Below are positions 1-35,942 of a stretch of 35,942 bases of DNA, in pieces; the stretch's first letter is position 1, and every line of letters begins with the position of its first letter. Source of the stretch: Thiotrichaceae bacterium (lineage in GTDB: Bacteria; Pseudomonadota; Gammaproteobacteria; Beggiatoales; Beggiatoaceae); contig JAOZSV010000020.1 in assembly GCA_029939505.1 (NCBI GenBank), positions 1 through 35,942 on the forward strand, read 5' to 3'. The translations under genes and the position numbers were made by a program. The notes beneath the pieces were generated by a model. It made no database searches. It saw only the letters and a list, made by a program, of their open reading frames with translations, and was not told the origin of the DNA.

Positions 1-53
1 AAAAAAATCGGATTTCTTAAACATCCTGGAAACATAGTGCGTAACATCAGTTA
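1..53. repeat. Right end of a MITE (TAACTGATG family), truncated by window edge
   Basis: The segment is the reverse complement of the left half of the elements at 852-957 and 10657-10828: half of an AAATCCGATT hairpin, then a linker, then the terminus TGCGTAACATCAGTTA. Only the right half lies in the window. Confidence 0.7.
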
Positions 54-56
54 ATT

Positions 57-90
57 AGACCTGACAGGTTTAAAAAACCTATCAGGTCTG
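57..90. repeat. Hairpin upstream of trpG
   Basis: AGACCTGACAGGTTT pairs with AAACCTATCAGGTCT around a short loop. There is no clean T tract after it, so a terminator role is uncertain. A single unit of the dispersed CAACGCTTTAGCTTTG repeat follows at about 105-130. Confidence 0.6.
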
Positions 91-153
91 TCGTTTCCTC
101 GTTAGGAGTACAACGCTTTAGCTTTGTTGCTCTTTAAATCATAAAGGACTTCT

Positions 154-738
154 ATGTTATTAATGATAGACAACTATGATTCTTTCACCTATAATCTAGT
201 ACAATATTTTGGTGAAATAGGTGTTCAAGTTCAAGTCTTTCGCAATGATCAATTGACTTGTGATGACATTAAAGCCATTGCCCCAAAACAAATTGTGATT
301 TCGCCTGGTCCTTGCACACCTAATCAAGCGGGCATTTCTATTGCGGCTGTTCAAACTTTTGCAGGTAAAATACCCATATTAGGCGTTTGTCTTGGATATC
401 AAAGTTTATGTCAAGCATTTGGGGGTAAAATTATTCATGCAAAAGAGATTATGCACGGTAAAACGTCACTAATTTATCATACAGGCACCAATCTATTTTC
501 AGGCATTAATAATCCCTTTGAAGCGACACGTTATCACTCACTTGTCGTTGAACAATCCACATTACCAGATTGTTTAGAAATGACAGCATGGACATTATCA
601 TCTGATGGCAAAAGAGGTGAAATTATGGGAGTGCAACATAAAACTTTGCCTGTTATTGGAGTACAATTTCATCCTGAATCAATATTGACACAACAAGGGC
701 ATACTTTACTGAAAAATTTTTTAGAAATCACATCTTAG
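154..738 (+). CDS. trpG: Anthranilate/aminodeoxychorismate synthase glutaminase subunit
   Basis: Class I glutamine amidotransferase subunit of 194 residues, the usual length. It hydrolyses glutamine and channels ammonia to the chorismate-using subunit (TrpE for tryptophan, PabB for folate). Visible: the N-terminal [11 protein letters not shown] motif, the oxyanion strand VISPGPCTP, the nucleophile Cys79 in GVCLGYQ and the dyad His173/Glu175 in VQFHPES. The residue after LG in the elbow is Tyr, where most relatives have His; this lies next to the nucleophile, not in the triad. AAGGA at 144-148 supports the start at 154; a second ATG lies at 163. No trpE, pabB or trpD is adjacent, so trpG and pabA cannot be separated and the protein may serve both pathways. 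It is flanked on both sides by repeat DNA. Confidence 0.93.
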
Positions 739-785
739 TATTTAATACAACGAATTTGGAAAGTGTGCAGGATCTTTTTTATTGT

Positions 786-830
786 TTTCGAGGCTAAAGT
801 TTTTTTAACGAAAAAACTTTAGCCTCGAAA
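786..830. repeat. Perfect hairpin, GAGGCTAAAG type
   Basis: TTTCGAGGCTAAAGTTTTTT pairs with its exact complement ending at 830, around a short loop. It lies shortly after trpG and could stop transcription from either side. The 739-1174 spacer otherwise holds this hairpin, the MITE at 852-957 and a second hairpin at 1037-1079. Confidence 0.8.
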
Positions 831-851
831 TCAGAATTTTCAGAATTAAAA

Positions 852-957
852 TAACTGATGTGACGCACTATGTTTCCAAGATGTTTAAGAAATCCGATTT
901 TTTGAAAAAATCGGATTTCTAAGCGGCGAATAGAATCGCTTGGCGTAACATCAGTTA
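852..957. mobile_element. MITE, TAACTGATG family (106 bp)
   Basis: Terminal inverted repeats TAACTGATG(T/G)ACGC and GCGTAACATCAGTTA enclose an AAATCCGATT hairpin and the linker AAGCGGCGAATAGAATCGCT. It has no coding capacity. It matches 1-53 and 10657-10828. Both flanks are A-rich, so the target duplication cannot be read. Confidence 0.75.
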
Positions 958-1036
958 AAATAAGTCAATTCGAGGTTTAAGTTTTTTGAAGAAAAATTTC
1001 TCGAAAACTCACTTGATTTTTAATTCTGAAAATTCT

Positions 1037-1079
1037 ATTCGAGGCTAAAGTTTTTTGAAGAAAAACTTTAGCCCCGAAT
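1037..1079. repeat. Near-perfect hairpin before pilB
   Basis: ATTCGAGGCTAAAGTTTTT pairs with AAAAACTTTAGCCCCGAAT with one mismatch. It is flanked by the text TTAATTCTGAAAATTC, whose complement occurs at about 835-850, so the whole 831-1098 stretch is loosely palindromic around the MITE. Confidence 0.7.
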
Positions 1080-1174
1080 ATTCTGAAAATTCTGATTCTA
1101 ACAATGAAAAGTGATTGAAATCAATGAATTATAAAAAAATGTATTGATATAATTAATATTATTAACATTAAACC

Positions 1175-2911
1175 ATGACGACAACAAACCCAAAGAAAAA
1201 AGTCATCCTAACCGGGCTAGCACGAAGACTGGTGATAGAAGGATTATTAACTGAAGAAGCCGCAGGAAAAGCGTTTGATGACTCGCTAAAAACACGTACT
1301 TCTTTCGTAAGTTATCTTGTTAATAAAAAACTGGTTAAGAGTCGCGATGTTGCTCTTGAGGCAGCAAAAGAATTTGCTGTTCCTCTGATTGATATTGAAA
1401 GTATTGAACTTGATCCTGAACTGATAAAAAAGAAAGTCACAAAAAAATTATTAGAAAAACATAAAGTGCTTCCCATTTTCAATCGTGGAAAGAGTCTTTT
1501 TGTTGCCATCTCCGATCCCAGCAACCCAACTGCGCTTGACGAGATTAAATTTCATACCAAGATGCGTACAGAAGCGATCTTGGCAGATGAAGAAAAACTT
1601 CAGAAAGTCATTGAACGCGCCCTTGAATTTTTTGATACCAGCATGAAAGATTTAGGGAATGATGACTTGGATGATGATATTGAATTAGTTGAAGAGGAAG
1701 CTGATAAAGCAGGAGAAGAAGAAGATACCACCGAAGAAGCCCCCGTCATTAAATTTGTCAATGGTATGCTTTTTAAGGCGATCAAAATGGGGGCCTCTGA
1801 TTTACATTTTGAGCCTTATGAAAAATACTATAGAGTGCGTTTCCGTATTGATGGAATACTCCAAGTTGCTGCAAAACCGCCCATTGGTCTTGCTCGGAAA
1901 CTAGCCGCTCGTATCAAAGTCATGTCACGTCTTGATGTCTCCGAACGACGAGTGCCTCAAGATGGACGTATCAAACTTAAACTCTCCGCTAAAAAATCAA
2001 TTGACTTTCGCGTTAGCACTTGTCCCATATTATGGGGCGAAAAAATCGTCATGCGAATCCTTGATTCTTCAGCCGCCAATTTGAACATAGATAAACTTGG
2101 CTATGAAGAAGATCAAAAACAATTATACTTAGAAGCACTCGCTAACCCTTATGGTATGGTACTCGTTACAGGACCAACGGGTAGCGGTAAAACCGTCTCA
2201 CTTTATACCGGGATTCATATACTTAATCAAGACGGTGTCAATATTTCGACAGCAGAAGACCCGGTAGAAATCAACTTACCTGGTGTTAATCAGGTACAAA
2301 TTGATGAAAAAACGGGTATGACTTTTGCAAAAGCCCTTAAAGCCTTCCTACGACAAGACCCTGATATTATATTAGTCGGTGAAATACGAGACTTAGAAAC
2401 GGGTGGTATTGCGATTAAAGCGGCGACGACTGGTCACATGGTTATGTCAACCTTACACACAAATGATGCGCCCCAAACGTTAACTCGAATGATTGATATG
2501 GGCATTCAGCCCTTTGCGATAGCAACAGCCGTCAACCTGATTATGGCGCAACGTCTTTGCCGCCGCTTATGTCAATGTAAAGTAGAGCAAAAAATTCCTG
2601 AACCGGCTCTACTTGAATCAGGATTTAGTAAGGAAGAAATACAAGACCCTGATTTTAAACTCTACGAACCTCGAAAAGATGGCTGTGAAAAATGTGGTGG
2701 ACAAGGATATAAAGGACGAGTAGGCATTTATCAAGTCATGCCTATCTCCGACACAATGAAACGTTTAATCATGGAAGGCAGCAATGCGATTGCCATTGCA
2801 GATCAGGCACGCAGTGAGGGAATACCTGATTTACGTCAATCTGGCTTAAAAAAAGCAAAAGATGGGCTAACCTCTCTAGCAGAAATTAATCGTGTTGTGA
2901 CTAAAGAGTAG
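1175..2911 (+). CDS. pilB: Type IV pilus extension ATPase PilB
   Basis: Hexameric cytoplasmic ATPase that powers pilus extension; 578 residues, normal for PilB. Domains: an N-terminal MshEN/T2SSE-N region (about 10-150), an acidic linker rich in Glu/Asp (about 160-185), then the GspE-type core. Walker A is GPTGSGKT (333-340) and the Walker B/Asp-box strand is ILVGEIRD around Glu403. The C-terminal zinc region has Cys residues in LCRRLCQCK and CEKCGGQGYKGRVGIYQV. No strong ribosome binding site precedes ATG 1175; a TATAAT lies at 1148-1153 with a weak -35. It leads the pilB-pilC-pilD-coaE-zapD set. A hairpin with a T tract follows the stop, so pilC may be partly uncoupled. Confidence 0.96.
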   Translation: MTTTNPKKKVILTGLARRLVIEGLLTEEAAGKAFDDSLKTRTSFVSYLVNKKLVKSRDVALEAAKEFAVPLIDIESIELDPELIKKKVTKKLLEKHKVLPIFNRGKSLFVAISDPSNPTALDEIKFHTKMRTEAILADEEKLQKVIERALEFFDTSMKDLGNDDLDDDIELVEEEADKAGEEEDTTEEAPVIKFVNGMLFKAIKMGASDLHFEPYEKYYRVRFRIDGILQVAAKPPIGLARKLAARIKVMSRLDVSERRVPQDGRIKLKLSAKKSIDFRVSTCPILWGEKIVMRILDSSAANLNIDKLGYEEDQKQLYLEALANPYGMVLVTGPTGSGKTVSLYTGIHILNQDGVNISTAEDPVEINLPGVNQVQIDEKTGMTFAKALKAFLRQDPDIILVGEIRDLETGGIAIKAATTGHMVMSTLHTNDAPQTLTRMIDMGIQPFAIATAVNLIMAQRLCRRLCQCKVEQKIPEPALLESGFSKEEIQDPDFKLYEPRKDGCEKCGGQGYKGRVGIYQVMPISDTMKRLIMEGSNAIAIADQARSEGIPDLRQSGLKKAKDGLTSLAEINRVVTKE

Positions 2912-2936
2912 TTTTTTCGTTCTGGAGGTTGGAATC

Positions 2937-2971
2937 AAACCTCTGAGTTTTTCAAAACCTCAGAGGTTTTT
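2937..2971 (+). terminator. Hairpin plus T tract between pilB and pilC
   Basis: AACCTCTGAG pairs with CTCAGAGGTT, followed by TTT. The right arm plus TTAAGTCAATTT is repeated directly at about 2993-3018. It fits a Rho-independent terminator or attenuator inside the pil operon. Confidence 0.5.
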
Positions 2972-3052
2972 AAGTCAATTTTTGGGAACCAAACCTCAGA
3001 GGTTTTTAAGTCAATTTATAGCAAAATTTCAACTATAAAAGGAAAAATCATC

Positions 3053-4288
3053 ATGGCTGCAAAAAAAAAAGAGGAACTCATCTTTGTCTGGGAGGGCTTG
3101 AAGGGTAAAGATCCAAAGGGTAAAGATAAAAAACGTAAAGGAGAAAGAACCGGTAAATCTGAAGCGGCGATCACAAAAATCCTGCGAAAAGAAGGCTACA
3201 AGGCTATCAAAGTCAAGAAAAAACCCAAACCGCTCTTTGGTGGTGGTGGTCCACCTATTGAACCTTCTGATATCGCTCTATTTGCGCGTCAAATGGCAAC
3301 AATGATGACATCAGGCGTGCCTCTACTCCAATCGTTTGATCTCGTTAGCCAAGGCCATGAAAAGCCTGCTTTTCAAAAATTAGTCATGGCAATCAAAGCC
3401 GATGTTGAAGCAGGGGGTACTATGGCAGATGGCTTGCGTAAACACCCTCAATACTTTGATTCACTCTTTTGTAACCTAGTCGAAGCCGGTGAACAGGCAG
3501 GTATTTTAGAATCACTTTTAACTAAACTAGCCGTTTACAAAGAAAAAAGTGAATCAATGAAGAAAAAAATCAAAGGCGCGTTAAGTTATCCCATTTCGAT
3601 TATGGTTATCGCTCTCGTTGTCAGTGCCATTCTACTTATTTATGTTGTACCCGTTTTTGCTGATATGTTTGCGGACATGGGGGGTGAATTACCTGCTATC
3701 ACTCAATTTGCTGTGAGTATGTCAGATTTTATGGTTGCTAATTGGATGTACGTTTTTGGTGGGCTTTATGGATTTTCTTTCGTCTTTAAGCAAGCTAAAA
3801 GACGATCAATTGCTTTTTATAATTGGTTACAAAGGATATCGTTAAAATTACCCTTATTTGGTGAACTCCTGACAAAATCAGCAATTGCGCGTTTTACCCG
3901 CACTTTAGCAACAATGTTTGCAGCAGGAACACCATTAGTAGAGGCGATGGATTCCGTTGCAGGAGCAACAGGAAATATCGTTTACTATGAAGCCACCATG
4001 GAAATTAAAGCTCAAGTCGAAACAGGCGTAACCCTTGCAGATGCGATGCGTGATGTTGAAATATTTCCCAATATGTGCGTGCAAATGACACAAATTGGTG
4101 AAGAGTCGGGTGACATTGATAAAATGTTAAATAAAGTCGCTGACTATTATGAAGAAGAAGTGGATGCACTGGTTGAATCTCTCAGCGCAATGATGGAACC
4201 GATGATTATGGCTTTTTTAGGTGTTGTCATTGGTGGTTTAGTGTTAGCCATGTATATGCCCATATTTAAGATGGGAAGCGTCGTTTAA
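3053..4288 (+). CDS. pilC: Type IV pilus inner-membrane platform protein PilC
   Basis: Polytopic membrane protein of the GspF/PilC family, 411 residues, which couples PilB to pilin assembly. The first 65 residues are Lys-rich (KGKDPKGKDKKRKGE), then come two T2SSF repeats at about 78-200 and 280-402. Both repeats carry the FARQMATMMTSGVPL / FTRTLATMFAAGTPL signature. Hydrophobic segments lie near 180-205, 225-245 and 385-405. The start at 3053 has AAAGGA at 3038-3043. It sits between pilB and pilD as in Pseudomonas and most gammaproteobacteria. Confidence 0.96.
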   Translation: MAAKKKEELIFVWEGLKGKDPKGKDKKRKGERTGKSEAAITKILRKEGYKAIKVKKKPKPLFGGGGPPIEPSDIALFARQMATMMTSGVPLLQSFDLVSQGHEKPAFQKLVMAIKADVEAGGTMADGLRKHPQYFDSLFCNLVEAGEQAGILESLLTKLAVYKEKSESMKKKIKGALSYPISIMVIALVVSAILLIYVVPVFADMFADMGGELPAITQFAVSMSDFMVANWMYVFGGLYGFSFVFKQAKRRSIAFYNWLQRISLKLPLFGELLTKSAIARFTRTLATMFAAGTPLVEAMDSVAGATGNIVYYEATMEIKAQVETGVTLADAMRDVEIFPNMCVQMTQIGEESGDIDKMLNKVADYYEEEVDALVESLSAMMEPMIMAFLGVVIGGLVLAMYMPIFKMGSVV

Positions 4289-4291
4289 CAA

Positions 4292-4425
4292 GAACCTATC
4301 CGGCCTATTCGTTTTTGAGCTTAGAAATCCGATTTTTTCCAAAAATCGGATTTCTTAAACCTCGTGCTCAAAAAACCAACTATTTTTATTCATTATTCTG
4401 CATTTTTGAATAGTGGGATAGGTTC
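4292..4425. repeat. Nested palindromic element between pilC and pilD
   Basis: The outer arms GAACCTATC (4292-4300) and GATAGGTTC (4417-4425) enclose TGAGC/GCTCA arms and a central AAATCCGATT hairpin (4323-4355). One hairpin is thus nested in the loop of a larger one. Confidence 0.7.
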
Positions 4426-4460
4426 AATTAATAATTAACAATTAATAATTAACAATTAAC
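4425..4460. repeat. 14-bp AT tandem repeat immediately before pilD
   Basis: The unit CAATTAATAATTAA is present 2.4 times and abuts the ATG at 4461. No Shine-Dalgarno sequence is visible, so pilD is read from an AT-only leader. Confidence 0.8.
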
Positions 4461-5330
4461 ATGAATTTATTAAACTATCTTGCCACTGAGCCAAAAATGA
4501 TGCTATTAATCGCAGGTTTCTTAGGGCTTATCGTTGGCAGTTTTCTTAATGTCGTGATTTATCGTTTACCCATTATGATGGAACGGGAATGGCGTAAACA
4601 ATGTGCAGAATTATTAAACGTCTCTGTGCAGACTCCCAGTAAAACGCTTAACTTAAATAACCCCAGATCTCACTGTCCACATTGCGAGCATCAAATCAAG
4701 GTGCTAGAAAATATCCCAATACTAAGCTATATTTGGCAACGGGGCAAATGTACCGCTTGTCACCAAGTCATTTCGCCACGTTACCCCATTATTGAAGCAA
4801 CCAGTGCGATTTTAGCCATGATCACCACCTGGCATTTTGGACTGGAATGGAGCCTGATAGGTGCATTGGTATTGACTTGGGCACTCTTAGCAGCCAGCAT
4901 GATCGATTTTGATCATCAATTATTACCCGATAATATTACGCTACCTCTTTTGTGGCTTGGAATATTATGCAACCTGTTTGGGTTATACACAGATATTGAA
5001 TCAAGTATAATAGGTGCAATGGCAGGTTATTTGATATTATGGACACTGTATTGGCTCTTTAAAATCGTCACAGGAAAAGAGGGGATGGGATATGGAGATT
5101 TTAAACTACTCGCCATGTTAGGCGCGTGGATGGGATGGCAAGCATTACCACTGATTATATTAATGTCATCAATCGTCGGTGCAATCGTTGGTATAACACT
5201 GGTTTTAATGCGTCTTCAAGATAAAAGTGTACCTATTCCATTTGGGCCCTATCTCGCCGCCGCAGGTTGGATCAACTTACTCTGGGGAAGCACCCTCACT
5301 CATGCCTATTTATTATGGACTTACCACTGA
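4461..5330 (+). CDS. pilD: Prepilin peptidase / N-methyltransferase PilD
   Basis: Bifunctional inner-membrane aspartyl protease (family A24) that cleaves prepilin leaders and methylates the new N-terminus; 289 residues. The cytoplasmic loop has the four-Cys zinc motif (Cys72, 75, 97, 100). The catalytic aspartates are Asp149 (SMIDFDHQLLPD) and Asp213 in GYGDFK, the same numbering as I recall for Pseudomonas PilD. About seven to eight hydrophobic segments follow the usual pattern. It overlaps coaE by 16 bp, so the two are probably translationally coupled. Confidence 0.96.
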   Translation: MNLLNYLATEPKMMLLIAGFLGLIVGSFLNVVIYRLPIMMEREWRKQCAELLNVSVQTPSKTLNLNNPRSHCPHCEHQIKVLENIPILSYIWQRGKCTACHQVISPRYPIIEATSAILAMITTWHFGLEWSLIGALVLTWALLAASMIDFDHQLLPDNITLPLLWLGILCNLFGLYTDIESSIIGAMAGYLILWTLYWLFKIVTGKEGMGYGDFKLLAMLGAWMGWQALPLIILMSSIVGAIVGITLVLMRLQDKSVPIPFGPYLAAAGWINLLWGSTLTHAYLLWTYH

Positions 5331-5923
5331 AAATTGGACTCACAGGTGGCATTGCTACTGGAAAATCCACTGTATCAAAGCAATTTGCAAAACTCGGTGT
5401 ACCCATTATAGACGCTGACGAAATTGCTCACGCGCTAGTTGAACCTGGAGAACCTGCGCTTAGATTGATTATCCAAACTTATGGCTCTAAAATGCTTCAA
5501 AGCGATGGCAGACTTAATCGTGCCAAACTCCGTGACAAAATCTTTGCAGATGAACAGGAGCGAAAACGTTTAGAAGCGATATTACATCCAAGAATTCGCC
5601 AAGTGATACAAGAACAAGTGGCTCAAGTGCAAGAGCCGATTTGTCTATTAAGTATCCCCTTATTACTAGAAACACAACATAAGTACAAAGTTGATCGAAT
5701 CCTCGTTGTTGACTGTTCACCCGACTTACAACGCAAACGTTTACTTACCCGCGACATATCGCTTGTACAAATAGAACAAATATTAAAAGCACAAACGAAT
5801 CGAACAGCTAGACTTGCCAAAGCCGATGATGTGATTTACAATGACTCTGACTTTGACAATTTACAACAACAAATAAACGCTTTATATCAAAAATACGCTG
5901 ATGAAATTCAGCTTGCGAAATAA
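5315..5923 (+). CDS. coaE: Dephospho-CoA kinase
   Basis: Catalyses the last step of coenzyme A synthesis, ATP-dependent phosphorylation of the 3'-OH of dephospho-CoA. I choose ATG 5315 (MDLPLKIGLTGG, 202 residues) rather than the upstream ATG at 5267, because family members begin a few residues before the P-loop; the upstream extension only re-reads the pilD end. P-loop: GLTGGIATGKST. Other family marks: DADEIAH, a LLxIPLLLE-like strand, and VVDCSPDLQRKRLLTRD. The pilD-coaE-zapD order is a classic gammaproteobacterial cluster. Confidence 0.94.
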   Translation: MDLPLKIGLTGGIATGKSTVSKQFAKLGVPIIDADEIAHALVEPGEPALRLIIQTYGSKMLQSDGRLNRAKLRDKIFADEQERKRLEAILHPRIRQVIQEQVAQVQEPICLLSIPLLLETQHKYKVDRILVVDCSPDLQRKRLLTRDISLVQIEQILKAQTNRTARLAKADDVIYNDSDFDNLQQQINALYQKYADEIQLAK

Positions 5924-5966
5924 CCCGTGAGATAACCTCGTAACCAAAGGGCAGAAAATAAAGAAA

Positions 5967-6749
5967 GTGATGAAAAAAATTGTATATGAGCATCCCCTTA
6001 ATGAGCACGTTAGAAGTCTATTGCGACTCGAATATCTATTTGCAGGTATCCTATATCATCTCAAAGGCTCTGCCGAAAAAGACAGTCGTGCGGTTATCAA
6101 TTATCTCATTGAAATATTAGACTTTATAAGTCGCTTTGACTTAAAAATTGAACTCATTAAAGAGTTAGAAATTCATGCACAAGTCCTCGAACGTTGGGAA
6201 AGCATCCCCAATATTGACAGAGAGCGTCTTATCAACTTAATAAACAAGTCCAAAATATTGATAGAAAAGTTAAGGAAAATTGAACAACCATTGGCAGAAA
6301 GTTATTCTCAACATCACTTAATACATATAGTGCGACAACGTCGTACCATATCGGGTGGAATGTGCCAAAGCGACTTGCCTGGTTTTTACTATTGGCTCCA
6401 AAAAAACCCTAAAATTCGTCAAAAAGAACTCAGTGACTGGTTAATACCGCTTGTGCCATTACGGGAGGCGATTGACTTACTCTTGTATCTCATTCGTAAT
6501 AACGCCGTGACATCACAAGAAACGGCCTTGAATGGCCTTTATCAATCTCGACGGGATGCAAACGCAAACTATCAACTTATTCAAGTCACAATGCCATCAG
6601 AACATCCTTGTTATCCAGAAATAAAAGGGGGTAAACAGCATTTTTCGATCCGTTTTTTTGAATACTCCCTAGCAGATGTTCAACCCTTGCAAACCGAACA
6701 TAACATTCAATTTGAATTGAGTTGTTGCATGAATGCTAGTCAAAGCTAA
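5967..6749 (+). CDS. zapD: Cell division protein ZapD
   Basis: FtsZ-associated protein (formerly YacF, DUF1342) that crosslinks FtsZ filaments; 260 residues, close to the usual 247-255. The family opening is visible: YEHPLNEHVRSLLRLEYLF. The protein is mostly helical in its N-terminal half, with a beta-rich C-terminal half containing RFFEYS. It follows coaE by about 40 bp. The yacG gene that often comes next is absent; a hairpin-like GCTAAAG/CTGTAGCCTCG remnant follows instead. Two adjacent ATGs (5967, 5970) are possible starts. Confidence 0.92.
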   Translation: MMKKIVYEHPLNEHVRSLLRLEYLFAGILYHLKGSAEKDSRAVINYLIEILDFISRFDLKIELIKELEIHAQVLERWESIPNIDRERLINLINKSKILIEKLRKIEQPLAESYSQHHLIHIVRQRRTISGGMCQSDLPGFYYWLQKNPKIRQKELSDWLIPLVPLREAIDLLLYLIRNNAVTSQETALNGLYQSRRDANANYQLIQVTMPSEHPCYPEIKGGKQHFSIRFFEYSLADVQPLQTEHNIQFELSCCMNASQS

Positions 6750-6820
6750 AGTTTTAAAAAAAACTGTAGCCTCGACCATTGTCAGCGCTGACTTTCATAA
6801 CTGAATAGGATAGATTTTCA

Positions 6821-7636
6821 ATGGATAAAATATTTAAAATAGGTCTATTTGGCCTTGTGTCTAATGAGCAAAAGACTTTGGGTAGCATTTTTAAACTAGC
6901 CGCTTCACGTAGTCGTCAATATTCTGTCGTTATTTCAACAGAACGACATTCGGCTGACATTGTACTTGTTGATATTGATGATGCCAATTCACTCAATGAA
7001 TGGCGTAGCTTTAGTGTACATCATAGTCAAATTCCAGTCGTCAAAGTGACAAAAACTGCCCCCAATAAAGTTGCTGAAAACGAAATATACCTACGTCGGC
7101 CTTTGACACTAAAACGGGTACTTGAAACGCTTGATAAAGTGACTATTGAAGTTCACAAATATGTCCCTGAATTAGTCGTGGGCGGCGAAGAGGTACTTGG
7201 TGAAGAGGCTCATGCCGTTTTATCGGATGCGGCAAAAAGTGCTGGAAAGGTCTCGCTGACGGGTATCAAAGCACTGGTTGTCGATGATGCCTTGTCAGTA
7301 CGAAAGTCTATGGAGATTCAATTAGGGCTATTTGGCATGGAAATTGATTTCGCAGAAACAGGTGAAGAAGCTGTTGAATATATACAAAAAAATAGTTATG
7401 ACATTATTTTCTTAGACTTAATGTTACCTGGTATTGATGGCTACAAAGTTTGTAAGGAAATTAAATCCAATAAGCCGTCTAAAAATACCCCTGTTATCAT
7501 GTTGACAGGCAAAGGTTCACGCTTTGACAAGCTGAAAGGGACTATGGCAGGAGCCAATGAATATTTGACAAAGCCCGTTGAGCAAGCACAACTTAAAGAA
7601 GTTATCAATAAATATCTACCTAATATCAAGGTATAA
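6821..7636 (+). CDS. pilG: PilG-like response regulator with extra N-terminal domain
   Basis: Residues about 148-271 form a CheY-like receiver: acidic pair in VVDDAL, phospho-acceptor Asp199 in FLDLMLPGIDGYK, Thr in VIMLTGKG, and Lys in YLTKPVE. It resembles PilG, the regulator that drives pilus extension downstream of ChpA. PilG is normally about 135 residues; here an additional 118-residue segment precedes it. That segment has alternating strands and helices (IFKIGLFGLV, DIVLVDIDD, PVVKVTK, YLRRPLTLKRVLETLDKV) and reads as a degenerate second receiver (inference). It is the first gene of the chemosensory cluster, with pilH next. The pilG name is by position and receiver similarity. Confidence 0.82.
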   Translation: MDKIFKIGLFGLVSNEQKTLGSIFKLAASRSRQYSVVISTERHSADIVLVDIDDANSLNEWRSFSVHHSQIPVVKVTKTAPNKVAENEIYLRRPLTLKRVLETLDKVTIEVHKYVPELVVGGEEVLGEEAHAVLSDAAKSAGKVSLTGIKALVVDDALSVRKSMEIQLGLFGMEIDFAETGEEAVEYIQKNSYDIIFLDLMLPGIDGYKVCKEIKSNKPSKNTPVIMLTGKGSRFDKLKGTMAGANEYLTKPVEQAQLKEVINKYLPNIKV

Positions 7637-7701
7637 AGTATCAGTTAGACCTTTTTGCTACACGCAACATTTTATAAATCAAGAAAGAGGATCAAGTTTA
7701 A

Positions 7702-8088
7702 ATGTTCATAAAAAAAATCCTTGTCGTTGATGATTCAACTGTGGATAGAATAAATCTCCAACAGATCGTTTCTGAAGCAGGTTATGCTGTTATCCAAGCC
7801 TCTTCTGGCATTGAGGCGATTGAAAAAGCCAAAGCTGAAATGCCTGATCTGATTTTTATGGATGTGATCATGCAGCAAATGGATGGTTATCAAGCCTGTC
7901 GGGAAATTAATCATAACGAATCAACTAAGGATATTCCAACAATCTTTGTGACAAGCAAAGGGCAAAAAGCAGATCGTTTATGGGCAGAAATGCAGGGGGC
8001 CAAATCATTTGTGCAGAAACCTTACACGCCTGATCAAATTATTGAAGAAATCAACAAAATTAAGAGGAATTTGCCAAATTCCGATTGA
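7702..8088 (+). CDS. pilH: PilH-like response regulator
   Basis: Single-domain receiver of 128 residues. Acidic pocket LVVDDS, phospho-acceptor Asp54 in FMDVIMQQMDGYQ, Thr in IFVTSKGQ, Lys in FVQKPYT. The K-Q-x-x-D-R-x-W-A-E-x-Q-G-A stretch matches PilH of Pseudomonas, which acts on pilus retraction/signal decay. AAGAGG at 7683-7688 precedes the ATG. It lies 65 bp after the PilG-like gene and is followed by a 500-bp repeat block. Confidence 0.88.
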   Translation: MFIKKILVVDDSTVDRINLQQIVSEAGYAVIQASSGIEAIEKAKAEMPDLIFMDVIMQQMDGYQACREINHNESTKDIPTIFVTSKGQKADRLWAEMQGAKSFVQKPYTPDQIIEEINKIKRNLPNSD

Positions 8089-8308
8089 GGCTAAAGTTTT
8101 TTCGTATCCTATCAAAATTTGCTGGTATCTCTTAATGTAGGGTGGTTTCGAGGTTAAAGTTTTTTTAAAGAAAAAACTTTAACCTCGAAAGGAACGAAGT
8201 GGCACCGTTGAAAAATGGTGGGTTTCGCTATCGCTCTACCCACCCTACATAACGACCACCAAATTTTAATAAGATACATTTTTTCTTTAAAAAAACTTTA
8301 GCTTCAGA
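8087..8308. repeat. Four-level nested palindrome after pilH
   Basis: From outside in: GAGGCTAAAGTTTTTT (from 8087) against its complement near 8290-8308; GTATCCTATCAAAATTTG (8104 on) against CAAATTTTAATAAGATAC (to 8277); ATGTAGGGTGG (8135) against CCACCCTACAT (to 8250); and a central GAGGTTAAAG hairpin (8146-8190). This fits serial insertion of palindromes into hairpin loops. The rest of the 8089-8601 spacer holds more hairpins and a partial GAGTAGTTAC element end (8423-8449). Confidence 0.75.
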
Positions 8309-8362
8309 ACCTCTTGCAAAACTCTTTTCGAGGTTTGAGTTTTTCTTCAAAAAACTCAAGTT

Positions 8363-8399
8363 GAGGTTAAAGTTTTTTTAAAGAAAAAACTTTAACCTC
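8363..8399. repeat. Perfect hairpin, GAGGTTAAAG type
   Basis: GAGGTTAAAGTTTTTTT pairs with AAAAAACTTTAACCTC. An imperfect sister (GAGGTTTGAG) abuts it on the left, and another (GACTAAAG) lies at 8463-8500. Confidence 0.75.
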
Positions 8400-8540
8400 G
8401 ACTCTCGAATGCTTTCACCTTGAGATTTATCTCAAGGCGGAGTAGTTACGAAAAAACAAACATCGACTAAAGTTTTTCTTCAAAAAACTTTAGCCTTGAA
8501 ATGGACTCCAATTTTAACTCTTAATTCGCATCAATAATCG

Positions 8541-8587
8541 TTTTGAGACGAAAGTTTTTTTTAAAGAAAAAAACTTTCGTCTCAAAA
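8541..8587. repeat. Perfect hairpin, GAGACGAAAG type
   Basis: TTTTGAGACGAAAGTTTTTT pairs perfectly with AAAAAACTTTCGTCTCAAAA around TAAAG. It differs from the sister hairpins in both arms by compensating changes. It lies 15 bp before the lipoprotein start. Confidence 0.85.
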
Positions 8588-8601
8588 ATTGTTTTTCAGT
8601 A

Positions 8602-9714
8602 ATGAATATTAAAACATTCCATAAAAATATGCGCGTATTCTTTTTACTAATAAGCCTATTACCCCTTTTGAGTGGATGCGATTTTATATCCTATATCACC
8701 GGGGAAAGTGATGCAACTGATGAAGATGATAAACATCCAATGGTAGCACTCTCCCTAGCGGTTGCCCCTCATATTGCATGGATGCCTTGGTATCTAGCTA
8801 ATGAGGAAGAGATATTTCATCAGTATGCAACTGAATATAAAATCCAATTTGAATTTGTTTCAGATAATTATCAAGAAACCATCGACCAATTTCTCTCAGA
8901 AGAAGTTCATGCCGTTGCTATTTCTAATATTGACGCTATTGCACAATTGATTAAGCGTGAATTAGAAGTGGATGTAATATTAATTACCAATAAAAGTGCA
9001 GGTAATGATGCTATCTTATTACCATCAGAAGCCGATACCAGTGTCCATAGTTTACGCGGAAAGACATTTGCTCTGGTTAAAAATTCGGTCAGTCACTATC
9101 TTTTTGACCGTTATTTAATTCGTCATCAAGTCCTCTTCGATGACATTAAGATACTGGATACGGCCCAAGTGGATATTCCAGATACCTTTACAGACAAAAA
9201 GATTTATGGCGTTGTCACCAATAACCCTAATTTATACAAGTTAATCAATGAAGATTCTGCAAAAATTCTTTTTGACAGCCGCCAAGTTCCAAAAGAAATC
9301 TTTGATATGATTATTGTACGTCGGGAAACCTTGCTAGACTATCCCGACTTTGCCCAGGTGTTATTAGCGAGTTGGTTCTCAATCATGGAAAGATTGCAAG
9401 GCAATAAGAGGGGACCCACTTTAGATGCCCTTGCCAATTTAGCTCGCTTATCTCATCAAGAGTATGAGGCACAATTAGCAACGACTCCCTTAAATGACAC
9501 ATCAACAAAAGCCCTTGCTGCTATTCGTGATCGTCGAATAAGAAAATCTATGCGTCACATACGCTACTTTATAGAACGTCACAAATTATCAGATGATGAG
9601 CTTTTTACAAACGGGATATCTTATCCAGGTCGCACACCAGCCATAGTACATTTTAATGGTCAACACCTGCAACACTTCGTCACACCAGAAACATTATTAT
9701 CACTGGACGATTGA
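8602..9714 (+). CDS. Solute-binding lipoprotein, NMT1/SsuA-like
   Basis: 370 residues with a lipoprotein signal: hydrophobic FFLLISLLPL then lipobox LLSGC (Cys about 26). The body fits the NMT1/THI5/SsuA type II solute-binding fold: AWMPWYLANEE, AVAISNIDAIAQLI, SLRGKTFALVKNSVSHYL, then the lobe with GVVTNNPNLYKLI. It probably sits on the inner or outer membrane facing the periplasm. No ABC permease or ATPase gene is near. It lies between pilH and pilI, so a ligand-presenting role for the PilJ receptor is possible but is inference only. The ligand cannot be read from sequence. Confidence 0.8.
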   Translation: MNIKTFHKNMRVFFLLISLLPLLSGCDFISYITGESDATDEDDKHPMVALSLAVAPHIAWMPWYLANEEEIFHQYATEYKIQFEFVSDNYQETIDQFLSEEVHAVAISNIDAIAQLIKRELEVDVILITNKSAGNDAILLPSEADTSVHSLRGKTFALVKNSVSHYLFDRYLIRHQVLFDDIKILDTAQVDIPDTFTDKKIYGVVTNNPNLYKLINEDSAKILFDSRQVPKEIFDMIIVRRETLLDYPDFAQVLLASWFSIMERLQGNKRGPTLDALANLARLSHQEYEAQLATTPLNDTSTKALAAIRDRRIRKSMRHIRYFIERHKLSDDELFTNGISYPGRTPAIVHFNGQHLQHFVTPETLLSLDD

Positions 9715-9797
9715 TCACAGTTGTAAACTCTCAGATATTCCCAGTCAATATATTATTAAATATATGATTATAAAGGATTTTATATTATTGATACATT

Positions 9798-9953
9798 GTA
9801 ACTACTCCGCTTTGAAATTGATTTTAAGGCGGAGTACTGACCTTTTTTTGTAACTACTCAGGGCAACCATAAAGGATTGCCCCTACAATATTCTTATTAA
9901 TACTGACGAAAATCTTCTGATGTAGGGGCAATCCCTTGTGGTTGCCCTGAGTA
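9798..9953. repeat. Two palindromes with GTAACTACTC ends
   Basis: First, 9798-9837: GTAACTACTCCGC, then CTTTGAAATTGATTTTAAGG, then CGGAGTAC. Second, 9850-9953: GTAACTACTCAGGGCAACC with complement GGTTGCCCTGAGTAC, and inner arms GGATTGCCCCTAC / GTAGGGGCAATCC. Both lack coding capacity and look like MITEs. They fill the spacer between the lipoprotein and pilI. Confidence 0.75.
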
Positions 9954-10007
9954 CTTTTTTTAAAACTTTAACCTCGACTCGAATGCCACTACATTAACTA
10001 ATTCGAT

Positions 10008-10532
10008 ATGAAGAAATTATCCCCAAGCCAAGCATTAAACCGTCCACTGATTCGGACAGATGATAGCACTTATTATGGAAAGCATGAAGGGCTGGAAAGT
10101 ACCCGTCGGCTTGGTTTTCGTATAGGTAATATTGGCTTACTAATTGGGGAACAAGCAACCTGTGAATTATCAGAAGTCTTACAAATTTGCACAATACCTT
10201 TTACAGCCGCATGGCTATTGGGACTCATTAACCTACGCGGGAATTTAGTCCCTGTTTTTGATTTATATCAATTACTGCAATTGGAAACAGGGAAAGGCAT
10301 AAAAAAAATGCTATTGATTTTAGGACGAGAAAAAACAGCTGGAGCTATCGTCATTGAAGAACTACCAATACATTTAACATTCACTGAAAATGATAAACTG
10401 ACTCATTTACCGCCCTTACCTGCCATTATTAAACCTTATGCAAGTAGTGGCTATGAAAAAGAAAGCACTGTTTGGTTTAATTTTGACCATTTAGGCTTTT
10501 TTGAAACTTTAACAACCAAATTAGCATTGTGA
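10008..10532 (+). CDS. pilI: PilI-type CheW coupling protein
   Basis: CheW-fold adaptor of 174 residues linking the receptor PilJ to the kinase ChpA. The family signature is clear: LLIGEQATCELSEVL, then GLINLRGNLVPVFDLYQLL, then GAIVIEELP. It sits directly upstream of pilJ, as in the Pseudomonas pil-chp order pilG-H-I-J. No good ribosome binding site is visible before ATG 10008. The 404-bp gap to pilJ is filled by the MITE at 10657-10828 and an imperfect hairpin near 10553-10585. Confidence 0.87.
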   Translation: MKKLSPSQALNRPLIRTDDSTYYGKHEGLESTRRLGFRIGNIGLLIGEQATCELSEVLQICTIPFTAAWLLGLINLRGNLVPVFDLYQLLQLETGKGIKKMLLILGREKTAGAIVIEELPIHLTFTENDKLTHLPPLPAIIKPYASSGYEKESTVWFNFDHLGFFETLTTKLAL

Positions 10533-10656
10533 AAATGGATTCGAGTCGATCTTTCCGCTTCAAAAAACGGAAACTTCGACTAAGGAATCTGCATGAAAAA
10601 ATAATATCGACTAGTCTGATTCATCTGGAATTTTTTTCACGTTCCTAAAATTTAAA

Positions 10657-10828
10657 TAACTGATGTTACGCACTATGTTTCCAAGATGTTTAAGAAATCC
10701 GATTTTTTTCAAAAATCGGATTTCTAAGCGGCGATGTTTAAGCGGCGAAACGATGTTTAAGAAATCCGATTTTTTTCAAAAATCGGATTTCTAAGATCGA
10801 ATAGAATAGCTTTGCGTAACATCAGTTA
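10657..10828. mobile_element. MITE, TAACTGATG family with doubled hairpin (172 bp)
   Basis: Terminal repeats TAACTGATGTTACGCA and TGCGTAACATCAGTTA are exact complements. Inside, the block GATGTTTAAGAAATCCGATT plus its hairpin occurs twice, so this copy is longer than the 106-bp copy at 852-957. No ORF. Confidence 0.85.
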
Positions 10829-10936
10829 AAGAAAAAACGACTCAACCTTGAAATTGATTTCAAAGCTAACGGCTGAATAGTTACAAGTAATCAAATATTT
10901 TTGGTACATTAAATTTTATAAAAATAGATAATAAAA

Positions 10937-13546
10937 ATGAAATTACGACAAAAAATGTTTATTGGCTCGGCCTTTCTCGCCGTGATTCCTGTCCTTATTA
11001 CGGCACTATTTACCAGTCAAATTGCGAGTACTCTTGGACAACAGGCATTAACTGAAAGTGCTAAAAGTCATATTACATCAATTCGAGATGCGAAAAAAGC
11101 ACAAGTAGAAGACCATTTCAACTGGATTTTTAATCAAATTCAAGTCTATGCCAAAGCAAAAACAACTATCGACGCTATGCATGGATTAAATGCCGCTTAT
11201 CCCAAATTTAAGGAAGCAGCCTCCTTACCTACAAGTTTTGCTTTGTCTGAGGATGAAGATGAAACAAATTTTGTTCTATCTGAAGATGAATCAGTTATTG
11301 AAGAAGGCCCTCCTACTCCCTTATCTCTCCCCATTGATGAATACAAAGAAGCATTGAAGACATATTATATTGACGACTTCTCTGAAGAATATGGTAATTT
11401 CAATGTCAATGAAGCACCTGATATGCTCAGATTTCTTAAAGATTTGGACGATAACAGTATTGCGCTACAATATCACTATATTGCTGCCAATCCCAATCCA
11501 ATTGGTACAAAAGAAGAATATTTTGCCGCTTCAGATGCCTCCAGTTATACACAATTGCATAGCCATTACCATCCCTATCTCCATGAGATTCAAATGCGTT
11601 TTGACTTTGCCGATATCTTCTTAGTCGATGCAAACAGTGGTCATATTATTTATTCCGTTATTAAAAAATTAGATTTCGCAACCTCTCTAAAAGAGGGTCC
11701 CTATGCTAAAAGTGGATTAGGGCAAGTTTTTGACAAATTAAATCAAGCCCCGTATGGGAGAATTGAATTAGTTGATTTTGCGTCTTACCTGCCATCCTAT
11801 GATAGCCAAGCCGCTTTTATTGGAACACCTATTTATGAAGGTGAAAAAAGACAAGGAATACTGATATTTCAAATATCTATAGACAGCATTAACGACATTA
11901 TGACAAATCACCGCGTTTGGCGTTTTGATGAATCTGGACGAACCGGGGAAGCCTATATCGTCGCTGCTGATGGCGCAATGCGAAATGATAGCAGAATGCT
12001 TATTGAAGACAAAGAAGATTATCTTCTCAAAGTACAACAAGCCGGGTTATCGGAAAATATCATATCTAATATTGAACTCAAAGACACCAGCGTGGGACTC
12101 CAAAGGGTTGATAATCCAGGTACTCGTGCTGCATTTTCAGGAGTAACCGGGTTTGATCTTTATGAAGATTATCGTGGAGAATTTGTCTTATCCGCCTTTG
12201 CACCAGTTAACGTACCAGGCTTACAATGGGCTATTTTCTCTAATTTGCAAGAACGAGAATCATTAGAACGTTTAGAAGAATTAACGGCTGAAATTACAAC
12301 CGTAGCTGTTCCGATTGCTCTTGTCATTTTATTTTTGGGGGGAATTGCAGGTTTCTTCTTCTTTGGTCGCATTGCAGCCCCTATTGCACAAATGGAAGCC
12401 ACCGTGACAAAAGTCGCTGAAGGTGACTTTACCGCCCGTGCCAACATTAAAACAAATGATGAATTAGAAACCTTGAGTAATGCCTTTAACGGACTACTGG
12501 ATGAACGTCTTACCGCTTTAGCCAAAGCTGAGAAGGAAAATGAAATGCTCAACAATTCCATCATTGAATTGCTCAAAGCCTCCTTCCAGTTAAGTCAACG
12601 TGATCTCACAGTACAAGTACCGGTCACTGAAGACGTAACCGGGCCTTTAGCGGATGCCATTAACCAGATGGCAACTGAGACCAGTAAAGTATTACTTAAT
12701 GTGCGGCGCATTACTGATGATGTGGAATTGGCCTCTAATCAGGTCAAAATACAAGGTCAAAATGTCTCCAATGTGGCGAAGGAAGAGCGGAAAGCGGTAG
12801 ATAGTACCATGACAGAACTGTCAGAAGCGGCAGAAGCGATGAATCAAATTGCTGATGTCGCACAAAAATGTAATGAAACGGCGATTAAAGCAACTCAAAC
12901 CACAGAAACGGCGTTAGTGACCGTGACGGGTACCGTTGAGAGTATTGGTGAAATCAGAGACACCATTCACGAAACTGAAAAGCGAATTAAGCGTCTTGGT
13001 GAACGTGCTCAGGAAATTAGTAGTATTGTGGATATTATTAATAATATTGCTGAACGTACCCACGTACTCGCCTTGAACGCCAGTATGCAAGCCGCCGCAG
13101 CCGGTGAAGCCGGGCGTGGATTTTCTGTGGTTGCAGATGAGGTGCAACGTTTAGCAGAAAGTTCTCGTAATGCCACTTCACAGATTTCTGCTCTCGTGAA
13201 AAATATTCAGGTAGAGACAAACGACACGATTGCGACGATGGACAAAACCATCGGACAAGTGGTTGAAGGTTCTCAATTAGCTGAACAAGCCGGTGAACAA
13301 ATGAAAGATACTCAAAAGACGACCGCAGATTTAGTGCAATTCGTTGAGCAAATTGCAATGGCATCAAGACAGCAAGCACAAAGTAGTGATGATTTGCGAG
13401 AACGAGCAGCGACCATTCAAGAGAGTACCCATGAAACAGCTAAACAATTGGAAGAACAAACAATACAAACGGATAGCTTAGTGGATTATTCTAAGCAATT
13501 GATAGAATCGATTCGGGTATTTAAATTACCCCAAGTCCACGAATAA
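10937..13546 (+). CDS. pilJ: PilJ-type methyl-accepting receptor with large sensor domain
   Basis: Transmembrane chemoreceptor of 869 residues. TM1 at about 8-28; periplasmic domain about 29-455; TM2 at 457-479 (VAVPIALVILFLGGIAGFFF); HAMP about 480-530, then a second HAMP-like unit about 550-605; signalling hairpin about 610-860 with tip RTHVLALNASMQAAAAGEAG near 707. The hairpin matches the PilJ class. The sensor contains RTGEAYIVAADGAMRNDSR, typical of double-Cache receptors, and is much longer than that of Pseudomonas PilJ (about 680 residues overall), so ligand recognition probably differs. It sits between pilI and chpA. A pilK/cheR gene is not present. Confidence 0.9.
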   Translation: MKLRQKMFIGSAFLAVIPVLITALFTSQIASTLGQQALTESAKSHITSIRDAKKAQVEDHFNWIFNQIQVYAKAKTTIDAMHGLNAAYPKFKEAASLPTSFALSEDEDETNFVLSEDESVIEEGPPTPLSLPIDEYKEALKTYYIDDFSEEYGNFNVNEAPDMLRFLKDLDDNSIALQYHYIAANPNPIGTKEEYFAASDASSYTQLHSHYHPYLHEIQMRFDFADIFLVDANSGHIIYSVIKKLDFATSLKEGPYAKSGLGQVFDKLNQAPYGRIELVDFASYLPSYDSQAAFIGTPIYEGEKRQGILIFQISIDSINDIMTNHRVWRFDESGRTGEAYIVAADGAMRNDSRMLIEDKEDYLLKVQQAGLSENIISNIELKDTSVGLQRVDNPGTRAAFSGVTGFDLYEDYRGEFVLSAFAPVNVPGLQWAIFSNLQERESLERLEELTAEITTVAVPIALVILFLGGIAGFFFFGRIAAPIAQMEATVTKVAEGDFTARANIKTNDELETLSNAFNGLLDERLTALAKAEKENEMLNNSIIELLKASFQLSQRDLTVQVPVTEDVTGPLADAINQMATETSKVLLNVRRITDDVELASNQVKIQGQNVSNVAKEERKAVDSTMTELSEAAEAMNQIADVAQKCNETAIKATQTTETALVTVTGTVESIGEIRDTIHETEKRIKRLGERAQEISSIVDIINNIAERTHVLALNASMQAAAAGEAGRGFSVVADEVQRLAESSRNATSQISALVKNIQVETNDTIATMDKTIGQVVEGSQLAEQAGEQMKDTQKTTADLVQFVEQIAMASRQQAQSSDDLRERAATIQESTHETAKQLEEQTIQTDSLVDYSKQLIESIRVFKLPQVHE

Positions 13547-13560
13547 ACCGGTGCAAGTTT

Positions 13561-13673
13561 CTTCTGGAGTCCAACGCTTCAGCTTTGGCTCTTCTGGAGT
13601 TCAACGCTTCAGCTTTGGCTCTTCTGGAGTTCAACGCTTTGGCTCTTCTGGAGTTCAACGCTTCAGCTTTGGG
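13561..13673 (+). repeat. 30-bp direct repeats between pilJ and chpA
   Basis: Four units of CTTCTGGAGT(T/C) + CAACGCTTCAGCTTTGG, one shortened, followed by a GCGTTTTTTCTGG tail. The 69-residue reading frame across them (repeating SGVQRFSFG) is a by-product of the repeat. Confidence 0.9.
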
Positions 13674-13712
13674 CGTTTTTTCTGGAAATTTCCCAAAGCG
13701 AAAGCGTTTTCG

Positions 13713-13756
13713 ATTCTAGGTTCAAGTTTTTTTACCAAAAAACTTGAACCTAGAAT
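13713..13756. repeat. Perfect hairpin, TAGGTTCAAG type, plus a smaller one
   Basis: ATTCTAGGTTCAAGTTTTTT pairs with AAAAAACTTGAACCTAGAAT. A second short hairpin (TTTAGTTTTTTTTC / AAAAAACTAAA) follows at 13756-13780, before chpA. Confidence 0.8.
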
Positions 13757-13825
13757 TTAGTTTTTTTTCAAAAAACTAAAACCTCGAACTCCAAAAAAAA
13801 CGCCCCTCATTTCAAAACCGATGTT

Positions 13826-16800
13826 ATGAACAATTCAAAACAACTTGATCATTTACAAGCCAAAATCGTCAACGAAGCCTATACTTTATATGAAGCAGTA
13901 GCAAGTTTGATCGGGGAAGGTACTTTAAAAGTAGCAAACACCTCAGCCCAAGACTATTTCAAAAAAGTAGGAGAAGCAGCGGCACAAGCCAACTTAAAAG
14001 GACTACCCGCTATCTGCCAACATACCATACAAAACTTAGACGCACTATCAACCTTAGAAGATTCTAAACGCCAATTACTTTATGGAGAAATTGAACGTTG
14101 GCCAAAAATCATCTTAAATTACCTTCACGCCCCCAATAATCAAAATACTTGCCGTCACTTGATTGACTACCTCAAAAATGCACAATGGCCTCAACCTTAT
14201 ACAAAAAATCAGGCGACAGAACTATGTGAAAGTCTATCGAATGACTTAAAAGCAAATGTGTTTTCAACGAATTCTCCATCCAAAAACAATGAGTTAAACG
14301 AGGGCGAAAAAACTTCAACCACACAAGAGTCTCCTATTATCGACCAATCCAAAAATAATTTAGGTAGTTCACAACAAGTACTCCATGACAATATTCTTGA
14401 AGTCAGCGAAAAATTATCAGTCGCGCTCAATCAGATAATAACGCTTGAAGTAGAAAATGAAGGATTTATTGAAGGAATTGAGCAATACACCGACACAGTA
14501 CAATCATTGTGGGAGCTATCTGAAGAATTGGAATTGAGAGCATTCCAAGACCTATTTACCTTTATCAATGATAATGTCTTTGCTTCAAGTGAACAAGTTC
14601 AATCTGTAAGATTTCAACAATTAGAATCCCTTGCATTATGGCCTAAATTACTACTTGAATATCTACAATCGCCTGAGATGGCCACAAAAGACATCGAAGA
14701 ATTTCTATTCCTTGAATCTTGGCCAGTTTCAATGTTAGAAATCGAACGAACAAAGTTTTTGAGACAATTAATACAAGACTGTCATTCTTCCTTTTCAATT
14801 GAAACAGTACAACTACCAGATTCTGAATCAAAAGAGGATAAAGAGGACACTTCCACTTTACTGGCACTTCCACCACAATCCGAATATGAAGACGACGACA
14901 CAGCGTTATCTACATTAGCGCATTCTTGGGAATTACCTGTTGATGATAGGGATGATGATGATAAATTAGATGATGAATTAATTTTAGATCAAAAATTAAT
15001 TGAAGTGAAGGATGAAAATGAGGAGTTAATTTTAGATCAAAAATTAATTGAAGTGAAGGATGAAGATGAGGAGTTAATTTTAGATCAAAAATTAATTGAA
15101 GCGAGGGATGAAGATGAGGAATTACTCTTTTTTAAAGGGAATCTTCTTGAAAAGAGGCAGGAGCAAGATGAATTATCCTTGGAAGAGAAGAATAAAAAAT
15201 TAATTGAAGAATTAATTGAAGAAATGCCTGAACCTGATGAATTATTAGAAGAAGATGAATTATTAAAAGAAAAGGTTGATAAATTATTCCTTGAAGAAAA
15301 AGATTGCGTTGATGAATTAGAAAATAAAACTGATGTTGAAACAGCTGAAGAAGCTGAAGAATTATTATTCCTTGAAGAAAAAGAGGATGTTAATTTAGAA
15401 GAAAGTATTGAGACTGAGGAATTATCCGAAAAAAATGAGGTTCAAAATCAATTATCCGTGAGTAATGAGGGGAGTGATGAGGAAGATGAATTAGAAGAAT
15501 TAATTGAAGAAATAGATATTGAAGAAATAGATAAAGAATTACCCGTTAAAGAAAAAATATTATCCCATCCACAATTCACACTTGAGCCCGAAATTTCTGA
15601 GTTATTAATTGGACAAATCAATGATGTTGCCGAAGAAAATACCCAGTCTCTTAATGAATTAATAGCGGCTGATGATGAGACTGAAACTTTATTAATGGCA
15701 ACCATGACATACACAGAAAATGTGCAATCAGTGTGGGAAGCAGCAGAAATGGCTGGATTGATTGGTCTCCAAGAAATTTGCACATTTATTAATGATAATG
15801 TGATGGCGTTGGGTAGCCAATCCAAATCATCTAGGGAAAATGCGCGTGAATCGCTATTAGAATGGCCAACGTTAATGGTGGCGTATTTGCAAAAAAAAGC
15901 GGATTCAGTTGAAGCGTTGCTGAGTCTGATGCAAATTACCGATTTTCCGATGCCGCTTCAAAATGAGGAAGCATATCAATTAAAGCAGCTTTTAATAGGA
16001 AGTGCAAGAGATGTCAGTATCGGTGAAATACCGAATGTTGAAGTTCAACACTTTGAATCAACTCAAGAAAAAATTGACATTTCGCAGGATGAAGAAGGTA
16101 CAGAAGAAGGTAAAGTTGCGTCAACCGATATCCTTGATGAAAATGAAATTAAAGATGAAATAAAATTAGTTGCACCAGATATATTAGAACTGGTGTGTTT
16201 TCAAATTAGCGATTCCAGCGATGGATTATCAGCCGCCCTTGAGGTATGTGTGTCTATGGAAAATGATAACCCTGCTTTTTTAGAAGCCATTGAAGAATAT
16301 ACGAATAGAGTACAGGATATTTGGGATACCGCAGAAATGGCTGGTTTAAGTGGGTTGCAAGAAGTTTGCACCTTTATCAATGATAATTTATTAGCTTTTA
16401 GTCTTGAGGAACAAACTACTAGAGTTGTTGCACAAAAGAACTTTTTAGAATGGCCTACTAAAGTATTAGAGTATTTGCATTCACCAGCAACGGGTGCGTC
16501 TAGCTTAGTTGTTTTTTTGCAAGAAGGCGGATGGCCTACACCCTTAGAAGAAGAGACGACAGAAAATTTATTAAGGCTGCTAAAAACACCAGTTGGTGGT
16601 TTGGTGGAAGAGCCAGATGAAACTGTTACACAAGAAGCTGATGACATAAGCGTTCAAACAGTAGCACCGCTTGATGTAGAATATGTAGAAGATAATTATA
16701 AAATTTCTTTGGGTAATGCTGAGATACTCGAAATTCTCAGTAGTGAACTTGAAACATATAAAGAAGATTTCTCCATTGAACTCAACAAATTCACCACACT

Positions 16801-19555
16801 TGAAAGTGCTGAATTGATTGATGTCACAGAAAATTATACAGAACAAGTACATAGACTATATGTCGCTTCTGAAATGGTGGGTTTAGAAGGACTGCAAACC
16901 TTATGTACCTTTATCATTGATAATGTCAAAGCACTGAGTTCGGAACAGATAAATGTACGACAAAAAGCCAAGAAAGTCTTAGAACAATGGCCAGATTTAG
17001 TTTTAGCTTATCTCAATTCGCCTTGTAAAAACAGTGTAGTTCCACTGGTGGAGCATTTCCGTCAATTAACATGGAATTCGCCTTTAACAGAAGAAGCGGC
17101 TTTTTCTCTATTAAACCAATTAACGGCAGGTTCAACGACGGAAGAGGATGCTGAAGGGTCAGAAGCTCATAGTCGTCAAACGAAAGCCACGCCTGAGGAT
17201 GTTTTATTAACGATTCCTGAAGATATTCATCAAGAATTGTTGGAGGCTTATTTACAGGAAGCACCTCAAAATACTCAAGATTTTTCTGTCACTATTCAGA
17301 AAATTATTCAGTTTCCAGAAAGTTCAGAAATTAAGAAAGCCCAACGTATTGCCCATACCCTTAAAGGCTCATCGAATATCATCGGTATTAAGGGAATTGC
17401 CAATGTTGCTCATCATCTTGAAGATACTTTGGAATATCTCGCCAAACATCAGGTGGCTCCGCCTAAAGAATTGACGGACACCCTGGTTGAGGCGGCTGAT
17501 TGTATGGAAATGATGGTTGATGCTTTGCTTGGTCAAGATGAAGCACCGTCACAAGCACAGCAGGTTTTGCAATCTGTGTTAGATTGGGCAAACCGTATTG
17601 ATAAAGGTCAGCTTGATACCCCACCACCACCATCTGTACCTGAAAAAACGGCTACACCTGAAATATCTGAAAAAACGGAACAGGAAAAACCGGTATCAAA
17701 AAAACCAGCAAGCAGTGTAGCAGCAGGTACGCCTGAACAATTTTTAAAAGTGCCTACCAAAACGATTGATGAGTTGATGCGTTTGGTGGGTGAGTTATCC
17801 ATATCGGTTGGGCAAATTCAAGAAAAATTGAAACATGTAGTACATAATACACGCACATTGACGGAACGAGATTTAATGCTTCAAAAGAAAACGTTTGAAT
17901 TAGAAAATCTTGTTGATGTGCGTGGTATCACTGGTATAGAAAACCGTAATAAAGAGGCGGATAAAAATAAGCATTTCGATTCGCTAGAATTTGAGGAATA
18001 TAATGAACTACATAGCGTTGCCCATAGTTTTATTGAGTTTATAGCGGATAATCGCGAGTTGGCTATATTGATGCGTCAGGAACTGAATGAATTGGAAACA
18101 ATGTTTATTCACCAAGAACGTCTCAATAAAGACTTCCAAACCAACATTATGACAACACGCATGGTTCCTGTTTCTACAATTCTTTCTAAGTTACAGCGTA
18201 ATATTCGTCAAACCTGTCGTATGACAGGTAAAAACTCGGATTTAGAGGTGAGTGGTACGGATATTATGATGGACAGTGATGTTTTGAGTAATTTGGCAGA
18301 CCCTTTACAGCATATTTTGCGTAATGCCGTTGATCATGGCATAGAAATACCTGATGAGCGTGTTATTTTAGGAAAACCAGAAAGCGGTAAAATTAAGTTG
18401 AGTTTTTACCGCGAGGGCAATAATATTGTCGTCTGTTGTCAAGACGATGGTCAAGGGCTCAATTATACCAATATCCGTTATACGGCTATTCAACGCGGAT
18501 TAATCACTGAAAATAAAGAGTTGACAGAACAGGACTTAGCGCGTTTAATTCTCACGTCTGGATTTTCAACCAAATCTGGCGTAACACAAGTTTCAGGGCG
18601 TGGCGTAGGTATGGATGTCGTGCATACGAATATTCGCCTGATGAAGGGAACGCTTGATTTGAGTTCGGAAACGGGCAAGGGGACGACGATTTTGATTAAG
18701 TTGCCCATGACGTTAGTCACAGTGCATGTCTTATTGGTGCGTGTTGGAACTCGTCAGTTTGGTATTCAGACTAATCATTTAGAACAGGCTATCGCGCCGG
18801 GCGCCGGAGAGTTTTACCGGGTAGGTGAAGAGTTCACTTTGAAAAAAGGCAAGAATCTTTATGCTTTAAAGTCCTTAGCAAAGTTATTAAATATACCTGA
18901 TGCAACGGAGATTACTGAAGAAGAAACTCGTCCTCTCATTTTAGTGCATGAAGAAACGGGAATCACTGCCATTCTTGTCGATGAATTATTAGATACGCAT
19001 GATCTGGTTATGAAAACGATGGGTAAATATGTCACTAACATTCGTGGTGTAGCGGGAGCCTCTATTCTGGGTGATGGTAGTTTAGTGCCACTATTAGATT
19101 TACCCGAATTATTGCGTTTACCCATACAAGCAGCAATGCCATTGGCTACGGCAAAAGATCAAGCAGAAAATGTGGTGCAAGCAACACCGCATATTATGAT
19201 TGTTGATGATTCATTAAGTGTGAGAAAGTCTCTCTCTTTGTTAGTTGAAGATGCTGGATTTGAAACGCTATTGGCGAAAGATGGCTTGGAAGCGATTGAG
19301 GTGATGAGTCAAACGCGCCCCAATGTGATGTTGGTGGATATGGAAATGCCGCGTATGAATGGTTTAGAACTCACGGCTCATGTTCGTGCCACTCAAGAGA
19401 CGCAAAAAATGCCGATTTTTATGATTACTTCGCGTACCACAGAAAAACACCGTGAGCAAGCCGAAGCGGTGGGAGTCAACGCTTATTTGACGAAGCCTTT
19501 TCAAGAGAATGAGTTGTTGAGCCTGATTGATCAAGCGTTAGCAGGGCAGGTTTAA
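13826..19555 (+). CDS. chpA: ChpA-type hybrid chemosensory histidine kinase
   Basis: 1909-residue CheA-like kinase for type IV pilus control. N-terminal half: five Hpt-like helical repeats (about 1-125, 190-310, 585-712, 782-922, 965-1098) with the shared motif GLQ(E/D)xCTFINDN and WPxxxxxYL, none with a phosphorylatable His in the Hpt context. An acidic, repeat-rich linker (about 332-578) separates units 2 and 3. One true Hpt follows (about 1127-1245) with His1177 in AHTLKGSSNIIG. Then: P3 dimerisation from about 1307; HATPase with ILRNAVDHGIEIPDER (about 1495), DDGQGLNY and GRGVGMDVV; CheW domain about 1630-1770; C-terminal receiver with Asp1838 in LVDMEMPRMNG. Pseudomonas ChpA is longer (about 2470) and has more phospho-sites. 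The next CheW-like gene starts 4 bp after the stop. Confidence 0.93.
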   Translation: MNNSKQLDHLQAKIVNEAYTLYEAVASLIGEGTLKVANTSAQDYFKKVGEAAAQANLKGLPAICQHTIQNLDALSTLEDSKRQLLYGEIERWPKIILNYLHAPNNQNTCRHLIDYLKNAQWPQPYTKNQATELCESLSNDLKANVFSTNSPSKNNELNEGEKTSTTQESPIIDQSKNNLGSSQQVLHDNILEVSEKLSVALNQIITLEVENEGFIEGIEQYTDTVQSLWELSEELELRAFQDLFTFINDNVFASSEQVQSVRFQQLESLALWPKLLLEYLQSPEMATKDIEEFLFLESWPVSMLEIERTKFLRQLIQDCHSSFSIETVQLPDSESKEDKEDTSTLLALPPQSEYEDDDTALSTLAHSWELPVDDRDDDDKLDDELILDQKLIEVKDENEELILDQKLIEVKDEDEELILDQKLIEARDEDEELLFFKGNLLEKRQEQDELSLEEKNKKLIEELIEEMPEPDELLEEDELLKEKVDKLFLEEKDCVDELENKTDVETAEEAEELLFLEEKEDVNLEESIETEELSEKNEVQNQLSVSNEGSDEEDELEELIEEIDIEEIDKELPVKEKILSHPQFTLEPEISELLIGQINDVAEENTQSLNELIAADDETETLLMATMTYTENVQSVWEAAEMAGLIGLQEICTFINDNVMALGSQSKSSRENARESLLEWPTLMVAYLQKKADSVEALLSLMQITDFPMPLQNEEAYQLKQLLIGSARDVSIGEIPNVEVQHFESTQEKIDISQDEEGTEEGKVASTDILDENEIKDEIKLVAPDILELVCFQISDSSDGLSAALEVCVSMENDNPAFLEAIEEYTNRVQDIWDTAEMAGLSGLQEVCTFINDNLLAFSLEEQTTRVVAQKNFLEWPTKVLEYLHSPATGASSLVVFLQEGGWPTPLEEETTENLLRLLKTPVGGLVEEPDETVTQEADDISVQTVAPLDVEYVEDNYKISLGNAEILEILSSELETYKEDFSIELNKFTTLESAELIDVTENYTEQVHRLYVASEMVGLEGLQTLCTFIIDNVKALSSEQINVRQKAKKVLEQWPDLVLAYLNSPCKNSVVPLVEHFRQLTWNSPLTEEAAFSLLNQLTAGSTTEEDAEGSEAHSRQTKATPEDVLLTIPEDIHQELLEAYLQEAPQNTQDFSVTIQKIIQFPESSEIKKAQRIAHTLKGSSNIIGIKGIANVAHHLEDTLEYLAKHQVAPPKELTDTLVEAADCMEMMVDALLGQDEAPSQAQQVLQSVLDWANRIDKGQLDTPPPPSVPEKTATPEISEKTEQEKPVSKKPASSVAAGTPEQFLKVPTKTIDELMRLVGELSISVGQIQEKLKHVVHNTRTLTERDLMLQKKTFELENLVDVRGITGIENRNKEADKNKHFDSLEFEEYNELHSVAHSFIEFIADNRELAILMRQELNELETMFIHQERLNKDFQTNIMTTRMVPVSTILSKLQRNIRQTCRMTGKNSDLEVSGTDIMMDSDVLSNLADPLQHILRNAVDHGIEIPDERVILGKPESGKIKLSFYREGNNIVVCCQDDGQGLNYTNIRYTAIQRGLITENKELTEQDLARLILTSGFSTKSGVTQVSGRGVGMDVVHTNIRLMKGTLDLSSETGKGTTILIKLPMTLVTVHVLLVRVGTRQFGIQTNHLEQAIAPGAGEFYRVGEEFTLKKGKNLYALKSLAKLLNIPDATEITEEETRPLILVHEETGITAILVDELLDTHDLVMKTMGKYVTNIRGVAGASILGDGSLVPLLDLPELLRLPIQAAMPLATAKDQAENVVQATPHIMIVDDSLSVRKSLSLLVEDAGFETLLAKDGLEAIEVMSQTRPNVMLVDMEMPRMNGLELTAHVRATQETQKMPIFMITSRTTEKHREQAEAVGVNAYLTKPFQENELLSLIDQALAGQV
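14976..15120 (+). repeat. 48-bp in-frame tandem repeat inside chpA
   Basis: Three copies of a 16-residue unit (EELILDQKLIEVKDED, with small changes) in the acidic linker of ChpA. Period 48 bp keeps the frame, so copy-number change would alter only linker length. Confidence 0.9.
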
Positions 19556-19558
19556 GTT

Positions 19559-20035
19559 ATGATTGAACCCAATAATCCACACTTTTTATATGTGTTACTG
19601 ATATTTGATGGAAGAGTGATCTTGGTGCCTCAAGATGATGTACAGTCTGTAGAGGTTATTGTCGATCTGCAAAAGACTGACGAAATAGGAATGATCGGAT
19701 GGTTTGCTGAACATAAACTAGAATCGCCCGTCTTTTGTCTCGCTGAAGATTTCTCTTTATTGTCAGAACTGCCAAAAAAACGTGAGTATTTTGTTTTGCT
19801 TAAAAATGAACAACAGTCCATGGGGATTACTTGCGATTTGGTAGAAAATATCAACTTTAAACGGGAACATTTTCAATTACAAGAGTTACCTTTTGTGATG
19901 AAAACCCCTGATTCACCTATCAAACAATTGCTGATTTATCAGGAAAAGATAGCTTGTGTTTGTAGTGGCCCTGCTTTGGTAAAGCATTTATATTCCGCGT
20001 TGGAACAAATTGAACATTCTAAACAAACGAATTAA
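19559..20035 (+). CDS. CheW-like accessory protein after ChpA
   Basis: 158-residue protein starting 4 bp after chpA and surely co-transcribed. Short hydrophobic strands and a C-terminal IKQLLIYQEKIACVCSGPALV resemble a diverged CheW fold; similarity to PilI is weak. By position it could be the equivalent of ChpC, but chpB is missing and the identity is inferred. No signal peptide or membrane segment. It and the protein at 23779 both look like single-domain CheW relatives, now separated by the restriction-modification gene. Confidence 0.6.
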   Translation: MIEPNNPHFLYVLLIFDGRVILVPQDDVQSVEVIVDLQKTDEIGMIGWFAEHKLESPVFCLAEDFSLLSELPKKREYFVLLKNEQQSMGITCDLVENINFKREHFQLQELPFVMKTPDSPIKQLLIYQEKIACVCSGPALVKHLYSALEQIEHSKQTN

Positions 20036-20055
20036 GAGTTGAAATTGGAGTTCAT

Positions 20056-20094
20056 TCGAGGCTAAAGTTTTTCTTCAAAAAACTTTAGCCTCGA
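20056..20094. repeat. Perfect hairpin, GAGGCTAAAG type
   Basis: TCGAGGCTAAAGTTTTT pairs with AAAAACTTTAGCCTCGA around CTTCA. After it, 20097-20165 carries partial CAACGCTTTA repeats, and 20250-20345 carries a piece of GTAGGGGCAAACCTGC / GTAGGGTGGGAAACC element text. No gene is supported in the 20036-20362 spacer. Confidence 0.8.
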
Positions 20095-20362
20095 CTCTAA
20101 TGCTTTAGCTTTGGACGTTTTTTGGAGTTCAACGCTTTAAACTTTGCAAAAGGAATCCAACACTAAATAATGGTTGAGCGACGCTTCCAACAACCTATTG
20201 GCCTGAGCCAATATTTTTCCACACCGGTTCAAGTGCTGACTATTTACGTTGGTATGAGGTTTTGTAGGGGCAAACCTGCGTGTCTGCCCGATATGGCATT
20301 GAATAGTAGGGTGGGAAACCGTTTTTTGGTGCAACGGCATTCCTCTCTAAAAAAATGCTAAA

Positions 20363-23300
20363 ATGCAGAACACTAATCAAATCAACAATTTACAAAAACG
20401 CTTTTCTCAGAAACGAGAGATTTATCAACAAGCTGATTACATAGAAGCACAAACCCGCATTGATTTTATCAATCCTTTTTTTAGCGCATTAGGTTGGGAT
20501 GTTGAAAATAAAGCCGGGCTGACAGAATCTTATCGACAAGTGGTTTATGAAGATAGACTGAAAATTGACAAAGCACCCTATAAACGCCCAGATTATAGTT
20601 TTCGCGTTGGCGGAGTGCGAAAATTTTTTGTTGAAGCGAAAAAACCCTCAATTTCTCTCTCCACAGATTCAGAATCAGCTTATCAAATTCGCCGCTATGG
20701 TTGGAATGCCAAATTATCGCTGAGTATTCTCACCAATTTTGCCGAATTCGCCGTTTATGATTGCCGCCTGAAACCCGAAAAAGAAGATGATCCCAGCATT
20801 GGGCGCGTGTGGTATCTCAAATATACCGATTATATTGAACATTGGGAAGAATTAGTTGAACGATTTTCTATTGATGCCGTTTGGCAGGGAAAATTTGATC
20901 ACTATGCCGCAGAGACTGCGACAAAAAAAGGCGCTATCGAAGTGGATACCGCTTTTTTGAATGAAATGGAAACTTGGCGCGAAAAATTAGCGCACCATAT
21001 TATTTCAAACAATACCAGCTTAACCCAGCGTCAACTGAACTCTGTTGTTCAGCAAACCATTGATAGAATTATATTTTTACGAATTTGCGAAGATCGGGGA
21101 ATTGAAGATTATGGGCGTTTATTGGGCCTGACTAACGGCCCCCAAATTTATAAACGTTTGTTTGAATTATTCAATCAAGCTGATGAACGTTATAATTCAG
21201 GGCTCTTTCATTTTAGAGAGGAAAAAGGGCGCGAAGCGCCGGATACATTAACATCCCGTTTAAAAATAGGCGATGATGTCTTAAAAAATATCATTCAGAA
21301 TCTGTATTACCCCATAAGCCCTTATGAATTTTCAGTCTTGCCAGCCGATATTTTGGGGCAAGTGTATGAACGATTTTTGGGTAAAGTCATTCGTCTGACA
21401 ACAAAAAATAAGGCCGTTATTGAGGAAAAGCCCGAAGTCAAAAAAGCCGGTGGCGTTTATTACACGCCCCGTTATATTGTTGATTATATTGTAAAACAAA
21501 GCATTGGCAAGCTGTTGGATGAGAAAAAAGTGCAAGCCAATGGTGTTTTGAACAAACTACTGGGTAATGGCAAACTATCAAGCAGTCGCTTGAAAATATT
21601 AGATCCCGCTTGTGGTTCCGGTTCATTTTTACTGGGCGCGTATCAATTCTTGTTGGATTGGCACCTTGAACAATATTTACTTGAACCTGCAAAATGGATG
21701 AAAGGCAAAAAACCGCGTCTTTATCAAGCCATCGGTGGCACTTGGAAATTAACCCTTTCAGAACGCAAACGTATCTTATTAAACAATATTTACGGTGTTG
21801 ATATCGATCCCCAAGCAGTAGAAGTGACTAAGCTATCTTTGTTATTAAAAGTCTTAGAAGATGAAAACAGTGTCATTTCACAACTCTCATTATTTAAAGA
21901 ACGAGTTCTGCCCGATATAAATAATAACATAAAATGTGGTAATTCATTGATTGGACAGGATTTTTATCAAAAACAACAATTAGCACTGATAGATGAAGAA
22001 ACGCAATATCGCATTAATGCCTTTGATTGGGAGAGTGAATTTTTTGACGTGATGCAAGCTGGGGGATTTGATGCCGTGATTGGGAATCCGCCCTATGTTC
22101 GCATTCAAACCCTGAAAGAATGGACCCCTTTAGAAGTCGAATTTTATAAAGTTCACTACCTTGCCGCCAGCGGTAATTATGATATTTATGTGGTTTTCGT
22201 AGAAAAGGGGTTGAATTTGCTTAATGACAAAGGCTATTTAGGTTTTATTTTGCCTCATAAATTTTTTAATGCCAAATACGGTGAATCGTTACGAGGCTTA
22301 TTAGCCAAAGGTAAACATTTGGCAGAAGTGGTTCATTTTGGTGATCAACAAGTTTTTGCGAATGCGACAACTTATACCTGTTTATTGTGTTTGAATAAAC
22401 AAGAGCAGGAATATTTCCATTTTGTCAAAGCACATCATTTATCTGCTTGGCAAAACGACTCAAAAACCGGTATAGCAGAAGACATTGAAACTGATAAGCT
22501 AACGAATGCAGAATGGCATTTTGTCATTGGGGCAGGCAAACCGTTATTTGAACGATTAAATAACATGCCAATCAAGTTAGAAAATATCACCGCAAAAATA
22601 TTTCAAGGGCTGGTAACGGGTGCGGATGCCGTATTTATTATGGAAAAGGTGTCAGAAAATGGCTATCAATCGGCTATTACTGGAAAAACAGTTCAGATTG
22701 AAGCCGATATCATGCACCCTCTTTGCAAAGGTTCTGTCAATTTGAAACGTTATCAAATTATCAATGTGAAAAAATCAATTTTGTTTCCCTATCATTTAAA
22801 AGACGGAACAGCAAAATTATTATCAACGTCAAAACTACAACAACATTTTCCAAAGGCGTGGGCATACTTACTCAAAAATCAATCTCAGCTCGAAGCGCGT
22901 GAAGCGGGAAAATGGCAACACGAAAAGTGGTATGCTTTTGGACGATCTCAAAATCTCAGCGAGATGGAACAAGAAAAAATTTTAACTCCCAGTATTTCAA
23001 ATCAAGCTTCATTTATTTTTGACAAAAGTCATTACTACTTTGTAGGCAGTGGTGGTGGAGGCGGAGGGGGTTATGGCATTGTTCTCAAAGAGCAATACCG
23101 TTCACTTTCTTATCTTTATTTACTGGCTTTATTAAATTCAAAACTACTTGACTGGTTTATCAAACAAATCAGTAGTCCGTTTAGAGGTGGATATTATTCG
23201 TATAATCGGCAATATTTGGAACCGATTCCCATCCGCACTATCGACTTCGACAATCCAACTGACAAAGCCAATCATGATCAACTGGTACAATGGGTTGAAC

Positions 23301-23464
23301 AAATGCTCGCACTCAACAAACAACGGGCGGCTAACAACGATCCTCATACCATGAAAATCATCGAACGCCGAATTGAGGCGACTGATAAACAGATTGATCA
23401 ATTAGTCTATCGCTTGTACGACTTAACAAAGAAAGAGATTGAGATTGTGAAAAAAGGTGCTTAA
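20363..23464 (+). CDS. Type IIG restriction-modification enzyme (Eco57I-like)
   Basis: Single-chain endonuclease/adenine methyltransferase, 1033 residues. The N-terminal PD-(D/E)xK nuclease has Asp77 in KRPDYSF and Glu91-Ala-Lys93 in FFVEAKK. Then a helical linker and a gamma-class N6-adenine methyltransferase: motif I DPACGSGSF (414-422) and motif IV NPPY (575-578), typical of Eco57I/TaqI enzymes. The C-terminal TaqI-C-like recognition region contains a Gly run (SGGGGGGGYG) that the family usually has in shorter form. Specificity cannot be read. All catalytic motifs look intact. The start has no clear ribosome binding site. It splits the chemosensory accessory genes, suggesting later insertion. 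A decayed paralogue begins at the very next base after the stop. Confidence 0.93.
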   Translation: MQNTNQINNLQKRFSQKREIYQQADYIEAQTRIDFINPFFSALGWDVENKAGLTESYRQVVYEDRLKIDKAPYKRPDYSFRVGGVRKFFVEAKKPSISLSTDSESAYQIRRYGWNAKLSLSILTNFAEFAVYDCRLKPEKEDDPSIGRVWYLKYTDYIEHWEELVERFSIDAVWQGKFDHYAAETATKKGAIEVDTAFLNEMETWREKLAHHIISNNTSLTQRQLNSVVQQTIDRIIFLRICEDRGIEDYGRLLGLTNGPQIYKRLFELFNQADERYNSGLFHFREEKGREAPDTLTSRLKIGDDVLKNIIQNLYYPISPYEFSVLPADILGQVYERFLGKVIRLTTKNKAVIEEKPEVKKAGGVYYTPRYIVDYIVKQSIGKLLDEKKVQANGVLNKLLGNGKLSSSRLKILDPACGSGSFLLGAYQFLLDWHLEQYLLEPAKWMKGKKPRLYQAIGGTWKLTLSERKRILLNNIYGVDIDPQAVEVTKLSLLLKVLEDENSVISQLSLFKERVLPDINNNIKCGNSLIGQDFYQKQQLALIDEETQYRINAFDWESEFFDVMQAGGFDAVIGNPPYVRIQTLKEWTPLEVEFYKVHYLAASGNYDIYVVFVEKGLNLLNDKGYLGFILPHKFFNAKYGESLRGLLAKGKHLAEVVHFGDQQVFANATTYTCLLCLNKQEQEYFHFVKAHHLSAWQNDSKTGIAEDIETDKLTNAEWHFVIGAGKPLFERLNNMPIKLENITAKIFQGLVTGADAVFIMEKVSENGYQSAITGKTVQIEADIMHPLCKGSVNLKRYQIINVKKSILFPYHLKDGTAKLLSTSKLQQHFPKAWAYLLKNQSQLEAREAGKWQHEKWYAFGRSQNLSEMEQEKILTPSISNQASFIFDKSHYYFVGSGGGGGGGYGIVLKEQYRSLSYLYLLALLNSKLLDWFIKQISSPFRGGYYSYNRQYLEPIPIRTIDFDNPTDKANHDQLVQWVEQMLALNKQRAANNDPHTMKIIERRIEATDKQIDQLVYRLYDLTKKEIEIVKKGA

Positions 23465-23591
23465 ATGCATAACGCTAATCAAATCAAAATTTTAACTAAA
23501 CGCTTTTCTCAGAAACGAGAGATTTATCAACAAACTGATTATAACGAAGCGGCGCATTGATTTTATCAATCCTTTTTTCACCGCATTAGGT
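23465..23591 (+). pseudogene. 5' remnant of a second type IIG R-M gene
   Basis: The ATG immediately follows the TAA of the intact gene. The first 31 codons (MHNANQIKILTKRFSQKREI, then YQQTDYNEAAH) parallel the start of the intact enzyme (MQNTNQINNLQKRFSQKREI). A 2-base deletion relative to that gene produces TGA; the next frame continues IDFINPFFTALG, matching the intact IDFINPFFSALG, and then homology stops. The copies differ at many sites, so this is an old paralogue or diverged duplicate, not a fresh duplication. It was probably once a tandem pair. Confidence 0.88.
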
Positions 23592-23635
23592 ACTCAACTT
23601 ATTTTAAAATTGAAGAAAAAGCCGCTTTTTTTTCG

Positions 23636-23747
23636 AGGCTAATATTTTTCTTCAAAAAACGATTAGCCTTGAATCTTATCTCCAATCCTGTCGTTACTGT
23701 TTGGTTTCGAGGTTTTTGTTTTTCTTCAAAAAACAAAAACCTCGAAA
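23636..23747. repeat. Two hairpins between the R-M remnant and the CheW-like gene
   Basis: The first (about 23632-23672) has arms GAGGCTAATATTTTTC / AAAACGATTAGCCTTG with mismatches. The second (23705-23747) is perfect: TTTCGAGGTTTTTGTTTTTC with AAAAACAAAAACCTCGAAA. Confidence 0.7.
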
Positions 23748-23778
23748 ACGAGAAACTTGAGATACAGAGTAATAAATA

Positions 23779-24255
23779 ATGAGCGAAGAAGTTGCAAAAT
23801 CCAGTCGAGCATGGCTATTAAACTTTGGTAATAACTTACTTGCCGCAGTGGGGCATCATGAAATGTGGCAGGTTCTTATTTCACCCAAGTTATTTGAGAT
23901 ACCGTTGACAACGCCTTATTCTCGTGAAGTTTTAATTTTTCAAAATCGCATTTTGCCTGTGTTAGAAGTGTCTCGTCTGCTAAAAGATAAAAAAACAATT
24001 CCAATCACGAATCCAGTTGTTGGAATCGCAGTCTATCAAAATGATCCAACAGAACCTATTCGTTATAGTTGTTTGCATTTAGCAACAGTGCCACAGAATA
24101 TTTATGTTAGTGATGATCAGGCTTGTGATTTACCTGCCAATCAAGATTTTTGGGATCCTTTAGCACTTTCCTGTTTTTTTCTTGATGATAAGGCTATCCC
24201 AATTATTGATTTGGCTTATCTCTTTTCAGAGGAATTTAATATCAATGCGAATTAA
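23779..24255 (+). CDS. CheW-like protein
   Basis: 158 residues, soluble. The layout REVLIFQNRILPVLEVSRLL matches the CheW core seen in PilI (INLRGNLVPVFDLYQLL), and the end DDKAIPIIDLAYLFSEEF matches the closing helix of CheW-fold proteins; the opening SRAWLLNFGNNLLAAVGHHEMWQVL aligns with the first strands. I therefore place it with the Pil-Chp system despite the 3.7-kb gap from chpA. It is the third single-domain CheW-like protein of the cluster. It could alternatively be an orphan adaptor. Confidence 0.66.
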   Translation: MSEEVAKSSRAWLLNFGNNLLAAVGHHEMWQVLISPKLFEIPLTTPYSREVLIFQNRILPVLEVSRLLKDKKTIPITNPVVGIAVYQNDPTEPIRYSCLHLATVPQNIYVSDDQACDLPANQDFWDPLALSCFFLDDKAIPIIDLAYLFSEEFNINAN

Positions 24256-24285
24256 TTGAAATTGAAGTCCAACGCTTTGGGTGTT

Positions 24286-24326
24286 TTTGAGGCTAAAGTT
24301 TTTCTTCAAAAAACTTTAGCCTCAAA
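24286..24326. repeat. Perfect hairpin, GAGGCTAAAG type
   Basis: TTTGAGGCTAAAGTTTTTC with AAAAACTTTAGCCTCAAA. Direct-repeat units (CCAACGCTTTGG variants) flank it at 24265-24280 and 24327-24375. Confidence 0.8.
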
Positions 24327-24430
24327 TGGAGTCCAACGCTTTCGCTTTGGTACAGTTTTTGGAGTCCAACGCTTTGGTATTTTTAATAAACGTTTTTAAA
24401 ATCAAATAGTTAAAAATTAATATGGTGTTT

Positions 24431-24602
24431 TTTCTGGACTCCAAAAAACACCCAAAGCTGAAACGTTGAACTCCAAAAAACACCCAAAGCTGAAACGTTG
24501 AACTCCAAAAAACACCCAAAGCTGAAGCGTTAGACTCCAAAAAACACCCAAAGCTGAAGCGTTGAACTCCAAAAAACACCCAAAGCTGAAGCGTTGAACT
24601 CC
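24431..24602 (-). repeat. 32-bp tandem repeats upstream of glmU
   Basis: About five units with period 32: AAAAAACACCCAAAGCTGAA followed by (A/G)CGTTGAACTCC. This is the reverse complement of the family at 13561-13673. A minus-strand reading frame here cycles through all three frames of the unit and is not a gene. There are no unique spacers, so it is not a CRISPR array. The array ends 17 bp before glmU. Confidence 0.9.
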
Positions 24603-24618
24603 AACCTTATTCTCTAAT

Positions 24619-25983
24619 ATGAAACTATCTATTATTATACTCGCCGCTGGACTCGGAAAACGAATGCGCTCCGAGCAACCTAAAGTATTACATCGACTGG
24701 CTGATAAGCCCTTAATTCGTCACGTCGTGAACGCGGCTTTGACGCTTAAACCAGATAACATAAATATCATTTACGGCTATAAAGGAGAACAAGTCCGTAA
24801 AGCGATTACTGATACTCACATTAATTGGATTGAGCAAGCGCAACAATTGGGTACTGGACATGCTGTGGCTCAAGTCATGCCGAAAATTGCAGATGATCCC
24901 CTCGTGTTGGTGTTATGTGGTGATGTGCCATTAATCAGTCCGATGACGCTACAAACATTATGCTCACAAGCTGATGCGAATAGTTTAGGGCTACTGACTG
25001 TTGAGTTAGATAATCCACAGGGTTATGGACGAGTCATTCGCAATGCGCAGGGACAAGTCGAGCGCATTGTTGAAGAAAAAGATGCGAATGCCAATCAGAA
25101 AAAAATCAGAGAGGTGAATGCGGGCGTGTATTCCATTCCTGCCACCCATTTACGTCGTTGGTTAGCGTTATTAAACAATGATAACGCACAAGGCGAATAT
25201 TATTTGACTGATATTATTGCTCTAGCAGCGCAAGAAAACTTGCCCATTCATACCACTAAAACTGACAATACCTATGAAGTCATGGGCGTGAATGATCGTA
25301 CCCAATTAGCAACACTTGAACGTTATTATCAAACGCAACAAGTGAATCGTCTCATGCTTGCAGGGGTAACAGTGCTTGATCCTGCCCGTCTTGATATACG
25401 CGGTACAGTGCAGACAGGGCATGATGTTTCTATTGATGTTAATGTGATTTTTGAGGGGGAAATTATATTGGGTGATCGTGTCAAAATTGGTCCTCATACA
25501 GTCATACGCAATGCAAAAATAGGTGATGATGTTGAGATTTTAAGCCATTCTGTTATCGACGATGTTGTCATTGGCGCGGGTTGTTGCATTGGACCTTTTA
25601 CCCGTTTACGCCCTGGCACCCTATTAGCAGAAAAGGTGAAAATTGGCAATTTTGTTGAAATGAAAAAATCGAAAGTGGCTCACGGCTCTAAAATAAGTCA
25701 TTTAAGTTATATTGGTGATAGTGAAGTGGGTAGTGATGTCAATATCGGCGCTGGAACAATCACTTGTAATTATGATGGTGCAAATAAGTATAAAACCATT
25801 ATAGAAGATAGGGTATTTATCGGATCTGATACACAATTAGTTGCGCCCGTGACAGTGGGGGCAGGCTCAACAATCGGCGCAGGATCAACCATTACTAAGA
25901 ATACGCCGCCTGATGCCCTCAGCTTAACTCGTACTCGTCAAGAAACAATAGTTGGTTGGCAACGTCCTCGCAAGAAGTCTTAA
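24619..25983 (+). CDS. glmU: Bifunctional UDP-GlcNAc pyrophosphorylase / GlcN-1-P acetyltransferase
   Basis: Makes UDP-N-acetylglucosamine for peptidoglycan and LPS. 454 residues, near the usual 456. The N-terminal uridyltransferase has LAAGLGKRMRS with QPKVLH, GTGHAV and CGDVPLI; it ends near 228 at YEVMGVNDR. The C-terminal left-handed beta helix (about 250-450) carries hexapeptide repeats and the acetyltransferase marks GPFTRLRPG, NYDGANK and FIGSDTQLVAPV. The usual atp-glmU-glmS neighbourhood is absent. Repeat DNA on both sides isolates it as a single-gene unit. Confidence 0.96.
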   Translation: MKLSIIILAAGLGKRMRSEQPKVLHRLADKPLIRHVVNAALTLKPDNINIIYGYKGEQVRKAITDTHINWIEQAQQLGTGHAVAQVMPKIADDPLVLVLCGDVPLISPMTLQTLCSQADANSLGLLTVELDNPQGYGRVIRNAQGQVERIVEEKDANANQKKIREVNAGVYSIPATHLRRWLALLNNDNAQGEYYLTDIIALAAQENLPIHTTKTDNTYEVMGVNDRTQLATLERYYQTQQVNRLMLAGVTVLDPARLDIRGTVQTGHDVSIDVNVIFEGEIILGDRVKIGPHTVIRNAKIGDDVEILSHSVIDDVVIGAGCCIGPFTRLRPGTLLAEKVKIGNFVEMKKSKVAHGSKISHLSYIGDSEVGSDVNIGAGTITCNYDGANKYKTIIEDRVFIGSDTQLVAPVTVGAGSTIGAGSTITKNTPPDALSLTRTRQETIVGWQRPRKKS

Positions 25984-25997
25984 ATTTATTCAACATT

Positions 25998-26081
25998 TTG
26001 GAGTAACAACGCTTTAGCTTTGTTCTTTGGAGTAACAATGCTTTAGCTTTGTTCTTTGGAGTTCAACGCTTCACCTTTGAA
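25998..26081 (+). repeat. Direct repeats between glmU and the CorC-type gene
   Basis: Three units of TTTGGAGTAACAACGCTTTA + GCTTTGTTC with small changes, the same family as at 13561 and 24431. An AT-rich leader follows up to the next gene. Confidence 0.85.
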
Positions 26082-26132
26082 CAATTTATTCTTGATATTT
26101 GCATAAGTTTACCCTAAGAATAAAGCTTCCAT

Positions 26133-27455
26133 TTGCAACAAAAGGGTTTATTTTTCTTGAGTGAAATTCCTTTAAGTGTGCTATTTGGCATACTCGCTTT
26201 TCTCATTTTAATTTCGGCATTTTTTTCTGCCTCTGAAACCAGCATGATGGCGATTAATCGCTACCGTTTACGTCATCTTGCGGCAAAAAAGCACCGTGGC
26301 GCACTGCGCGTTAATCAATTATTAGAACGCCCTGATCGATTAATTGGTGTGATCCTATTAGGCAATAACTTTGTCAATATTTTAGCCTCCTCAATTGCAA
26401 CAGTGATCGCTATTGAACTGATGGGTGATGCGGGGATTGCAATAGCAGCAGCCTTACTAACTGTAGTGATTCTCATTTTTAGTGAAGTGACTCCTAAAAC
26501 GATAGCTGCTCTTCATCCAGAAAAGGTTGCTTTTCCCGTATCGCTTATCATTAAACCTTTGTTAACCATTTTATACCCCTTGGTATGGGCGTTAAATGGC
26601 ATCGGTAATTACTTGTTGAAATTACTTGGGATTTCTGAAAACAACCCAGATAGTCATCGTTTGAATTCTGAGGAATTGCGAACAGTGGTACACGAGGCGG
26701 GTGGCATGATTCCAAAACGCCATCAACAAATGTTGTTAGGCATTTTAGATTTAGAAAAAGTCACTGTAGAGGATATTATGATACCGCGTAATGAAATTAT
26801 TGGTATCGATCTCAATGCGCCGCTTGATACAATTACTGAACAATTGGCAACGAGTCAACATACTCGTTTACCACTGTACAATGATAGCATAGACAATGTC
26901 GTGGGTATGCTCCATTTACGTAAGTTACTGCGCTTATTTAGGCATAGTGAATTAACTAAAGAGGCGTTGTTGGAAAAAGCGGCGCGTGAGCTTTATTTTG
27001 TGCCTGAAGGTACGCCTTTACATACACAATTACGGAATTTTCAAAGACATAAATTGCGTATTGGTTTAGTCGTCAATGAATATGGCGATATTCAAGGTTT
27101 AGTCACCCTTGAGGATATCCTCGAAGAAATTGTGGGAGAATTTACTACTGATCCAGATGCTTTGAATTTAGATATACATCCGCAAGGTGATAATACTTTT
27201 CTGATTGATGGCAGTATCACAGTGCGAGAATTTAATCGCACAATGCAATGGAATTTACCCACAGATGGCGCGAAAACCCTCAATGGCTTGATTTTAGATC
27301 ATTTAGAAGTCATTCCTGAAGTTGGAACAAGCTTTCTTTTGGAAGGGCATCCCATAGAAGTTGTGCAAATAGCAAATAAGGCTGTGAAAATGGTGCGGAT
27401 TCAATCTAATCGTTGGCAACCAAAAATTCCTGTGAAACAGGATTTAGAAGTTTAA
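26133..27455 (+). CDS. CorC/HlyC-type CNNM-CBS membrane protein
   Basis: 440-residue protein of the CorB/CorC (YfjD) family, linked to Mg/Co efflux or resistance. CNNM (DUF21) domain about 1-195 with FLILISAFFSASETSMMAIN and GNNFVNILASSIATV; CBS pair about 210-335; CorC_HlyC domain about 345-435 (SITVREFNRTMQW). The longest frame opens with TTG 26133; TTG 26157 (LSEIPLS) has AAAAGGG about ten bases upstream and gives a length closer to relatives, so it may be the real start. No ATG lies before residue 35. A GTAACTACTC-type MITE begins six bases after the stop. Confidence 0.9.
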   Translation: MQQKGLFFLSEIPLSVLFGILAFLILISAFFSASETSMMAINRYRLRHLAAKKHRGALRVNQLLERPDRLIGVILLGNNFVNILASSIATVIAIELMGDAGIAIAAALLTVVILIFSEVTPKTIAALHPEKVAFPVSLIIKPLLTILYPLVWALNGIGNYLLKLLGISENNPDSHRLNSEELRTVVHEAGGMIPKRHQQMLLGILDLEKVTVEDIMIPRNEIIGIDLNAPLDTITEQLATSQHTRLPLYNDSIDNVVGMLHLRKLLRLFRHSELTKEALLEKAARELYFVPEGTPLHTQLRNFQRHKLRIGLVVNEYGDIQGLVTLEDILEEIVGEFTTDPDALNLDIHPQGDNTFLIDGSITVREFNRTMQWNLPTDGAKTLNGLILDHLEVIPEVGTSFLLEGHPIEVVQIANKAVKMVRIQSNRWQPKIPVKQDLEV

Positions 27456-27461
27456 GTTTTT

Positions 27462-27608
27462 GTAACTACTCAGCGGTTAGCCTTGAAATCAATTGCAAGG
27501 CTAAAAACTAAAGCAGGCTAAAGCCAGCTAAACGACTCAGTTTTTTTAGTCTGCTTAAGCAGACTTTAGCTTTCAGCCTTGAAATTGATTTCAAGGCTGA
27601 GTAGTTAC
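27462..27608. mobile_element. MITE with GTAACTACTCAGC ends (147 bp)
   Basis: Ends GTAACTACTCAGC and GCTGAGTAGTTAC are exact complements. Each side has a sub-terminal hairpin (CCTTGAAATCAATTGCAAGG and CCTTGAAATTGATTTCAAGG), with GTCTGCTTAAGCAGAC between. Single ends of the family occur near 8423-8449 and 10842-10887. Confidence 0.85.
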
Positions 27609-27656
27609 GAAAATTTATTGTTATTGAGCCTCTTGCAAAACTCGCTTTTTCGAGCT

Positions 27657-27693
27657 TAGAAATCCGATTTTTTTCAAAAAATCGGATTTCTTA
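27657..27693. repeat. Hairpin, AAATCCGATT type
   Basis: TAGAAATCCGATTTTTT pairs with AAAAATCGGATTTCTTA around TCA. It is the same hairpin as inside the TAACTGATG MITEs and the 4292-4425 element, but standing alone. Confidence 0.8.
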
Positions 27694-27797
27694 AATATCG
27701 TAAAATTTTTTTAATGTGTAAATAATTGAAAATTAAGGAAAAATTATTTTTTATCTCATTTGAAATACACTTTTTATCAAATTTTTTCAAAAAAAGC

Positions 27798-27826
27798 GTG
27801 ACATTGCTAAAAAAATAGTGTACAAT
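27798..27826 (+). promoter_or_regulatory. Sigma-70 promoter of tRNA-Pro
   Basis: GTGACA (27798-27803), 17-bp spacer, TACAAT (27821-27826). Transcription would start near 27833, about 57 bp before the tRNA, so the 5' leader contains the next hairpin. Confidence 0.7.
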
Positions 27827-27841
27827 TCGTTCCCAGTATTA

Positions 27842-27884
27842 ATTCGAGGTTCAAGTTTTTCTTCAAAAAACTTGAACCTCGAAT
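27842..27884. repeat. Perfect hairpin in the tRNA-Pro leader
   Basis: ATTCGAGGTTCAAGTTTTTC with AAAAACTTGAACCTCGAAT, ending six bases before the mature tRNA. If the promoter call is right it is transcribed and must be removed with the leader by RNase P. Confidence 0.8.
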
Positions 27885-27889
27885 CCAGT

Positions 27890-27966
27890 CGGAGCGTGGC
27901 GCAGCCTGGTAGCGCACTACCATGGGGCGGTAGGGGTCGTGAGTTCAAATCTCGCCGCTCCGACCA
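27890..27966 (+). tRNA. tRNA-Pro, anticodon GGG
   Basis: 77-nt cloverleaf. The acceptor arm CGGAGCG pairs with CGCTCCG, followed by ACCA encoded in the DNA. D arm GCGC...GCGC; anticodon stem CTACC/GGTAG with loop ATGGGGC, giving anticodon GGG (reads CCC/CCU). T arm GTGAGTTCAAATCTCGC. The CGG start and A73 discriminator are normal for bacterial tRNA-Pro. A T-rich run (27967-27980) follows and may end transcription. Confidence 0.95.
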
Positions 27967-27979
27967 TTTTTTCATTTTT

Positions 27980-28155
27980 TTGTCCAAAGCTAAAGCGTTG
28001 TACTCCAAAGCTAAAGCGTTCTATTCCAAAAACAAAGCTAAAGCGTTCTATTCCAAAGCTAAAGCGTTGTACTCCAAAATTTATACTCCAAAAAACAAAG
28101 CTAAAGCTTTGTACTCCAAAATTTTTCCATACTCCAAAAAACAAAGCTAAAGTTT
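27980..28155 (-). repeat. Dispersed repeat cluster after tRNA-Pro
   Basis: Six or so units of CCAAAGCTAAAGCGTTGTACT type with variable AAAAACAAAG fillers, minus-strand version of the CAACGCTTTAGCTTTGG family. Reading frames on either strand here are repeat translations. Confidence 0.85.
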
Positions 28156-28173
28156 TGCAAGGCAAACCCGCCT

Positions 28174-28367
28174 GATTATACCTATTATTAGGTGGATTTG
28201 ACAGGATAATTTTTTTATTTGGGCAAATTGGCCTGAATTTCCGGTATCAGGGTTTGTAATATGCGGGCAAAATGACAGTATATTCAATATACGGGAAAAT
28301 TGGCCTGATTTATCGGTCAATATCTAGGAATATTAGGGCAAATTGGCCTTATAATAAGTAGTTAGAT
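28174..28367 (+). repeat. 195-bp module, copy 1, ending in core site GTTAGAT
   Basis: About 90% identical to 32833-33026. It contains four spaced GGGCAAATTGGCC-like boxes (about 28221, 28264, 28303, 28336), a TATAAT at 28350-28355, and ends GTAGTTAGAT, a perfect GTTRRRY core. The outer edges are imperfect inverted repeats (CCTATTATTAGG / CCTTATAATAAG). It stands at the left border of the cassette array. It may be an attI-like or long attC-like site, or a MITE that carries a core site. Confidence 0.65.
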
Positions 28368-28433
28368 TGAATCAGAAATTATGTTTTATACATATGGATG
28401 CAAAAAGACGCACCACTGATTTAAGCGTTAGAA
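28368..28433 (+). other. Candidate attC-like site before cassette 1
   Basis: TGAATCAG pairs with CTGATTTA, followed by AGC and the core GTTAGAA (28427-28433). L'-R' text TTTAAGCGTTAG is typical of attC sites. A proper R'' (YAAC) box is missing on the left, so the site may be a fusion with the 195-bp module. Cassette 1 would begin at 28428. Confidence 0.45.
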
Positions 28434-28485
28434 TACACGCCACATGACTATCAAATTTAAATCAATTTAATTAATGGAGACTATG

Positions 28486-28857
28486 ATGAATAAAGTAATA
28501 ACTTTAATTATAATGACTGGGTTATGTTCATTATCGCTATTAACTTTTGCAGACGAACCATCTATTTACATTGATGGTATATGGAAAAATAAAACAGAAG
28601 GAAAGAATTATTACTCTATACAAACAAATGCTAATCAAGTTGTTATGATTGATTTATCCGCTATTGAATCATCAAGTAATACTTTAGAATCATCATATAT
28701 TGGTAATATTAATGATTTGCTTTTAAGTCGGATATCTCCAACTCAAGGTGTTACAAATCAGTTATATTTAAATTTTACCTCAGTTACAGATGGAACGATA
28801 ACAACTATTTGTGAAGTTTGTACAGTTGTACCAATAGAAATTGAAAAGATATTTTAA
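28486..28857 (+). CDS. Cassette 1: small secreted protein with GIW...CxxC domain
   Basis: 123 residues from ATG 28486, which has GGAG at 28476-28479; in-frame ATGs at 28474 and 28483 are less well spaced. A Sec signal peptide (about 1-21, NKVITLIIMTGLCSLSLLTF) precedes mature ADEP. The mature part aligns with the C-terminal domain of the 288-residue proteins at 29930 and 34533: GIW near the start, an L-S-x-I-E then S-S-Y-I-G / S-T-Y-L-G stretch, and a terminal CxxC (Cys109, Cys112) before I-x-I-x-K-I. Function unknown. It lies between the candidate attC at 28427 and attC1. Confidence 0.75.
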   Translation: MNKVITLIIMTGLCSLSLLTFADEPSIYIDGIWKNKTEGKNYYSIQTNANQVVMIDLSAIESSSNTLESSYIGNINDLLLSRISPTQGVTNQLYLNFTSVTDGTITTICEVCTVVPIEIEKIF

Positions 28858-28885
28858 ATGGGGCTAACTCTTTTTGAACCGATTT

Positions 28886-28939
28886 TTCTAACTTTGCCTT
28901 GCACCCGACCTTGACGGTGGGTGAAGAGCGGTGTTATCC
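28886..28939 (+). other. attC-like site 1 (3' end of cassette 1)
   Basis: R'' TTCTAAC (28886-28892), then CTTG-CACCCG ... CGGTGGGT-GAAG imperfect hairpin, then core GTTATCC (28933-28939). R'' is the exact complement of GTTAGAA at 28427, the start of the same cassette, as expected for a cassette that was once circular. Confidence 0.72.
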
Positions 28940-29060
28940 TGATGAAACGTTTCGCCCTTGCTACGCTTCTCCAAGTCGCTTTGGCGCGGGCTACACTCAG
29001 GATAACCAGTCGTTGAATCGGACACTTTACATCCTTGTCTAGTGCCGATTAACATAGGCG
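28934..29060 (+). other. Cassette 2: 127-bp minimal cassette
   Basis: Starts TTATCC and ends in attC2, whose R'' GGATAAC is the exact complement of GTTATCC at its own start. It is more GC-rich than its surroundings. The only frame is a 24-codon one from ATG 28943 (MKRFALATLL...), overlapping the attC; I do not call it a gene. Confidence 0.6.
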
Positions 29061-29066
29061 TTAGTG
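29000..29066 (+). other. attC-like site 2
   Basis: R'' GGATAAC (29000-29006), arms TTGAATCGGACAC / GTGCCGATTAA with an unpaired A, then AGGC and core GTTAGTG (29060-29066). The L' text TTAACATAGGCGTTAG closely follows classic attC style. Confidence 0.75.
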
Positions 29067-29202
29067 AAACAGTTGTATAGTTTATCAATTACTTTTACAG
29101 TTATTATCAGGGGCGGTCGAGATGATATTGGACAGAATACTTAACATCATGTTCAATGTCAGTTTGACCATTACAGTATTTTTCATTTTGAGGTTTATTA
29201 TT

Positions 29203-29805
29203 ATGATTAGAACTTATCAAGTCAAGTCTCTTATTGTGCTTACAATAATGACTGTGGGCTTGTTTAACTTGCCTGCCATCAGTGTGGCAAATTCCGATGT
29301 TTCTCACTTACCCACTGAAACAAGCACACCTTGCACCACTGGGGATTATTGCATCAATGCTAATGGTATATATATTCCACATTATTATCGTTGTAAGTCT
29401 GATGAGAGCTCATGTACAAACCTAGGGCACGGCAACATCAACTTAGAAGGTAGTATGATTTTGCAAAAGAATGGCTGGCTATTGTCTCTTTCTATACCTG
29501 AATTTGATCAGAATGTCCAATTCATTATACCTGAGTTGAATCAGAGTATCCAATTTACTTTTAATGGGAAGGGAGAAAGTGGATTTAGGATTGATTCTAG
29601 TACTGCTCACATCAAGGGAATTAATAGCCAAGGATGTAACGAAGAATTAAATACGTCTGGTCAAACATGTCAAAATTGGTTGGTAGAAATGTGGGTGGAT
29701 ATAAATACCCTTGTTGGTGCTGTGAAAATCGACAGTATTCTTCTTGATGTCCAAGGTGATAAAAGTTGGCAATTTCTCGGATTTTTACGAGTTGCTAGTC
29801 CATAA
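29203..29805 (+). CDS. Cassette 3: exported six-cysteine protein
   Basis: I take ATG 29203 (200 residues), which has GAGG at 29190-29193; the ATG at 29122 would add a second hydrophobic stretch and has no better ribosome site. A signal peptide covers about 1-29 (LIVLTIMTVGLFNLPAISVA). The mature protein has six Cys (44, 50, 64, 71, 145, 156), so up to three disulfides, a beta-rich middle with a repeated IPEFDQNVQFI / IPELNQSIQFT pair, and no known motif. I do not recognise the family. It lies between attC2 and attC3, in the same direction as all cassette genes. Confidence 0.7.
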   Translation: MIRTYQVKSLIVLTIMTVGLFNLPAISVANSDVSHLPTETSTPCTTGDYCINANGIYIPHYYRCKSDESSCTNLGHGNINLEGSMILQKNGWLLSLSIPEFDQNVQFIIPELNQSIQFTFNGKGESGFRIDSSTAHIKGINSQGCNEELNTSGQTCQNWLVEMWVDINTLVGAVKIDSILLDVQGDKSWQFLGFLRVASP

Positions 29806-29822
29806 ATCAATAAAGCATCTTC

Positions 29823-29876
29823 TGCTAACTATGTCTTGGAAGCCGACCTAGCGGCGGCTCAAGAACGATGTTAGCA
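29823..29876 (+). other. attC-like site 3
   Basis: R'' TGCTAAC (29823-29829), CTTGGAAGCCG / CGGCGGCTCAAG imperfect hairpin with unpaired bases and loop ACCTAG, core GTTAGCA (29870-29876). It lies 18 bp after the cassette-3 stop. Confidence 0.75.
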
Positions 29877-29929
29877 ATTCGTACAGTACAGTTATCCGCT
29901 ATTTCAAACTAATCAGAGGAAATCTTAAA

Positions 29930-30796
29930 ATGAAAAAATTTGTGTTAAGCATTATGGTATTACTCTTAACTTCTTTCAACACATTTGCTTGTAGCTGTGC
30001 ACCTGCCCCGTATTTTTTTAAAGCAGTAACGAACATTTCCGTTGATGTGAATGTAGTTTTGCATATTAAAGTACTAAAGAATAATGATGATGGCAGCATT
30101 GACGCACAGGTGCTTGAAGTCTTTAAAGGTGTGGAAGATGCTTCTCAAATCAAAATTAGAGGAAATAATTTTTGCGGCCCAGTCCTAATAGGGTTTGACG
30201 ATGGAACGGAGTGGATTATGCCATTAGCCAAGCTTAATGAACAGAATCAATATATTCATGTGTCGTGCCTTGATTCTCTACAGGTCAAAAAATTGAGTGT
30301 CACAGGATTTATTAGCGACCATTCCGAACAAACTTACACCTTGGAATCTTTTAGAGAGTTATGGAATCTCTATTACAGTGCATTGCAAGTTGGTCGGGAA
30401 CAATGCACAACCGCTGCTTTAAGTAACATCTCCGGTATATGGGCTGGTACTGTAAATAGTAACTGGAATGGCCCTGACGCAAACTATGAAGATGAAATTT
30501 ATCTGTCAATACGCAAAACTACAGATAACATAGCTGTAATCTTTTTATCTTCTATTGAAGCAACCAAAGACTTATTTTCATCAACTTATCTTGGAAAAGA
30601 TTTAAGTAAACTGGACTCGTATGGTGTTAATGCATACTTTCCTGATTTTAATCCGGTTAAACAGTCATTAAACTATATAAACACCTCTTTTCCTATAGGA
30701 ATAGAAATACATGAGGGTAGTCAATCAGGTATTATTCATATACTTTGCGATACATGTGGTTTAAGCTCGGTGATTGTGATACGTAAAATACTATAA
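29930..30796 (+). CDS. Cassette 4: secreted protein with TIMP/NTR-like N-terminal domain (copy 1)
   Basis: 288 residues. Signal peptide 1-20 (KKFVLSIMVLLLTSFNTFA), then a mature N-terminus CSCAPAP. Residues 21-125 follow the bacterial TIMP/netrin-like OB-fold pattern: CSC start, VVLHIKV strand, VLEVFKG, FCG (Cys82), GTEWIM, HVSC (Cys113). Residues about 167-288 form a second domain shared with the cassette-1 protein, ending in CDTC (273-276). AGAGGA precedes the ATG at suitable spacing. Animal TIMPs inhibit metalloproteases through the CSC start; whether the bacterial form does so is unknown. Near-identical to the gene at 34533 over the first 245 residues. Location: periplasm or outside. Confidence 0.78.
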   Translation: MKKFVLSIMVLLLTSFNTFACSCAPAPYFFKAVTNISVDVNVVLHIKVLKNNDDGSIDAQVLEVFKGVEDASQIKIRGNNFCGPVLIGFDDGTEWIMPLAKLNEQNQYIHVSCLDSLQVKKLSVTGFISDHSEQTYTLESFRELWNLYYSALQVGREQCTTAALSNISGIWAGTVNSNWNGPDANYEDEIYLSIRKTTDNIAVIFLSSIEATKDLFSSTYLGKDLSKLDSYGVNAYFPDFNPVKQSLNYINTSFPIGIEIHEGSQSGIIHILCDTCGLSSVIVIRKIL

Positions 30797-30864
30797 AAAA
30801 TAGCTTGTGTAGGATACCGTAAAACTCGTAAGCCGTATATACATGATTAATAAATTGTAATTTG

Positions 30865-30899
30865 GTAGGGTGCATAAGCAATAGCGTCATGCACCTTAC
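30865..30899. repeat. Small palindrome in the cassette-4 3' region
   Basis: GTAGGGTGCATAAGC with TCATGCACCTTAC. The same palindrome and the text around it (CTCGTAAGCCGTATATA upstream) recur at 33907-33940 behind the PhzF gene. Confidence 0.75.
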
Positions 30900-30951
30900 T
30901 CTAACTTTATCTTGGAGGCGGACTTTCAGCCGCTCAAGAATGGTGTTAGTA
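30899..30951 (+). other. attC-like site 4
   Basis: R'' CTCTAAC, CTTGGAGGCGG / CAGCCGCTCAAG imperfect hairpin, core GTTAGTA (30945-30951). It is about 90% identical to the site at 33942. Confidence 0.72.
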
Positions 30952-30979
30952 GGTATGCTCGTTTGCACATTACTTTACC

Positions 30980-31027
30980 TGCTAACTTTGTCTTGCTCTC
31001 CGACCTAGCGGCGGGAGAAGAACGATG
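30980..31027 (+). other. attC-like site 5, R' replaced by intron start
   Basis: R'' TGCTAAC (30980-30986), CTTGCTCTCCG / CGGCGGGAGAAG hairpin, AACGATG; the G at 31027 is where G^TT would be cut. Instead of TTAG the sequence goes on GTGCGATC. The 82-bp stretch from TTAGTA (30946) to here is a minimal cassette: ACCTGCTAAC nearly complements GTTAGTAGGT at its start (9 of 10). Confidence 0.68.
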
Positions 31028-31272
31028 GTGCGATCAGTTTGACCTAAAGTATTGATTTATAATATTTTTTTGTAAATTTATAAAGAAAGGTCAGAGCGTG
31101 AAATGAGTGGTTATCATTTTATGTGATAACTCAAAAGATGTAGGAATAATTCCAGAAAATCGGAAGAAGCTTTTCCTAAATGACCTATAATTTAGCTAAT
31201 ACCCCTATTGGTAGGCAGTCAACCTTCTGGTAAAGCGGGGTGTAATGTGATGAAGGTACGATTAGCCGTGCT
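31028..31272 (+). mobile_element. Group II intron 5' fragment A
   Basis: Begins GTGCGATCAG, matching the group II GUGYG 5' end, and is about 90% identical to 33989-34234. It contains GTGGTTATC/GATAACTC and CTTCTGGTAAAGCGGGGTG segments, which look like domain I pieces. No reverse transcriptase or domain V/VI is present. It is cut off by the small inverted-repeat element at 31279. Confidence 0.6.
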
Positions 31273-31278
31273 AACGAA

Positions 31279-31388
31279 AATAGGGGACACATTTATTTTT
31301 TTCCTCCAACATAATAGAAAAACGACTCGTCTGGACAAAAGATTTTAGCAAAAAATGCTTTGAAAATAAATGTGGTATGTCCCCTATT
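31279..31388. mobile_element. Non-autonomous relative of the RAYT element
   Basis: 110 bp with ends AATAGGGGACACATTTATTT and AAATGTGGTATGTCCCCTATT, the same termini as the RAYT element at 31923-32753, but an unrelated 60-bp interior. Confidence 0.75.
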
Positions 31389-31394
31389 ATATTG

Positions 31395-31413
31395 TTATAA
31401 TAAGTAGTTATGT
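31395..31413 (+). repeat. Stub of the 195-bp module (copy 3)
   Basis: TTATAATAAGTAGTTA is identical to the last part of the module copies, with core GTTATGT instead of GTTAGAT. The rest was apparently replaced by the element on its left. It precedes the NERD gene. Confidence 0.6.
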
Positions 31414-31433
31414 GACAAAAACGAGATCGTAGA

Positions 31434-31927
31434 ATGGACTTTTCACCGATAATTAATCAAGTTGTAGGAGTTCTTTGGTATTTGATACCACTCGTCATTT
31501 TTGCTTATATCCTAAAGTCACCTTGGTTCAAGTCACCTTGGTTCAAGGGTGTGGCAGGTGAGTTTATCGTCAATTTTTCAGCAAAATTGATGCTGGATAA
31601 AGAAAAGTACCATTTGATAAAAAACGTAACTCTACCAACAGAAGATGGAAGCACGCAAATTGATCACATTATTGTTTCAATTTATGGAATATTTGTGGTC
31701 GAAACAAAAAAAAAGATTTTTTCTGGTTCCCACGCGCTGGCGTGGGAACCGATTCTGGACGCGCCAGCGTCCTGTGTAAGTAAACATCGACGCTGGCGCG
31801 TCGTCACTGCATTCCCACGCCAGCGCGTGGGAACGAGAAATTAATTCAAAAACAAGGACTCGATAAAAGTTGGGTATCATGGGCATGGAAACTTGTTAAT
31901 ACTCAAACTTGGATGAAGAATAAATAG
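31434..31927 (+). pseudogene. NERD-domain protein, interrupted
   Basis: The N-terminal part has a membrane segment (VVGVLWYLIPLVIFAYIL) and a NERD nuclease-related start: GVAGEFIVN, then STQIDHIIVSIYGIFVVETK. A 121-bp GC-rich palindrome (31720-31840) then interrupts it and the frame runs to a stop inside the palindrome. Past it, LIQKQGLDKSWVSWAWKLVN continues in another frame and ends at a TAG formed by the left end of the RAYT element. The central NERD part (the usual KGWIFG-W-Q region) is missing. An in-frame 15-bp tandem duplication (SPWFK twice) lies near 31520-31550. A cassette gene in origin, by position. Confidence 0.75.
31720..31840. mobile_element. GC-rich palindromic element inside the NERD gene
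   Basis: Ends TTTCTGGTTCCCACGCGC and GCGCGTGGGAACGAGAAA are near-perfect complements, with inner arms GACGCGCCAGCGTC and GACGCTGGCGCGTC. Much richer in GC than its surroundings, hence probably imported. Confidence 0.8.
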
Positions 31928-32753
31928 GGGACAGACCACATTTTATTTGATATAATTAATGACTGGTTATAATTCTTTAATCTTATACTAATGTCTCGTC
32001 GTTCTCGTTTAAAACTTGATGGAATTCCAATACATCTCATTCAACGTGGCAACAATCGAAATGCCTGTTTCTATGCAGATGAAGATTACCAATTTTACCT
32101 TGAATCTCTTGATGGATATTGCCATGACGAAAAGGTGAAAGTACATGCTTATGTTTTGATGACCAACCACGTTCATATCTTAGTCACACCAACCGATGGA
32201 AATGGCCCATCACGGGTAATGAAACGATTAGGACAACGTTATGTGCAATACATAAATCGTACCTATCGACGGACTGGAAGTTTATGGGAAGGTCGTTTTC
32301 GTTCCAGTTTAGTTGGAGAGGAAAATTATTTTTTGGCTTGCCATCGTTACATAGAACTTAATCCAGTACGAGCCAATATGGTATCTCATCCAGCAGAATA
32401 TCAGTGATCAAGCTACCGAGCAAACGCACAGGGCGAATTTGACCGAGTGCTATCACCCCATTCACTTTACGAAGAACTTGGAAACGATGCAACAGCCCGT
32501 CAAATAGCCTATAAAAAATTATTCTGTTCTGAGTTAGAATATAGTTTACTAAATGAAATTCGTCAGGCAACTAATGGAGGCTACGTGCTTGGAAGTGATA
32601 AATTCAAGCGAGAAGTCGCTTTAGCTATTGGTCGCCGAACTTGGCGTGGAATACCAGGAAGACCGCAAAAAGTACATTTGGAAGAAGGGCAAGGAACACT
32701 TCCATTTTGATAGCCGAGGTTGCCTCAAGAATAAATGTGGTCTGTCCCCTATT
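31923..32753 (+). mobile_element. RAYT (REP-associated tyrosine transposase) element
   Basis: 831 bp bounded by AATAGGGGACAGACCACATT and AAATGTGGTCTGTCCCCTATT. It holds one transposase frame with a single nonsense codon. It sits across the end of the NERD gene. Confidence 0.82.
31991..32710 (+). pseudogene. RAYT Y1 transposase with one nonsense codon
   Basis: IS200-like Y1 transposase (TnpA-REP). HUH-type motif HVHILV near residue 55, preceded by YVLMTNH; the family stretch GSLWEGRFRSSLV; then HRYIELNPVRANMV. The frame is interrupted once by TGA at 32405-32407, in EYQ-stop-SSYRANAQGE, where relatives have Trp (EYxWSSY), so a TGG to TGA change is the simple explanation. After that the same frame continues to 32710 with typical C-terminal text (VLGSDKFKREVALAIGRR). 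Total 239 sense codons. Probably inactive, recently. Confidence 0.88.
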
Positions 32754-32780
32754 TTCTCCCTTTTGAATTTTCAGGAAAAT

Positions 32781-32823
32781 GTCGGGTTACGTTTTTTTGC
32801 TTTGCAAAAAAAGCTAACCCGAC
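32781..32823. repeat. Palindrome GTCGGGTTA / TAACCCGAC
   Basis: GTCGGGTTACGTTTTTTTGC with GCAAAAAAAGCTAACCCGAC. Sits between the RAYT element and the second 195-bp module. Nothing else is seen in 32754-32832. Confidence 0.75.
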
Positions 32824-32832
32824 CTACATAGC

Positions 32833-33026
32833 TAATTATACCTATTATTAGGTGGATTTGACAGGATAATTTTTTTAGAGGGCAAACTGGCCTGAATTTC
32901 CGGTCCCATGGTATGTAATATGCGGGCAAAATGACAGGATATTCAATATGAGGGCAAATTGGCCTGAATTGTCGGTCAATATCTAAGAATATGAGGGCGA
33001 ATTGGCCTTATAATAAGTAGTTAGAT
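32833..33026 (+). repeat. 195-bp module, copy 2, ending in core site GTTAGAT
   Basis: About 90% identical to 28174-28367, including the GGGCAAATTGGCC-like boxes and a TATAAT at 33009-33014. It ends GTAGTTAGAT at 33026, only 16 bp before the PhzF-family ATG, so the core at 33020 would be the left border of that cassette. Confidence 0.7.
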
Positions 33027-33042
33027 TTCGCGAAGGATTTTC

Positions 33043-33822
33043 ATGAAATTAAATATTTATCAAATAGATGCTTTTGCAAATAGAACTCTTGAGGGAAATC
33101 CGGCCGCGATAATACCACTTGATGAATGGTTATCTGATGAATTAATGCAAGCTATTGCGGCAGAAAATAATTTATCAGAAACGGCGTTTTTTGTTCCAAC
33201 AACTGAAGGTTATCATATTCGTTGGTTTACCCCGGTTCACGAAGTGAATTTGTGCGGCCATGCCACAATAGCAAGCTCATACGTACTCTTTAATATGTTG
33301 GGGTACGATAAAGCAGAAATAGAATTTGAGTCAAAAAGTGGTAGATTGATTGTTAAGCAAAAAGGTGAGTGGTTGGAAATGAATTTTCCGTCGCAACCGC
33401 CTATAAAATGTGAAATTCCCCAACAGATACTAGACGTATTTAATGAGAAACCAGTTGAGTGTTTAAAGTCCGAAGATTATCTCGTAGTCTTTGATAATGA
33501 ACAGCAAGTTTTCGATGCTAACCCAAATTATAGCCTTCTCTCAGAGCTAGAATTACGAGGCGTTACCATAACATCAAGATCAGAAAAATATGATTTTGTT
33601 TCAAGGTTTTTTGCGCCAAAATATGGAATTAATGAAGACCCAGTAACCGGCTCTTCCTTTACACAACTTATACCTTATTGGTCAAGCAAATTAAGTAAAA
33701 ATAATTTGTTTGCAAAACAGGTTTCTAAACGAGGCGGTGAAGTGCAATGTTCTTATTTAGGTGATAGAGTACTTATTTCCGGCAAAGCAGCTAAATACAT
33801 GGTTGGTACAATCGAAATCTAA
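33043..33822 (+). CDS. PhzF-family isomerase/epimerase-like protein
   Basis: 259 residues, close to the usual length of the PhzF family (diaminopimelate-epimerase-like double hot-dog-type fold). Family marks: the opening IYQIDAFANRTLEGNPAAII, the catalytic-Glu region NNLSETAFF (Glu about 46), VNLCGHATIAS, and NEDPVTGSSFT in the second half. Substrate unknown; family members act on small cyclic acids. GAAGGA with good spacing precedes ATG 33043. The gene starts 16 bp past the core site GTTAGAT and is followed by attC site 6, as expected of a cassette gene. It is intact. Confidence 0.92.
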   Translation: MKLNIYQIDAFANRTLEGNPAAIIPLDEWLSDELMQAIAAENNLSETAFFVPTTEGYHIRWFTPVHEVNLCGHATIASSYVLFNMLGYDKAEIEFESKSGRLIVKQKGEWLEMNFPSQPPIKCEIPQQILDVFNEKPVECLKSEDYLVVFDNEQQVFDANPNYSLLSELELRGVTITSRSEKYDFVSRFFAPKYGINEDPVTGSSFTQLIPYWSSKLSKNNLFAKQVSKRGGEVQCSYLGDRVLISGKAAKYMVGTIEI

Positions 33823-33941
33823 CAACACAATAAACTCTGACAATTGCAGGTTATTGTAGACGTTAACTCGTAAGCCGTATATATCTTGATTAATAAATTG
33901 TAATTTGTAGGGTGCATAAGCGATAGCGTCATGCACCTTAT

Positions 33942-33988
33942 TTCTAACTTTATCTTGGAGGCCGACCTTCGGCGGCTCAAGAATGGTG
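33942..33988 (+). other. attC-like site 6, R' replaced by intron start
   Basis: R'' TTCTAAC (33942-33948; 6 of 7 complementary to GTTAGAT at the cassette start), CTTGGAGGCCG / CGGCGGCTCAAG imperfect hairpin, AATGGTG ending at G33988. Then GTGCGACC instead of TTAG. The preceding 85 bp match the region before site 4. Confidence 0.7.
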
Positions 33989-34426
33989 GTGCGACCCGTT
34001 TGGCCTAGAGCATTGATTTATAAGAAGTTTTTGTAAATTGATAAAGAAAGGTCAGGACGTGAAATGAGTGGTTATCATTTTGTGTGATAACTCAAAAGAT
34101 GTAGGAATAAGTTTGGAATTAAATCCAAACGAGCTTTCCTAAATGACCTATAATTTAGCTAATACCCCTATTGGTGGGCTGTCAACCTTCTGGTAAAGCG
34201 GGGTGTAACGTGATGAAAGTATGATTAGCCATGCTGAGATTTGCTAGGTAAATGGATATGGTTACGGGAGAAATTACTGCTATACGAAAACATCGTCATT
34301 GAGAATAGGGAATGCTAAGAAAGAACCTATATTTGGTAAGAAGATTCATATTCTAACGCCGTAAAAATATGATAGGAGTCGGTTTCGCAAGAAACATTAC
34401 CACGGTGTAAAGGTTAAAACCTAAGC
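33989..34426 (+). mobile_element. Group II intron 5' fragment B
   Basis: Begins GTGCGACCCG; the first 246 bp match fragment A, and about 190 bp more follow. The text ATTGAGAATAGGGAATGCT and GGTTTCGCAAGAAACATTAC fit domain I to III of a group II ribozyme (from memory of the family, not modelled). No RT gene, no domain V/VI. It is cut off by the palindrome at 34427. Confidence 0.6.
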
Positions 34427-34510
34427 CAGGTAGGGTGGGCAACGTGGGTGCAACGGCACTTTTTTAATGAGGAAGCCGTTGCACTAAAAGGACTTTGCCC
34501 ACCCTACCTG
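34427..34510. repeat. Palindrome CAGGTAGGGTGGGC / GCCCACCCTACCTG
   Basis: 84 bp with perfect 14-bp ends and inner arms GTGCAACGGC / GCCGTTGCAC. It joins the intron fragment to the second copy of the TIMP-like gene. Related GTAGGGTGG arms occur at 8135-8250. Confidence 0.85.
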
Positions 34511-34532
34511 ACTAATCAGAGGAAATCTTAAA

Positions 34533-35399
34533 ATGAAAAAATTTGTGTTAAGCATTATGGTATTACTCTTAACTTCTTTCAACACATTTGCTTGTAGCTG
34601 TGCACCTGCCCCGTATTTTTTTAAAGCAGTAACGAACATTTCCGTTGATGTGAATGTAGTTTTGCATATTAAAGTACTAAAGAATAATGATGATGGCAGC
34701 ATTGACGCACAGGTGCTTGAAGTCTTTAAAGGTGTGGAAGATGCTTCTCAAATCAAAATTAGAGGAAATAATTTTTGCGGCCCAGTCCTAATAGGGTTTG
34801 ACGATGGAACGGAGTGGATTATGCCATTAGCCAAGCTTAATGAACAGAATCAATATATTCATGTGTCGTGCCTTGATTCTCTACAGGTCAAAAAATTGAG
34901 TGTCACAGGATTTATTAGCGACCATTCCGAACAAACTTACACCTTGGAATCTTTTAGAGAGTTATGGAATCTCTATTACAGTGCATTGCAAGTTGGTCGG
35001 GAACAATGCACAACCGCTGCTTTAAGTAACATCTCCGGTATATGGGCTGGTACTGTAAATAGTAACTGGAATGGCCCTGACGCAAACTATGAAGATGAAA
35101 TTTATCTGTCAATACGCAAAACTACAGATAACATAGCTGTAATCTTTTTATCTTCTATTGAAGCAACCAAAGACTTATTTTCATCAACTTATCTTGGAAA
35201 AGATTTAAGTAAACTAGACTCGTATGGTGTTAATGCATACTTTCCTGATTTTAATCCGGTTAAACAGTCACTAAGTTACATAAATACTTCTTTACCTATA
35301 CGGATAAATATACATGAGGGTGGTCAATCCGGCCTTGTTCACGTACTTTGCGATGCATGCAGTATAAGTTCAGTGATTGTAATACAGAAAATACTATAG
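34533..35399 (+). CDS. Secreted protein with TIMP/NTR-like N-terminal domain (copy 2)
   Basis: 288 residues with the same layout as the gene at 29930: signal peptide 1-20, CSC mature start, NTR-like domain, then the GIW...CxxC domain (CDAC at 273-276). DNA identity with copy 1 begins at ACTAATCAGAGG (22 bp before the ATG) and is nearly perfect for about 740 bp; the last 130 bp then differ at many sites, changing residues such as NYINTSF to SYINTSL and GIEIHEGS to RINIHEGG. This pattern fits recombination or gene conversion between diverged cassettes. It is followed by attC site 7. Confidence 0.8.
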   Translation: MKKFVLSIMVLLLTSFNTFACSCAPAPYFFKAVTNISVDVNVVLHIKVLKNNDDGSIDAQVLEVFKGVEDASQIKIRGNNFCGPVLIGFDDGTEWIMPLAKLNEQNQYIHVSCLDSLQVKKLSVTGFISDHSEQTYTLESFRELWNLYYSALQVGREQCTTAALSNISGIWAGTVNSNWNGPDANYEDEIYLSIRKTTDNIAVIFLSSIEATKDLFSSTYLGKDLSKLDSYGVNAYFPDFNPVKQSLSYINTSLPIRINIHEGGQSGLVHVLCDACSISSVIVIQKIL

Positions 35400-35469
35400 A
35401 GTAGTGTTTTAATAATCGAAATAATTGCAAATAATTGAGGGCAGAGTAAAATTAATTCTAACTAAGCGA

Positions 35470-35570
35470 GCGTAGGATGGGTAGGAGCGAAGCGGCACCA
35501 TTTCCAAATCAATGTCATCATCTTTATAATTGGTGGCTGTGGTGGGTTTCACTTCATTCTACCCATACGC
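35470..35570. repeat. Imperfect palindrome of the GTAGGRTGGGT type
   Basis: GCGTAGGATGGGTAG at the left and CTACCCATACGC at the right, with inner CGGCACCATTTCC / AATTGGTGGCTG text. Another partial element (GGGTAGGGTGGGTAAATGG, 35627-35661) follows. No gene is supported between 35400 and 35744. Confidence 0.6.
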
Positions 35571-35678
35571 ATCAACTTAAAGAAATTTTAGTGGTTTCTC
35601 TCTTATTATATATAAGCTGGCAGCCGGGTAGGGTGGGTAAATGGTTTATCGTTGCCCACCTAAATAACCATAAATTAA

Positions 35679-35726
35679 TTTTAACTTAGTCTTGGAATCG
35701 ACGGATGCTCCAGAACCGTGTTAGTT
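35679..35726 (+). other. attC-like site 7
   Basis: R'' TTTTAAC (35679-35685), CTTGGAATCG / CGGATGCTCCAG weak hairpin, core GTTAGTT (35720-35726). The hairpin is shorter than in the other sites. Confidence 0.6.
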
Positions 35727-35744
35727 TCAGAGAAAAGATGACAA

Positions 35745-35942
35745 ATGAAAACTAATCAAATGATGACTGTAAAAATAGGAAACTTTGGGATTTTAGAAAT
35801 TGGTCATAAAACAATGATGGGTAAAGTATCTCAAGTTTTAGAAATGGGTAATAGAAATAGAGAAGCAAAAAATATTGAGTCTATACCTGAGGTGGTTGCG
35901 AGTTTTTATGTGGTACAAAATTCCCTTAGATTTATCAATGTA
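35745..35942 (+). CDS. Start of the next cassette gene, cut by window end
   Basis: 66 codons open to the edge (MKTNQMMTVKIGNFGILEIG, then HKTMMGKVSQVLEMGNRNRE). The core GTTAGTT lies 18 bp upstream, the usual distance in this array. In-frame ATGs also occur at 35760 and 35763. No signal peptide is seen. I do not recognise the family. The ATG at 35739 is closed after five codons and is not the start. Confidence 0.55.
   Translation, partial: MKTNQMMTVKIGNFGILEIGHKTMMGKVSQVLEMGNRNREAKNIESIPEVVASFYVVQNSLRFINV

Follow-up and report, generated by a model that had tools for sequence, protein, structure and literature searches.

Organisation of the locus

The window, a stretch of 35,942 nucleotides that is the entire contig C143, belongs to a 5.58-Mb draft genome of 497 contigs with a stated completeness of 99.96%. 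The region 28361-35942 of this window is a real integron gene-cassette array (attC array), which continues up to the contig end, so that its right side lies beyond view. Position 28361, where an earlier note made from the sequence had begun the array, coincides exactly with the crossover G in an attI-like site. The features of the array are listed in Table 1.

Table 1. Features of the cassette array, with positions in the window.
Feature	Coordinates	Strand	Remarks
attI copy 1, crossover G28361/T28362	28172-28365	+	90-91% identical to segments preceding intI stubs on contigs C82 and C335
Cassette 1 gene, 127 aa, exported-looking by eye	28474-28857	+	no Pfam/NCBIfam family
attC 1	28886-28939	+	R1 65.8 bits, R3 60.3 bits
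ORF-less mini-cassette	28934-29060	+	counterpart in MAG B20_G6, locus L099, 1971-2103
attC 2, different sequence type	29000-29066	+	R3 15.8 bits, E 0.34, rank 7
Cassette gene, 227 aa	29122-29805	+	no Pfam/NCBIfam family
attC 3	29823-29876	+	R1 74.5 bits, R3 66.3 bits
Cassette gene, 288 aa	29930-30796	+	no Pfam/NCBIfam family
attC 4	30899-30951	+	R1 69.7 bits, R3 66.4 bits
attC 5, closes ORF-less mini-cassette, R' core replaced by intron start	30980-31027	+	R1 55.1 bits, R3 49.4 bits
Group II intron 5' fragment	31028-31275	+	GTGCGA start; 88% identical to second fragment
NERD-domain gene start, runs into inverted repeat 31720-31840 (repeat I2)	31434-31844	+	PF08378 52.3 bits, 67 residues
IS200-like (Y1) transposase ORF	31991-32407	+	PF01797 61 bits
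attI copy 2, inside array, crossover G33020/T33021	32832-33024	+	91% identical to copy 1
Cassette gene, PhzF-family isomerase	33043-33822	+	PF02567 187.7 bits; TIGR00654 127.2 bits
attC 6, R' core replaced by intron start	33942-33988	+	R1 62.3 bits, R3 55.2 bits
Second group II intron fragment (5' part)	33989-34430	+	87% identical to contig C307 of G060 over first 364 bases
Second copy of the 29930 gene	34533-35399	+	proteins 96% identical
attC 7	35679-35726	+	R1 52.6 bits, R3 29.9 bits (R3 E 1.6e-4)
Next cassette gene start, cut by contig end	35745-35942	+	66 open codons

No Pfam or NCBIfam family was matched by the products of the cassette genes at 28474, 29122 and 29930, and structure prediction without alignment yielded no usable model of either the 288-residue or the 227-residue protein (mean pLDDT 31.4 and 43.0). 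The product of the 28474 gene shares 29% identity over 93 residues (E 5e-10) with that of a gene in the array on contig C249, and the truncated product at 35745 shares 51% identity over 46 residues with a KilA-N-like cassette gene of that same array. Relatives of the 29930 gene occur in three of 42 genomes of the family, the present genome being counted. The segment 29908-30612 is repeated without a single mismatch in the region of the 34533 copy. A mini-cassette related to the one that ends at attC 5 follows the attI of locus L100. The transposase ORF stops in frame of the ORF that follows it (32447-32710). A scan of the window at the Rfam gathering level identified one tRNA only, and two plant miRNA families placed on inverted repeats by a permissive Rfam scan of the array are regarded as chance.

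The attC sites

The sites were scored with covariance models, of which R3 was built exclusively on attC sites taken from other genomes (42 rows, 35 of them distinct) and run unfiltered across the whole window; R3 is partly dependent on the present genome, since its member sites were gathered with a model, R2, that included sites of this genome. Six attC sites have been recovered by R3 with E-values of 4e-13 to 1.6e-4 for the whole window. Thus six of the seven positions at which the earlier note had expected model matches exceed chance on their own score, and the remaining one, attC 2, lies at noise level, the match ranked after it being at position 22558 with 15.3 bits. attC 2 has been accepted because of its anatomy and because a homologous ORF-less mini-cassette is present in the related MAG B20_G6, where its hairpin is preserved through a C-G to T-A change.

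The bottom strand of the sites folds into a hairpin that has R and L boxes as well as bulged bases. Covariation of the stem, which surrounds two bulged positions, amounts to 24 double-change cells in 23 sites of this genome against 7.6 in shuffles, and to 44 in 35 sites of other genomes against 20.2. Neither a lack of model matches nor a fold devoid of unpaired bases, which the earlier note had named as evidence against an array, was therefore found. Two details of its description apply to part of the sites. A GTTA core was ascribed to all of them, but in attC 5 and attC 6 this place is taken by GTGCGA, with which a group II intron fragment begins; and it is attC 1, 3, 4, 6 and 7 that lie at the 3' end of plus-strand genes, whereas attC 2 and attC 5 end mini-cassettes devoid of an ORF.

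The sites could in principle belong to a family of repeats, either terminators or miniature transposable elements, that lie behind genes by chance. Inverted repeats abound in the genome, several of them within the array, and a 76-base element that recurs in related loci directly precedes attC 4 and attC 6. Such an origin is nevertheless highly improbable in view of the conserved core ends, the two bulges and the block-wise compensation of the stem, the exchange of partners at unit boundaries between genomes, and the linkage of the sites to attI and, in the genome G034, to an intact intI.

The attI copies

The array is headed by a segment of about 195 bp that ends in TATAATAAGTAG/TTAG at 28361 (attI copy 1). 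It aligns to DNA upstream of intI in the related species G021 (E 1.6e-23), and copy 2 is similar to the segment before the intact intI of that species (E 4e-26). A diverged attI segment also precedes the intact intI of G034 and is followed by three attC sites of the same family.

All of the 20 attI junctions examined are alike up to the G and diverge within about 10 bases thereafter. This set derives from 29 attI-like matches listed, 10 of which were omitted as their likeness stops short of the crossover, with the G034 site added. In the pattern search, five of 13 loci were regarded as chance, being from other taxa and showing no likeness upstream of the pattern; L100, labelled Pontiellaceae, was retained because it carries the same attI and five attC sites. 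An attC of the family found in this array lies within about 1 kb of eight of 18 junctions, the other ten having none in the sequence searched; L104, with 411 bases downstream, and L130 were left out of this count. The hexamer TATAAT stands 7 bases ahead of the crossover in 16 of the 20 junctions, four of the 20 having been found solely by a pattern that contains it. A sigma-70 scan of copy 1 placed no promoter at TATAAT and gave two sites, against 2.1 in shuffles.

Full-length attI copies with GTTAG number four in this genome (with a further partial one on contig C340), four in G021 and two in B20_G6. The copies of this genome are 89-98% identical to one another and three of the G021 copies are 94-95% identical, whereas the identity between the two genomes is 72-77%. 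A tree of 13 copies, chosen from 23 aligned stretches, has one starred branch out of ten, which groups the copies of this genome, HSG14 and B20_G6; no further use was made of it.

This multiplicity could reflect a dispersed integron: a module of attI plus promoter would have parted from intI and been copied, one integrase serving, now or formerly, several attI-headed arrays of a genome in trans. Likeness of copies within a genome and unlikeness between genomes are consistent with such an arrangement, as is G021, which has one intact intI and in which two of the four other attI copies have attC close downstream. Against it, the G021 copy next to intI resembles the three others of that genome at only 80-81%, and a B20_G6 copy matches three copies of the present genome at 99%, which implies that the duplications may predate the split of the species. 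A common left boundary, as a mobile unit would have, was sought and rejected: the two copies of the window share theirs within a few bases, but the left ends of the other copies differ, and no fixed unit is visible. The same picture would arise if entire integrons had been duplicated and had then lost intI except for stubs. We consider the dispersed integron possible, though doubtful.

Repeats of the TAACTGA type are known from marine Beggiatoaceae. As a possible equivalent of the attI repeats they were rejected on a search with an 8-base version, which has five matches in the window, none of them in the array; seven of 100 shuffles reached five.

Probable loss of the integrase

The absence of IntI from the reading frames of the window, claimed in the earlier note, is confirmed, and it extends to the genome, in which intI is represented by three N-terminal stubs only, two of them (C82 and C335) adjoining attI copies. 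The best intI match of the genome scores 52.7 bits over model residues 2-69 (cut-off 265). A search of the draft genome for Phage_integrase (PF00589) gave no match, and the positive controls were detected in 14 of 14 cases. Intact intI is likewise absent from both other genomes of the genus, one of which has a stub beside an attI copy.

The genomes form a graded series. G034 combines an intact intI (335 aa, 428 bits, cut-off 265) with attI and attC. In G021 the one intact intI stands on a contig that gave no attC matches; its own attI is damaged, lacking the GTTAG end, and the arrays lie separately. At the decayed end, the present genome and B20_G6 possess stubs and arrays, and G002 has few sites and no intI match; attC counts per genome are lower bounds, at most 150 initial candidates per genome having been scored.

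As reported by IntegronFinder (PMC9024848), a CALIN comprises at least two attC sites in the absence of an integron integrase. The array has six sites recognised by the model and a seventh by anatomy, and no integrase lies nearby as far as the contig end. The intact intI of a complete integron is lacking from the genome; the attI is present. The CALIN-like reading of the earlier note, an attC cluster with no integrase close by, is thus supported. It was incomplete in that it missed the heading attI, the internal attI, the intI stubs elsewhere and the two intron-bearing sites.

We also considered a working integron seen piecemeal, the array still being served by an intact intI in unassembled or unbinned DNA. 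The assembly consists of many contigs, the array stops at a contig end, draft assemblies are stated to split integrons (passages of PMC9024848), and in G021 the intact intI likewise sits apart from attC matches. This explanation is unlikely, given the high completeness, the three stubs of which two lie beside attI copies, the lack of intact intI in the other two genomes of the genus, and the lack of an intI alongside either attI copy of the window. The array is in all likelihood a piece of a chromosomal integron without its integrase. Points that weigh against this reading are the fragmented assembly with an array leaving its contig, the ten attI junctions at which no attC was found nearby, the negative promoter scan at TATAAT and the noise-level score of attC 2. 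The host would be a relative of Thioploca and Parabeggiatoa, and its integron is best read as an integrase-less (CALIN) relic.

Probable group II intron fragments

Introns of group II are characterised by a GUGYG start, an RT/maturase and domain V. Two fragments in the window interrupt attC 5 and attC 6 at the crossover, right after the G of R', and run in cassette direction. They retain the GUGYG-type start only and have no Rfam group II intron match; a distant blastn comparison with plasmids and E. coli genomes gave no match either. Related full-length introns are encoded in the genome G060, where a relative matches TIGR04416 (325 bits, cut-off 300) and RF00029 and comprises an RT/maturase and an HNH-like part; the intron on contig C307 likewise follows an attC-like hairpin. 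One intron type sits behind attC-like DNA in seven of eight contexts; of the 15 rows in the context search, L103 was discounted as matching the pattern by chance.

Group IIC-attC introns also enter attC sites, but they lie opposite to the cassettes and mostly insert at TTGT/T (passages of PMC7923331), whereas the window fragments run with the cassettes from the R' crossover; neither the opposite orientation nor the TTGT/T insertion was found at the two sites. The group IIB1 intron UHB.I2, as portrayed in the same passages, resembles the window fragments in its cassette direction and its position beside attC, but has the boundary UUGCG, here GUGCG, with one insertion reported. Group II introns of Thiomargarita nelsonii, called IIB2, possess RT, maturase and HNH as in the G060 relative (passages of PMC4853749), the likeness being one of domains and of related hosts. 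The words "integron" and "integrase" are absent from the main text of that paper.

Proposed history and relation to known systems

The cassettes would once have been captured by IntI, through recombination of the attI crossover G28361/T28362 with the folded bottom strand of attC. Integron capture is an IntI-mediated recombination between attI and the folded bottom strand of a cassette attC. In the present genome, intI has been reduced by decay to N-terminal stubs. As the search also turned up no tyrosine recombinase, the array is probably frozen, and probably immobile unless an integrase arrives from outside. Transcription of the cassettes may continue, perhaps driven by a promoter whose end is the TATAAT just inside attI. 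Decay is in progress: at two attC sites the R' core has given way to group II introns, which inserted on the gene strand and afterwards lost their 3' parts, and a transposase gene, hairpin repeats and a gene duplication are interspersed. The order of these events is our inference.

The system is of a known kind; unusual are the dispersed attI sites and the attC-seeking introns. The chromosomal integron of G034 (L053), from the same family, has a homologous attI ending in TATAATGAATGG/TTAGG and the same attC family, but unlike the host genome its intI is intact. In Xanthomonas, CALINs and inactivated chromosomal integrons are likewise arrays remaining after breakage or loss of intI, and integrase-less arrays likewise occur at several loci of one genome (passages of PMC12444791). 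The remaining intI there keeps one locus (ilvD), and those passages mention no genome with several attI, unlike the case here.

Implications

No integron reports for Beggiatoa, Thiomargarita or Thioploca were found in the portions of the literature searched. We tentatively suggest that bacteria of the Thioploca/Parabeggiatoa/Thiomargarita type may possess a dispersed integron, with a multiplied attI-plus-promoter and service in trans where intI survives, together with a lineage of RT-HNH group II introns specialised for insertion exactly at the attC crossover, on the gene strand, and thereby locking cassettes. With the graded series of genomes, integron decay and what becomes of frozen cassettes can be put to the test. 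Introns that seek attC would be a second attC-recognising machine, on the strand opposite to that of the IIC-attC introns.

Setting of the array

The window covers contig C143 (35,942 bp) from end to end; the assembly it belongs to is 5.58 Mb in 497 contigs, with completeness given as 99.96%. Chromosomal genes occupy it up to about 27.5 kb, and the left part carries genes that we take, by eye from their translations, to be type IV pilus, chemotaxis-like and glmU-like. A large gene (20363-23464) with Eco57I/MmeI-type methylase, HSDR_N-like and TaqI_C-like domains (Pfam) is type IIG restriction-modification-like. Tandem-like repeats of about 21-27 bases each (CAAAGCTAAAGCGTT...) lie between the tRNA and the first attI copy (27985-28166), and similar repeats are seen in translations of ORFs at 13551 and 24322. 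The genome shares its genus with the related genome B20_G6. Thioploca and Parabeggiatoa are assigned to Thiotrichaceae by NCBI; papers use the name Beggiatoaceae.

Features of the array region
Feature	Position	Basis or remark
tRNA	27890	Rfam scan of the window
Array	28172 to contig end	after the tRNA
attI copy 1, crossover	G28361/T28362	
Cassette proteins without family	28474, 29122, 29930	Pfam, NCBIfam
attC sites	28886, 29823, 30899, 30980, 33942, 35679	
Candidate attC site	29000	
Putative intron fragments	31028-31275, 33989-34430	after attC 30980 and 33942
attI copy 2, crossover	G33020/T33021	inside the array
PhzF-family isomerase	33043	Pfam, NCBIfam
Second copy of 29930 gene	34533	sequence comparison
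Gene start	contig end	related to KilA-N-like cassette gene of array C249

attC sites

A covariance model made from six window sites (R1), circular as a test of the window, recovered those six there, the next match scoring 11.4 bits; on the whole genome it found at least 23 sites. Another model (R3) was made solely from sites of other genomes, gathered with an intermediate model (R2) that includes own-genome sites. R3 confirms six of the seven attC sites proposed in the earlier note, at 29.9 to 66.4 bits; the other, at 29000, ranks seventh (15.8 bits, E 0.34) and is scarcely set apart from the next match (15.3 bits).

With a stem carrying two bulged positions, 93.2% of cells are paired in the 23 own sites, both-side changes are found in 24 cells vs 7.6 in shuffles (0 of 500 as high), and the covariation score is 0.217, slid versions reaching at most 0.090. 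The corresponding values for 35 distinct sites of other genomes are 91.7%, 44 cells vs 20.2 (0 of 500 as high), and 0.237 with slid versions at most 0.114. Further pair types were no more numerous than in shuffles in the own sites; in the 35, neither these (142/500) nor pairs with double change (280/500) exceeded shuffles. A three-base block, GAG/CTC or CTC/GAG, lies between the two bulges.

The 29000 unit is a geneless stretch of 127 bp bounded by crossovers 28933/28934 and 29060/29061. In B20_G6 (L099 1971-2103) this same unit follows a different cassette, and there a C-G pair of its hairpin has become T-A with pairing retained.

R2 matches attC at least 24 times in the own genome (window at least 6; C249, its other large array, at least 9), and in B20_G6 (at least 10), G002 (4), G021 (41), G009 (8), G017 (1) and G019 (1), each again a lower bound; among the matches listed for the remaining 29 of 36 genomes there was no attC. 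A 76-base element (AACTCGTAAGCC...ATGCACCTTA; 30823-30898 and 33865-33940) immediately precedes two attC sites. It may be a miniature transposable element or a cassette lacking an ORF, and related genomes have it next to attC or attI as well (L051, L086, L099, L103, L122).

attI copies and integrase remnants

The locus is very probably a formerly working integron, now a relic which, judged from its sequence, has kept its entry site and cassettes and in which no recombinase was found. Copy 1 of attI is a segment of about 195 bp ending in ..TATAATAAGTAG/TTAG. Two more copies (C82, C335) lie upstream of truncated, divergently read intI genes. The related genome G034 has the complete layout: intI, a segment whose end reads CTTATAATGAATGG/TTAGG, and three window-family attC. 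In G021, DNA upstream of an intact intI can be aligned with both window copies (E 1.6e-23, 4e-26).

The segment was matched in 6 of 36 genomes searched. Copies extending to GTTAG number five in the own genome (one being the last 69 bp alone), four in G021 and two in B20_G6. Own copies are 89-98% identical; three G021 copies are 94-95% alike, 72-77% identical to the own ones and 80-81% to the G021 copy adjoining intI. A B20_G6 copy shows 99% identity to three of the own copies across about 125 positions.

All 20 attI junctions examined agree as far as the G, and no more than about 10 bases beyond it they have diverged. At 16 of them a same-strand ORF of at least 60 codons begins within 150 bp. 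TATAAT immediately 5' of the crossover is likewise seen at 16/20, four of the 20 (L100, L101, L104, L105) having been found solely via a pattern that includes TATAAT. A sigma-70 promoter scan of attI copy 1 was negative; expression from attI would be plausible. Of 18 junctions checked, 8 have a window-family attC within about 1 kb downstream (both window copies, L099, L100, L101, L110, L126, L053); none was found at L038, L039, L040, L102, L103, L105, L114, L118, L119 and L131. L100 (JAOZMR010000199.1), a 5.5-kb contig labelled Pontiellaceae, starts with a window-type attI and has five window-family attC; it is probably misbinned sulfur-bacterium DNA.

The integron integrase family TIGR02249 gave two matches in the own genome, both N-terminal. 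The intI of G034 (335 aa; TIGR02249 428 bits vs cut-off 265) as query retrieved stubs of residues 8-82 (C82), 7-41 (C335) and 2-31 followed by a stop (C319), and nothing further there at E 0.001; those on C82 and C335 adjoin attI copies, as does an intI stub in B20_G6. The reading of the array as a CALIN, a cluster of attC lacking an integron integrase, as had been supposed from sequence inspection, stands.

Matches above the IntI cut-off were found in 5 of 36 family genomes, own included in the search (G015, G017, G021, G023, G034), and in neither of the other two genomes of the window's genus. The G021 contig with intact intI (C301) has an attI without GTTAG end and no attC among the R2 matches listed. 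PF00589 had no match in the own genome, with 14/14 controls detected. Nine of 23 family genomes have none; matches above 150 bits occur in 1/23 (G005) vs 12/13 other-family genomes of the class. XerC/XerD seem to be missing from the genome and family.

Cassette cargo

Positions 29908-30612 and 34511-35215 are identical over 705 bp, with 31 mismatches across the 893 bp compared, and the 3' parts of the 29930 and 34533 genes diverge; the repeat may reflect a recent duplication, gene conversion or an assembly effect. Relatives of the 29930 protein occur in 3 of the 42 genomes of the family, counting the own genome. Chromosomal integrons commonly hold toxin-antitoxin cassettes. Array C249 carries a SUKH protein, a KilA-N-like protein that scores under the cut-off of Pfam, and a gene for a HicA toxin (G000:C249:10836-11239, L036). 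The ORF ahead of the HicA gene, likely the toxin's partner, matches UPF0150 below cut-off. A dihydroorotate dehydrogenase gene follows this array at 11959.

Putative intron fragments at attC crossovers

The attC at 30980 and 33942 are without R' core and have GATG or GGTG followed by GTGCGA; the two stretches after them show 88% identity across about 245 bp. They have no further match in the own genome, and with that genome counted, 3 of the 42 genomes of the family contain related DNA. G060 (8.4 Mb, of the window's family) has 13 matches to a window fragment, some full-length-looking in ordinary genes. Its element L169, located outside any attC, starts with GTGCGA, matches RF00029 (as does L167) and encodes a protein of 577 aa (TIGR04416 325 bits vs cut-off 300) with below-cut-off HNH-family likeness.

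In a comparison of intron 5' ends, with attC-like calls made by eye, the type GTTTG.C....ATTGATTTA follows attC-like DNA in cassette direction in 7 of 8 different contexts, six starting directly after the G of R' and one deeper within the site; the eighth context (L165) is not attC-looking. The type GTTTC.. does so in 0 of 6. Model support for such attC outside the window was 30.8 bits (L099), 26.2 (L148), 20.1 (L150) and 18.2 (L147, E 0.1), with no match for L151 up to E 0.5. PMC7923331 describes IIC-attC introns as oriented opposite to cassettes and mostly at TTGT/T, and reports one IIB1 intron adjoining attC in cassette direction. Unlike the IIC-attC introns reported there, the window fragments run in cassette direction, from the R' crossover.

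Two features seen in these draft genomes go beyond an ordinary CALIN: several attI copies per genome, and introns that appear to enter the attC crossover on the gene strand.
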